Assembly (NCBI RefSeq): GCF_018873765.1
Contig: NC_057925.1
Span: 4,599,568-4,663,567 of the forward strand
DNA length: 64,000 nucleotides
From: Telopea speciosissima
Taxonomy: Eukaryota > Streptophyta > Magnoliopsida > Proteales > Proteaceae
Direction: 5' to 3'
The notes beneath the pieces were generated by a model, which made no database searches, had not been told where the DNA came from, and worked only from the letters and a program-made list of their open reading frames with translations. Positions 1 to 64,000 of the stretch are shown here, piece by piece (position 1 is the first letter of the stretch; the number at the start of each line of letters is the position of its first letter). A program made the position numbers and the translations under genes.

Positions 1-1295
1 GCTGCAAAGGCCGCCAACTCTGTGTTCCCATGGATCTGACACCCAGTCAGCAAAGCTCCCCAAACTGATTCTGTTGGTTCCACTGGCATTTCCTTAATAA
101 TTGTGGCTGCCTCCTCCAGTTTGCCTGCACGGCCTAGTAAGTCTACCATGGAAGCATAGTGCTGAGCACCCGGTTGAATACCATGCTTCTTCATGAGGTC
201 AAAGTAGAATTGGCCTTTTTCTACGAGTCCTGCATGACTACAAGCATACAACACGCACAAGAAAGTGATGAAGTTTGGCCGGATCCCATCATTCTCCATC
301 TGATTAAACAAGTCAAATGCTTTCTGTGTATGAGAATGCTGAGCACAAGCAATCAGCATTGAATTCCACATGCCAAGATTTCTTACTGCTATCTCATCAA
401 AAACACGGTAAGCTTCTTCGATTACTCCACACTTGGAATACAAGGATATCAAAGAACTACCCACGAAGCTTGAGGAGTCGAAGCTCATTTTCAGACACAA
501 ACCGTGTATCAGCTTACCCAATTCAAGAAGTGTTGAATTGCCACAGACCCGTATTATACTCGAAAAAGTAAAATCATTCACACCCAAATCCTCCATTAAT
601 GCTTGTTTAAAGAGCTTTAAAGCCTCTTCATCCTCACCCAACTGGGCATACCCATATATCATCCCACTCCAAGAAACCACATTCTTCTCCGGCATTTCAT
701 CAAACATCCGACGAGCGTATTTAATTTCCCCACATTTGGCATACATATCGACCATCGAGCTACCAACAAACACATCCGAGTCGAATCCCATCTTCACAAC
801 AAGAGAATGTATAGACTGTCCAATATCCGGTCTCGAGAGAATACCACACGCTTTCGTCGCGCTAGGGAATATATGATCATCTGGTCGAATTCCATTATCA
901 AACATTTTTCGAAAAAATTCAAGCGACAGCAGAGGGAGCTCATTTTGGGCAAAAGTAGAGATGATGGAGCTCCAAGAAGTGGCTAGCTTTCGAGGAATTT
1001 CATCAAAAACTTGGCGGGAATCGTAAGGCCGTTGGCATTTTGAATAGAAGTTGATGAAATGGTTAGATAGGAGAGGAATAGTTTGCTTTCCGGATTTGAT
1101 AACGTTCGCATGGATCTGCTGGCCTTTGGAGAGAGACCTGGAGTGGGTGAGAGTAAGCAGAAGATCGCAGATGTTTCGGTAGCTCTGTTCGAAACTTTCT
1201 TCTGCGGTGTTTGCGAGATGGGTAGTTGTAGCATTCGAGATTGGGAGATGATGGGCTGGTGATTGGAAGGATCTTTTGTGAATCTGAAGAAGCAT
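1..1295 (-). CDS. MEF1: PPR protein, MEF1-like (3' end outside window)
   Basis: Pentatricopeptide-repeat protein of the PLS class. Such proteins bind organellar transcripts and commonly specify C-to-U RNA editing sites. The ATG at 1295 is the first after an in-frame stop just upstream; 431 codons lie in the window without a stop or intron. Residues from about 38 show successive PPR motifs, with typical segments such as QIHANVIKSG, VFDEIP, VDMYAKCGEIKYARRMFDEM and ACSHAGLVEKG. The last visible part, VWGALLTGCQIHGNTELAAF (from about residue 411), is the start of the E domain, so the E+/DYW end lies beyond position 1. The motif order and wording resemble Arabidopsis MEF1 (At5g52630), a mitochondrial editing factor, from memory. 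Organelle targeting is inferred. It could be a close paralogue rather than the orthologue. Confidence 0.8.
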   Translation of the reverse strand, partial: MLLQIHKRSFQSPAHHLPISNATTTHLANTAEESFEQSYRNICDLLLTLTHSRSLSKGQQIHANVIKSGKQTIPLLSNHFINFYSKCQRPYDSRQVFDEIPRKLATSWSSIISTFAQNELPLLSLEFFRKMFDNGIRPDDHIFPSATKACGILSRPDIGQSIHSLVVKMGFDSDVFVGSSMVDMYAKCGEIKYARRMFDEMPEKNVVSWSGMIYGYAQLGEDEEALKLFKQALMEDLGVNDFTFSSIIRVCGNSTLLELGKLIHGLCLKMSFDSSSFVGSSLISLYSKCGVIEEAYRVFDEIAVRNLGMWNSMLIACAQHSHTQKAFDLFNQMENDGIRPNFITFLCVLYACSHAGLVEKGQFYFDLMKKHGIQPGAQHYASMVDLLGRAGKLEEAATIIKEMPVEPTESVWGALLTGCQIHGNTELAAFA

Positions 1296-3641
1296 CAGAA
1301 TCTGCAGACTGTGGTTCGGAGCTATGAAGCTGCAAGCTCATTTGACCGAAGAGGCTTACGGTAACGACGATCACCTGGTAGAAATTTAAAGTTTTGAATA
1401 CTTGAACCACTCCTGCGACCCAAAATAAACACACTGGAGTACAAGACCGAGGCTTGGAATGGGCTTACACAAGATTTAACGAATGCTGAGCCCAGGCCCA
1501 TATAAGCCCCCTATAGCTTTCCTTCAGCCGTGATGGGAGCTGGAGGATCCAGCCCAGCCAAAAATGGGGGTGTTTGGGTCATTTCACAGGCGGGGGGCCG
1601 AACCCAAAAGACCGACCAGACTAAACCGGGAGAAGTTGAAACTGACTGAACCAAACTGCTGGTCAGTCGGTTTCAATTTTAATTTTAGGAAAAATTTTTG
1701 ATTTGGTTTGATTTGATCTGAATCAATTTGACAGATACGATTTAACCGAAATTGGGAAAACCCGATAAAATTTGATTTTTTAATATATGAAAAACTGAAA
1801 ATAGACCTATAAGAAATTTTTTAGATAAACCAATAAGGGACCGGAACTGACCGAACTGATAGCTATCAGTTTTGGTTTGGATTTTATAGAGCGATTAGTT
1901 TTCGGCCGTTTTCGGACTAGCTTGATTTATGCTAAACTACTGATGAGACCGAATGAAATCGAACCGAATCAACTATTTGACACCCCTAGAATTAGGGGTG
2001 TAACCGAGCTAGGTTGGGCCAGGCTTTGGATATCCCAAGCTTGACCCGAGGTTCCAAATCAACTCCTCGATGTTGGATTGGATGATTCAACCCATACCCA
2101 TATCTACTAGACTTAGGGTAAGCCGGGGCTTGGCCTTATTTTTGCTATGTGAAGCAGTTTTTTGTCCAGGAGTGTGGTCTATGTCAGCACTCCCATGAGT
2201 CTATCTTCCTCCTCTTCAAAACAACAGGACATAGATGCCTTTTCATATGGGAAGAGAAAGATAGAGTCATGGGATTGCTAGCATAGGCCCCACTCCAGGA
2301 GAGAGTTCTTTTTCCCTTCTGTTATTTTTATGTTATTTTTTAGGGGTATGTTTACATTCACAGTCCACTCTTCAAACATTAGATAGACACTCATGAGAAT
2401 CGAGTATTCCTATCCAAAGTTCAAGTGTTGACCATGTTTCATGCACGAAGAAACCTTTTTTACCTATTTTTTTATATACAAAATATAAGTAAATATATTT
2501 TTAAACCTAAAAGTGTATATATTTAATGGGTGCATCATTTTATAACCAAAATGGTGACGTGAAAGAGTCTTTCGATAGTTTCTTATTTTATTCACAAAAG
2601 TTATTCAAAGAAATCGTAAAAATTGGTTTTCAAAACAATTTGAAAGTCACTTATTATTATGTCATTATTATTGCATATTTTTTTTCGCGTAGACTTGTGA
2701 AGTGAGAGGATTTAACCATGTTGAAAAAAAAAAAGTGTATTATACTAAGAGGGAAAAAAATGTAAGGTTATAATTTTTTTGATCCACCCGATTACAACAA
2801 TATGTTTTCATATTAAATATATTAAATCATTGGTGTACACTAAATGTATTAGGGGTGCAATTGGGTTGGGCCCAGCCGAGGGTTCCTAAGGCTCAGCCTA
2901 AGCCCAACCCCGACCTTAAGCCAAGCTAGCATATCTCAATCTTGTCGGGCTTGACCCTTTTTTCTGTTAAATTTAACACAAAAATATGGATATGTTTAAC
3001 AAATTAAATTTGGGCAAGAGATTGTTGCCAGGTCTTATAGCCCCTACACCAACGCCCCTTACACCAATGCAGAGGCCAATGAGAGTGTGCGTAGAGGCAT
3101 CTGCCTTGATGGGATTTTATACTTCACAAGAGATGGGATTGTAATTTCGCACACTCCTACGTACAGGTGCAGGAACCACACAACTATCCAGTATTCTTTT
3201 TTCCATTAAATTAATGATATATACTAAAGGACTGAGTTTCCCTCCACCCACAGTGAATGGGGTCCCATTCACCGAGGGGTGTGAGAGGACGAGATTGGGT
3301 ACGGGAGGATATTTTGGAACATATTAAAACCCTAAGAGGGTTTTGTGAACCCTAGGATAGTGGGTGAACCATCCTCTATTTTGGAACATACTAAAACCCT
3401 AGAAGGGGTTTCTTCTTTCTCTACCACTTCACCGCGGATGATGGAAATTTATCATCCCTCCAACTTACCCGACAAAATTATCTACATAACCCTTAATTCA
3501 TACTTAATTCTTCACAATTGCCCTTGTGCACTTTTATCCTCATAATATATGAGATTTCTTATGCCAAAGATCTCATGGGCTTTTTCCAGTGGAGCGCGGA
3601 GCAACATGCCAAGTTGTTAGAATGTCTGTTGAGTTGTGAAA
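1296..3641. other. Intergenic, repeat-derived
   Basis: No coding region is supported. About 1585-1995 is rich in repeated AACCGAA/GGTTTCGGTT-like words and ends in TTTGACACCCCTA. A second block (about 1995-2150) and a third (about 2845-2970) both begin with TAGGGGTG and contain GGGTTGGGC-type words, so they look like dispersed transposon remnants. The promoter of the PPR gene must lie just above 1295, but no clear TATA box is visible. Confidence 0.5.
2166..2316. repeat. Foldback (MITE-like) element
   Basis: Two arms of about 45-50 bases are inverted copies. The left arm has TCCAGGAGTGTGGTCTATG and CTCCCATGAGTCTATC. The right arm has GATAGAGTCATGGGA and CATAGGCCCCACTCC. No target duplication was resolved, so the superfamily is not assigned. 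Confidence 0.55.
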
Positions 3642-3642
3642 G

Positions 3643-3652
3643 GATATATAAG
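3643..3652 (+). promoter_or_regulatory. TATA-like box upstream of tRNA-Ser
   Basis: GATATATAAG lies about 40 bases before the mature tRNA start, and a CAA motif sits at 3688-3690. Plant tRNA genes often carry both an AT-rich upstream box and a CAA near the transcription start. Confidence 0.45.
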
Positions 3653-3691
3653 TAGTTATATATTTAAACAAGAGAATTTATGTCTATCAAC

Positions 3692-3773
3692 GTCGCTTTG
3701 GCCGAGTGGTTAAGGCGTGTGCCTGCTAAGTACATGGGGTTTCCCCGCGAGAGTTCGAATCTCTCAGGCGACG
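3692..3773 (+). tRNA. tRNA-Ser (anticodon GCT)
   Basis: An 82-base cloverleaf reads directly from the sequence. The acceptor arms GTCGCTT and AGGCGAC pair with one G-T wobble, followed by discriminator G. The D-arm word GGCCGAGTGGTTAAGGC is the A box. The anticodon loop CTGCTAA carries GCT. A long variable arm (TACATGGGGTTTCCCCGCG region) is typical of tRNA-Ser. GAGTTCGAATCTC is the T arm and B box. No intron is present. A short T run follows at 3774-3777 and 3783-3787 as a probable Pol III terminator. It is likely functional. Confidence 0.95.
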
Positions 3774-4940
3774 TTTTAAGTCTTTTTATGTTTTCTGTTA
3801 TGGGTTATTTGTTCCAATGAACTCTAATTTTTATGGGTTGTTTAGTCTAAAAAGAAAAGGAAAAATACAATCCCTTGGAACTTGAAAAGGACCCATTAAA
3901 GCATTAACATAAAAAGATGATCTTTTGGCAGTTTGCAGATTTGCTGCCCTAGCTAGATAAATGACACCTTTTTTGTACCCAAGGACGAGAGCTTTAGATG
4001 ATCTTCCCTTATTCATTACACAATAAAATCAACAAAAAAAAAAAAAAAAAAAAAAACTCTCCACCAACTCATCTAAGAATCTTAGGGTCTAGTATATTAT
4101 TGCTTTCCATAATTATTATTGGGTCTAAATTATAATTGGATCGAATTTTAGGTTTATTATATATGTATAGTGATAAAATTATAATTGTATGGGATTAGGG
4201 ATTTTAAAGTAACCCGTATATTAACTCTGTGAGAAAAACCTAGACATAGGGAAAGGAGATCACATTGTGAGGTATAGAGTGGTGTAGAGAGTTTTTATGA
4301 TTTAACGAAAATCTCTAACTTTCCCACGTTAAACTCATCGTATTGTTTACTTGGTTTCTTCATTGTGGTTGTACATTCATTCCCAACAAGTCTATCGAAT
4401 AGGAATTCTGTATATCACACTCTTGATTGCTTCACATTACATTTCTTTCATACCTTACACCTAATAATCCAAAGAATATCCTCAACTACTAAATCTATTT
4501 AGCTATTACTCCATTAGAATTGCAAGAAATAAACACCTTTGAGTTACAATACCTTTGAGTTACAATATAAGTTGGTTAATGTTGGTCATATTTGGATGGA
4601 AGGATTACCTCCTTTGTTGAAACATAATGATTTTTTTTTCTTTTTTGGGGATATATAAGTACGCCCCAAAGAGAGTTGAACTCATGACCTCTTAATTGCG
4701 AGGTGTTGGTCCTTGCCAACTATGGGATTCTTCCAATAAACTACCTCCACTAAACATGGCCAAATACGAAACAGCTTGATTAGAGAGCAAACTAGTATGT
4801 TATGACCTGTAGGTTTTATGACATTGGAGGGCGAAGAATTTTGTAAATTTTGTTTACTTTTTCTTGAAGAGCTACCTCATGGGATATTCTCATCCTTTAC
4901 TAGCTCATGCCACTATTTTCTCTCTACATTAATGATATGT
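3774..4940. other. Intergenic, nothing recognised
   Basis: AT-rich DNA with a 23-base A run near 4034-4056. Short open frames here lack codon bias and similarity I can recognise. Confidence 0.5.
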
Positions 4941-4957
4941 ATTTATTCTGCATATGA

Positions 4958-5124
4958 GAGGGCGGGCCTTGGTGCAAAGGTAAGGTTGCTCCATTGTGAT
5001 CAAGTGGTCAAGGGTTCGAATATGGAAATAGCCTCTCTACAAAAGTAGGGGTAAGGTTGCATACATTATGACCCTCCCCAGACCCCACAATGGCGGGAGT
5101 CTCTTGCATTGGATACGCCCTTTA
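4958..5124 (+). mobile_element. Au SINE with 17-bp target duplication
   Basis: The 167-base body starts GGGCGGGCCTTGGTGCAAAG and contains the tRNA-like Pol III A box (GGTGCAAAGGTAAGG) and B box (GGTTCGAAT). It ends in the typical TTGCATTGGATACGCCC followed by a short T run. This layout matches the Au SINE family of angiosperms. It is flanked by the perfect 17-bp duplication ATTTATTCTGCATATGA at 4941-4957 and 5125-5141, made by target-primed insertion. The perfect duplication suggests a fairly recent event. Confidence 0.92.
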
Positions 5125-5141
5125 ATTTATTCTGCATATGA

Positions 5142-6014
5142 ACACAAAAACAACTGCTAAGGAAAAAAATAAAGTCAAAATCACATACGTACCACTGAAC
5201 TCCTTTGTTTTTGACATTCAAAATTAATAACAAAACCTTTCCCTTTTTAGGGCTGGGAAGGTGAGGGTTTGTATTATAGTTTAGGAAAGCATAAGGTCTA
5301 TATGATTTTGACATTCATAAAAACTATGAGTTCATACTCTTAAAGTAAAGGGTTTTCTTCCATGTAACTATGTTTAGTTAAGTATAACGCTTCACTATTT
5401 GTCACCTGAAAGTACATGGGTGTTAGTCCCTGTGATAAAGTACCACACAAGCATCTCATTGGTGCAATTTCAGCTTAAAATGAGTATAACGCTTCCGACA
5501 GATATTATTTGTTGTAGACACTGCATAAGATTAACAAGAAAATTTAAAGAGTTTAATCTTCTAATTTTATGCATGGAAAGAGACATAGTATATAACTTTA
5601 GAAAGAAAAATAACACACATAGTTTGTTATATTTGACTAACTCTGATTATATTATAAAAAAAAATAGAGCTTGGAGCCAAAGAAAAATTGTAGAATAGTT
5701 GTTTTATAGTTGTTTTATGAGAACTAACTGTATAAACATGCTCTAAAGAAATAATTTTCCATGATCACATCCATGAAACATAAATTATTCTGTTAAAACC
5801 ATTGCATTACTACATTGTATAAGATGATGCAATTTTGTTTTTGGAGAACAATGTAATATGGTGTTTGCAATAATCAAATAAATGAAGATTTCTCAATGAG
5901 TACTTATTAAAAGAGAAATTTTGTAGTCTTCCACTCAAAGAAGCAACATCATGTTATGGATCTTGTATTTCTAATTGGTATTATGGTGTTTAATAAAGAT
6001 TACAACACTTCTAG
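5142..6014. other. Intergenic, nothing recognised
   Basis: AT-rich sequence without a supported gene or repeat structure. Confidence 0.5.
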
Positions 6015-6206
6015 TCAAGGTTCAAAAACTTGTCTCGAGGAGGTGTCTTGACCAGATCGAGATTCTCGAGATCTCACCGAAATCTCAGTGAGACAATGCA
6101 TTTTATGTACACCATTGATTCCGGCTACACAATGTGTTTTGTATCTCGTAAGAGAATTCGTCCCGACCAAGTCGCGATTCTCGAGTTTTTCAAGTTTTAG
6201 AACTAT
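6015..6206. mobile_element. Small MITE, possibly hAT-type
   Basis: The ends are inverted: GGTTCAAAAACTTG at the left and CAAGTTTTAGAAC at the right, with further TCTCGAG/CTCGAG symmetry inside. The flanks are ACTTCTAG (6007-6014) and GCTTCTAG (6207-6214), an 8-bp duplication with one mismatch, which points to the hAT superfamily. No coding capacity. Confidence 0.6.
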
Positions 6207-6931
6207 GCTTCTAGCGCAACGAAAATATGATTAACCCAAGTCATTAGCTGGTTATTAAGCATGATTTCATCCTTTGAAATATTGAATGTTCAAAAGTTGA
6301 AAATTAGTTGAAAATTAGGTTACTAATTACCCTTTTTTAATCGCGCAAAAAATTTCTATATACTTAACATGGCTCTCCATCTACATGCTACTAATCAACA
6401 TAATTAGTTAGTTTTGGTATCTTAGAATCTAGACAGGAAATGATTTAAGGAGACAAATTTTCACCATCTTAAATTCAATAAATAATCATGATTAATCATA
6501 TTGTCTTGTAGATAACTAACTCTATTTGTTTAATTGAAAAATATAATAATTAATCACCTAGAGAGGTTTTGTCTTCTTACACAGCTATGAAAGAAAAAAA
6601 AAGGATTAATAATTTGCCTTTTGAACCCCAGCTAGCAATGAAGCTAACAAGTAACAACCGATTGTATTATGAGAAGTCCATATCACAATGAGAGAAAACT
6701 GACTTCAAGCTTCCTAAGATTGAAATTTTGGTTCCAAGTGGACCTCTCATTTAAGTGATTAAACCCCATTTCGAGATAGATTGTCTTTCCAGAATTTCAT
6801 TAATTATCCTTCCTAAAGGAGAATAGTAGTCCCTAAGTAATAACTTAATGAATACTTATCTTAATTTAATTTCTTAAGATTTGTCCACCACAAACACACA
6901 TAGAAGGTAAGGTGGCCTGGCGGGGTGGGAT

Positions 6932-6969
<38 letters not shown>

Positions 6970-7581
6970 TTTCAATATCTTCATTAAATCTTACTTACAC
7001 TCCACTAATAACAACTTCCACCTCCACATTGTTCCTTTTGTACATCTCATAATAGTTACAGTTCACCATTCTTAATGGCCCTCTCTCTACATGGAAAGTA
7101 ACTATTCACATTTCTCTTCACAAGTATGATTATCACACCAACCCTCTTATGCTCAAGAAATGACCAAAATGCCCTCAATTATAACAAAAGAAAGAAAAAC
7201 TAAAATTTAAAGAGAAAAAGAAAAAAAAGGAAGAAAATGATACAGGTACATGTACTTACAAGAATTTGGGAGTCACCAAAAAAAAAAAAAAGATTTACTT
7301 TGTGACTTTTATTTCATACCCTACCCACATCAGCCAGTACTGGTTTCATGGCTAGAATTTACCTAGGAAGTATGAAAAGACCTAGAATAGAAGTAGGGGA
7401 AAAAAACAAACTCCAAGGGTAGTTTGATAATTTTGAAAAAAGATATTTCCTCTTATCATATGTTCTAAGGCATGGGTTTGGGCAGTTTTATGGAAAACAA
7501 AAAAAGGGGTAAACAAGTCTTTTCAATACCTAGAGGAAGATGAAAAGAGAGAAAGATAAAGGAGAGTAGCTAGCCATGCAA
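6207..7581. other. 3' flank of the MYB gene; nothing recognised
   Basis: AT-rich DNA downstream of the MYB46-like gene. It must hold that gene's 3' UTR and poly(A) signal near 7300-7580, but I cannot fix the position. An AG microsatellite lies at 6932-6964. Confidence 0.45.
6932..6964. repeat. (AG)n microsatellite
   Basis: Uninterrupted AG dinucleotide tract of about 33 bases. Confidence 0.95.
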
Positions 7582-9390
7582 TTATTCAACTTGGAAATCA
7601 AGACAAGGAAAAGAAGTGACATCTTCCATTAGTTCCTCCAAATTCCATTCCCCCATTCTTAAGTTTTCTCTTTCCCAATAATTTCCACTCTCAACCAAAG
7701 TCTCTACTTTGTTAATGTTGTTGTTGTTGTTGTTGTTGCCGCCTTTGATGATATTGTTAATACCATTGATGTGGACATTATTGATGTTATTGTTGATCTT
7801 ACCAAAGGTGTCTCCAGTTGTAGTATTAGTATCTTCAATACTAATACTCTCCAATGGAGGAAAAAATAAATCCCCTTCTATACCAATATTATTAAGACTT
7901 CCATTGAACCCATGACCTCCATAGTACCCTTCTCCTCCTGTTCCAACCTGTGATGATAAGCTTGTAGAAGCATTGAAGTATGCCGGAGCACTTGACAGAC
8001 CATAGCAGTACTTGTCCATTAATGGAGGCAAAGGTTGAAACTGGTTACTCATTGCCATAGCTTGCATAGATGAGGAAGAAGATGAAGAAGATGAGTCCAT
8101 GCACATAGCCATGATATCATGTTCACTCAAGGATATGAGTCCCCCCATGACATCTCTAGGCTCTGATGAATCACTATTGTTTGGTGAGAGGGTAGATGAT
8201 GAGTTCTTCAATCTTCTCTTTATTGTGGAATTCCAAAAATTCTTTATTTCATTATCTGTTCTTCCCGGCAGCCGCGTGGCAATCTGAGACCATCTGGAGG
8301 AATCAAATTACATAAGAACATAAACAGAAGAACTGTAAGAGAGAAAAGTTCTCATTTTATCAAATGCATGGTGTGCATGGATTCTTAAAGTCTAATACCA
8401 AATTCAAATTTTCAAGCATAAAATCATTTTGTCTTAAGAAAATAAAAAAAAGTACTGAATTGGGTTTGTAGTGTTTAATCTGGTCTCTATATTCTAGCAA
8501 AAAAGTACAAGTTTTTGGTATGCATTCTAAACGAACGGATAATGCATTTCAAGAAATCATACCAAACGCAGCCTCTAGTTTTTAACATACGATCTTAAAT
8601 ATCTAGACCCACTATTTATTTAATGTATGTTTGTCATCTCATCTTCTCAACCTCAAAATTTTATAGATCCCGGATACCCCACCCCCTGAAGATCTCAATT
8701 CTAAATCTTAGTTAAAGAGAATGAACTATGTACGGTATGATTTCTAAGAATGAATTCTTGGAATACATTATTGACCTAGAATGCATTCCAAGAATGCATA
8801 CCAAACGCAGTCTCCATAAAGAGCAAGGCCCAAAATTATTGAAGTTGAAAATTGATTGAAATCCCATACTTGGGTATACTAAGGCAGTGTTTGGTATGTA
8901 TTTCAAGTCGATTTTGTATTCTTGGGCGATTATAATTGTTTTTATCGTCCAAGAATGCAAAATTGACCTAGAATGCATACCAAACACCGCCTAAATTCCT
9001 ATTGCTCAGATAAGAAATGGAGAAATCTCATGAATGTTTAACTCATGAAATGCAAGAATATGGGCTAAGGAGTGAAGAAATGTAGGAGAGAGAGAGAGAC
9101 CTGTTTCCAAGGATAGAATGTAAATGGATAATGAGTTCTTCTTCTTGGGGTGAGAAAGCACCACGCTTGAGATCAGGTCTTAAGTAGTTAATCCAACGAA
9201 GACGACAGCTCTTACCACACCTCAGAAGGCCGGCATTCCGGGCGACATCGCTCCAGCAACCTTGCCCATTTCTCATCATGTAATTCATGAGTTTATCATC
9301 TTCTTCAGGTGACCACAAGCCTTTCCTGAGCTTGTTAATGCCAATATTGTTTGTGTTGTTGTTCTTCACTTGGGGATCAGGCTTCCTCAT
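7582..9390 (-). CDS. MYB46: R2R3-MYB transcription factor, MYB46/MYB83-like
   Basis: Two exons: 9390-9101 and 8293-7582, giving 333 residues. The donor reads AACAG/GTCTCT and the acceptor CTCCAG/ATGG; the split codon restores R before WSQIA. R2 covers about residues 20-72 ([16 protein letters not shown], then [20 protein letters not shown]). R3 covers about 73-123 ([20 protein letters not shown], then [20 protein letters not shown]). The N-terminal MRKP and the [12 protein letters not shown] form are typical of MYB46/MYB83, nuclear master switches for secondary-wall (xylan, cellulose, lignin) genes. The C-terminal half is low-complexity (Ser run, Asn run) and ends with an acidic [10 protein letters not shown] segment, a likely activation region. 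The intron at the usual R2 position is absent; only the R3 intron (807 bp) is kept. A TATA box lies about 100 bp upstream. MYB83 is an equally good name. Confidence 0.92.
8510..8815. repeat. Two MITE relics in the MYB intron
   Basis: Two short foldback stretches (about 8513-8578 and 8737-8814) share the end motif CATACCAAACGCAG and internal GCATTC words with the intact MITE at 8883-8991. They look like older copies of one family inserted in the same intron. Confidence 0.55.
8883..8991. mobile_element. Tourist-like MITE in MYB intron
   Basis: A 109-bp near-perfect hairpin: GGCAGTGTTTGGTATG at the left and CATACCAAACACCGCC at the right, with arms of about 48 bases. It is flanked by TAA at 8880-8882 and 8992-8994. 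A 3-bp TAA duplication and GGC... ends fit PIF/Harbinger (Tourist-like) elements. It lies wholly inside the intron and does not touch the splice sites. Confidence 0.8.
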
Positions 9391-9484
9391 TACAAACTTT
9401 AGAATCTGATCCCCTCTCTAGAGATGGAAGCAGCTTAATTAGAATCTTTGTTCTCCCAACTGGTTTGATTTAGGGAACAGAACA

Positions 9485-9492
9485 CTTTATAG
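9485..9492 (-). promoter_or_regulatory. TATA box of the MYB46-like gene
   Basis: CTATAAAG on the minus strand, about 95-100 bp before the ATG at 9390, predicts a 5' UTR of roughly 60-70 bases. Confidence 0.65.
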
Positions 9493-9587
9493 GTGAAGAT
9501 AGAGATGGAGATAAGGAGTGATAGACAGCTCCCCCCAAGATAAAAGGGTGACCTAGATACACTCATACATACACACACCAATAGCTA

Positions 9588-9834
9588 GAGAGAGAGAGAG
9601 AGAGACTTCATGGAGGGGGAATGATGATAATGATGACTGTGATGGTTGTAGGGTTGCTTAGAATATGGAGAAGAGAGAGAGAGAGGTGTTGTTGGTTGAT
9701 GGGTCGAATGGAAAACGGTTTGGAGGGGGACCTCAGAAAGGGAGAGGGATGGGGGTGGCCTTCTTGTCTTTGACTCCATATCTTGTCTTTTTCTATGCAT
9801 TTTCTTCACTCACAAGGTAATCATCTATGATATG

Positions 9835-9883
<49 letters not shown>
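9588..9883. repeat. GA/CT microsatellites in the MYB promoter
   Basis: AG tracts occur at about 9588-9605, 9671-9685 and 9839-9883 (the last about 44 bases). Seen from the gene they are CT repeats in the upstream region, common in plant promoters. Any regulatory role is inference. Confidence 0.7.
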
Positions 9884-9886
<3 letters not shown>

Positions 9887-10435
9887 GTTTTACAATCAAG
9901 TAAGAGAGTTGCTTGGGCTTCACATAATATCCCCTTTTCCCTCCCTCTTCATCTCTCACAAATTTAGTAAGTTTTCACTTCAAATACACGTGTGGTGTAC
10001 ACATGTAAGATAGAGAGAAAGTACATACTAAATTGGTACTTTTGGTACCATTCCTTCTTAATAAAGTCCTCCATATGTAAGTACTCTCTCCCTCTATTCA
10101 AAATCCAATCTTCTTAAAAAAAAAAAAGAAAGTACCATATTTTATATAAACGAAAGAGAAAATTTTCTATAATTGTCTACATTAAGAGACAGAGAGGTTA
10201 TAGTTTAATTTTAATAAAAAAAAAAGGGATGTGTGGGTTTAGTCCCACATTCGGTGTGTGAGTGTGGTGTGTGTTGTGTATATCCGCTATTCTACGGTCC
10301 TAAAAGTCAGTTAATCTTTTGGGATTGGTGTGTGGTTTGTGTGATTATACTTTCATCAAAAAAAAAATTTTAAAAATCAAATTTGGCATTTAAGTATAAA
10401 GCCTAAGGAAATTTATCTAGCCATATATTTACATT
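9884..10435. other. Upstream region of MYB; nothing further recognised
   Basis: AT-rich with short A runs. No gene supported. Confidence 0.45.
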
Positions 10436-10622
10436 GGGAGAAAGAATGCCACCTGCTTGTGTAGCGCACACACCCCTGTGCTCAGACACAGAGGTGCGCG
10501 TAATGACCACTACACCTCTTGGAAAGATGAAAATGACCAGAGGTCGGTGGACATTTCGCGCGCCCCTGTGTTTGAGTGCAGGGGCGGTATGTGCTGTGCG
10601 ACCGTGTGGCGTTCTCTTTCCC
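10436..10622. mobile_element. MULE-type MITE, copy 1
   Basis: The ends GGGAGAAAGAATGCC and GGCGTTCTCTTTCCC are inverted. Flanks ATTTACATT (10427-10435) and ATTTATATT (10623-10631) are a 9-bp target duplication with one mismatch, the Mutator signature. The GC-rich interior has no coding capacity; the open frames on both strands are by-products of the palindrome. Confidence 0.75.
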
Positions 10623-10933
10623 ATTTATATTTTATTTTCTGATTACTAAAAATAAATCAAAATTTTGGTTTAGATTCAATCATATATTCTCTTATGTGTT
10701 GACAAATTTTCTTGTATTTTTAATCATCCATTGTTTGTTTCATATTGAATGCTTGGAGCTTTATTTGTTTGCTACTTGGCCAAGTATATTTCAATTGAAA
10801 CTTGATATCCGAGCAAAAAAACCTTGGTATATATCTGTTCACAGAATTTAGTTCTGCCCAATCTCTCGTGTGGCAAATATTTTGTACTAGTATAGAGTTA
10901 CTATTTAGACTATCTGAATTATAATATATTTTA

Positions 10934-11070
10934 GGCCAAATGTTCTTTGTGCCAGGGGTGCAGGTTGCGCCCAGACACATGTGAGTGGGCGAAATGACCA
11001 TCCTGCCCCCTGAATGATAGGCCCATGTATCTAGGCGCAGGCTGCACTGCGGCACAGAGAACATCAGCCC
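10934..11070. mobile_element. MULE-type MITE, copy 2
   Basis: 137 bp. The left end reads GGCCAAATGTTCTTTGTGCC and the right end GGCACAGAGAACATCAGCCC; both are inverted versions of one terminus. A perfect 9-bp target duplication TATATTTTA flanks it (10925-10933 and 11071-11079). The interior shares GCGCCCAGACACATG with copies 3 and 5. Confidence 0.88.
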
Positions 11071-12330
11071 TATATTTTAAATGTAATTTCTTTTATAAAA
11101 AATAACAAGATGAGAGTTAGATGGACATGTTATCTCATAATTCACTTGCATCTTGAAAATGCATATTTTGCACATGTTAATTAATAGAGTTATTCCCTAT
11201 ATACTTCTACATTTATAGGTTACTCAAAGAATTCCTGATTTAAAAAAAAAAAAACACTCAGATTTCACATACAACACAAGGATGAGATACAAATTCATTC
11301 AAGTAAGAATACAATATCCCAATGGATATTGTCAAACCTATGATCAGATTAACTGTGAAAATCAGATCCATTGCATTCATTTAGTGGTTAGAATGAACAT
11401 GTGTAGTTTTAACTAGGTCCAACACTAAATAAAATGAAATTTACCATACCATCTACAGCTGGTGTTGTTTAAAAACCCATATTCAGCCAAGGTGACTGAT
11501 AAAAAATTAGGGGAAAAAAGGCTGCCAAGTTGCGTTGCGCTTGTGCTTAGACACATGAAGGGAAAAATGATTGCTTACAAATGAAAAATCCCACCCATGT
11601 TGGATGCACCTTTACGCACTTTCATTGGGCCCCATGCTGGTGCAGGGACCATCCAGGTACTATTTTCCTTTTACATGCATGGTATTGAGATGTTGGGAGT
11701 TATGAAGCTATACTCTAAAGTGCCAAAGTCCACGGTGGACCCCACATGCCATGATACTGTCTGCTTTGACTAAGGTTCACCGCACGGCTTTAAAATGCGT
11801 CATATCATGTGAAGCTTGGCCGTCATTTATATAGACATTCTATGGCCTAAGTGTAGTCGATGTGAGATTAAATTCAGTGGCACAACATCCATGCTTCCAC
11901 TACGGAATCATACCAACAACATTCCCCCACACCCTGGCTCTTTCCAACTAATGCCTTGAGGTTTTGTGTTGACCTTCCAACATAGTATCAGAGCAATTGT
12001 TCCTTATGTAAAACTAGATATGCCGAAGCTACACGTAAGGGGGAGTGTTGAGATGTTGGGAGTTATAGAGGTATAACTCTTCATCGGTCAGTTCAGGTCC
12101 ATGGTGCCTTCGTATACTTGAGGAATTCTCTTCACCTAATGCCTTAACATTTTGGATTGGACCGATAGACTCTCAAACATATGGAATTCTTTATTATTTT
12201 TTCTCTTGCTCTAACCATATAGGCCTAGATAGATGATTTCATTATCCGCGATTCCATTGGTATGGTATGGGGATTCCACCCTACATTGGCATTGTGGAGA
12301 ACCCTTCTTCCAATTTAATATAATAGCTTA
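11071..12330. other. Intergenic; one possible further MITE relic
   Basis: No gene supported. Around 11500-11680 words such as GCTTAGACACATGAAG and the pair AGGGGAAAAAAGG / CTATTTTCCTTTT suggest a badly decayed member of the same MITE family. About 11690-12190 contains two diverged copies of GAGATGTTGGGAGTTAT and an ACAT(T)CCCCC-type stretch reminiscent of LTR debris. Confidence 0.4.
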
Positions 12331-12468
12331 GGGGCGCTGTTCTCTGTGCCGCAGCGCAGGCTGCACCCAGACACATGGCACTGCCACTTAGAGGGGCAGG
12401 GTGGTCTGTGCGCCCACCCCCATAATACCTGGGCGCAGCCTGTGCTACGGCACAGAGAACATTCTCCC
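12331..12468. mobile_element. MULE-type MITE, copy 3
   Basis: 138 bp with inverted ends of about 38 bases: GGGGCGCTGTTCTCTGTGCC at the left and GGCACAGAGAACATTCTCCC at the right. A perfect 9-bp target duplication AATAGCTTA flanks it (12322-12330 and 12469-12477). This is the best-preserved copy of the family. Confidence 0.9.
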
Positions 12469-12477
12469 AATAGCTTA

Positions 12478-13620
12478 AGTCTTAAGCATTTAACAGCTAG
12501 CACCCTACTATGCTCATATTCCCTCACCAAAATTCTCTCAATAAGTTGCTAAAAGTTAACCACGAGAAACACTAAAAAGAAAGAGAAAGGGGGTCAATTA
12601 TCAATTTTTAGAATCTTTTTTTAGATTAAAATTAAGAATGCATTTCACGCCATTGTGTTTTGATCATGGAAGTCCAGCTACATATATAGATCACTTCAAA
12701 GGGAGACAACCTTGATTAATTCTTATCAGAAAGCTACAATGGGTTATTGATTTAATAATAATAAAACTGATGGGCTCATGAAGAGACTTTTTCTTATTAA
12801 CAAAAAGATTTGAATCAAATCCAACAACTTCAAATTTCACGTTGTTTCATGGCTTCATTGGACCAATTTTTTCTCTTTTTTTTTGGTCCAATTTCTTGAT
12901 TCTCATAGCCTTAATTGGTCTTTGTCATCTGTTCTAATTTTTTCTTGTTAATTTCAACATCTTTTTAAGACCTGTCACACTTTACGCTATCTAATCTTGT
13001 ATTCTACGCATTTGTGAGCAAAGATAGAAAATAATTTTAAGAATAATTTCTGTTTCCAATTGATAACTAAAATTGAGGTAACGTCAATCTCTCACAATCA
13101 TTGTGGCCCATAAAAAAAATAGAAAAGAGACAATATAGAGAAAGGGAGGGTGCACACGGTTTGGTGTTTTGAGTTTAATTTATTTCTATAAAAGAAAAAG
13201 AGTTTAATTTTCTTTTGGCTCTATCTATTTGTAAGGTTCTGGGTAATCCGGATGGTTTCTATTCGGTTCCAGTCCAAGGGGGTCAATCCATCATCGTTTC
13301 GTATATTATACGATTCCAAAATTAGGATCTGATCCCATGTATTCCGGTTTCGTATATTAACGATTTTCGGCACAAGTCTCAAATATTCAAATATAAATGT
13401 TTTTTTGTAATTACGACATAACCCAATTTTGGATTCTTTTATGATTTTTTTGGGCCTAGAAAGTCAACATTCAAACATAAGTGTTTCTTTGACGCATAAC
13501 CCTTAGGTTTTCTTTGTAATTATAAATTATCTCTCATAAAGTTATAGTTATTAAATATAAAATTTTTTTATTGACACCCTAACCATAAATAAGTGAAGAT
13601 TTTACCCCAAAAAAAAACCC
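12478..13620. other. Intergenic, nothing recognised
   Basis: AT-rich with TTTGGTTCC-type words near 13230-13380 that look like repeat debris. No gene supported. Confidence 0.45.
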
Positions 13621-13629
13621 ATAAGTAAA

Positions 13630-13801
13630 GAGAATGCTGCACGGTCGTTTAACCCTTCCACCAGCGCGGGGGCTAATGAGGGGACATGCAAGGGCTTCTA
13701 CCAGAGGGGGATTGTTCATTTTGTAAGGGGGTAGGACAGTCATTTTTAGGGGGCTGTGTTTGGGCGCAAGCTGCATGTGACCAGACAATGTTCTTTTTCC
13801 C
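13630..13801. mobile_element. MULE-type MITE, copy 4
   Basis: The ends GAGAATGCTGCACGG and GACAATGTTCTTTTTCCC are inverted. Flanks ATAAGTAAA (13621-13629) and ATAAGCAAA (13802-13810) are a 9-bp target duplication with one mismatch. The interior keeps GGGCGCAAGCTGC. Confidence 0.75.
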
Positions 13802-14009
13802 ATAAGCAAATATACATTTTAAATGAGCCAAGCGATTCCAGTTCAAGACGGTTCTGTATTGGTCTTTCGGTTTCGAACCCATTGGAAACCCAAAACCATC
13901 CCGTTCCATTTAATAATTGGTCCCAAAATAAGCTCCCAACACTGTCCATTTAGTAACGAGATGGGCCGATTCCAAGACGGTTCTGATTCCAGTCCCAAAT
14001 TGATACCCT

Positions 14010-14530
14010 TATCTAGTTGCAAATCAAGGGAAGTGGAATCAAGGCTCTAACGAGCCCCTTTATTAGTAAGGTTGCTAGGCTCCGCACAACCACACTTTTC
14101 AAAAAGTCAAGTCTTCTTTTCAGCTTCTACCTCGAACTGTCAGGAAATTTGCTCCTTGCTGGATATGACTCAGGGATCCTTGCCTATTCGCTACCTTGTA
14201 GAAGAGAGAAAATCAAAGATATAGTGATTGTGCCGTAGGCCTTGTTCGTTTCTACTTGACGGCTACGCTCCTCGGTTTTTTTAACATTACATCAGGTAGC
14301 TTGCTTACTTAGTGCTTGCGCATCCGAAAGAAATGATCCCATCAATTCTCATTCTCAAGCTGAAGCATAAAAAAAGAGTACTTCTTAGAGAGCTACCTTC
14401 GCTGATGGCAAAGACAAAGGGGCAAAGATCTCGTAGAAATGTCCCATCAACAAATAGAAAGAAGGTTAGCCTGAGAAAGCACCTTAATAGAAAAGAATAC
14501 AAAAATTTTGTAATCACGATTTTTATAACT
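14010..14530. other. Possible organelle-derived (NUMT-like) tract
   Basis: Base composition and word style change here: it is more GC-balanced, with CGCTACCTTGTAGAAGAGAG, ACGGCTACGCTCC and AGAGAGCTACCTTCGCTG. This resembles plant mitochondrial intergenic DNA. A 78-codon frame at 14312-14548 is rich in Lys/Arg, but I recognise no product. The assignment rests on style only. Confidence 0.25.
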
Positions 14531-14636
14531 AATTTAAATTCTTACTAAAAATGGTAATCTTTTTTTCCTTTCAAATGGAATCTATATTTTACTCCTTAAA
14601 ACCAGGGAATTTGGTTGCAAATTCAGTAAAATTTAA

Positions 14637-14805
14637 TAGAAAAAAACTTCCCACACAAACAATGTACCATAAACTCTCTCACAATATTTTTTTTTAATCA
14701 TTTTCTTTCTCCTCCCTTACAATGTAGGTCCAGTTAAATGATACCGTTCTATGCATCACTATTTGGTGTAGCAGGGAAGATTTCTCCCATACCAAACCCT
14801 CTCCC
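14637..14805. repeat. MITE of the GGGGAAAA...CCCTCTCCC family (diverged)
   Basis: The order of words (AATGTACCATA, ATTTTCTTTCTCCTCCCT, GATACC, TTGGTGTAGC, AAACCCTCTCCC) matches the element at 25861-26064. A target duplication could not be read; it abuts MULE-type MITE copy 5. Confidence 0.6.
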
Positions 14806-14811
14806 AATCTA

Positions 14812-14979
14812 GGGATAAAATTCTTTGTACCAGGAGTGCAGGGTGCGCCCTGACACATGAGGGTGGGCGAAATGACCGAGCCCGCTCACCTGAATGCCCA
14901 AAATCCCATCCCTGTCCCACCCCATGTATCTGTGCACAACCTGTACCCAGATGCACTCTCAAACAGAGAACGTGAGCCC
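14812..14979. mobile_element. MULE-type MITE, copy 5
   Basis: The left end has AAATTCTTTGTACCAGGAG and the right end AAACAGAGAACGTGAGCCC, weakened versions of the family terminus. The interior shares GTGCGCCCTGACACATG and GGGCGAAATGACC with copy 2. Only a poor 9-bp duplication (CCAATCTA-like / CCAATTTTA) is visible, so this is an older copy. Confidence 0.6.
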
Positions 14980-16522
14980 CCAATTTTATAACCAGATTTA
15001 AAATTTTTAGAATTTATTATACACAATCATGTTAAATCATGATTACAATTTTATTTTAGACTTCACTTCTCTTTCCGAACCTTAATTCACATAGGGTAGA
15101 AAGAAAAAAAAGAAAAAGAAAGATTAGACACAAAATAGTGTTCTAAGTCTAATTTCTTTCATGTGATCATTTTCATGGGGAACTCTATACATATACCTAA
15201 AGCCACCTTGCACTCAATTATTATTTCATGATCTTAACCATTTGAATTGTCTGAATACACCTAAAAAAGTCATCATATATATCAATCAACTTGTGGCCCT
15301 CTTATTGGATTCTATAGAGAAAAGAGATTCCATGGACAGAGTGATCTTGATGACCCAGAGCACTTAAAGCTATTTTGGATAATAGTAGTAGGGAAATTTT
15401 TTTTTGTTTATCAAAGAAAAAGGAGATAAGTACGCATGGAGAAAATGGTAGTGCCATGGCCAGAAGGCCCAAAACCTTTTGAAATTGGTCTATCAAAAGA
15501 TGATATAGACCTGCATGTTCTTACCTGCCATTCATTGCTTCCTTTATCAGTAATTTCTATGGCCTCCCCCACTCCCTTTCTCAGATGTAACTGCAAGAAA
15601 GTTAAGCAAGAAAAGGCCTGGCCTTAAAAGTTGAAGCTATTCATAAACAAAAGGGAAATCATATGATTGCCCTCCCTAGGATACCCAGATCAAGCAATTA
15701 AAATGTTCCAACTTGTCCTTCCTGGGGTACCCAGACCCTTGGTTTCAAACTTTAATCCTCCAATCAAGTCCTCCTGAGCAGTATATCCCTTTTGATATAC
15801 CCATCTCATGTTCAAGGTCATATTAAAAACTGAATAGTTCAGCTGGAATCAGTCCTAAAAACCCTAGAATTGGCCACTTAGATCTGAAAAACCCAACGAT
15901 CCAGCCCAAAAAATTTTAGAATTGGCAAATCCGGAACATCCATAATCGGTGATTCCAATTCAACCAATCTGATTCCCATTTATGAAAGAGTGGTTCTATG
16001 TATATATAGATTCCATATTTTAAATTCACAGAATATGGTGGGTCTATGAATCCCACCATAAAGATGAGGTCACAAAGGAAAAAGAAGACCTTTGAGGGGG
16101 GGGGGGGGGGAGAGGGGGAAATGAAGCTACTCCAAAGTTTTCATGTGCTTTGTTTCTAATTTGTCTTCCTAAAGTTTTTCGTACCAGTGTCACTTAACAA
16201 TGGCTGCAAGTTTCACTCATTTGAGAATGCTAGGACCACTCTGGCTCCTACGACTGTCCTGGAATGGATTCACTTCCATTGTAAACCAAGAAAAAAGATT
16301 AAAAAAATACTACAGTATTAAACTATAAAAAGGTGATATTGGTAAATAGAAGAAGCTAGAAGAAAGGTCAAAAAGTGAGTTTTCTCAAAAAGAAATTCTT
16401 TGTAACATTTAAAATGGGTGGGAATTGGGAAATCATACTTGAATTGTAAACATTAAAACAAGATGCAAAAGGGAAAATCACTGAATCAGGAGTGTCCTGA
16501 CTTACTTTCAAGGTGATACCTT
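14980..16522. other. Intergenic with one exon-like block
   Basis: No complete gene. A G run lies near 16098-16111. The only coding-like signal is the 66-bp block listed separately at 15525-15590. Confidence 0.4.
15525..15590 (-). other. Isolated exon-like block, product unknown
   Basis: On the minus strand TTTCTTGCAG (acceptor) precedes a 66-bp open block, which is followed by GGCAG/GTAAGAA (strong donor). Only one frame is open: LHLRKGVGEAIEITDKGSNE, then WQ. The other two frames contain stops. No convincing neighbouring exons were found, and I do not recognise the peptide. It could be an orphaned exon of a decayed gene, a distant exon of a long gene, or chance. Confidence 0.25.
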
Positions 16523-17287
16523 TTTTAAAGCCTTTGGATTGTCTATTCAATTTGGCATGAATTGGTCCTAGCTTTTGTGGGGTGTCCTCCAGCAATCACG
16601 GACAAAATGACCTTAAAGGGCTGAAATCATGTACAAACCTGCCCATTTGTAGGGTCATGATTGGAGATGGTTCTAACCTTTAGCAATTTTCGCACGAGGC
16701 GGCCACTCTCAGACTTGATCAAATATCTTCATGTTGGCAGCTTGAACTTTTGCATTGCACCAAGCTAAGACCCCTAATCATGGCGAAAATGACAACAGTG
16801 AAAAATACAACACATATGATGAACTAATGGTAAAGAAAATCATAGAGAAGGCACTTAAAAATTAATGGGAAGACCAGAGATTGGCTATGACAAGACCCTA
16901 AATTAGAGTCACAATCTCAAAGAGGAACAAAAGCTAAAAGGCATGATCTGGTGGATCACAAGCTAATATATTAATTGATTCCATGTGTCTGCACATCATA
17001 GATTTTAAATCCATGATTAAGAATAAGGGGAAAAGTTCTCCATGAGGCAAGACTGTTTCGCAAGACTTTCTGCATCCTGACCATGTGGGCCCCTTACTAG
17101 ATGAAACCATTTCCTACACCATGATTGATGTATGGTATGAGATTCTCCATATTGTGGGCATTAGAAACCCTGTCCCTAAGAATGATAGGAGATGAGCAGT
17201 ATAAATTATAAACCCTTACATCAACATATCTCAAAGAGCAACAAAGCCAAAACCACATAGCCATTTTAAATACCAAGATGCAAACCA
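16523..17287. repeat. Segmental duplication, copy 1
   Basis: Similar along its length to 25243-26100 in the same orientation. Shared words in the same order include TTCAATTTGGCATGAAT, CAAAATGACCTTAAA, GCACCAAGCTA, GATGAACTAATGGTAA and ACAAGCTAATATAT. Identity is roughly 80-85% by eye. This copy has a 150-bp MITE at 17027-17176 that copy 2 lacks. It lacks the MITE that splits copy 2, giving an empty site at 17261-17269. Confidence 0.8.
17027..17176. mobile_element. MITE, GGGGAAAA family, in duplication copy 1
   Basis: Starts GGGGAAAAGTTCTCCATG and ends AAACCCTGTCCC. Flanks TAAGAATAA (17018-17026) and TAAGAATGA (17177-17185) are a 9-bp duplication with one mismatch. The homologous site in copy 2 (around 25785) is empty, so the insertion followed the duplication. 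The 9-bp duplication suggests Mutator-type mobilisation. Confidence 0.65.
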
Positions 17288-19203
17288 TTATATGTTTCCC
17301 TTTTTCTCCTTACTTCCAAGTTATCATATTGAGATACGACAAAGTATGTTTTCACTATCAACTATCAAAAAAGGAGACAAGGGAAATAATATTTCTAAAT
17401 GTCAAACTTAAGCATTAAAAGACAAGGGAACATAGAATGAATACATTTCCTTTTAGTCAAGTTTAATCCCTTTTCCCATTATATAATATCTTCAGTCTTG
17501 TCCAAGAAACCAATAAAATAAATAATAAATAAGTACGAATTTTAATTATTTGGCATTGTAATTTGTAACTCAAGAAAATAACATAAAAAACATCAGAAAA
17601 GGATGAATGAGGGCCTTTATGAACTAAAGCAGAAGGGGGGGGGGGGTTTGTGATGATATTTCTAAGATCTAAAGTTTACGTACTACAGGTTTAAAAAAGA
17701 ACTGCCAGAATGCACACCCACTTGCAGGAGAAAGGATGAAGAAGGAAAAGCAATACAGGTTTCAATGTTCATATGAATATTGAGTGGCTGACAGCCTGAC
17801 ACATTGCTCTGTTTTCAATAAAGGTTCCCTAAATTTTATCATGAACACAAAGTAGTAGCAACTTTTGTAATGAAATAAATGGTAATGTCCAAATGTCCAA
17901 TGGAAGATAGTACCAAATGAAGAAGTGATTAAACCTATAGCTTGGGTCATCATTTTATCATCTTTGTTATTACCAAGGTTCCATTACTTAAACCCCATAC
18001 TATGAGGGTGTCTGTATCTTCTTTTCAGCACCTGAAAGCATTCTTGATTGGTTACCCTCTTGATGCGAGGAGGGGGGGGGGGGGGGAAGAGAGAGAGGAA
18101 ATAAAGTACTCAGATTAGGCCACTGAGGAACTTTAATAATGGTGAATGAAAGGGAAGAAACAAATGTGGAACAAAATCAGTCCAACTGCTTACCAATAAT
18201 ATAACATATATTAGAAGCTTTAACCAATTATAGTCCAAATGCTGAATAGAATCCAAGGTCTGGCTTACCGATATAAAGGGGAATACAAACAAGCCACTAC
18301 AAGTTATGAATTGCATATCAAAGAAAAGTTAGTCACTCCTCTGCACGTGCAGGCCAAGATTCCATGGTCCTTGCACATGGACCTGACGCGGCATTTCCTT
18401 CGCGAGGCACCGAGAGAGAAGAAATGTCGGGAAGACTCTTCCAATGTATTTCCCAGGAGTCAAACACTTGACCTTCCTGCTCTAATACCGTGTTCGCTAC
18501 CATTTCACCTAAAAGCTCGAACTGTTAAGGAAGGGCAACATCAATGTATACATCAACAATATAGTCATGCAAATTTATCATGAATGGCAACCTGGTTTAC
18601 CTCAACAGTGACTGTATTAATTGGAAGTCAAGTTGAAATCGACATACCTGTCAACAATGCAAAAAGAAAGATCTCTAAGCAATTCCAGTAAATGCAGTCA
18701 AGCACGTCAATGAATAAAAGGAGAATTATTAGTAGACTGATAATAGTAATACTAACACATGATTGGCCCTATAAACAGATAAGGATGCACATAGCTGGGG
18801 CTGTGTATGACACGCAAGAGACTAGGTAACTAACTAACTAAGCCAAGACTAACATGGCCGGTCAAGGGCCTTAGGCCAAAGTCCAAAAAGCTCAAGTAAA
18901 TGAACAAAACCAAATTTATGTTTAACAAAGAACTCGAGCCTAAGATGACTTATATCAGGAGTCATGCATGTGGAAGTCCACGCCCATGGTGGCTGTGGCT
19001 AGGTTGCCACACAGCCTACCCAGGCTGTAAACACTCCTCTCAACAATATGAAATTCTACATTGGCAACAGTTTCATTCTAACTATCATCATTATGTAATA
19101 TTGCGTAGAAACAGTGAAATATAGATGAATTCTCGAGAATATAAACAGCCTTTACAATTATTAAGGATAAAAAAATAAGTAAGTTAATAGTAGTATCAAT
19201 CAA
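17288..19203. other. Intergenic with LTR debris
   Basis: No gene supported. G runs occur near 17636-17645 and 18070-18085. Around 18330-18560 the string CTCTAATACCGTGTTCGCTACC resembles the primer-site complement plus LTR edge of a minus-strand copia element (usual form GCTCTGATACCATGTT), in a decayed context. Confidence 0.4.
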
Positions 19204-19525
<322 letters not shown>

Positions 19526-19531
19526 CTCCCC

Positions 19532-21222
19532 CTCAAGTTGGTGCATGGATTTCACGCATACCCAACTTGGAAACAATATGATGGAAGGTCTTCATGAACA
19601 AGCCCTTAGTAAAGAGACATCTGCCAATTGGTTCTCTGTAGTAACAAAAGGAGTGCATATCAGACCATCTTTGATTTTCTCCTTGATAAAATGTCGATTA
19701 ATTTCAACATGTTTAGTATATGTTGCACAGGGTTATGGGCTATACTGATTGCAGCTTTGTTGTCGCAATAAGCCTCATAGGTCCCTCAAGAGCTTTTTTT
19801 AGATCAATGAGAAGCATTTTCAGCCAAATAAATTTTCATACTCCTTGAGCCATAGTCCTGTATTCAGCCTCGGCACTGGATCTAGAAACTACAAACTGTT
19901 TTTTACTTCTCCAGGTGAGTAGGGGCCTGCATGATAGCACTTTTGTTTCTCTATTACTTTGTTTTTTTGTTTATGGAAACAAAAAAATAAGAGAAATCCA
20001 TTTGTTACCACCAGTTCACTTTTTTGTTCCTGGGAAAGAACAAGGACAAAAAAGTTGTTGAGAGACAGAAAAAAAGAAGCTCTAATTTGTAGCTTCTTTG
20101 TGCCAGAAATAAAAGGAAGAAATAAGGGGGGAATTGCTCTTTAATGAGCACATGGTTAATTTGATAGGCAAAGCATTAATTTCATGAACAAAATAAAACA
20201 CCACTTCCAATGCAACTTCAACCACCACCACCACCTCAGCCATCGCCACCACCTCCACCACTGCTACTACCACCTCCACCTCCACCTCCACCGCTGCCAC
20301 CACCACTGCCACCTCTGCCAAAATTTTGGTAATTCAATGGCATTTTTGAAATTTAATAGAAGTTCTATAAATACAAATGACTATGCATAACAAACACATT
20401 TTTGTTTCTTTTCTGGCCCATATATAGAAATTATTATGCATTACCAAATGCATTTTTTTGCCCAAAAATTTGGCGCAGTAACAAAAATACAAAAAATCAT
20501 TTCTGGAATGGAAACATGAAGAAACATAAGTGCTATCATGCAGGACCTAGGTTTCCTCCAAGGAATGTGCAGTAGCCAGAGGTGAAGCGACGGTCATCAA
20601 TGGATCCAGCCCAATCAGCATCAGTAAAGGATTCTAACTTCAGACTTCCATTGTTTGAGAATAGAATACCCTTTCCAGGAGCTCACTTTAAGTACCAAAG
20701 AATTCTGTATACTGCCTCAAGGTGAACAGTCTTTGGATCATGTAGGAAAAGACTAAAAACTCCCATAGCATAGGCAATGTCCGGCCTGGTGCGAGACAAA
20801 TATATAATTTTTCCTATGAGATGTTGATATCACTCTTTATCCACAGAATCACCACCGGTGCTGCTGAATTGGTGGTTAACTTCAATGGGAGAATCAATAG
20901 GTTTACAACCAAGCATCTCAGTTTCTTCAAGAAGATCTATAACATACTTTCTTTGGGAGATGGAGATCTAGTGCTACTTCGATTTCCAAGAAGTACTTGA
21001 GATGTCTTAGGTCTTTAGTTTTGAACTCGGTTGCCAGTCGAGTCTTTAGAAAAGATATTTCTTCCTCATCATCTCCAGTGATCACTATATCATCCACATA
21101 AACATAAGTATTGTGACCTTGCCAATTCTGTGTTTGATAAACAGAGTATGATCAACATTACTTGGTTTAAGGCTGCTCTTTTGCATACATAGCCTTTTGA
21201 AATCTGCCAAACCAGGTATGGT
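19532..21222 (-). pseudogene. Copia pol fragment of A (RT end and RNase H)
   Basis: The minus strand reads the C-terminal RT and RNase H of a copia polyprotein. The RT catalytic YVDD is at 21100-21089. Further on are the FTDADWAGS-type RNase H segment (about 20620-20580) and the DNKAAI-like and KHVE-like segments near 19760-19700. Stops and frameshifts break it several times, and the 625-bp MITE at 19923-20547 splits RNase H. It is not able to make a working enzyme. Integrase, protease and gag of A are missing. Confidence 0.8.
19923..20547. mobile_element. Harbinger-like non-autonomous element in A
   Basis: 625 bp with terminal inverted repeats of about 27 bp: GGGCCTGCATGATAGCACTT at the left and AAGTGCTATCATGCAGGACC at the right (two or three mismatches overall). 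It is flanked by TAG at 19920-19922 and 20548-20550. Removing the element and one TAG restores the expected spacing of the RNase H region of A. A 3-bp duplication and GGGCC ends suggest PIF/Harbinger. The interior holds a (CCACCA)-type triplet tract (about 20217-20320) and no transposase. Confidence 0.82.
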
Positions 21223-21227
21223 GGGAC

Positions 21228-23090
21228 TGTTGTTAGAATTAATAAGGGTATTTGAGGCACATGCCCATTATGTTGTAAGTTGATGTAATGTGTTTCTTTT
21301 CTTTTTTCCTTTTACCTCCCTTAACTCTCTTATAATAGAATGGGGGGCAAGAATGTAATTTGGCATCTAAGTTAAGTGAATGAATATATGGGAGAGTTGA
21401 GAATACTCTCCCAACAATTCCACTGCATTCACTCTCTTCCCCTTCCTTGTCTTCTTCGTCTTCTCCTTCTTCTCTCTTATTTTCTCATCTTCTTCCTTTC
21501 TTTCTCACCTTCATCTCCTAAATTCCAACTTGATATCAGAGCTCTACAGTTTGAGAGTTGTATTTCAGTCTTCCTCCTCTTTTTGGAATCCTAGGACACA
21601 AGGATTCCAAGGAAGAGGCTACTATGTGAATCAATTGAAGAAGCATGAGATAAGTCTTGAATGAAGCCTACAAGAAGATCTCATGTGAGAATATGAGCTC
21701 TCTTGAAGCTCAAAACACCATCAATGGCACTCAAAGTTACTGCCAATGCTAATCTAGGGTTACCGCCAGCCAGTTGGAGTTGGTGCTTCTTCTCCCTCTC
21801 TCTCTCTCGGCAGTTGTTGGAGCTGTGGTTTAGCTCCTAGGAATCACCCAAGGGTGCTTTGAATGGGCTATATGGTCTCCATTGTTGAAGGCAAGAGTTG
21901 TTAGTGTACAACTCATTTTCGAGTTGACTGCCAGGTACAACCATTTTCGATTTTCTCTCTTTTTTTGCATTTGGAATGCTATGTATGGTGCTTTTCAGCT
22001 ATGAAATGGTTGTGGAATGACTTATATGGTTCTTTGAGTTGTTCTGAGATGTTTTTACCCTTCAAAAGGCTTGTTTGAGTGGAGTTTTCTTATATTTGAA
22101 GCTTGTGTCTCCCTTGCTGGATTTTTTTTTTTTTTTGGTGGTGGAATTGTGTGTTTGGGTTGAGTGTGTACTCCCCATTTGGTTTGGACTTTTGATATAT
22201 TGTTGAGAATCCTTCTACACTATGTCTGGGGTCAGTGGATCTACAGATACCTTCGGTGGTGCTTTAGCTGACTCATAACCCTCTCAATTAGCGTTTGAGA
22301 ATCCCCACACCCAGATCTCTATTGTGACGTTGGATAACACCAACTACTTAGACTGGGCTCATTCTGTAAAGCTTTCTCTCCGGATTAGGGGGAAACTTGG
22401 ATATATTACTGGCACCATTCAAGCTCCAGCTGCTAGTTCTCCTACATATCAGAAATGGGAGACCAAAAAATCCTTGGTTATGACTTGGCTGATTTTTTCG
22501 ATGAAGCCTAAGATTGGGAGAAGGTTTATGCGAAAGGAGATTTCCAAGGACATTTGGAGTAGTGTTTCCAAGACCTTTGATAGGGTGGGGTGACTCTGCC
22601 AAGGCTTACCAACTTCTCCAAAAGATTATCACCATACGGTAGGGTGATAGGACAATTTTTGAGTATTACAATACTTTTGTTGGCCTCTGAGAGGAGTATG
22701 ACCACTATCAGGATCTTCAATTGATCAATCCCGAGGATGAAGCTAAGGTGTACCATATTCTTGAGAAGGAGCGTGTTCTCATTCTGCTTGGTGGACTCAA
22801 TCCTGACTATGAACCTATATAGATATAGATTTTAGGTCGGTCTCCTCTTCCCTCCTTAGATGAGGTCTGTAGCTATTTGCAAAGTGAGGAGACTCGGTGA
22901 GTGGCCATGGAACCAGTTTCATCCCTTGAGCGATCTGCTCTTCTAGTTCTCACAGAGATTGGAGTGGTGGTGGTAGAGGCCAAGGGCCTACACGTGGGGA
23001 TGATAGAGACAAACTTCGATGTAACCATTGCGGGAAACCTGGACACACTAGAGAGAGGTGTTGGGTACTTTATGGCAAGGTTCAAGAACT
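21228..23090 (+). mobile_element. Copia fragment B (5' LTR and gag), truncated
   Basis: A plus-strand element begins TGTTGTTAGAATTAATAAGG after A's RT region. A primer-site-like TTGATATCAGAGC lies near 21531-21543, giving a 5' LTR of about 300 bp. Gag starts at ATG 22222, with in-frame stops such as the one at 22276-22278. Recognisable gag text includes DNTNYLDWAHSVKL, MTWLIFSMKP and a CCHC zinc-knuckle remnant near 23020-23065. Homology ends near 23090; no 3' LTR is found, so the right target duplication cannot be tested. Confidence 0.7.
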
Positions 23091-24030
23091 CGGTTTCGAC
23101 CAGCCAGAAATCGAAATATGATCGAAACTTGGAATTTTTCCCAACCAACTCGAGGTGGTGGTTTCAAGGCCCAGAAATGCTATTTTTGCTTTGGTTTTTT
23201 ATAAACAACCTATTTTTGACATTCTAAACACAATGCATGAACTATTTTTACAAAAAAAAAAGGACACTCAAAATGGTACTTGTGGTTATTAACCCAAGTT
23301 TACTAGTGTACGCACAGTGTACTAAGAATCATAGTTGTCAAAGGAGTTTATATTTGTTATTTCATTTACTTAAGATATTATTCATAAATAAGAAAATACC
23401 CCCTATTTGAATCCAAAAAAATTAAAAAAATCAAATTCCAAAAGGATGAAAAGTCAACCTTCACGAACAAAAACTGGATTTTTTGGCGGTAGGTGCAATT
23501 TTCAACTTTTAAATGCTAGGGGTTTTCTCAAATCTTCAAATTCCATAAATCTTAATATGGTAAAACATTGCTAAACACCAAAAGTGCTGTAAAATATATA
23601 TTTATTTTGATATGGAAGAAAATATTTTCATTTAGAACGATTTTGACAGCATTTGTGCACACCAAATAAGGTTTGACCGGTACATAACTCCTTCAATATA
23701 AATAAGATTTAGACAATCTTGGAAGGCAGGCGGTGGCTTGAGGGCCACTAGGCAGAGGCATTGGGAGGCTGACGTGATCGACGCAAAAAAGATGCCCTAA
23801 AGGAGGGCAAAAAGGGCAATGGGGGTGGCGGCAATGGTACATGGTAGGGCGGCAGCAGTAGGTAGTATGGTGGTGGTTAGTGGTCAGTGATGGTTAGTGT
23901 GGTGCTACATGCATTAACACATGTTCAGTTAACCATGCTAAACCAAAAGGCCGAAGCCTCAGCAGTGGTAGTGACGGCAGCGGTGGTAGTGGCGGCAGTG
24001 AACTCTAAAAAAATCCCTAAGGGGATTGCT
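23091..24030. other. Mixed repeat debris inside A
   Basis: Starts with AACTCGGTTTCGACCAGCC-type words that recur in plant genomes as a dispersed repeat, then AT-rich DNA, then a G-rich GGTGGCGGCA-type stretch (23815-24000) that is probably A's own 5' leader. No gene supported. Confidence 0.4.
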
Positions 24031-24041
24031 CTCTAATACCA

Positions 24042-24045
24042 AGTT

Positions 24046-24088
<43 letters not shown>

Positions 24089-24282
24089 TTGGCTTGTCAA
24101 GATGACAGAGGCCACCACTTTATATATAATCAACAATTATTACAAATATGGAAGATTTACTCAGCAGAATTAACATGTGTATAATGAATCTAGACACTCT
24201 AGTGTACCTAGTTACATTACACACGTCAACAAGGGAACTAAAGAGAACGAACCGAACCAGGTCAATCCCAAATCCTTCAACA
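24042..24282 (-). repeat. 5' LTR of A
   Basis: 241 bp, matching 19321-19525 closely apart from the shorter GA tract. It is immediately followed on the minus strand by the primer-binding site TGGTATTAGAG. Confidence 0.8.
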
Positions 24283-24287
24283 ATCAC

Positions 24288-25242
24288 CCATATTCTGTCC
24301 CCCCCCCCCCCCAACTCTCCATCAAATAACGAGTCCAGATCACCTACACATATAGTCCTTTCTTGACACTTGTCCTACCTCTGACAGAGACTTGCTTCTA
24401 TTATCTATTTTTTTTCTATCATCTTTTGATTTGATGCCTTTTAGAATGATCCCTGAAGCTCAAGATGAGAGATATCCCCTGCTGACCGTGGCCCGCTGTC
24501 CTCGTCATCCTGGCCTGCATCTCCCCCCTACCACCTCCAGCAGCAATCCTTCCCATAGCCCCCCCTCCTGCCCCGATCTCCCACAGAGGTGCAAACCAAG
24601 GATGGTAAACGAACCCACAAAGGGTTCAATTCAACCTCCATCTTCTTCAATGACATATTGAGACTCCAGGGCCAAACGATTAAGGGTTTAACTCCAAAAA
24701 TCCAAGGGCCTGCTTCCACAATTCTTTGGACTCAACCGAAAGATTCATTTAAGAAAAAAATATCTTTACATACTTTCAGTTTGGACCTTAACTATGTCAG
24801 TAGAAGGAGAATGAAAGATTCATATTATTAAGATTCGGATTCACTTGTTGGGGTGACCGGCAATTGTAATGGGAGTAATTGTTGAGTGTTCTGCTCTCAA
24901 CTAATGGAGGCGGTGGATGTGGACGTGGCAATAAAAGTCACACCCACTGCCTTGTCTTTCTCTTTCTTAAGTGGTGAGCATTCCGGCGCCAGCACATGTA
25001 GTATTCCACCCAAAGACACAGAGACAGTGAGAGGGGGAGAGGAGAAAACAGAGAGATTGGTTGAGTGAAGGACAAGTAAGAGAAAGTTACCTGTTACTTA
25101 TCAAATTACTTTAAAGGAAAAAATTTGAAAAAAAAAAAGATAATAGATGAAACTCTCTCCGTTATTGGTAGGACATGTGTCATCTTACCACCGTACATAA
25201 AGAGTAATTACTCTCCACGTACGGAGAGTTGATCTGTGCTCT
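24288..25242. other. Intergenic, nothing recognised
   Basis: A C run lies at 24300-24312. Short proline- and serine-rich frames at 24392-24831 show no recognisable domain. A small foldback with CTCTCCGT / ACGGAGAG lies near 25155-25230. Confidence 0.4.
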
Positions 25243-26100
25243 CTTTTAAAGCCTTTGTATTGTCCTTTCAATTTGGCATGAATCGTTCCTAGTTTTTATG
25301 GGGCCTCACGATGAAGGCGTCCGCCAACAATCACAGACAAAATGACCTTAAATGGCCAAAACCCTGTACAAACCTGGTATTTGTTGGGTCTCAAGAGGGG
25401 TTAATTGGAGATGGACCTATCCTTTGGCAACTTTTGCATAAAGTGGCCACTCTCAGACTCAATCAAATGTCTTTATGCTGCCAGCTTGAGTTTTTGCTAT
25501 TGCACCAAGCTACAAACCCTAATCATCATGGCAAAAATGACAATAGTGGAAAATACAACAAATGTGATGAACTAATGGTAAGGAAAACCATAGAGCAGGC
25601 ACTTAAATTCATGGTAAGACTAGAGATTGGCTAAGGCAAAACCACATTGATTCTAAGTTGGAGTCACTATCTCGAAGAGCAAAAAGCTAGAAGGCCTGAT
25701 CTGGTAGATCACAAGCTAATATATCAATTGATTCCATGCGTCTGTATATCAGAGATTTAAGTCTATGGTTGAGAATAGTATGAGATAAAAAGTGTAAATT
25801 ATAACCGTCTACATCAGTATTGCTCAGAGAGCAACAAAGCCGAAAACACAGCCATTTTAACTTTTAAGGGGAAAAAATTCCCATGTAGCAAATGTACCAT
25901 ATGCCCTCTCATATGGGTTTAATAAAAATTATTTTCTTTCTCCTCCCTCGACCATGTGGAATCCATGTGGATGATACCAATCCCTGACCACCATTGGTGT
26001 AGCGTGGGAGATTCCCCCCCCCCCCAAAAAAAAAAAACACTGGCAGCATGGGAAACCCTCTCCCCCATTTTAAATACCAGGACGCAAATTGTTACAAAAT
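25243..26100. repeat. Segmental duplication, copy 2
   Basis: Homologous to 16523-17287 (see that entry), in the same orientation about 8.7 kb away. It is interrupted by the MITE at 25861-26064; homology resumes with TAAATACCAGGACGCAAA. Confidence 0.8.
25861..26064. mobile_element. MITE, GGGGAAAA family, in duplication copy 2
   Basis: About 204 bp, with GGGGAAAAAATTCCCATG near the left end and CATGGGAAACCCTCTCCC at the right. CCATTTTAA flanks it at 25852-25860 and 26065-26073. The uninterrupted site CCATTTTAA occurs once in copy 1 (17261-17269), which is strong evidence for a 9-bp target duplication. A seven-base CTTTTAA precedes the left terminus and blurs the exact start. Confidence 0.75.
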
Positions 26101-26411
26101 AAGAGTTGAATAACCCGGATCAAAGTAGAAGAACGAGAAAAGAGGAGGGAAGAGAGGAAACATAAGAGATAGAAAATAAGGGAAAGAAAGCTCACCGTTT
26201 TAGTTAGTTCTACAACCGTAAGACACTCCATCATATTTGTAATAAAAGAGTCAAGTACAGCAAGAAAAGTTTGTAGACTATAATTACCCTACGGTAGACA
26301 ACACAATAGACTAAGATAATAGACAATAATTAAGAACCAGTAACTATAACTAATAAATAAGAACCACAACTAATAGACAAAGACCATAACTAACACCTAG
26401 CAACTTTAACA

Positions 26412-26856
26412 TGTTAGGAACATGGGTAGACCTAATCCTCAAACGCTAGCCGTTAAGGAGAAGGTGCCCAAGTACCTATTAACTCCCCACATTCTCCATT
26501 CATATCCGATGTGGGACTACTTTTTCCATCTACCGCGTGGAACCCCACAATCTCCCTCTGCACGTGGGAGCTACCAAGATCTTCCCCATCTCCCCCTCCA
26601 CACGGGAGCATCTGAGATAACACCAGGTTCCCATGCCCAGGCTTTGCCTCAAGTTTGGCCCTACCACACCCTGGCCCTACCGCAACCTTGGCTCTGATAC
26701 CACTTGTTAGGGACTTGAGTAGAACTCATCCTCAAAAAACTAGCCGTTAAGGAGAGGGTGCCCAAGTACCTATTAACCCCCCTATACACACACACACACA
26801 TTCCCCATTCATATCCGATGTGGGACTATTTTTCCTGCCTTCTGTGTGGAACCACA
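26412..26856 (-). mobile_element. TRIM-like miniature LTR element
   Basis: Two direct repeats, 26412-26549 (138 bp) and 26705-26856 (152 bp), share TAGCCGTTAAGGAG, GTGCCCAAGTACCTATTAA and CATATCCGATGTGGGACTA. The primer-site complement GCTCTGATACCA is at 26691-26702 beside the right repeat. A purine tract complement (TCTCCCTCTG) is at 26551-26560 beside the left one. The internal part is only about 155 bp and non-coding. This matches a terminal-repeat retrotransposon in miniature read on the minus strand. The right repeat is longer because of a CA microsatellite near 26790-26800. Confidence 0.8.
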
Positions 26857-27438
26857 ACATGACACTCTCCCTCAAGCTGGAGCATATATATATCTCCTAT
26901 GCTCCAGCTTTGTACAACAAAAACAGAATAATATTCAGAGCCAAACTTGAATATATATAACCATCATAGAAGCCAGTGGATATCAATAACAGAAATGCAT
27001 GAGAAATCTTCTTCCAATCACAACACTTGATAAACATATCAACCACCAACAGCGACAAAAGAGAAATAATCTTCATAAAGAAGAAATCCAGATAACAACA
27101 TAAGAGGCAGAAAATATCAGCCACAGGCAAGAAATCAGCAGCAGTTGGAGATGAACAAATCATCGTTGCAAGCTAGAAACCATTAACAACAATAGCAAAA
27201 GCCCAGGAAATAGCAGCAGTCAAAGATGAACAAATCATCATTGTGGGCCATAAATCTGAAATCCACAACTAGAAGAACTTCAGACAAATAGTAGAGAAAT
27301 CTTCAACAAGAACTCCAGGCAGATAAGAAATTTTCAATAAGAAGAAATCCACAATAACAAATCTTCAATAAAAAGACAAACATATAATCTTCAATAAGAA
27401 TACAGTAAATAATCTTCAATAAGAAGACAGATACATAA
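26857..27438. other. Non-coding, probable LARD-like element, left part
   Basis: CTCTCCCTCAAGCTGGAGC at 26865-26883 is the complement of a copia-type purine tract directly outside the TRIM repeat. The rest is A-rich, with repeated AATCTTCAATAAGAAG words. Similar style resumes to the right of the nest (59878-61060), so the nest appears to have landed in one older non-coding LTR element. No protein is encoded. Confidence 0.45.
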
Positions 27439-27443
27439 TCTTT

Positions 27444-27548
27444 TGTTTGATTGAGAGGAATGACTGAGCTGCTAGTGTGACAGCCCTATTCTTTTTATAA
27501 TAAGTGACAGAAAGGTACAAGTACACTAATGCCTCAATGGACAGATTT
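27444..27548 (-). repeat. 3' LTR of E, distal part
   Basis: TGTTTGATTGAGAGGAATGA to GGACAGATTT. It is interrupted by element C; the remaining 36 bp are at 35928-35963. Confidence 0.88.
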
Positions 27549-27775
27549 TGTTAAGAATAGTTGTTTCAGGGGTATACTTGTACATAAACCCCTTTTTATG
27601 TATTCTATGTGTTATTTGTATTAGGCTAAGGGCCTGAGTGTAATTAAATATTCTTTTCAATATAAGGCTGTTTGTCTCTAGTTGAGAGAGATAACAGATT
27701 ACACCAAATCGTGTTTGAACTTTGTGTCTCTTGGAGCTTTTCTTCTTTCTTCTCTTTTTACTCTAAAACCTAACA
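27549..27775 (+). repeat. 5' LTR of C
   Basis: 227 bp, TG...CA type. The same family as the LTRs of K on the opposite strand (shared TAAGAATAGT.GTTTCAGGGGT). Confidence 0.95.
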
Positions 27776-28320
27776 TGGTATTAAAGCAATTTGTTCCTGG
27801 AGTTTGAAGGTGTTTGAAGGTTGCGTGGAAGGCTAGAGTTAGCTTCCATCTCCTTGTTCTTGCTGGTTTTGCGAAGGAAACCTTAGGGTATCTTCACCAA
27901 GCTGTTTCTTCCTTGTTTGACAACCAAATAGAGAGCAACCAGATGCTCTAGCTTCGTTTGGAAGTCCCCTTTCTTGCCATTTGATCATCTCAAGTCTACT
28001 GGCAGCATCAGAGGATAGAATCTGAGTTTCGGCCAGACACATTCTGCACCCTTTTCCGCCAGTTAGAGTTCTTGAAGTGATCCAGCTCTTCGATAGAGCT
28101 TTGTCTGCTACATTCATTGGGCCATTCAGCATCGTTTTTGGGTAAGGAAGACTTGCCCTTGTTGCTCCGCTGCTGTTTGCTGCTTTGTTGAGGTTTTACA
28201 AGCCTTTTTCAGTTTTCTGGTCTCTGTTTTTACCTCTTTTTTACTGCTGTGTTCAAGGGGCAGTTGTTGTGGTTGGAATACAGTTGTTTGGACTTACCAA
28301 GTATTTGATTTAAGGTCAAT

Positions 28321-30643
28321 ATGGGTGACAAAAATGTGGAAACAGCCTTGCCTTTGTCTGCAGACCAAATTGCTGCATCACCCTCTGTTCCTTCATATGA
28401 GAACCCAAATGTGCAGCTTCCCATTGTCAAGTTGGACAATACCAATTACCTAGATTGGTCCCGATCCATGAAACTGATCCTTAGGCGTAGGGGAAAGATG
28501 GGGTACATAAATGGCAACATCAAGGCTCCTCTTCCTACCGACCAAGGGTATTCCAAATGGGACACTGAGAACTCTCTTGTGATGGCTTAGCTTCTTTTCT
28601 CAATGAAGCCTGAGATTGGACGGAGATTTATTGGTAAGGAGACTGCCAAAGACATTCTTTGATCGTGTTGGAGACTCTACAAAGGTGTACCAACTTCTCC
28701 AACAGATTGTTAGCCTACGCCAGGGTGATAGAAGCATCTCTGACTACTATTGTCTTGTTGTGGGCCTGTGGGAGGAGTATGATCACTATAGAGATCTTCA
28801 GCTGTGTCCTGATGATGAAGTCAAGGTACACAGGTTGTTTGAGAAGGAGAGGATACTATTTCTTCTTGGTGGCCTGAATCCTGAATTTGAGCCTCTAAGG
28901 GTACAAATCCTTGGCCGACCTAGTCTTCCCTCACTGGAGGAGGTGTGTGGATATCTACAGAGTGAGGAAACCCGTAGGGGTGCCATGGGGACTAGTATCA
29001 ACCCCACTGTTGAGCGATCTACTCTTGTTTCTTCCACCTCTCAGGACTCCCCTAAGGGAGCTGATAAAGGTGCTGCTAAGGAATCTTCGAAGAGCCGATT
29101 CTTATGTGAACATTGTGGTAAATCTGGCCATACGAAGGACTTCTGTTGGGATCTCCATGGGAAGCCCCCTCTTGGTTCCTCTGGGGGACTGAAGGGACAG
29201 CGTAAGAAGGGGCCTAAGGCTCATGTTGGGGTCATTGAAGCTGATTCCTCTTCTCTTTCCCAAGCTGACATTGCTGCCTTTCGCTGGGTTGTAGCCCACC
29301 TGGATGGTTCACCAGCTGCTCCTACTTCTACTGCACTGCAGGCCTCTTCCTCCTCCGGCACCACACCTTGGGTTATTGACTCGGGTGCCACGGATCATAT
29401 GACTGGTAGGTCTCAACTATATAATTCCTATTCCGTTTGTTCTGGGAAAGATAAGGTAAAAATTGCTTATGGTTCATTCTCTTCCATCTCTAGTAAGGGA
29501 GATATCCAAGTTACACCTTGCTTACCCTTGAAGTCTGTTTTTCATGTTCCCAACTTTGCTACTAACCTTCTTTCTGTTAGCCAACTGACTAAATCCTTGA
29601 ACTGCTTTGTCACCTTCTTTCCTACCCATTGTCTTTTTCAGGATTTGGTGACAAGGAAGGTGATTGGCAGTGGTCATGAAGCTGATGGCTTATATGTTTT
29701 GGAGACTGGTGCTTCCCCTGCTGTACAACCTCAATCCTATGTTTGTGGGCAAGAAGGTGGACGTACTCAAGAGGATATTTTGCTTTGGCATCGTTGGTTG
29801 GGACACCCTTCTTTTTCTGTTATGAGAGAACAGTTACCTCACTCATTTACCTCCTTTCCAGTCTCTCATGTTTTTCTTTGTGAACCTTGTTTATTTGCCA
29901 AAAGTTGTAAAACAATTTATACATCCAATGGTAATCGATCTACTTCACCTTTTCATCTTATCCATACTGATGTTTGGGGGCCTTCCCCTGTTACCTCTTT
30001 GCATGGCTTCCGCTACTTTGTGTCTTTTATTGATGATTATTCTCGGGTTACTTGGGTGTACTTGTTGAAACACAAAAGTGATGTCCATGTTGCATTTACA
30101 AATTTTTATGAGTTAGTGTATACCCAAATTTCAAACCCGGATCCAAATTGTTCGTTTTGACAAAGGTGGGGAGTATATGTATAGTGGTTTGGAAACCTTT
30201 TTTTCTGACTATGGCATTATTCATCAGGTGACCTGTGTTGATACCCCACAACAAAATGGGGTGGCTGAAAGAAAAAATCACCATCTTCTTGAAGTGGCTA
30301 GGTCCCTTTGGTTTACCGTGCATGTTCCAAAAACCTTTTGGTCTGATGCCCTCCTCACTGTTGTCTTTCTTATTAATCATATGCCATCTAGTGTCTTGAA
30401 CTTCAAAGTTCCACTTGAGGTCTTACCTCCCTGTTCTTCTTCCTTCTCTCTTCCACAAAGGGTGTTTGGGTGTATTTGCTATATCCATATTAGCAAATCT
30501 GCCCGCACTAAATTGGATCCTAAGGCTTTAAAGTGCATTTTTCTTGGGTATTCCTCCACATCCAAAGGTTATAAGTGTTATCATCCCCCTATACGTCGGT
30601 GGCTTCTCTCCAAAGATGTACATTTCTTTGAAACTATTCCTTA
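28321..30643 (+). pseudogene. C gag-protease-integrase, broken
   Basis: The ATG at 28321 starts copia gag. A TAG at 28588-28590 stands where relatives have TGG. About 20 bases present in relative B are missing near 28654, shifting the frame. The long frame 28616-30160 then carries late gag, the CCHC zinc knuckle (29105-29146), the protease active site DSG (29378-29386) and the integrase HHCC and core start (HTDVWGP near 29965). A one-base frameshift near 30140 breaks integrase, which resumes at 30177 with PQQNGVAERKN. Reading is cut at 30643 by D. It is not functional as it stands. Confidence 0.9.
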
Positions 30644-31011
30644 TGTCGGAACCGCTTCCTCTAAAAGACCGACCTTGTAGGAAAGGGAGGAAACAATATG
30701 TATATCATACAGGAGCTCTAACACAGCGGACTATCCAAAGGGGGACACGAGTGGATAAAATAATTTTTTAACACCTGCCCGCTCCCATGGGGACTCGATA
30801 CCATGACCCCTGCCTACTCTGATACCATGTAGAAACCGCTTACTCTAAAAGGCCGACCTTGTAGGAAAGGAAGGAAACAATATGCATATCATACAGGAGC
30901 TTTTAACACGGCGGACTATCCAAAGGGGGACACGGGTGGATAAATAATTTTTTAACACCTGCCCGCTCCCAGGGGGACTCGATACCGTGACCCCTGCCTG
31001 CTTTGATACCA
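30644..31011. repeat. Two 184-bp tandem units at the left edge of D
   Basis: Units 30644-30827 and 30828-31011 are near-identical (GGCCGACCTTGTAGGAAAGG versus GACCGACCTTGTAGGAAAGG, and so on). Each begins TGT..GAAACCGC-like and ends with a primer-site complement (CTCTGATACCA or CTTTGATACCA). On the minus strand each unit therefore starts with a primer site and ends with an LTR-like ACA. Confidence 0.88.
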
Positions 31012-31414
31012 TGTAGAAAACCTAGGACCTGTAACCAATAACCTTAGAGAGGAGAATAGAGAGAAGAAAGAAGAAGAGAAGAGTAGCTGCAAGGGGAGGA
31101 GCCGTATGTGTTATCTTGCTTCCTCCCTCAAGTATCTTATTTATAATAAAACCATTACAATCATAAAAGGAAAAGGAAACTAAACCTAATCTAAAATAAG
31201 TAACCAACTTAGACTAGGAAACTGACTCCTAACTCCTAACAATTAAAAACATAAAACAATAAAGGAAACCATAATGGACTCAACCACAATAGGGACACTC
31301 CCCCAATCGTGGTACACTTCTCAACACTCCCCCTCAAGCTGGATTATACAAAGAACTAAAGAAAGAGGATCCAACTTGAACTCAAGAAAAAAAGAACTCC
31401 TAATAATGCTAACA
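31012..31414 (-). repeat. Left arm of D (inverted LTR)
   Basis: 403 bp, starts TGTAGAAAACCTAGG and ends AATGCTAACA. It is the reverse complement of 33245-33647 with a single difference seen (AAGTAACC versus GGTTACCT). Confidence 0.92.
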
Positions 31415-33244
31415 TGGTATCAAAGCCCTAACCAGTACCTGTTTCTCTCTGTTATTGCCGTTTTGAGAGTCGTTTTTGGGTTTCTAGTTTGAAGAAGAAA
31501 CCCTAGTTTATAGAAGAAGAAGAACTAGGGTTTCATATACCTTTGAAGATTTGTATGAAAATTCGTACCTGTTCTGCTGATGATTGAAGCCTAAGTTTGT
31601 TCCTACTGCTGGCCGTTCTGCTGGTTGTATAACTATTGATATCTGGTCACAATTTCTGGTTTCGATTCACTGGTTGTTGTTGATCGAAATTTATTCCTGA
31701 TTCTTCGACTGGGTTTGCTAGTCATGATTTGCTGAATCCAAACAAACCGACGCCTCTGCTGCAATAATCTCTGGTTTTCTTATTTACATTGCTAATTCTA
31801 TTTTCTGCTAATCGATATCCTGCTACTAACGTTGGCTGGGTTTTCCGCCTCTGATTGCTAGTTACAGAACCAGCTACTTTCGATGGTCGGAGAACTGATT
31901 GTGGTTTCTGTTTTCAAATATTCCTCGATTTATTTTCTTCTAATGGTGTTTATTGTTCTCACCTCTGCTGATGGAGTCTCTCGAGTCTTGTTATCTTTTA
32001 CTTTTGGACCTTGGTAGTGAGGTTGAAGACGATCACTGTCGTGGTATCTTTCCCTTTGGCTACAGCCAGCAAGATATTTGGTTACTTTCTTTTAATTGAC
32101 CATAATCCATTCAATCCCAATGACATCGTTCTTTGTTATATTCCATATTTTATCTTTTTCCTAATTTGCCCTTGCCTTTATGCTTAATTCAGCTTCTATT
32201 TATCACTTACATTTGCTTCCAAGATTGCCCCTACTTCATAACTGGTAATTCCTATTGCATCCCAGTGCTTCTTTGTTTACCAAAAGCCCTTGAAAAATTC
32301 TGGTTATTTACCAGATTGCCACTCCTCCCTTAAATTTGGCCTTGCTTATGCATATATATATATGTATGGATTTCATTTAAATTACAATTCTGCCATTCCC
32401 CTATTTGACTACCCAATTGACCCTTAAAATTCTGGTTTATTACCAGTTTGCCCTTTGGCTTGGATTGTATTTAAAAGTGGATTTCCACCAAATTACAGCC
32501 ATGCCATTTTTTTTCCAACACCTTTCTCTTTCAATAATTCTAATTCCCTTCATATCCCATACCTTTGGTAATTACCCATAACACCATTGGAAACTTCTGG
32601 TAAATTATAATTTTGCCATTCCTTCCTTTTTTACTTACCCATAGCACCTTTGGAAAATTTTGGAATATTATGTTTTTGCCCTATCTTTTACATTATCTCT
32701 ATTATGTCCACGTGTACTACACGTGAGGGGGGGGGATTATGTACAGAACACCTGCAGACATTGCAGAACGCAGAACTTGCAGGAACATTGGTGCAAAACA
32801 TAGATCAGTTTTCTCCACCATTGCCATTGGGTATCCTTCGTTATTGGGTTGAGTTTGCCCTAAGGGGGAGATTGAAGTATTGAAGAGTATTGAAGATAAT
32901 TGGTTGTTGCCTATTTGAGGACTTTCCGCTGCCTGATTCAGTTTGTTTTCGCTGCTTGCTGCTCTAGTTATTTCACTTCAAGATTCTGTGTCACTATGAC
33001 AATCTGAGATTCATCACTGGATAGCTATTGAAGATCGTTGAAAGCTGCCTTTTGTGGAAGACATTCCAGTCCCGGTTTGCTGATCTTGCCTGTCCAAATT
33101 TTGAAGATCTATTTTTTCAAGTTCTTGAAAGTTTATTTGGGAGCTGCATTCATATGTCAAGCTGGATTCTGCTGCACCTTAGTTTTTTTCCCATTTTGTT
33201 CAAGTTGGGCATTAGTACATTGTATGCGCCAACTTGAGGGAGAG

Positions 33245-33647
33245 TGTTAGCATTATTAGGAGTTCTTTTTTTCTTGAGTTCAAGTTGGATCCTCTTTCTT
33301 TAGTTCTTTGTATAATCCAGCTTGAGGGGGAGTGTTGAGAAGTGTACCACGATTGGGGGAGTGTCCCTATTGTGGTTGAGTCCATTATGGTTTCCTTTAT
33401 TGTTTTATGTTTTTAATTGTTAGGAGTTAGGAGTCAGTTTCCTAGTCTAAGTTGGTTACCTATTTTAGATTAGGTTTAGTTTCCTTTTCCTTTTATGATT
33501 GTAATGGTTTTATTATAAATAAGATACTTGAGGGAGGAAGCAAGATAACACATACGGCTCCTCCCCTTGCAGCTACTCTTCTCTTCTTCTTTCTTCTCTC
33601 TATTCTCCTCTCTAAGGTTATTGGTTACAGGTCCTAGGTTTTCTACA
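33245..33647 (+). repeat. Right arm of D (LTR)
   Basis: 403 bp, starts TGTTAGCATTATTAGG after a purine tract and ends GGTTTTCTACA. An internal GAGGGGGAGTGTTGAG at about 33325-33339 looks like a second purine tract plus LTR start inside the arm, so the arm may itself be composite. Confidence 0.9.
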
Positions 33648-33652
33648 CCTTA

Positions 33653-35688
33653 TTTTCGATCACCTCTTCAGGGGGAGTGTTCATCTCGGGGTGGTGTAGA
33701 GGGTGAAGAGGTTCCAAAGTTTGTTTCAGCTCCTCTTTTCTCCTCTGTTTCTATTTCTCCTTTTCAGATTGACAAGGGAAAGAAAAGTTCTGTGGATACT
33801 GTTGTTGAGGGGGAGCCTCCTGTGGATAATGTTGTTGAGGGGGAGTCTCCCAGTGCACAGGTGAATAGAGAACAGGGGGAGCTACTGGTGTATATGAAAG
33901 ACAGGAAAAATCCTGCTTCATGGCTTCCTATAAAGAAGACCTGCCAAAACCCTGCTTCGTCTCCTCATCCCGAACTTCCATCCATCGAGACAGGTATACC
34001 TTCTTCTACTTCTATATCCTCAGACTTAGATTCCTATTGCCCACCGCAAGGGCACTAGGGCATGTACTAATCCCATTGCCAAGTTTGTTTCCTATGATTC
34101 TATCTCTCTTATAGGTATAGCCTTTTCTGTGGCTATCTCTTCCATATCTATTCCCAAGAATGTAGCAGAAGCTATGGTAGATCCAAAATGGAGAGAAGCA
34201 ATGAATACAGAGATGTTGGCTCTGGAGAAGAATCACACTTAGGACCTTGTTGAGCTTCCTAAAGGGAGGACCCCTGTTGGATGCAGATTGGTTTTCACGG
34301 TCAAGTTCAAGTCTGATGGTACTGTGGAGAGGTATAAGGTAAGACTGGTCGCTAAGGGTTATACACAGGTGTATGGCATTGACTATCAGGAGACCTTTGC
34401 CCCAGTAGCCAAGCACAACTCCATCCGTGTACTTCTCTCAGTGGCTGCAAATCTTGATTGGCCATTGTACCAACTTGATGTGAAGAATGCATTCTTACAT
34501 GGTGACCTAGAAGAAGAGGTGTATATGCATCATCCTCCTGGGTTCAAGCTTACTAGTGATAATGGGAAAGTTTGTCGTCTTAGGAAGGCTCTTTATGGAC
34601 TCAAACAGTCTCCTAAGGCTTGGTTTGAGAGGTTTAGACAAGCCCTCCTACAGAATGGGTATACTTTAAGTCAAGCTGATTACACATTGTTTATACAAAG
34701 GAAGGGCAGTACTACTACAGCTCTCATTGTTTATGTTGATGACATTGTGGTCACAGGAAACAGTGAAGCTGAAATCTCAAAACTTAAGCTTTATTTGGCT
34801 CGGCAGTTTGAGATCAAAGATCTCGGTCCATTGAAGTATTTTTTGGGGATTGAAGTTTCAAGGTCCAAGCAAGGGATTAGTGTTTGCCAAAGGAAGTTTG
34901 TTCTTGATCTACTTACAGAGACAGGTTAGTTAGGGTGCAAACCAATCTCCTCCCCTATTGAGCAGAACCACAGACTGGGGGAAGATTGTGGCGAACCTCT
35001 TATGGATGCTGAAAAATACCAGAGATTAGTTGGCAAGCTAATCTATCTTTCCCTCACCAGACCTGACATAACTTATGTTGTTGGAGTGGTGAGTCAGTTT
35101 ATGCATGCACCCAAGATGGGACATCTTGATGCAGTTTATAGGATCCTCAGGTACCTGAAGTCATGTCCTGGAAAGGGACTTCTCTTCTCTAGGAATGATC
35201 ACTTAAGAATCAAAGTTTATACAGATGCTGATTGGGCCGGGTCTATTTCGGATAGAAGGTCCACTTCTGGATATTGTACCTTTGTTGGGGGAAACTTAGT
35301 CACTTGGAGAAGTAAGAAGCAACGAGTGGTAGCAAGGTCAAGTGCTGACGTAGAGTTTAGAGCCATGGCCCATGGTGTGTGTGAAATCTTGTGGTTGAAG
35401 AAACTTGTTCAAGAATTGGGGTTTGAGACAACTGAGCCTATGAGTCTATACTGCAATAACAAGGCAGCCATCAGTATTGCTCACAATCCGTTTCAACATG
35501 ACCGGACAAAGCATGTTGAGGTTGATAAACACTTTATCAAGGAGAAGATAGAGTCTAAGAGTATTTGTACTCCTTTTATGAAGACAAATGAACAAGTGGC
35601 AGACATATTCACCAAAGGACTTAGTACTCATCAATTCAGTTTTATGTTAGACAAGCTGGGTATGTATGACATATACCACCCAGCTTGA
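33653..35688 (+). pseudogene. C pol, linker-RT-RNase H, broken
   Basis: Resumes right after D with the Ser/Pro-rich linker. RT shows KARLVAKGYTQ-like text, QLDVKNAFLHGDL and the catalytic YVDD (34732-34743). RNase H has YTDADWAGS, ARSSA and KHVEVDKHFI, and ends at 35688. Stops include TAG at 34240-34242 (relatives have TGG) and TAG at 34927-34929. RT and RNase H order after integrase confirms copia. Not functional as it stands. Confidence 0.92.
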
Positions 35689-35695
35689 GGGGGAG

Positions 35696-35922
35696 TGTTA
35701 AGAATAGTTGTTTCAGGGGTATACTTGTACATAAACCCCTTTTTATGTATTCTATGTGTTATTTGTATTAAGCTAAGGGCCTGAGTGTAATTAAATATTC
35801 TTTTCAATATAAGGTTGTTTGTCTCTAGTTGAGAGAGATAACAGATTACACCAAATCGTGTTTGAACTTTGTCTCTCTTGGAGCTTTTCTTCTTTCATCT
35901 CTTTTTACTCTAAAACCTAACA
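35696..35922 (+). repeat. 3' LTR of C
   Basis: 227 bp, four differences from the 5' LTR. Confidence 0.95.
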
Positions 35923-35927
35923 GATTT

Positions 35928-35963
35928 ATCCTTTATACCCTTATTACACCCGATATTATAATA
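35928..35963 (-). repeat. 3' LTR of E, proximal part
   Basis: 36 bp that complete the E LTR after removal of C. The LTR start should read TGTTATAATATCGGG on the minus strand, but its second base is now A. Confidence 0.82.
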
Positions 35964-35970
35964 TTCCCCC

Positions 35971-36627
35971 TCAAGTTGATGCATGGATATCACGCATGCC
36001 CAACTTGCATACAATATGATGAAACGACTTACTACTTAACCCCTTTGTAAAAACATCTGCTAACTGATCTCTAGATTTTACAAAGGGAACATAAATCAGC
36101 CCTTGATCTAGCTTTTCTTTAATGAAATTAAGATCAATCTCAACATGCTTGGTGCGATCATGTTGGACTGGATTATGAGCAATACTAATTGTGGACTTGC
36201 CGTCACAGTAGAGCATTATAGGAAGGGAAACATGAAGGTCTAGGTCTTTCAAGAGGCCTTGAAGCCACATCAACTCACAGACGCCATGAGACAGGGCACA
36301 AAATTCAGCTTCAGCACTGGACCAACCAACAACAACTGCTTCTTACTCCAAGTAACTAGGTTGCCTCCCACAAAGGTGCCATAACCGGTGGTAGATCGCC
36401 AATCATCCAGAGAACTGGCCCAATCAGCATCGGTAAAGACCTCAACTCACAAATGGCCATGAGAAGAGAGAAGGATTCCCTTTCTTGGTGCAAACTTCAA
36501 GTAGCGCAAGATCCGGAACATAGCTTCCAAGTGTGAGGAGTAAGGATCATGCATATACTGGCTTACCAGACTAATAACAAAGGCAACGTCAGGACGAGTA
36601 TTAGATAGCTAAATCAGCTTTCCAACC
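35971..36627 (-). pseudogene. E RNase H fragment
   Basis: The minus strand reads the copia RNase H C-terminal part (DGKSTISIAHNPVQHDRTKH, FTKGLSS), ending in a TGA at 35971-35973 that overlaps the purine tract. Stops and shifts lie between 36274 and 36627. The text breaks in mid-motif at CAACC (36623-36627), where element F entered, and resumes at 47502. Confidence 0.88.
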
Positions 36628-36819
36628 TACTGGTTGTATGGGACAGAATACCGTGGGGGGTATTCTGGTCCTTCTGTTCCCTTCTTATTTTGCTTTGTAT
36701 TGAGTCGGTTATGAGGGACAGAATTGTCCATATAACTTATCTTCTAATAGTATAAATACATTGCTTGGGATCAGCCTTTGATCATCTAAGCCTTATTCCC
36801 TAATTCAGATCTGTTAACA
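36628..36819 (+). repeat. 5' LTR of F
   Basis: 192 bp, ends TCTGTTAACA before the primer site. A TATA-like GTATAAATACA lies near 36749-36759. Confidence 0.92.
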
Positions 36820-37574
36820 TGGCATCAGAGCAGGTTTCGAATTAGGGTAACTCTCCTCTCTTCCATTCTTGATTTCTTCTTCTTCTCCTCTCTTTCATTC
36901 TCAAGTTCTTCTTCCACCCTGGTCCCCTTGTTCTTCATTCTCTCATTAGAGCAGTACTGATGAGGTGATCTACAGATCCAGTTGCTGCCCTCAATCACCT
37001 CATTCATGTTCTTAAATTTCAGAATCGATAGAAGCTTGTATACCTTGCCTGCAAAATTTGAAGCCTTCAAATTTTTGGACTGATTCAACTTTATCTCCCA
37101 AGGGATCTCTCCACATTATTGAAGCTCAAGAACTGCAGCAGATTTATTGGATAAGGTTCTTTCTCTAGCCATACTGAAGACTCTCTCTCCCTATCAATTT
37201 TTGCTCTCATCAGGGTTTTTTTCTAAAACCCTGCAAATATCGATCTTAGGGTTACTATTCTCTACTGATGCTGATTTTTGGAAGGGTGATTCAGCACTAC
37301 TAGAAGGCCACTCGATCCAAGTTTCAGCCCATTCCAATGTGTTTTTGCTTCCATTCTCTCCTACATTGATCTCACCATATTCAGGGTTTTTTCCAAAACC
37401 CTGAAAAAAATTGATCTAGGGGATTGCCCTGGCTGCCGTTGCTGATTTTTGGAGACAATTATTACTATACTTCCAGCAGTCTCTCCTCCAATTTTCAGCC
37501 TTTATCTTGGAGTATTTGTTGGGGTTCTCTTCACAACAGCCCCTCTCTGCGATTTGGGTTTCTCTGCTACAAGT

Positions 37575-40239
37575 ATGGGTGACTCAATCACTTCCACTGC
37601 TACTTCTGATCAGGATGGTCAAGGCAAAACTGATTACCACACTTTTCCTCCTAATCCCATCAAACTGGATGGCTCCAACTATTTGTTATGGGCTCGATCT
37701 GCAGCCTTTGCTATTGTTGGCCGTGGCCTTACTGGCCATATTGATGGCACCAGTGTTATGCCGACTACACCAGGTCCTCTTTAAAGTAGGTGGCTTGCCA
37801 ACAATGGGGTTCTCATGTCACACTTGATTGGTTCTATGACTTCAGACCTTGCACATGGATTTCTTCTCCTTGACACAGCTTCTCAGATTTGGTCTGCTTG
37901 CAAAGAGACATACGGTTAGCTTGGCAATGATGCCCAGGTTTATGAACTCTGGAAAAAAGGTTCTTCACACTACTCAGGGAGAATTATCCATCTCCAAATA
38001 CTATGCTACCCTGCGCAGCCTCTGGCAACAATTGGACCACTTCTCTGATTTCCATCCTACTACAGCTGCTGACATTACTGCCTATAAGAAACATGTGGAC
38101 AAGATCAGGGTCTATTATTTCTTGGCAGGGTTGAATGTGGAGTATGACCAGATTCGTGTTTAAGTGTTGGGTCATTCTCCTTTTCCCACACTTGAACAAT
38201 CTTATGCCCTGGTCTCCTCTGAAGAGAATCGTAGGGCTGCTATGTTACATCCTCCTACCACTGACAGATCAGCCCTCCAGGCTGCTGCACCGACTACTCC
38301 TGCACCTGCTGGAAACCTTTCTCTTGGTGATTCTACTACTGTCACTGTCACTTGTGAGTACTGTCACAAGCCCTACCATACCAAAGAGAAGTGTTGGAAA
38401 CTCCACGGGAAACCAGCTGACTTTAAAGCAAAACGGGCTGCCAAGAAAAAACCAAAGAACAAGGCTCATCACATTGAGACTATTACTACAGCTCCTACTA
38501 CTAACCTTGGTTTATCCCAGGATGATCTACAGGCATTCCTACGTATGCTAAGGACTTCTTCTACATCAGCTCTTGCCAATTCCTCTGCTCCTTCAGGTTC
38601 ATATTTTGCTCGATCAGGTATCCCATTTGGTGGACACTGTGCTTCTGTAGCATCCCATCCTTGGATCATAGATTTTGGTGCTACAGACCACATGACTGGA
38701 TCTTCTAGTTTTTTCCATCGTTATTCTCCCATTTCAGGGAAGGACAAAGTCAGGGTAGCTGATGGTTCCCTTTCCTCCATCTCTGGAAAAGGATCCATTC
38801 ACTGCACCTCTTCCCTTACCTTGTCTTCATTACACATTCCTAATTTTACTACTAATCTTCTTTCCATTAGTAGTCTTACTCGTGACCTTAATTGCAAAGT
38901 AACCTTTTTTCCTTCGCACTATGTTTTTCAGGATCTAGTGACAGGGAAGACAATTGGATGTGGTAAAGTGCAAGGTGGATTGTACCTACTTAATGATGGT
39001 CGTCCTTCTCCACCAACCGTACCTTCTCCACTTCATCAAAATTTACTGGTCTCTTCTGAACTTTACCAATATCACTCTAGATTAGGTCATCCCCCATTAG
39101 GAACTTTGTCTCATTTGTTTCTAGCCTTAGTCAAGGGTTGTAATAAAGATGAATTCTATTGTGAGGCGTGTGTACTGGCCAAACAGACACGTTCAATTTA
39201 TTCTAGTTCTAATAAAAGAAGTTCTTCCCTTTTCCATGTGGTTCATTCTGATGTTTGGGGCCCTAGTCGTAAGACTTCAATTTCTGGACATCGTTAGTTT
39301 ATGTCATTTATAGATTGTCACTCTGAAAACACATAGATATACCTTTTGCACACAAAAAGTAAGGTCTTTTCCTGTTTTCAACATTTCCATAAGATGATCC
39401 AAACTCAATTCCAGGCCACTCTCAAAGTTTTGAGAAGTGACAATGGAGCAGAGTATAAAGGTCACTTTCAAAAATATCTTGCTGACCATAGAATTCTTCA
39501 CTATACTAGTTGTGTTGATACCCCAGCCCAAAACGGTGTGGCCAAAAGGAAGAACCGTCACTTACTAGAAATGGCTAGAGCATTAATGTTTGCTTGACAT
39601 GTTCCCTCCCAATATTAGGGAGATGCTGTTCTCACTGCAGCCTATCTCATTAATCGATTGTCTACTAAGGTCCTTGACTCCCGTAGTCCGGCTGAAGTTT
39701 TGTTTGGGAATTCGTCCTTTGTGGTTTCACCTAAAGTGTTTGGTTGTGTGTGTTATGCTAGGGATACCAGGTCCACTGGCAAGCTTGAACCCCGTGGATT
39801 GCGGTGTATTTTCTTGGGTTATTCTCCAACCCAGAAAGGATATAAGTGTTATCATCTCCCTTCCCGTCGTACTCTAGTCAGTATGGATGTTACCTTCCAT
39901 GAAGGCCTTTCTTATTATTCTTCACCACCTCTTCAGGGGGAGAGTTATAGTGAAGATGTGGATGTGTTTCCTTCCCTTGGGCCTACTATTCTTGAACCTC
40001 CATCACCTTTAGCTGCTACCCCATCACCTTTGGCTGCTGCTCCATCAACTTTAGATAATCCTATACAGGGGGAGACTATGGAAAATGGTGATGGTGAAGC
40101 TCCTACTCAGGGGGAGTTGACTCCAATTTAGAGAACAATTGAGAAATTTCAGAAGAGGATCGACGACTCCAACATTTTAATATGTCACAAAAGATGTTCC
40201 AGAAGAGGGTAGCCTCAATCCACTATAGCTCCAGTATGC
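37575..40239 (+). pseudogene. F gag-protease-integrase, broken
   Basis: Gag starts at ATG 37575 (MGDSITSTATS). It continues with PNPIKLDGSNYLLWARS, a CCHC knuckle near 38355-38400, protease near 38671, and integrase to about 40130. The protease motif reads DFG (38671-38679) instead of DSG, so the catalytic triplet is damaged. Stops in place of expected residues include TAG at 39295-39297, 39334-39336 and 39616-39618 (all for Trp) and TGA at 39595-39597 (for Arg). The sequence is cut at 40239 by K. Confidence 0.9.
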
Positions 40240-40468
40240 TGTTAGGTTTTAGAATGGAAGGAGAAGAGGAGAGAAGAGAGAAGAAGCTCTAGGAGAGCAA
40301 ACACGATGTTGGGGCTTATGTGTTATGTCTCAAACTAGAGACTAACAGGTTTATATTCAAAAGAATGAATAATTACAGAGAGGCCCCTGGCCTTATACAA
40401 ATAACATAAAAAAACATAAAAACATGTGGATATGTACAAATACACCCCTGAAACTACTATTCTTAACA
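40240..40468 (-). repeat. 3' LTR of K
   Basis: 229 bp; on the plus strand TGTTAGGTTTTAG to ATTCTTAACA. Confidence 0.95.
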
Positions 40469-40475
40469 CTCCCCC

Positions 40476-43400
40476 TCAAGTTGGGTGGTATATGTCATAC
40501 ATGCCCAGCTTGTTCAACAAACAATCAAAATGATGAGAGCTAAGGCCTTTGGTGAAGATGTCTGCCACTTGGTTATTTGTCTTCACAAAAGGCGTGCAGA
40601 TTGTCTTTGATTCAATCTTTTCCTTGATAAAATGTCTATCAACCTCAACATGCTTTGTCCTGTCATGCTGCACTGGGTTATGGGCAATACTTATGGCTGC
40701 CTTGTTATCACGATATAAACTCATAGGTTTAACAGTCTCAAATCCCAACTCTTGAACAAGTTTCTTTAACCACAAGATTTCACACACTTCATGAGCCATG
40801 GCTCTAAATTCTGCCTCAGCACTCGATCTAGCCACCACAGGTTGCTTCTTACTTCTCCAAGTAACCAAATTTCCACCAACAAATGTACAATATCCTGAAG
40901 CAGATCTTCGATCAGAAATAGATCCAGCCCAGTCAGCATCAGTGTATGCTTCTATCCTCAAGTGACCATTCCTAGAGAAGAGAAGACCTTTTCCAGGGCA
41001 TGACTTTAAATATCTGAGAATTCTGTAAACTGCATCAAGATGTCCCATTTTGGGTGCATGCATAAACTGACTTACCACTCCAACAGCATAGGCTATGTCA
41101 GGTCGGGTAAGGGAAAGATAGATCAGCTTGCCTACTAATCTCTGATATTTCTCAGCATCTATAAGAGGTTCACCACAATCTTCCCCTAGTTTGTGATTCT
41201 ATTTAATAGGGGAGGAGACTGGTTTACATCCTAAGTATCCTGTCTCTGTAAGCAGATCAAGGACAAACTTCCTTTGACAAACATTGATCCCTTGCTTGGA
41301 TCTTGAAACTTGAATCCCCAGGAAGTACTTCAAAGGACCAAGATCTTTGATCTCAAACTGCCGAGCCAAGTAAAGTTTAAGCTTTGAGATTTCAGCCTCA
41401 CTGTTTCCCGTGACCACAATGTCATCAACATATACAATGAGAGTTGTAATAGTATTGTCCTTCCTTTGTATAAACAAAGTGTGATCGGCTTGACTTTAGG
41501 TGTATCCATTCTATAGGATAGCTTGTCTAAACCTCTCAAACCAAACCTTAGGAGATTGTTTAAGGCCATAAAGAGCCTTCCTAAGACGACACACCTTTCC
41601 ATTGCCACTAGGATGCTTGAACCCAGGAGGAGAGTGCATGTAGACCTCTTCTTCTAAGTCACCATGTAAGAATGCATTCTTTACATCAAGCTGGTATAAT
41701 GGCCAATCAAGATTTGCAGCCATTGAGAGAAGTACCCGAATGGAGTTATGCTTGGCCACTGGAGCAAAGGTTTCCTGATAATCAATGCCATACACCTGTG
41801 TATATCCCTTGGCAACCAGTCTTGCCTTATACCTCTCCAGAGTACCATCAGACTTGAATTTGACTGTGAATACCCATCTGCAACCAACAGGAATTCTCCC
41901 CTGTGGGAGTTCAACAAGATCCCAAGTGTGATTCTTCTCAAGAGCCACCATCTCTGTATTCATTGCTTCTCTCCATTTCGGATCAGCCATAGCCTCTGCT
42001 ACATTCTTAGGAATAGGTATAGAGGAAATAGCCACAGTGAAGGCAACACCTGTAGGAGATAAACTTGGCAATAGGATTAGTACATGCCCGTGTTCCCTTG
42101 CGATGTGCAATGGGGAGATCTAAGTCTGAGGATGTGGAAGTAGAGGAAGGTATACCTGTCTCAATGGATGTAGATCCAGGATGAGGAGACGAAAGGGGGT
42201 TTTGGCAGGTCTTCTTTATGGGAAGCCATGAGGAAGGATTTTGGCTGCCATCCTTCTTTGTATACAACAGTAGCTCCCCCTGTTCTCTGTTCACCGGTGC
42301 ACAAGGCGGCTCCTTCTCAACAATAGCATCTATAGAACTCTCCCCCTCAACAAGAGAATCCACAGAACTTTTTTTTCCTTTGTCAATCTAAAAAGGGGGA
42401 ATAGGAACAAGAGAGGAGAAGGGAAAGGAAACAAACTCAGGAACCTCTTCAATCGCAACACCAAGGGATGAACTCTCCCCCTGAAGAGGTGACTGAAAAT
42501 ACGGAATGGTTTCAAAAAAATGGACATCTTTGGAGAGAAGCCACCGACAGGTAGGAGGGTGATAACATTTGTATCCTTTGGAGGTAGAGGAATACCCAAG
42601 AAAGAGGCACTTCAAGGCCTTAGGGTCCAATTTAGTGCGGGCAGAATTGCTAATATAGACATAGCAAATACAACAAAACACTTTTGGAGGAAGAGAAAAG
42701 GAAGAAGAAAGTGAGGGTAAGACATCAAGAGGGACTCTGAAGTTCAAGACACTGGAGGGCATATGATTAATAAGAAAGACAGCAGTGAGTCAGGCATTGG
42801 ACCAAAAAGTTTTTGGAACATGCATTGTAAACCAAAGAGACTGAGCCACTTCCAACAGGTGGCGATTTTTTCGCTCAGCAACCCCATTTTGTTGGGGGGT
42901 ATCAACACAAGCCACCTGATGGACAATGCCATGGTCAGAAAAAAAGGTTTCCAAACCACCATACGTATACTCTCCACCTTTATCGGAACTGACAATCTGA
43001 ATACAAGTTTGAAACTGAGTAAACACCAACTCATAAAAAATTTTAAACGCGGCATAGACATCACTCTTTTGTTTCAAGAGATAAACCCAAGTAACCCGAG
43101 AGAAATCATCAATGAAAGAGACAAAGTAGCGGAAGCCACGTAAAGAAGTAACTGAGGAAGGACCCCAAACATCAGTGTGAACAATGTGAAAAGGTGAAGT
43201 AGATTTATTGCTAGTAGATGGATAAATTATCTTACAACTTTTTGCAAAAAGACAAGGTTCACAATGGAACACATGATTGACAGGAAAAGAGGTAAATAAA
43301 TGTGGCAACAGTTTCCTCATAACAGAAAAAGAGGGGTGTCCCAAACGACAATGCCAAAGCAAAATATCCTCCTGTGTACGTCCGCCATCTTGCCCACACA

Positions 43401-44841
43401 CGTAAGATTGAGCTTTCGCAACAGGGGAAGCACAAGTGTCCAAAACATATAAGCCATCTGCTTCACGTCCACTGCCAATCACCCTCTTCGTCACCAAATC
43501 CTGAAAGAGACAATGGGTAGGAAAGAAGGTGACAAAACAGTTTAAAAATTTAGTCAATTGGCTAACTGAAAGAAGATTAGTAGCAAAGTTGGGAACATGA
43601 AAGACAGATTTCAAAGGGATAAGTGGAGTGACTTGGACATCTCCCTTACCCGAAATGGAAGAAAGGGAGCCATCAGCAATTTTTACCTTGTCTTTCCCAG
43701 AGCAAATAAAGTAAGAATTATAAAGTTGAGACCTACCCAGTCATATAATCTGTGACTCCGGAGTCAATGACCCAGGGCGTGGTACCAGAAGAGGAAGAGA
43801 CCTGTAGAGCAGTGGAAGTAGTGGTAGCAGTAGAGGAGGAACCATCCAAGTGGGCTACAATTCGGCAAAATACAGCTATGTCTTCTTTGGAGAGAGAGGA
43901 TGGATCAGGCTCATGAACTCCAACGTGGGCCTTAGGCCTATTCTTCTTCTGTCCTTTCTGTCCCCCTGATGAAGTAGAGGATGGTTTCCCATGAAGATCC
44001 CAACAAAACTCCTTCCTATGTCCAGACTTGCCACAATAGTCACAGGAGAATCGACCCCTACCAGACCCCTTGGTGAGGGGAGTACGATCCTGAGGAGTGG
44101 AAGAAATAAGGGCAGAGCGCTCAACGGTGGGAGTGGTCTCCATAGCACCCCTACGGGTCTCCTCACTCTGTAGATAACCACACACTTCCTTCAGGGAGGG
44201 GAGACTTGGTCGGCCAAGGATCTGGACCCGTAAAGGTTCAAATTTAGGATTAAGACCTCCAAGGAGGAACAGGACCCTCTCCTTCTCAAACAGCCGATGC
44301 ACTTTAGGCTCATCAACAGGGTACAACTGGAGATCTCTATAATGATCATACTCCTCCCACAGTCCTACGACCAGACTATAGTATTCAGAGATACTTTTGT
44401 CACCCTGGCGCAGGCTAACAATCTGTTGGAGAAGTTGATAAACCTTGGTAGAGTCTCCCACTCTATCAAAAATACAAAATTTCTTTGGCAATCTCCTTGC
44501 TCATAAACCTTCTTCCAACCTCCGGCTTCATTGAAAAAATAAGCCAAGTCATCACAAGGGAGTTCTCTGTTTCCCATTTGGAGTAACTTGGATCAATGGA
44601 GGGGGAAGCCTTGAAGCTCCTAGATATGTATCCCAACTTTCCTCTACTCCGAAGAATGAGTTTCATAGACCGTGACCAATCCAAGTAATTATGATTGTCA
44701 AGCTTGACAATGGGGAGCTGAACATTGGGATTCTCATATGAAGGTGAAGGGATTAAAGGCAAGCTCGCAATGATGGGAAACTCGGATGTCTCGAGATATT
44801 TCGAGATGGAGGGATGATCGTGTCTCCATTTTTTCACCCAT
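40476..44841 (-). pseudogene. K gag-pol, broken but nearly complete
   Basis: The minus-strand ATG at 44841 opens gag (MGEKMETRSS), which soon stops. Gag text resumes near 44750 with NPNVQLPIVKLDN. The CCHC knuckle is near 44045-44005. Protease reads WVIDSGVTDYMTG near 43775-43737; the DSG triplet is intact, but the usual A and H after it are V and Y. Integrase spans 43614-42790. RT has the catalytic YVDD at 41432-41421. RNase H ends at 40476. At least six frame breaks separate these pieces. All domains are represented, but no intact polyprotein is encoded. Confidence 0.92.
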
Positions 44842-45363
44842 TGTGACTTCAAAGCAAACAGTTGGGAACCAAACAACAGCACCACAAGTAACCACAGTGG
44901 GTTCTCAAGAGACAGCAGCAAAAAACAGATACAAATCGGGACAGAAAACCTTGAAATAGCTTGTAGAACTTTAAACAATCATCAAACAACAGTGGAGCAA
45001 AGAAGAAGAACCTTCCTAACCAAAAAACGACAGGGTATAGCCCAAAAAAACTCCCAAACCAAGCTCTATTGAAGAGCTCTTTCGAATCAGTCCCTCTGGC
45101 TGGCAGAAAAAGTTGCAGAAATGGCCTGGCCGAGATGTAGTTCTAATCCTTAGGAGCTTCCAAGATGCTTGAGAGGATACAAGGGAAAGAAAGAGCACGT
45201 CCAAACGAAACTAGAGCAACTGGTCACTCATCATTCAGGTTGCAAACAAGAGAGAAATCGATCTGAGAAGGAAGGCTAGGTTTTCCTTCAAAGGAACTGT
45301 TCTTCACCTTCCAAACAGCCTTCTACCACCTTCAAAATCTAGGAGCAAGATGCTCTGATACCA

Positions 45364-45592
45364 TGTTAGGTTTTAGAATGGAAGGAGAAGAGGAGAGAAG
45401 AGAGAAGAAGCTCTAGGAGAGCAAACACGATGTTGGGGATTATGTGTTATGTCTCAAACTAGAGACTAACAGGTTTATATTCAAAAGAATGAATAATTAC
45501 AGAGAGGCCCCTAGCCTTATACAAATAACATAAAAAAACATAAAAACATGTGGATATGTACAAATATACCCCTGAAACTACTATTCTTAACA
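45364..45592 (-). repeat. 5' LTR of K
   Basis: 229 bp; three differences from 40240-40468. Confidence 0.95.
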
Positions 45593-45597
45593 TACGC

Positions 45598-47300
45598 ATC
45601 CAGTTGCCGACTGTGGATCTAGACCCTACTCCTCCTGGTAAGATTTCTCCTTCCGACCAACCTATTGCTTATCGCAAAGGTACTAGGACTTGGCACTCAG
45701 CATCCCATTTCCCATTTTGTTTCTTATAGTTCTCTTTCTCCATCTTTTCGTGCATTTGTGTCCTCTGTTTCTATTCCTAAAAATTGGCAGGAAGCTTACA
45801 CAGATGGAAAGTAGAAGGTAGCAATGTTGGAAGAAATGAGAACATTGAAAAAAAATAATACTTGGGATCTTGTAGATCTTCCTCTAGGGAAACGACCAAT
45901 GGGATGTAAATGGGTGTTTGTGGTCAAACAGAAGGTTGATGGGACTGTGGATCGATATAAGGCACGCCTGGTTGCAAAGGGCTTTACCCAAACTTATGGA
46001 GTTGATTATCAGGAGACCTTCGCATCAGTGGCTAAACTCAATACTGTAAGAGTGTTATTGTCATGCGCTCTAAATCTTGGGTGGGATCTTCAGCAGTTGG
46101 ATGTGAAGAATGCCTTCCTCCATGGAGAGCTCGAGGAAGAGGTATATATGGATATTCCACCAGGCTTCTCTGATGATAAGACCAAGGGCAAGGTCTGTAA
46201 ATTGAAGCGTGCTCTTTATGGGTTGAAACAGCCACCTAGAGCTTGGTTCGACAGGTTTCACAAGGCAATGCTTTCAGTGGGCTATAAGAAAAGCAATGCT
46301 GATCATACACTGTTCATCAAACGAGTTGGTGATAAGGTAACTATTCTCATAGTCTATGTTGATGATATTGTTATAACCGGAGATGATGTTGATGAGATCA
46401 AGAAATTAAAGCACTTCCTTGGCCATGAGTTTGAAATAAAGGATCTGAGAACTCTAAAATATTTTCTAGGGATAGAAGTTGCTCAATCTTTAAAGGGCAT
46501 CTTCCTTTCTCAAAGGAAATATATCCTAGATTTGTTGTTCGAAACAGGGATGTTAGGGTGTCATCCCACAGATACTCCCATGGAAGCTACTGCAAGGCTT
46601 AAGGAGAAAGAAGGTGAACCAGCGGACAAAGGTCGCTATCAGAATTGGTTGGCAAGCTAATCTACCTCTCTCATACACGGCCAGATAGCTGTTGCAGTTA
46701 GTCTAGTGAGCCAATTTATGCATGATCCTTATTCTTCTCATATTGAGGCAGTTATTCGCATTCTTCGGTATTTAAAGTCTGCTCCTAGAAAAAAAATACT
46801 TTTATCTCCCAATGGCCATCTGAAAGGTGAAGCTTACACTGATGCTGATTGGGTTGGCTCTACTGACAGGAAATCCATCTTTGGATATTGCTCTTTTGTG
46901 GGTGGGAATCTTGTCACACGGCGTAGCAAGAAGCAGAATGTTGTGGCAAGATCCAGTGTTAAAGCTGAATTCCGTGCTATGGCACAAGGAATCTGTGAGT
47001 TGCTATGGCTTAAAGGGTTGTAGCAAGACATTGGAGTTGCTGTCCATCTTCCCATGATGCTATATTGTGACAACAAGGCTGCCATTAGCATCACTCATAA
47101 CCCTATCCAGCATGATCGTACCAAGCATGTTTAAGTTGACCAACATTTCATTAAGGAGAAGATTGAAGCTGGTCTCATCTGTGTTCCCTTTGTGAAGTCT
47201 GCTGACCAGCTAGCCGATGTGTTCACTAAAGGGTTGAGTAGCAAAGTTTTCTGTCCTGTTTTAGTCAAGTTGGGCATGTGTGACATATATGCACCAACTT
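45598..47300 (+). pseudogene. F pol, RT-RNase H, broken
   Basis: Resumes after K with the linker, then RT from about 45824 (NNTWDLVDLP, KARLVAKGFTQTYGVDYQET, QLDVKNAFLHGELEEEVYMD). The YVDD lies at 46355-46366. RT is open to 46660, one of the longest surviving frames of the nest. Frame breaks follow near 46650 and 46690. RNase H (YTDADWVGS, RSSVKAEFRAMAQG) has a TAG near 47021-47023. The purine tract is at 47301-47309. Confidence 0.92.
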
Positions 47301-47309
47301 GAGGGGGAG

Positions 47310-47501
47310 TGCTGGTTGTATAGGACAGAATACCGTCGGGGGTATTCTGGTCCTTTTGTTCCCTTTTTATTTTGCTTTGTATTGAGTAGGTTATGAGGGA
47401 CAGAATTGTCCATGTAATTTGTCTTCTAATTTTATAAATACATTGCTTGGGATTAGCCTTTGAGCATCCAAGCCTTATTCCTTAAGTCAGATTTGTTAAC
47501 A
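47310..47501 (+). repeat. 3' LTR of F
   Basis: 192 bp, about 91% identical to 36628-36819. Confidence 0.93.
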
Positions 47502-50500
47502 CAACCAATCTCTGATATTGTCCCTATTCCACTGGGTCATCAGTCTTACTAGTGAGATGAGCATTCGCTTCAAGAGGAGTATATAAAGGTCTACAACTCA
47601 ACATCCCTGTCTCAGATAGGAGGTCAAGGGTATATTTCTGTTTAGATAGAAAGATACCCTTGATAGAGCGAGCAACTGCAATGCCAAGAAAATACCACAA
47701 CTTACCTACGTCCTTGATCTCAAACTCTTGACCAAGGTAAGTCTTTAGGTGAGATTTTCCTCTGTCACCCCCAGTGACAACAATGTCATCAACATACACA
47801 ATGAGGATAGCAATCTTGGTGCCAGTTAATGAACAGGGTGTGATCAATAATGCTTTGCATGTAATCTACAGACAGCATAGCTTTATGGAATCTCCCAAAC
47901 CAAGCACAGAAAGACAGCTTTAGCCCACACAAAGCTCTCTTGAGCTTAAAAGCCTTTCCCTTAGTTTTCTGGCATGAGAAACCATGAGGGATTTCCATGT
48001 ACACCTCATTTTCCAGTTCACCATGAAGAAATGCGTTCTTGACATCAAGTTGTTGCAAATCTCATCCTAGATTCATAGCACAAGAAAGAATCACACGGAT
48101 GGTAGTCATTTTTGCAACTGATGCGAAAGTCTCCTGGTAATCCAAACCATAAGTCTAGGTAAATCCTCTTGCAACCAGCCTAGCCTTTTATCGGTCTACT
48201 ATCCCATTCATATTTTGCTTTACAGTAAAAACCCACTTACAACTCACAGTCCTTTTCTGAGGAGGAAGAAAGACCAAATCTCAAGTACTATTCTTTCCAA
48301 GGCTTGCATTTCTTTAATCATGGCTGCCTTCCACTGCGGTTCTATGATACCTTCCTGCCAATTCTGAGGAATGGAAATGGAAGACAAGGAAGACACAAAG
48401 ATATGATATGAAGGAGAAAGAGAGTTGTACGAAACCACCTTAACAATAGGGTGTTGAGTACAAGATCTCGTTCCCTTTCGAAAAGCAATAGGTAAGTCAA
48501 GAGATGGGTCAAAATTAATAGGAGAATTAAAGTAGTATTACCTGATTGAGAGTTGTAACGTGGATCAGGAGATAACAACTAGCTAGGTGGTGGTGTAGGT
48601 GTCACAAGAGCCACTGAGGTGTCTATTTGTTGCTCATGATGACGACGGGCATAAACTTTCATGGGCAGATGAACGTGAACAGGAGAAGACTCCCCCTAAA
48701 CTGAAGGGACTGAAGGAGAGGAGTTAGAGCCAAGTATAGGCACAACTGGAGGCACATCTTCACCAAACAAAGAAAACTCTCCCCCCCCCCCCCATGAAGA
48801 GGTGTTGGAGAGTAATAGGCAATAGACTAATGGAATACAACATCCATAGAAACAAAGACCAAACGAGAAGGGGGTGATAGCACTTGTAGCCATTCTAGGT
48901 AGCAGAGCAACCAATGAAAACACACTTAAGTCCTCAGTGATCTAGCTTTCCATGAAGATGATGGTTTCGGACAAAACAGACACATCCGAAGACTTTAAGA
49001 GGGATAAGAAAAGTGGAAGAACCCTGGAGAATCTCAACCGGAGCCTTGAAGTCAAGGACACAAGTCAGCATCCAATTGATGAGATAAGCAGCAGTGAGTA
49101 CAGCTTCACTCCAATACTGAGGGGGAACATTCGTCTCAAACATAAGAGTAAGGGTCACTTCCAACAAATGCCTATTTTTGCGTTCAGCCACACCATTCTG
49201 AGACAGTGTATCAATGCAACTGGTCTGATGGATGATCTCCTGAGTAGCAAGATAAGGGTGAAAGGAACCCTCAAGATATTCCCTACTATTGTCACTGCGG
49301 AGAATTTTGATGGTAGAGTTAAACTAGGTATGGACCATGGTATGGAAAAGCTGAAACAATGAAACACTTCACTCTTTTGATGCATCAAATAAATCCAAGT
49401 GACCAGTGTATAACAGTCAATAAAAGTCACAAACCAACAATAACCAGTAATAGAAGGATAACGGACATCATAGTGAATTAACATAAAAGGAGAAGAACTT
49501 CTATTATTCAAATTGGAATAAGTTGCACGAGTTTGTATGGCTAAAACACAAGCATCACAAAAGAAATCCGATTACAATATTGAAATAAACTAGGAAAAGT
49601 TTTAGCCCAAGTGCCAACAGGGAGATGGCCTAAATGCCTATGCCAAAGAAGTATCTCAGAAGATACTGAAGGAGAACCAGTCTGATGAGCTTGACCCACT
49701 GAAGATATGTCATCATCAAGCAAATAAAGACCACCATGCACCCTACACAACAATTCTTTTCCCTGTCATTAGATCCTGAAAAACATAGTGAGAAAGGAAA
49801 AAAGGTCATTTTACAATTCAGGTCAGTGGTAGACGACTGATAGAAAGAAGGTTAGTAGAAAAATCCGAAACATGAAGAACAAATGCCAAAGTTAAAAAGG
49901 GAGAATAAGTGATAAAACCCTTCCCAGAACAGTGGAAAGAGAACCATCAGTCACTATAACTTTGTCTTTAACAGAACAAGGGGAATACCGAAAAAAGAGA
50001 CTAGAAGAGCCAGTCATATGATTAGTGGCACCAGAGTCAATAATCCAAGGACGAGAGACAACCGATGCACAATGACCTCCAAAAGTAATACCTGAGTAGG
50101 CAAGGTGAGAGTCAAGAGAAAACTAGAGTAGATGTAGAGGCGAAAGCGAGAGCAGTGGAAGGCTCCAAGCGAGCCATCAAACGCCTAAGCATAGCAAGCT
50201 CATCCTGAGAAAGAGAGGTATTGGTACTATCAGGAGCCGGTTCAGAAGCCTTTGTGTAATGTGCAGCCTAGGACGATCGACCATGGCTACGACCTTGTGA
50301 AGAAGAAGAAGTAAGACAGCCATGTAGTTTCTAGCAGATTCCTTGGTATAACATTCCTTACCATAGTAGCCACACCTGACTGGTTCCCTATCATAGAAGG
50401 CACGATCAATAGAGCGATCACTGGATCGAGGGGGACCACCTTTAGGCTTAGTGGACCTAGAGAGTAAAGCAGATCGGTCTTGAGTATTCTATAGCATCGC

Positions 50501-51003
50501 ATTACAACGGCTGTCCTCTAACTGAATCAACGAGTAAGACTGCTCCAAAGTAGGGAAAGGGTCCTGACTAAGTACTTGGGCACGAATCTGATCATATTCA
50601 ACATTCAGCCTAGCTAGAAAATCATAAACCCGAAACTTATCTTCCCGTTTCTTGAAGGCAATCACATCAGTAGTACAGGTTGTCTGAAAAGTAGCATAGA
50701 AATCAAGCTCCTGCTACAGACTTCGCAGCTCGGCATAGTATTGGGAAAGTGTTTAGTCCTTCTACTTGGTTTCATGAAGCTTCTTATGCAACTCACAAAC
50801 CATTAAAAGATAACCTCAAGCAATCTAAGGTTGCATAGAGTTGATGAGGAAGTCTATCACCAGGGAGTTATCAGAAAACCACTTCCTCTGTGAAGCATAA
50901 GCAACAGTAGGCCTTGCAGTGTCACCCATCAAATAACCCGTATAGCCACGGGAATCAATGGGGAGATAACAGGAGCGAGACCACATCAAGTAGTTGCTCC
51001 CAT
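47502..51003 (-). pseudogene. E gag-protease-integrase-RT, broken
   Basis: Read right to left on the minus strand. Gag (LDGSNYLMWSRS near 51003-50965) is followed by a degraded zinc knuckle near 50370-50330. The protease region is near 50040-50010. Integrase has the HLGH and WHRHL text near 49680-49600 and MAERKNRHLLE at 49191. RT covers about 48440-47520, with QQLDVKNAFLHGELENEVYM near 48058 and YVDD at 47796-47785. Many stops and shifts interrupt it, more than in the younger elements. A C run lies at 48781-48792. The text ends at CAACC (47502-47506), where F entered. Confidence 0.88.
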
Positions 51004-51491
51004 TAATGGGGGAGGGAAAGAAAGGAAGGAAATCAGAATTGCAGGGGGAAAAGAGAAGAAGCAGTAGGAGAAGAAGAAGAGGGGGGGAGAGAGAGAGGAG
51101 AGACTTAAAGAAAGAAGAAGACTCCAACGATTCTGCATTTTTTATTTTCTGTTACTGTTCTACCTATTCTGTAGGCTATTACATATTTAAATAGCAAAAT
51201 AAAGGGGTGGTTACAAGTATGGGGAGGGAAATAAGGTTGCTGTCCAAATTTGGACAGCAATCCAAAACCGTGGAGGGAAAGGGTGGAGGGGAAGAATAGG
51301 GGAGGAAGTTACAACTTACAACTAAAACAGTTTTGTAACTTCTAAAAAGAAAACAGAAAAAAAACTGCCTGCAGAAAAAAACTACCTATTTAAAATTCAA
51401 AATATCTAGCAACACAAGACTTAAACGAAAGAAATAAAATAAAATCAAAGATCTTCATATGCTGATGTGGATGATGGCTGACATGGCTACT
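51004..51491 (-). repeat. 3' LTR of J, part split by H
   Basis: Matches 57533-58018 at about 94-95% by eye. The remainder of this LTR is 57102-57273. Confidence 0.82.
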
Positions 51492-51569
51492 TGTTAGTTA
51501 TATTGGGCCAGAATACTGTGGGATGAACTAATCATCCAAGCATTAACCTAATTCAAATCTGTTTCTACA
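51492..51569 (+). repeat. 5' LTR of H, internally deleted
   Basis: It reads TGTTAGTTATATTGGGCC, then jumps from ACTGTGGG to ATGAACTAATCATCC and ends TTTCTACA. The deleted middle would hold the promoter region. Two differences from the 3' LTR in the aligned part. Confidence 0.92.
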
Positions 51570-52410
51570 TGGTATCAGAGCAGATTTCGAACTAGGGGCA
51601 CCAATTTTTCTCGTTTTTTGTTCTTCTTTCTCTCTCGATCTTCTTCTCTTCTAGTTCCCTCCTTCTTCTCCCTTGTTCTTCATTCCCATATAGGGCAGCA
51701 CTGATGAGGTAATCATGCGATCCAGTTGCTGCCCCCATTACCTCATTTATGACTTATAATTCTGTTCGATAGACTCCAATCAACACTGCTGCGATATTGG
51801 TTCTTCAGTTCCTTCTTGGAGATTGCTTCTTCATCAGATACAAGGGTTCCTCTCCTCTCTTTGAAGACCAGAAGCTGCTGCAGAATTGTTGTTTTATTGG
51901 TTCAGAAATTATTCCTCAAGATTGAAGACTTCCTTGAGATCGATTCCTCCATTATCAGGGTTTTTTCAAAAACCCTGACATCTATCGATCTTAGGGTTAT
52001 TGCTGCCCACTGTTGCTGATTTTTTGCAGGTGTTTTCTTCACTTATAAGGGCTCCTTCGACAGCTATATCAACTTCTACAGATCTGTTTTTTGGTGTGTG
52101 AAGACCTTGAGATCGATCTCATCATTACAGGGTTTTTTAAACCCTAATTCTATCGATATTGGGCTGCTGCACCTGTTTTTTTGGATCTGATTTTTTCTCC
52201 AGATGTGTTTCTCTTATTAAGGACTTCTCTACCTCAGTTTTTCAGCGACTTTGATATTATTTATTGCAGCCTAGGCTCATCCATCGATTCCATCACTTTA
52301 GGGTTTTGTTCAAAACCCTAAAAACCATAATCGATCAAGGTTCTTTTTGGCTGCTGGTTCTATTTGTTTGGGACTTTACTTGAAGTTGTTTGGCCTTCTC
52401 TGCTGCCGGT

Positions 52411-54810
52411 ATGGGTGACTCTACCAACTCTACTGCTACTTCTGTTCATGATGGCAATCACAAGACGGATTATCACAGCTTTCCACCTAACCCCATCAAA
52501 CTGGATGGCTCAAATTACCTTCTGTGGTCCAGATCAGCCTCCTTTGCCATTGCTGGCCATGGCCTCACTGACCATATTGATGGCACTATTGTTAAGCCTA
52601 GTGATAAAGGCCCTGATTAGACTAAGTGGCTGGCCAATAATGGTGTTCTCATGTCCTACCTCATAGGCTCTATGACTTCAGCTTTACAGCATAATTTCTT
52701 CTTCTGGATACTGCCGACCAGATATGGGCTGCTTGCAAGGAGACCTACGGACAGCTTGGCAATGATGCCCAGGTTTATGAAATTCGAAAGAAGGTCCTTC
52801 ACACTACTCAGGGGGAGCTTTCTGTTTCGGACTACTATGCTTCTCTCCGCAGCTTGTGGCAACAGTTGGATCATTACTCTGATTTTCACCCCTCTACAGC
52901 TGCTGATATTGCCTCTTATAAGAAACATGTGGACAAGATCAGAGTCTATGATTTTTTAGCTGGTTTGAATATGGAGTATGATCCCATTCGTGTTCAAGTG
53001 TTGGGCCATACACCTTTTCCCACACTTGAACAATCTTATGCATTGGTTTCTTCTGAGGAGAACCGTAGGGCTGCCATGTTACATCCTCCTATTACTGACA
53101 GATCTGCTCTCAAGGTTACTGCCCCCATCACTCCTAGACCTATTGGCACTGCTTCTCCTGGTGATTCTACTACAGGGACTGTTGTTTGTGAGCACTGTCA
53201 CAAACCATATCACACCAAGGAGAGGTGCTGAAAACTTCATGGGAAACCAGCTGACTTTGAAGCAAAACGGGCTGCCAAGACCAAGAACAAGACAAAGCCT
53301 AAGGCCCATCGGTGAGGCTGACACTACGGACCCTACTACGACCCTGGTCTATCCCAGGATGAGCTACGAGGCATTTCGACGTATCTCGAGGTCTTCCGCT
53401 GCTGCTGCCTCTACTACATCAGCTATTGCCAATTCTTCCGCTCATTCAGGTTCACACTTTGCCCGATCAGGTATTCCTTTTGGCGGTCATTGTGTTTCTG
53501 TAGCTTCCCATCCTTGGATCATAGATTCTGGGGCTACAGATCATATGACTGGTTCCTCTAGTTTGTTTCATCGATACTCTCCTAATTCTGGGAAGGACAA
53601 GGTCAAGGTAGCTGATGGTTCTCTTTCATCTATCTCTGGAAAGGGAATCATCAACTGCACTTCCTCCCTTCCATTAACTTCTGTTTTGCACATTTCTAAT
53701 TTTACTACTAACCTTCTTTCCATTAGTAGTATTACTCGTGATCTTAACTGCAAAGTTACTTTCTTTCCTTCTCATTGTGTGTTTCAGGATCTGGCCTCTG
53801 GGAAGACGATTGGATTGGGTAAAGTGCACGGTGGGCTATACCTACTTGATGATGGTCGCTTCTCTCCACCACCATTACCTTCTCCACTACAACAGAACTC
53901 CATGGTCTCTTCTGAACTCTACCAGTGGCACTCTAGGTTAGGTCACCCCCCTTTAGGAATTTTAGCACATTTCTTTCCTAGTTTGGTCACCCTACATACT
54001 AAGGATGACTTTTTTTGTGAGGCGTGTGTTCTGGCCAAACAGACACGTTCAAATTATCCTATTTCAAATAAAAGAAGTTCTTCTTGTTTTGAGTTAGTGG
54101 ATTCTGATGTTTGGGGCCCTAATCATAAACCCTCTATTTCTGGCCATCGGTGGTTTGTATCTTTCATTGATTGTCATTCTAAGAACACATGGGTCTATCT
54201 CTTGCACACCAAAAATCAAGTTTTTTCATGCTTTCAACACTTTCATAAAATGGTCCAAACTCAGTTCCAGGCTACTCTCAAAATATTGAGAAGTGATAAT
54301 GGAACAGAGTATAGAGAATCACAATTTCAAAACTATTTGGCTGACCATGGAATCATTCATCAGACTAGTTGTGTTGATACCCCTGCCCAGAATGGTGTGG
54401 CAGAAAGGAAAAACCGCCACTTGTTAGAAATGGCCAGAGCATTAATGTTTACGAGGAATGTCCCGTCTCAATATTGGGGGGATGCGGTTATCACGGCAGC
54501 CTATCTCATCAATAGGCTGCCATCTCGGGTACTTCACTCCCGTAGCCCCTCTGATGTTTTAATTGGCCATTCCTCCTTTATTGTGCCTCCCAAGGTGTTT
54601 GGTTGTGTGTGTTATGCTCGAGATACTAAATCTCCCAGCAAACTTGACCCTCGAGGACTCCGTTGTATTTTTTTGGGTTATTCTCCAACCCAGAAAGGCT
54701 ATAAATGTTACCATCCCCCTTCCCGCCGTACCATGGTTAGCATGGATGTTGTTTTCCATGAGTCCCTTTCTTATTATTCTTCGCCACCTCTTCGGGGAGA
54801 GTCTTGGTGA
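52411..54810 (+). pseudogene. H gag-protease-integrase, broken
   Basis: Gag opens at ATG 52411 (MGDSTNSTATS) with a stop at 52618-52620 (TAG for CAG). After frame breaks, gag continues at 52854-53231 with CEHCHKPYHTKERC, where TGA replaces the Trp after the knuckle. The long frame to 54810 then carries the protease DSGATDHMTG (GAT at 53524), the integrase WHSRLGHP and core (DSDVWGP), PAQNGVAERKNRHLLEMARA, and the linker start. The integrase part looks largely intact. Confidence 0.92.
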
Positions 54811-56893
54811 AGATGTGGCTTTCGAGATTCCTCTACCGAGGAGCCTCGGCTGTCCACCCTCTTTACCACCCACAGCTGCTGTCAGCCCCTTTTGGATGCT
54901 TCCCATCCACCCTTGGATGCTGCCCATCCTACTTTGGAGACCTCCCAACAACCTCTGGCTGTTCCTCCCTCACCCAATGGAAATCCTTTACAGGGGGAGA
55001 CCATAGAAAATAGTGTTGTTAATATTCCTACTCAAGGGGAGCAGACTCCGGTCCAGAGAACTATTGGTGAATTTCAGAAGAGAATTGACAACTCCAACAT
55101 GACCACCTATACAAGGGGAAGGTCCACAAGAGGGCAGTTGCATCCCACTATAGCACTAGTACCCATCCAATTGCCGGCTCCAGACACAGATCCTACATCT
55201 CCTGGTAATCCATCTCCTTCCGACCTACCTATTGTACTTCACAAAGGTACTAGGACTTGCACTTTACATCCCATATCTCATTTTGTTTCGTATAACTCTC
55301 TTTCTCCCTCTTTTCGTGCATTTGTATCTTCTCTTTCCTCTGTTTTGGTTCCTAGAAATTGGCAGGAAGCATCTATTGATGGAAAGTGGAAGACAGCAAT
55401 GTTGGAATAAATGAGAGCACTACACAAAAATAATACGTGGGATCTTGTGGCTCTTCCTCCAGGGAAAAAACCAGTGGACTGTAGATGGGTCTTCGTAGTT
55501 AAACAGAAGGTTGATGGTTCGGTGGACAGGTACAAGGCACGTTTGGTTGCAAAGGGATTAACTCAGACTTATGGAGTTGACTATCAGGAGACCTTTGCAC
55601 CAGTGGCAAAGCTCAACACTGTCAGGGTGTTATTATCTTGTGCTGCAAATCTTGGGTGGGATCTTCAGCAGTTAGATGTCAAAAATGCCTTTCTCCATGG
55701 GGAGCTTGAGGAGGAGGTATATATGGACATTCCACCTGGTTTCTCTGATGACAGGACTAAGGGTAAGGTTTGTAAATTGAAGCGTGCCCTTTATGGCTTG
55801 AAGCAGTCACCCAGGGCCTGGTTTGGCAGATTTCATAATGCTATGATTTCAGCAGGTTACAAGCAGAGCAATGCTGATCACACTTTGTTTATCAGATGAC
55901 TTAGTGACAAGGTTACTCTTCTCGTAGTCTATGTGGATGATATTGTGATCACTGGTAATGATGATGCTGCAATCAGGGATTTGAAAATTCTTCTTGGCCG
56001 TGAGTTTGAGGTCAAAGATCTTGGTCCCCTAAAATATTTTCTATGGATAGAAATTGCTCGATCTTCAAAGGGCATCTTTCTTTCTTAAAGAAAATATGTC
56101 CTTGATCTATTGACTGAGACAGGGCTACTTGGCTTTCATCCTTCAGATACTCCTATGGAAGCTACTACAAAACTTAGGGAGAAAGAGGGTGAGCCGGTTG
56201 ACAAGGGTGCCTATCAGCGGTTAGTAGGCAAACTAATCTACCTTTCCCACACACGCCCTGACATTGCGATTCTTTGTGAGTTTGGTGAGTCGAGTTCATG
56301 CATGATCCATATTCCTCTCATATGGATGCGGTCCGTCGTATTTTGAGGTACTTAAAGTCTGCTCCAGGAAAGGGAATTCTTCTATCTGCCAATGGTCACT
56401 TGAGGTTGAAGCCTATACTGATGCCGATTGGGCTGGTTCTCCTGACAGGAAATCTATCTCTAGCTACTGTTCCTTTGTGGGTGGAAACCTTGTCACATGG
56501 CGGAGCAAAAAGCAGAATGTTGTGGCAAGGTCTAGTGCTGAAGCCGAATTCCGTGCAATGGCACAAGGAATTTGTGAACTTCTGTGGCTTAGAGGGTTAT
56601 TGCAGGATATTAGTGGTGCTGTCCATCTTCCAATGATGCTTTATTGTGACAATAAAGCTGTCACAATAAAGCGGCCATTAGTATTGCTCATAACCCTGTC
56701 CAGCATGATCGCACGAAACATGTGGAGGTTGACCGACATTTCATCAAGGAGAAGCTTGAAGCTGGCCTTGTTTGTGTTCCCTTTGTGAAGTCTTCTGATC
56801 AGCTAGCTGATGTGTTCACTAAGGGATTGAGTAGCAAGCTGTTTCATCCTATCTTAGTCAAGTTGGGCATGCATGATATATATGCTCCAACTT
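54811..56893 (+). pseudogene. H pol, linker-RT-RNase H, broken
   Basis: The linker continues in another frame (54892-55410) to a TAA at 55408-55410. RT runs from 55411 (NNTWDLVALPPGKKP, QQLDVKNAFLHGELEEEVYM) to a TGA at 55897-55899. The YVDD follows at 55930-55941. A TAA near 56088 stands for Gln. In RNase H a 14-base direct repeat (TGTCACAATAAAGC) at about 56657-56670 shifts the frame inside the DNKAAI motif. Not functional as it stands. Confidence 0.9.
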
Positions 56894-56902
56894 GAGGGGG
56901 AG

Positions 56903-57096
56903 TGTTAGTTATATTGGGCCGGAATACCGTGGGGGTATTCTGGACTTTTTTCCTTTATTATTTGTTAGTTTCTTATGTGGTTTAATCCCACATTGCTTAT
57001 GTAATTATTTTTACTATTTCATTATAGTTATAAATACAATGTGCTTGGGATGAACTAATCATCCAAGCATTAACCTAATTCAAATCTGTTTCTACA
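56903..57096 (+). repeat. 3' LTR of H
   Basis: 194 bp, full length, with a TATA-like GTTATAAATACAA near 57027-57039. Confidence 0.93.
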
Positions 57097-57101
57097 CTAC
57101 T

Positions 57102-57273
57102 GATGTGGACGGCTGACGTGGCTGCTGATGTGGCATGAGATGCTGACATGGCAAGGTGCTGATATGTCATTCCTGATGGTGTGATCTTCTCTTTCTTTGG
57201 TATTCCTTGAAGGGTTGACCAGATTTTGGTGGAAAAATGCCCTCATCAAGCAGCCCCCAAATGTCCTGCATCA
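57102..57273 (-). repeat. 3' LTR of J, remaining part
   Basis: Continues the J LTR after H and ends ATGTCCTGCATCA. Matches 58019-58190. Confidence 0.82.
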
Positions 57274-57532
57274 ACTCTCCCTTGCTTTAAAAAAAAACTT
57301 GACCACGAGTTTTATAGAACGGAAGAATCAAATTAGTAACCATCGATGTCAATTTGCGGTCCTCAATCGACCAGTCTCCATTCATGGCAACTTCTGTGTA
57401 GCAGAAAAATAACAAGACAACAGTAACAAGGGAGGGAGGGGGAAGGAAGAAATATAGAGAACCTGGAGAGGAGAAGAGAAGAACAGAATAAGAAGAAGGG
57501 GAAGGGGAGCAGAATTCAAGAAGAAGAAGAAA

Positions 57533-58190
57533 AAATGGGGGAGGGAAAGAAAGAAAGAGAAGATAGGAAGGAAATCAGAATTGCAGGGGGAAAAGAGAAG
57601 AAGAGGGGGGGGGGAGAGAGGAAAGACTTAAAGAAAGAAGAAGATTCCAACGATTCTGCACTTTTTATTTACTGTTCTCTGTTCTACCTATTCTGTAGGC
57701 TATTTACATATTTAAACAGCAAAATAAAGGGGAGGTTACAAGTATGGGGAGGGAAATAAGGTTGCTGTCCAAATTTGGACAGTAATCCAAAACCGTGGAG
57801 GGAAAGAGTGGATGGAAAGAATAGGGGAGGAAGTTACAACTTACAACCAAAACAGTTTTGTAACTTCTAAAAAGAAAACAGAAAAAAAACACTGCCTGCA
57901 GAAAAAAACTACCTATTTAAAATTCAAAATATCTAGCAACACAAGACTTAAAAGAAGGAAATAAAATCAAATCAAAGATCTTCATATGCTGATGTGGATG
58001 GCTGCTGACATGGCTACTGATGTGGACGGCTGATGTGGCTGCTGATGTGGCATGAGATGCTGACATGGCAAGGTGCTGATATGTCATTCCTGATGGTGTG
58101 ATCTTCTCTTTCTTTGGTATTCCTTGAAGGGTTGACCAGATTGTGTTGGAAAAATGCCCTCATCAAGCAGCCCCCAAATGTCCTGCATCA
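57533..58190 (-). repeat. 5' LTR of J
   Basis: 658 bp uninterrupted copy. It contains G and GA runs near 57600-57620 and the GACATGGC / GATGTGGC cluster near 57995-58080. Confidence 0.82.
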
Positions 58191-58195
58191 CCCAT

Positions 58196-58709
58196 CCAAT
58201 CAAGCAGAGCTAACAGGGAATGAAGGGAAGTCATTATGAGTTCCACGACCCGATGGATGCAGTAGAATCAGCCGATATAGTTACCACTCAGGTTAATGAT
58301 AGAGGTAAATCGAGAGATGAGGCCTTGAAGTGATCGAAAAGCAACACAAAGGACCAACGAAAAGGTCGAAAAAGGGATCAAAACCCTGAAAAAGACTATT
58401 CAGGCCTCAAAACCTTGCAAAAAGTCGATCTACCCCAAAACCCTGAAAAAGTCAATCTCATACCCTGAAGAAAAGGTGTTTTTCATATATGGGTCTCTCA
58501 AATCAATATTTGAGGGAGATCTGAGAACCCAATGAGAGAGAGGAAGATCCTTGATGGTCTAGGATAGACCTTCGAAGAATAGAAGCTGAAACCAAGAGAA
58601 AAAAGGTGTTGGGAGAAGTCGGAGAAGAGAGGCTAAGAGATGGAACCGAGAGTGGAAAAGAGGGAGAGAGTTGGTGGAGGCTAGGGCTGGGATCCCGAGG
58701 TGGATCTCA
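58196..58709 (-). other. E 5' leader and start of gag
   Basis: Lies between J and the E primer site. On the minus strand it begins after TGGTATCAGAGC with a leader rich in AACCCTG/CAGGG words, and should hold the gag start. No intact frame is visible. Confidence 0.6.
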
Positions 58710-58721
58710 GCTCTGATACCA
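58710..58721 (-). other. Primer-binding site of E
   Basis: GCTCTGATACCA on the plus strand, that is TGGTATCAGAGC read with the element: the copia site for initiator tRNA-Met. It adjoins the 5' LTR edge. Confidence 0.9.
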
Positions 58722-59872
58722 TGTTTGATTGAGAGGAATGATTGAGCTGCTAATATGACAGTCCTATTCTATTTCTAATAAGTGATATACAGGGACAAGC
58801 AAGGAATTAAGTATTGGTCCGTATCATATCGTATCGTATCGGCCAATACGTCTCGGTATCGGTCGGTGTCGATACGATACAGACCGATACATCTCTATTT
58901 TTTTTTAAAATAAACTGTCGACTGTATCGATATGTATCGACCGATACATATCAATACGATATGATACGGTCGATATGTATCGATACAGCCGAGATGTCCT
59001 TTTTTCATTTTTTTACTATTTTTTAGCGTATCGGTACATATCGATATGTATCGGTACATATCGATATGTATCGGTTGATACATATCGATACGTACCGATA
59101 CATATCGATACGTCTCGATATGTCTCGACCCAATTAAGAAAAACATGGGTTTTGTTCATTCTTACCTGCAGAACACGAAACAGAGAGCTTCCAGCGGAAA
59201 AAAACACAGTCCAGCCTTGGGAAAAACCCCAAAATCCATGTTCAAACCCGTTTTTTCGACCAGATTTTTTTAGGGCTTCGACTCCTTGGTCAAAAACGAT
59301 TCTAAAGGAGGTGGAATCAGAACATTTTCTGCATCCAACAACCCACATTCGAAATCAAAAGGTGTTCTTGAAGGGAAAGTAGGTTTTTTGAAAAAAAACT
59401 TGATTTTTTATTCAAATATTTGATTTTTGGTCTTTTTTTTGCTATGATTCATAGAGAATAGGTTATACTAACTTAGTATTGCATCCAATAAATGATTTTT
59501 TTTTTCCTTTTCTTCCAAAAATTAAAGCATATGCTAATGTATATAATTTATAACAATTTCAAAGTGCCGCACTTGTCTGGTTATACATTATTCACAATTC
59601 TTAGTGTATATGCATGATATATGACATAAATTACTTGTTTATATTTTTTGTGTCCAAAAGTGTATTTCCATGTGTATTTTGATTATTTTCATGCGTTTCT
59701 ACACCGATCGATACGTATCTCCGATACGCTACGATACAATATGATATATCTCTTAAAATCGCCCGACCGATACGATACCCGATACCAATACTTTAAACCT
59801 TGGGTACAAGTACATCAATGCCCCTATGGACAGATTTACCTTTATACACTTATTACACCCGATATTACAACA
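58722..59872 (-). repeat. 5' LTR of E, split by a hAT-like element
   Basis: LTR parts are 58722-58799 and 59811-59872, interrupted by 58800-59802 and its target duplication. About 86% identical to the rejoined 3' LTR. Confidence 0.85.
58800..59802. mobile_element. hAT-like non-autonomous element with palindromic core
   Basis: 1,003 bp. The ends CAAGGAATTAAGTATTGG and CCAATACTTTAAACCTTG are inverted, and the inversion continues over GTATCGTATCGG / CCGATACGATACCC. Flanks GGGACAAG (58792-58799) and GGTACAAG (59803-59810) are an 8-bp duplication with one mismatch, as for hAT elements. A dense GATACATATCG array occupies about 59025-59130. The middle (59160-59390) is unique sequence with no transposase I can recognise. 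Confidence 0.8.
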
Positions 59873-59877
59873 TCTTC

Positions 59878-61060
59878 AACAAGAAGAGAAACAAATAATC
59901 TTCACGAGGAAGATAAAGGCAAAAATATTATTAAGAAGAATGGTAGATAATGGAACTTCTACCGGCACCACTATGTTATCCCCCTCATGTGTTGCACTAC
60001 ACGTGGACAAATAATCCAGGAGATTAAAACAAAGAACTTTTGCAGTCCCAATATTGTCGTAATGACCAACACCAACTCAAATAAACCTTACCATATCAAA
60101 GGATAATGAACACCAAGAAAACCAGCAGTGGCAGAGCAATACCAGGCTAGAATATCCAATCACAGAGAAAAGGGGCGTACCCAGTAGACAGGGCTCCCTC
60201 CGTTGCGGTATCTGGGGAGGGTCATAATGTATGCAGCCTTAACCCATAGCAGAGAGTTTGTTTCCCAACTCGAACCGCAACCACTAGATCACAATGCAGC
60301 AACCTTACCGTTGCGCCAAGGCCCGCCCTGTTCCAATCACAGAGAAGTAATATCAAATCTGATCACACATATATTACTAACAACAGTTGATAAAAGAAAT
60401 AGCCTCCAATGATATTGCAGACAGCAATCGGATCATGTCGCAGCTTTGCAAACAGTAGAAGATATCCACAAGGTTTGGCAGAAATCCAATGGTAGATCAG
60501 CAAAGAGAAGTCTGATATATCAGCAACTATAATCAACAATAAGCAGAATACCATTTATAGACCAAAGAATAAATCCTACTCAGCAACCGCAGGGCAAGTA
60601 TAGTGACTGAAACTACAACCAGCAACGACCCCAGGGAGAGAACCTCCAATATAGCAACGCCGCAGAGAAGAATCAAGATATCTTAACAACCAGCACTCTA
60701 ATCAAGCTAAAAACCTAGTCGAGTGCCAATACAAAACAAGTAATAATTCATGAAATTTTCAGGAAAATCCAAGGGCTAGATAGCCCTGTGTGACCCTTTC
60801 CTAGAGTGATTAGGAATGAATCAAAAACAACAACTAATGGACTTTTATGCTGATCAGATCACAGAATTTAAAAGAAAACTCCAATCCAAGTTTGTATTGA
60901 ACAGATCAGCTCCAAAGATTCAATCATATTTGCACAAGAACAGTTTTTTACCAAAACTTTGAATTTTTCACTAAGAGAAAGTAGAACAAAAAATCAGTGA
61001 ATAGTCATTCACTAAAGCAAGAAAAAATGAAAAAACAGTGACATCAGTTGTGCCAAATAA
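59878..61060. other. Non-coding, probable LARD-like element, right part
   Basis: A-rich, stop-dense DNA resembling 26857-27438 in style (AATCTTCA, AAGAAGA, CAGCAA words). It carries an Au SINE. No gene supported. The 5' LTR expected for such an element was not found. Confidence 0.4.
60170..60331 (-). mobile_element. Au SINE, minus strand, 15-bp target duplication
   Basis: Read on the minus strand it begins GGGCGGGCCTTGGCGCAACG and continues with GGTAAGGTTGCTGCATTGTG, a B box GGTTCGAGT, and ends CTACTGGGTACGCCCC. The perfect 15-bp duplication TCCAATCACAGAGAA flanks it (60155-60169 and 60332-60346). Same family as 4958-5124, with some differences in the middle. Confidence 0.92.
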
Positions 61061-62744
61061 GGTTATCTCACCCATCTTTGGAAGCTGGATACCTATACAC
61101 CATATAAGCTACTATCTATCTTGTATCTGGACATTCCATGAGTGGTCCACATCAAGTAACACAAGCTTGGAATCTCCAAATGTGAGGCATCCAAGAATCC
61201 TCCTCCTCTCACACCAAATGTCCCAAACTATCGCATGAGGGGTCGATTTCGAAAGAATATGACATTAACGCCCAAAAGCATCTCTACGCCAAAGTGGAAG
61301 GGATTTAGGGGTGGGGGTTGGGGCAGGTGAACAATTGGGTCAAACATGAAGCAGTATTTACATTTGAAATAACTTGTGCACATAATAAGAGGTAAACTCA
61401 TGTCCTGGAAGCTTTAGGAAAATTAGAACCCTGAACTCATTTTACGGATATAGACCTCATGAGAGAGGAACATATCTTATACATGGGTGATATTTGATTA
61501 AAATAGCTGGACAATTCTGTTGAAGGATAATAAAATTCACAAAGCCTAGACTTTTTAAACTTTAAACATCAGAGTTTTAGGTCCACATTTCAAGTTGCAA
61601 CTAATTGAACATGAGTTTTAGGTCCACACTTCAAGTTGCAAATACTTGAAGTTGATTTACCTACGTGTTTGCTAAACCCATTGTCTTATACAAGACAAGA
61701 TGTCTTTTATGGAGATTAAACAGCAAGAATCAGAGTCAATACCAAAAAACTGAAGTCTGTAAATATTGTTTTCAGATGAGTTTTTAACTCTGAAATGAAA
61801 AAGAAATCCCAATCTATTGGCAGTTCCTTGAAATTTAATCCAAAATGCTATTAGTTTATAGTTTCTGTAGAATTTAACTGCAACAGGATGAAACCTCATC
61901 ATGATAAAATTAGAAAAACATTACCTAAAATCAGATTAGATTCTAGATTTTAGACTTTTTGAAATATATCAAGTTTAAATCTTCCTTCAGCTGCTACTGT
62001 GAAACTGTCAAATTGAGCTACTGATTTCAGCTCTGTTTAAGCCTCTTTATTGTTCCCTCACAATATGAATGAAATTCAAATAAGACTCCGTAAATTCCTC
62101 TTTTTATCATGTATGAGTCAAGGACCTCTATTAAAACCCACTTGATTTTCTGCAAACCATAATGAGTTAAATCATGTTACTGAATGAAGTATCCAGTAAG
62201 TCACAGAGCTTCCATGATGACATCTCCCGGCTTGACTTGGTTTGGACAGTACAGAATGAACTATGTAAACATAATTGCAGGTTTGCTGGACGGTACAGAA
62301 TGAACTATGTAAACATAATTGCAGGTTTGCTACCAGTTAATCTGCTTCTTTAGTTCCCACTTCAGATCTGTATCTTACACCTAATTGGGTTTCCCACACA
62401 CCTCAAGTGGAGACAAACATTTAAACAGCCAAAACAGTGGGAGGGCTCATTGAGTCCCGATCTTAAACCCACATACTGGAACTGCAATACCAACCCAAAG
62501 GAGTTGATGTTAATCCCCAACATTAAAATGTGGGTGTGTGTGTGTGTGTTCTGGGAACCATATCAACTGATTACTTAGAGCATACCCAAACAACAGAGAA
62601 AGGGCAAGCAATCAAGGAAAAAAGGAACCCACTAGAAGAGAATCAGAGATGGTGCGGGAGAAGCATAGAATTGATTAATGCTAAACTTGAAAAGGAAATT
62701 TCGTCTTGAAACTTGAAAGCAATAGAACTTGGAGTCAGAATTAC
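61061..62744. other. Intergenic, nothing coding recognised
   Basis: AT-rich DNA with a 44-bp tandem repeat (62244-62331) and a short GT run near 62530-62549. If the exon-like block at 62745-62990 is real, part of this is its first intron. Confidence 0.45.
62244..62331. repeat. 44-bp tandem duplication
   Basis: Units 62244-62287 and 62288-62331 begin GGACAGTACAGAATGAAC and GGACGGTACAGAATGAAC. A single difference is visible. Confidence 0.92.
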
Positions 62745-62990
62745 CTTCATCCTTCTTAGGGCTGATGCTAGAGAACCGGCAAAGGTATTCAAGTTGTCAC
62801 AGATACCCTGATTTACAACTCCAATCAGACTACCATCGAACGAGCAGGTGTCTGTTTCTCATTTCTCACTTCTCAGTAGCTCCGCCCTTCACTCTCTTCT
62901 CTCTTGTCAGTTTTCACTGCCTTGTGCTAACCGCTTCCGTGGCTTGCTGCTCTAACGAATCATCAGTTAAAAGTCGTAACGTTCAATCAC
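62745..62990 (-). other. Possible untranslated first exon, divergent from PPR gene
   Basis: The minus strand shows a CT/GA-rich leader-like stretch ending GGATGAAG/GTAATT, a good donor site. ATGs inside open only very short frames. It lies head-to-head with the PPR gene about 140 bp away, so a shared promoter near 62990-63127 is possible. No downstream exon was identified. Confidence 0.25.
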
Positions 62991-63127
62991 GGTTTCCATG
63001 GCTTCATAAGTGAACGGTTGACGGTTTGAGCCTTTGAGGCTAGGAACTTCCCAGCTACCACAGCTAAAACCAGGACTTGGAATTGCGGTTTCCCTTTTCA
63101 GATGACGAATGAAATGGTGACATAGAA

Positions 63128-64000
63128 ATGGAATTGCCAACACATATACCCTCACAGTGGCCAACGCAACCCACCCCTACTAGCATGCTTGAAAAGCCTT
63201 TTATGTTTCTGACTCTAAAACAGCTAAACCAAATTCGTGCCCACATCATCAAATCCTCAAAGCCCAACCTCTTAAATTCCTTGTTGAGATCACTAGCACA
63301 AGCCAACGCCTCACACGATGCCCTTCTCCTATACAATCAGATGCTCTATGGACCAACCTCACACGACCATTTCACATACACCTACGCCCTCAAGGCCTGT
63401 TCACTACTGCACGCCGTTCCCAAGGGCCATGAGATCCATGCCCGCATCATTACATCCGGCCATCACTCGGACATATTCATCCAAAACACCTTACTCAATA
63501 TGTATGTTGATTTCTGCGACATTATCAGTGCTCGCCGGATATTCGACGCTATCTCTGAACCAGACGTTGTGTCATGGACTTCGATGATATCAGGGCTCGC
63601 AAAGAGTGGGTTCGAAGAGGAAGCTTTGATGGTCCTCGTTTCAATGGATGTAAAGCCTAATTCCATGACCCTTGTTTGTCTTCTATCAGCTTGTGCCAGG
63701 TTGAGAGCCCTAGACAAAGGGAAAGCAATCCATGCTTACTGTTTGAAGAACTTGAATGGGGATAACATTATCGTGGACAACGCAATATTAGAGTTATATG
63801 TAAAATGTGGGTCTTTGATACCTGCGCAGCTCCTGTTTGAAACAATGCGTAACAGAGATGTGGTGTCCTGGACTACCATAGTGTGTGGCTATGCGCAAAA
63901 TGGATTTTGCCAGAAGGCCATTACCGTTTTCAGAAAGATGGCACGTGAAGGAGAAGTCGAGCCCAATGAAGCCACTATAGTGAGCGTCTTCTCCGCTTGT
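63128..64000 (+). CDS. PPR protein, PLS class (3' end outside window)
   Basis: An open frame of 291 codons from ATG 63128 to the window edge, with an in-frame TGA at 63110-63112 just before it. A second in-frame ATG at 63185 (MLEKPFMFLTLKQLNQIRAH) is an alternative start. Motifs are those of PLS-type PPR proteins: IHARIITSGHHSDIFIQNTL, LNMYVDFCDIISARRIFDAI, EPDVVSWTSMISGLAKSGFE, DKGKAIHAYCL, DVVSWTTIVCGYAQNGFCQK, and VEPNEATIVSVFSAC at the edge. Such proteins act on RNA in mitochondria or plastids; the target is unknown. No E or DYW domain is seen because the gene continues beyond 64000. I do not recognise the specific orthologue. Confidence 0.88.
   Translation, partial: MELPTHIPSQWPTQPTPTSMLEKPFMFLTLKQLNQIRAHIIKSSKPNLLNSLLRSLAQANASHDALLLYNQMLYGPTSHDHFTYTYALKACSLLHAVPKGHEIHARIITSGHHSDIFIQNTLLNMYVDFCDIISARRIFDAISEPDVVSWTSMISGLAKSGFEEEALMVLVSMDVKPNSMTLVCLLSACARLRALDKGKAIHAYCLKNLNGDNIIVDNAILELYVKCGSLIPAQLLFETMRNRDVVSWTTIVCGYAQNGFCQKAITVFRKMAREGEVEPNEATIVSVFSAC

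Follow-up and report, generated by a model that had tools for sequence, protein, structure and literature searches.

Among described LTR insertions, the nearest published kind to the one analysed here is the template-switching complex, in which two packaged RNAs yield one cDNA and one integration, leaving a 5-bp duplication and near-identical LTRs (PMC1950507, Sabot and Schulman 2007). These complexes contain three LTRs and two core sequences, belong to one family or to close members, and involve an R-to-R switch (PMC1950507). A further precedent comes from HIV-1: in the accessible part of one report, strong-stop DNA of one packaged RNA is proposed to move to the primer site of the other, and intermolecular plus-strand transfer gives asymmetric-LTR proviruses whose 5' LTR is donated by the other packaged RNA, as we propose here, but which are colinear and have no head-to-head joint (PMC9278108). 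Inverted LTRs resembling ours occur in Ty1 and retroviral autointegration inversions, although these are circles formed from one molecule according to the available portion of the source (PMC4751563), and in DIRS, which the consulted part of the literature characterises by a tyrosine recombinase and three ORFs (PMC5633606).

We analysed a 3,004-bp insert (30644-33647) in a 64-kb stretch of DNA, hereafter the window, together with the 822.9-Mb plant genome (1,287 contigs) that contains it. With template-switching complexes the insert has in common the flanking 5-bp duplication and the matching LTRs and, on the reading we prefer, two RNAs and one cycle. It differs in that it is head-to-head, combines a TRIM with a larger element and has two U5 outer ends; instead of an internal LTR common to two cores through R-to-R, we find a U3/primer-site joint. 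DIRS elements are not known to carry a target duplication, whereas the insert has a 5-bp duplication, TG/CA ends and no ORF longer than 77 aa, and is thus not a DIRS element. Its outer left part is like TRIMs and other small LTR retrotransposons in its short LTRs, primer site, purine-rich end, tandem multimers and 5-bp duplications; unlike an ordinary TRIM, it has its 5' LTR replaced by the 403-bp LTR of another family (LTR403) and is fused to another cDNA. Among the literature matches listed, a coverage in which subscription papers are mostly not included, there is no description of a head-to-head, two-U5-ended LTR insertion.

Structure of the insert and its host site

The insert lies inside an older copia-type element that is flanked by the duplication GATTT and whose LTRs differ at 4 of 227 positions; typical plant substitution rates suggest a host age of 0.69-1.27 My. 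It starts with TG, ends with CA and has a perfect CCTTA on both sides, a duplication that an earlier note on this DNA had recognised. A related copia element on the minus strand of the window (40240-45606) has the insert site uninterrupted, with a single CCGTA, and BLAST homology between the two elements stops at 30644 and resumes at 33648 (Table 1). These two copia elements lie in opposite orientation, are 77-84% alike and have more copia-like fragments around them.

Table 1 Features of the insert and its host site; coordinates are those of the window.
Feature	Position	Strand	Remarks
Host copia-type element	27549-35922	+	LTRs 27549-27775 and 35696-35922; encloses the insert
Target-site duplication CCTTA, left	30639-30643
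Target-site duplication CCTTA, right	33648-33652
TRIM LTR, 130 bp	30644-30773	-	U5 end (..GGTTCCGACA) bounds the insert on the left
TRIM internal region, 54 bp	30774-30827	-	starts with primer site TGGTATCAGAG
Second TRIM LTR, 130 bp	30828-30957	-
Second TRIM internal region, 54 bp	30958-31011	-	starts TGGTATCAAAGC, directly after LTR403
Left arm, LTR403 reversed	31012-31414	-	U5 end adjoins TRIM primer site; U3 end adjoins forward primer site
Abnormal joint	31414-31415		primer site TGGTATCAAAGC directly meets the LTR403 U3 end (..GCTAACA), with no bases gained or lost
Primer site, LTR403-family element	31415-31426	+	presumably initiator-Met tRNA type
Internal region, LTR403-family element, 1,830 bp	31415-33244	+	no ORF longer than 77 aa
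Polypurine tract CTTGAGGGAGAG	33233-33244	+	precedes the right arm
Right arm, LTR403	33245-33647	+	U5 end (..TTTTCTACA, CTACA) is the outer right end of the insert

The two arms form a 403-bp inverted repeat with 99.75% identity, far beyond chance, and the single mismatch (31199 A against 33460 G) confirms the roughly one difference that had been noted. A primer site inward of the left arm and a purine tract before the right arm had also been described correctly (TGGTATCAAAGC begins at 31415, and CTTGAGGGAGAG stands before the right arm), as had the second primer-site complement that faces outward, which is the complement of TGGTATCAAAGC and ends at 31011. On the left side the 403-bp arm is only one portion: the left part is 771 bp long, 30644-31427 is not a single arm, and the outer 368 bp (30644-31011) belong to another family, a TRIM, whose identity had been missed. 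Overall, the data support an insertion of LTR type that made a 5-bp duplication of its own, has its arms inverted and arose in one recent event.

On the minus strand, the left part runs from LTR403 through the TRIM primer site and internal region, a TRIM LTR and a further internal region to a TRIM LTR that ends CCGACA at the host. On the plus strand, the right part consists of the primer site, internal region, purine tract and an LTR403 that ends CTACA at the host. The insert is a reversed LTR403-TRIM-TRIM block whose LTR403, at its U3 end, abuts the bare primer site of a second block, made up of LTR403-family internal region, polypurine tract and LTR403. Both outer ends of the insert are of U5 type, one from each family. 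The joints coincide with natural ends of reverse transcription: a U5/primer-site boundary at 31011/31012 and, at 31414/31415, a U3 start as formed after the polypurine tract against the primer-site end of a minus strand.

The TG...CA ends and the 5-bp target duplication are those of an LTR retrotransposon inserted by copia-type integration, and a primer site follows the 5' LTR and a polypurine tract precedes the 3' LTR; the left arm has primer sites on both sides, and the arms are inverted in place of two direct LTRs. The insert is a rearranged product and not an ordinary member of the class. The ORF list contains no gag-pol coding frame in 31415-33244, with nothing above the length given in Table 1, so the LTR403-family element is non-autonomous. 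Its internal region, near 33181-33246, resembles 3'-terminal sequence of further copia-type elements of the window. An Rfam search of 27000-36500 returned a single sub-threshold match, located outside the insert.

The two families and their joints across the genome

TRIMs have LTRs of 100-250 bp, a very short internal part, a primer site and a purine tract, and are non-coding. The outer 368 bp of the insert fits this description: it consists of two tandem 184-bp units on the minus strand, each with an LTR of 130 bp and an internal region of 54 bp, its two LTRs are about 92% alike, and this family is also found by itself elsewhere in the genome, in arrays of two, three, four and five LTRs. Free copies have their own duplications, with all five bases matching at the best-fitting TG/CA ends in 10 of 29 other TRIM loci (28 distinct arrays, as L011 and L012 overlap); L011 has CTAAG on both sides. 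Outside the insert, 3 TRIM loci together hold 4 sites with the 18-mer ending CCGACA. When six loci were compared over the whole unit, the outer TRIM unit was nearest to L074 (178/184), whose CCGACA end also adjoins non-TRIM sequence, and the inner unit to L028 (176/184) and L010 (178/185).

The LTR403 family likewise has copies of ordinary structure. Among 40 scored of 1,981 candidate relatives, the two direct LTRs of the C110 element come closest (98.8 and 99.3%), flanked on both sides by GTTTG, and a direct-LTR copy on C8 has its own duplication TCTCG; the direct-LTR relatives that the earlier note proposed to look for therefore exist. Compared with the right arm, the C110 LTRs show 3 and 5 changes in 403 sites. 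At the one site where the arms disagree, the left arm has a base of its own, the other base being present in 7/7 other LTR copies from 5 elements. Together these data indicate that both LTR403 copies of the insert derive from one template or from two near-identical ones. One difference (95% range 0.03-5.6 differences) suggests, at typical plant substitution rates, an arm age of 0.10-0.18 My.

Two purine tracts, at 33233-33244 and 33321-33332, lie 88 bp apart. In some copies the LTR comprises the last 315 bp only and the first 88 bp are internal, while others start after the outer tract (403 bp); the second purine tract within the 403-bp LTR accounts for the 315-bp form. Judged from these sequences, LTR length varies within the LTR403 family.

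We compared the joints of the insert with the rest of the genome. Normal LTR403-type U5/primer-site joints number 467 (at most 2 mismatches, the insert's own included; control 0). The inverted LTR403 U3/primer-site joint gave five matches with at most 3 mismatches (reversed-pattern control 1), and the only exact one is that of the window; recurrence at other loci, the second check proposed earlier, was not found for the exact joint. The four near-matches carry 1-3 mismatches, and the one inspected (C7:51274400, one mismatch) is an LTR beside unrelated sequence. No inverted joint of the 315-bp LTR form was found in the genome. A 160-bp query spanning the joint matched over its full length only in the window (40 scored matches); two other matches reach 5-6 bases beyond the joint, and one of these is the same unrelated C7 site. 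Inverted U3/primer-site joints of the TRIM were found at four places with 2 mismatches and at none exactly (control 0), and two of these four places, L071 and L072, have no TRIM part.

By comparison, the other joint of the insert, between an LTR403-type end and TRIM internal sequence, occurs at 19 or more other places among 40 scored of 1,566 candidates, where a match was counted when it runs at least 34 bases past the joint. We examined 11 of the 19 at the locus level (L052-L062). A primer-site-like sequence directly follows the TRIM LTR in six (L052, L053, L055, L059, L060, L062), and the TRIM LTR is shortened in the other five (L054, L056, L057, L058, L061). None of the 11 is a free-standing LTR403-TRIM, which suggests that the swapped LTR may predate the insertion event. 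In L052, L055, L060 and L062 (for example C5:68750832-68753979) the TRIM unit has the LTR/primer site on one side and a second primer site on the other, giving two primer sites per leader.

A further locus, L035 (C2:49876116-49876484, minus strand), is a two-unit TRIM with a 5' LTR of another kind and flanks GGAGT/AGAGT, a 4/5 match. This suggests that LTR swaps onto TRIMs get integrated. The primer-site variant CAAAGC was considered as a trace of transfer from the LTR403-family element and proved uninformative, as the free TRIMs L010, L018, L020, L021 and L027 have it too.

Origin of the insert

The observed anatomy, with exact natural termini at its joints, one duplication, two families and a joint that is rare in the genome, probably reflects the head-to-head fusion of a TRIM-multimer cDNA (A) and an LTR403-family cDNA (B) that were co-packaged and integrated once. 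This largely agrees with the earlier suggestion that two cDNAs in opposite orientation formed a chimera and integrated as a unit, the second cDNA being a TRIM multimer that carries the LTR of the first element. We infer the co-packaging, the order of the steps, the enzymes and the joining step as follows. RNA of the non-coding element B and of the TRIM multimer A would have been present inside one virus-like particle. Plus-strand strong-stop DNA of B, comprising LTR403 and the primer site, would anneal to the TRIM minus strand at a shared 12-nt primer site, so that the transferred LTR403 would become the 5' LTR of the TRIM cDNA and B would be left ending at a bare primer site. Such a transfer leaves B without a 5' LTR and with a minus strand ending at the primer site, which is exactly the partner seen at the odd joint. 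The two cDNAs would then be linked through their left ends, the bare terminus of B to the U3 terminus of the LTR403 that A had acquired, either by ligation or through end-to-end template switching; TGT, three bases common to both possible continuations, could have aided the joining. Finally, the dimer with its two outer U5 ends (TRIM CCGACA, LTR403 CTACA) may have been inserted by integrase acting in trans from an autonomous copia element, producing the CCTTA duplication. Against the fusion of A and B stand its occurrence at one locus only, the lack of a free-standing LTR403-TRIM among the 11 joints examined, the slight lean of a comparison of TRIM LTRs towards leader-borne units (below), the imperfect flanks of L035, the need for one integrase to accept the ends of two families, and the fact that the insert is read from assembled sequence.

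The second RNA is argued for by the close relatives of the forward part. The first 240 bp of its internal region have 11 non-self matches of at least 92%, and in all 11 a non-TRIM end stands directly before the primer site, namely the LTR403-type CTACA end in 10 and another end in one (L080). The lineage of the forward part thus has no TRIM in its leader, and a separate RNA is the likelier source of the TRIM part. A TRIM as the natural leader of the forward element is rejected for these close relatives; a more distant subfamily does have one.

That subfamily underlies an unlikely alternative with a single parent of the order LTR403, two repeats of TRIM internal region and TRIM LTR, primer site, internal region, polypurine tract and LTR403, whose 771-bp 5' block became attached in reverse during reverse transcription. 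Leader elements that combine a single TRIM unit with direct LTRs and duplications do exist, as at least two of the LTR403-type-end/TRIM joints sit in such elements (C5:68750832-68753979 with CTTTC and a copy on C11 with GATCC), and in L016 a different LTR is followed by two TRIM units and then by primer-site-like sequence. A comparison of the TRIM LTRs only, with 96 other units, did not separate free from leader-borne units: leader-borne units are slightly closer on median (0.944 against 0.920, and 0.937 against 0.924), the inner unit is best matched by the free TRIM L028 (0.977), and for the outer unit L054 (leader, partial) and L015 (free) tie at 0.962. However, the LTRs of the TRIM-in-leader elements, where they match LTR403 over a long stretch, are 89-96% identical to it, those of their leaders that match do so at 75-85%, TRIM is missing from all 11 close relatives of the internal region, and the forward internal region follows none of the four other CCGACA sites.

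Quite unlikely, in our assessment, is a rearrangement after integration, in which the left part of an ordinary element, or of two nested ones, was inverted or converted in the chromosome. The left arm is indeed flanked by a perfect 15-nt inverted repeat, consisting of the primer site and three bases, but inversion at these repeats needs an abnormal starting structure, in which LTR403 turns its U3 end towards a TRIM primer site and the two are not separated by a duplication. Moreover, the breakpoints fall exactly at LTR termini and the outer duplication is intact.

The earlier note had also proposed autointegration of one cDNA, in which the U3 end attacks the LTR/primer-site boundary of its own molecule and the rearranged product integrates later. 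We regard this as very improbable. An autointegration product is expected to have a 5-bp duplication of its internal target at the joint, and there is none at 31414/31415. The attack would have to strike one particular bond among about 3,000, and a TRIM-in-leader parent would be required. The exact bond, the missing 5-bp mark and the lack of TRIM in 11/11 close relatives together leave autointegration unsupported. Inverted two-LTR products of this process have been reported, but as circles in the part of the source available (PMC4751563). Least credible of all is an assembly artefact, as the window contains no N letters, the 403-bp arms, 1.8 kb apart, would fit within one long read if such reads were used, and exact biological termini with a matching duplication are not expected from misassembly.

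Related structures and significance

Other TRIM loci contain inverted pieces of their own. In 3 of the 29 (L026, L021 and L029, at C1:85755002, C5:55848693 and C4:25619425) an inverted piece of TRIM LTR stands in place of the start of the 5' LTR. L026, which opens with a U5 end in inverted orientation, is flanked by CTTGT/CTTGC, a 4/5 match by eye; flanks that match were found at neither L021 nor L029. The structures of L021 and L026 could be explained by fold-back of an unfinished minus strand. At positions 511-950 of L025 (C8, about 44357247-44357686), inverted TRIM arms meet at a purine tract, resembling a fold-back at the plus-strand start. We treat these four loci as leads to a possible second class, and not as proofs; L026, L021 and L029 are possible fold-back products with two U5 ends.

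With them in mind, we put forward tentatively, as something we hold possible but doubtful, that plant copia particles repeatedly yield two-U5-ended cDNAs, by left-end fusion or by minus-strand fold-back, and that integrase inserts them. This would be an unrecognised route to inverted-LTR, hairpin-prone loci that mix unrelated families.

The insert itself looks like a frozen reverse-transcription intermediate, whose joints would mark the point where B stalled (the primer site), the start of the plus strand (the polypurine tract) and the ends that integrase accepted. Transcripts across the inverted LTR arms could fold into a hairpin, from which small RNAs directed against the family might arise. 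If the fusion of A and B is true, integration can use a pair of U5 ends, and the genome holds evidence for joint copying of a TRIM with a larger element, a point relevant to which elements mobilise TRIMs.
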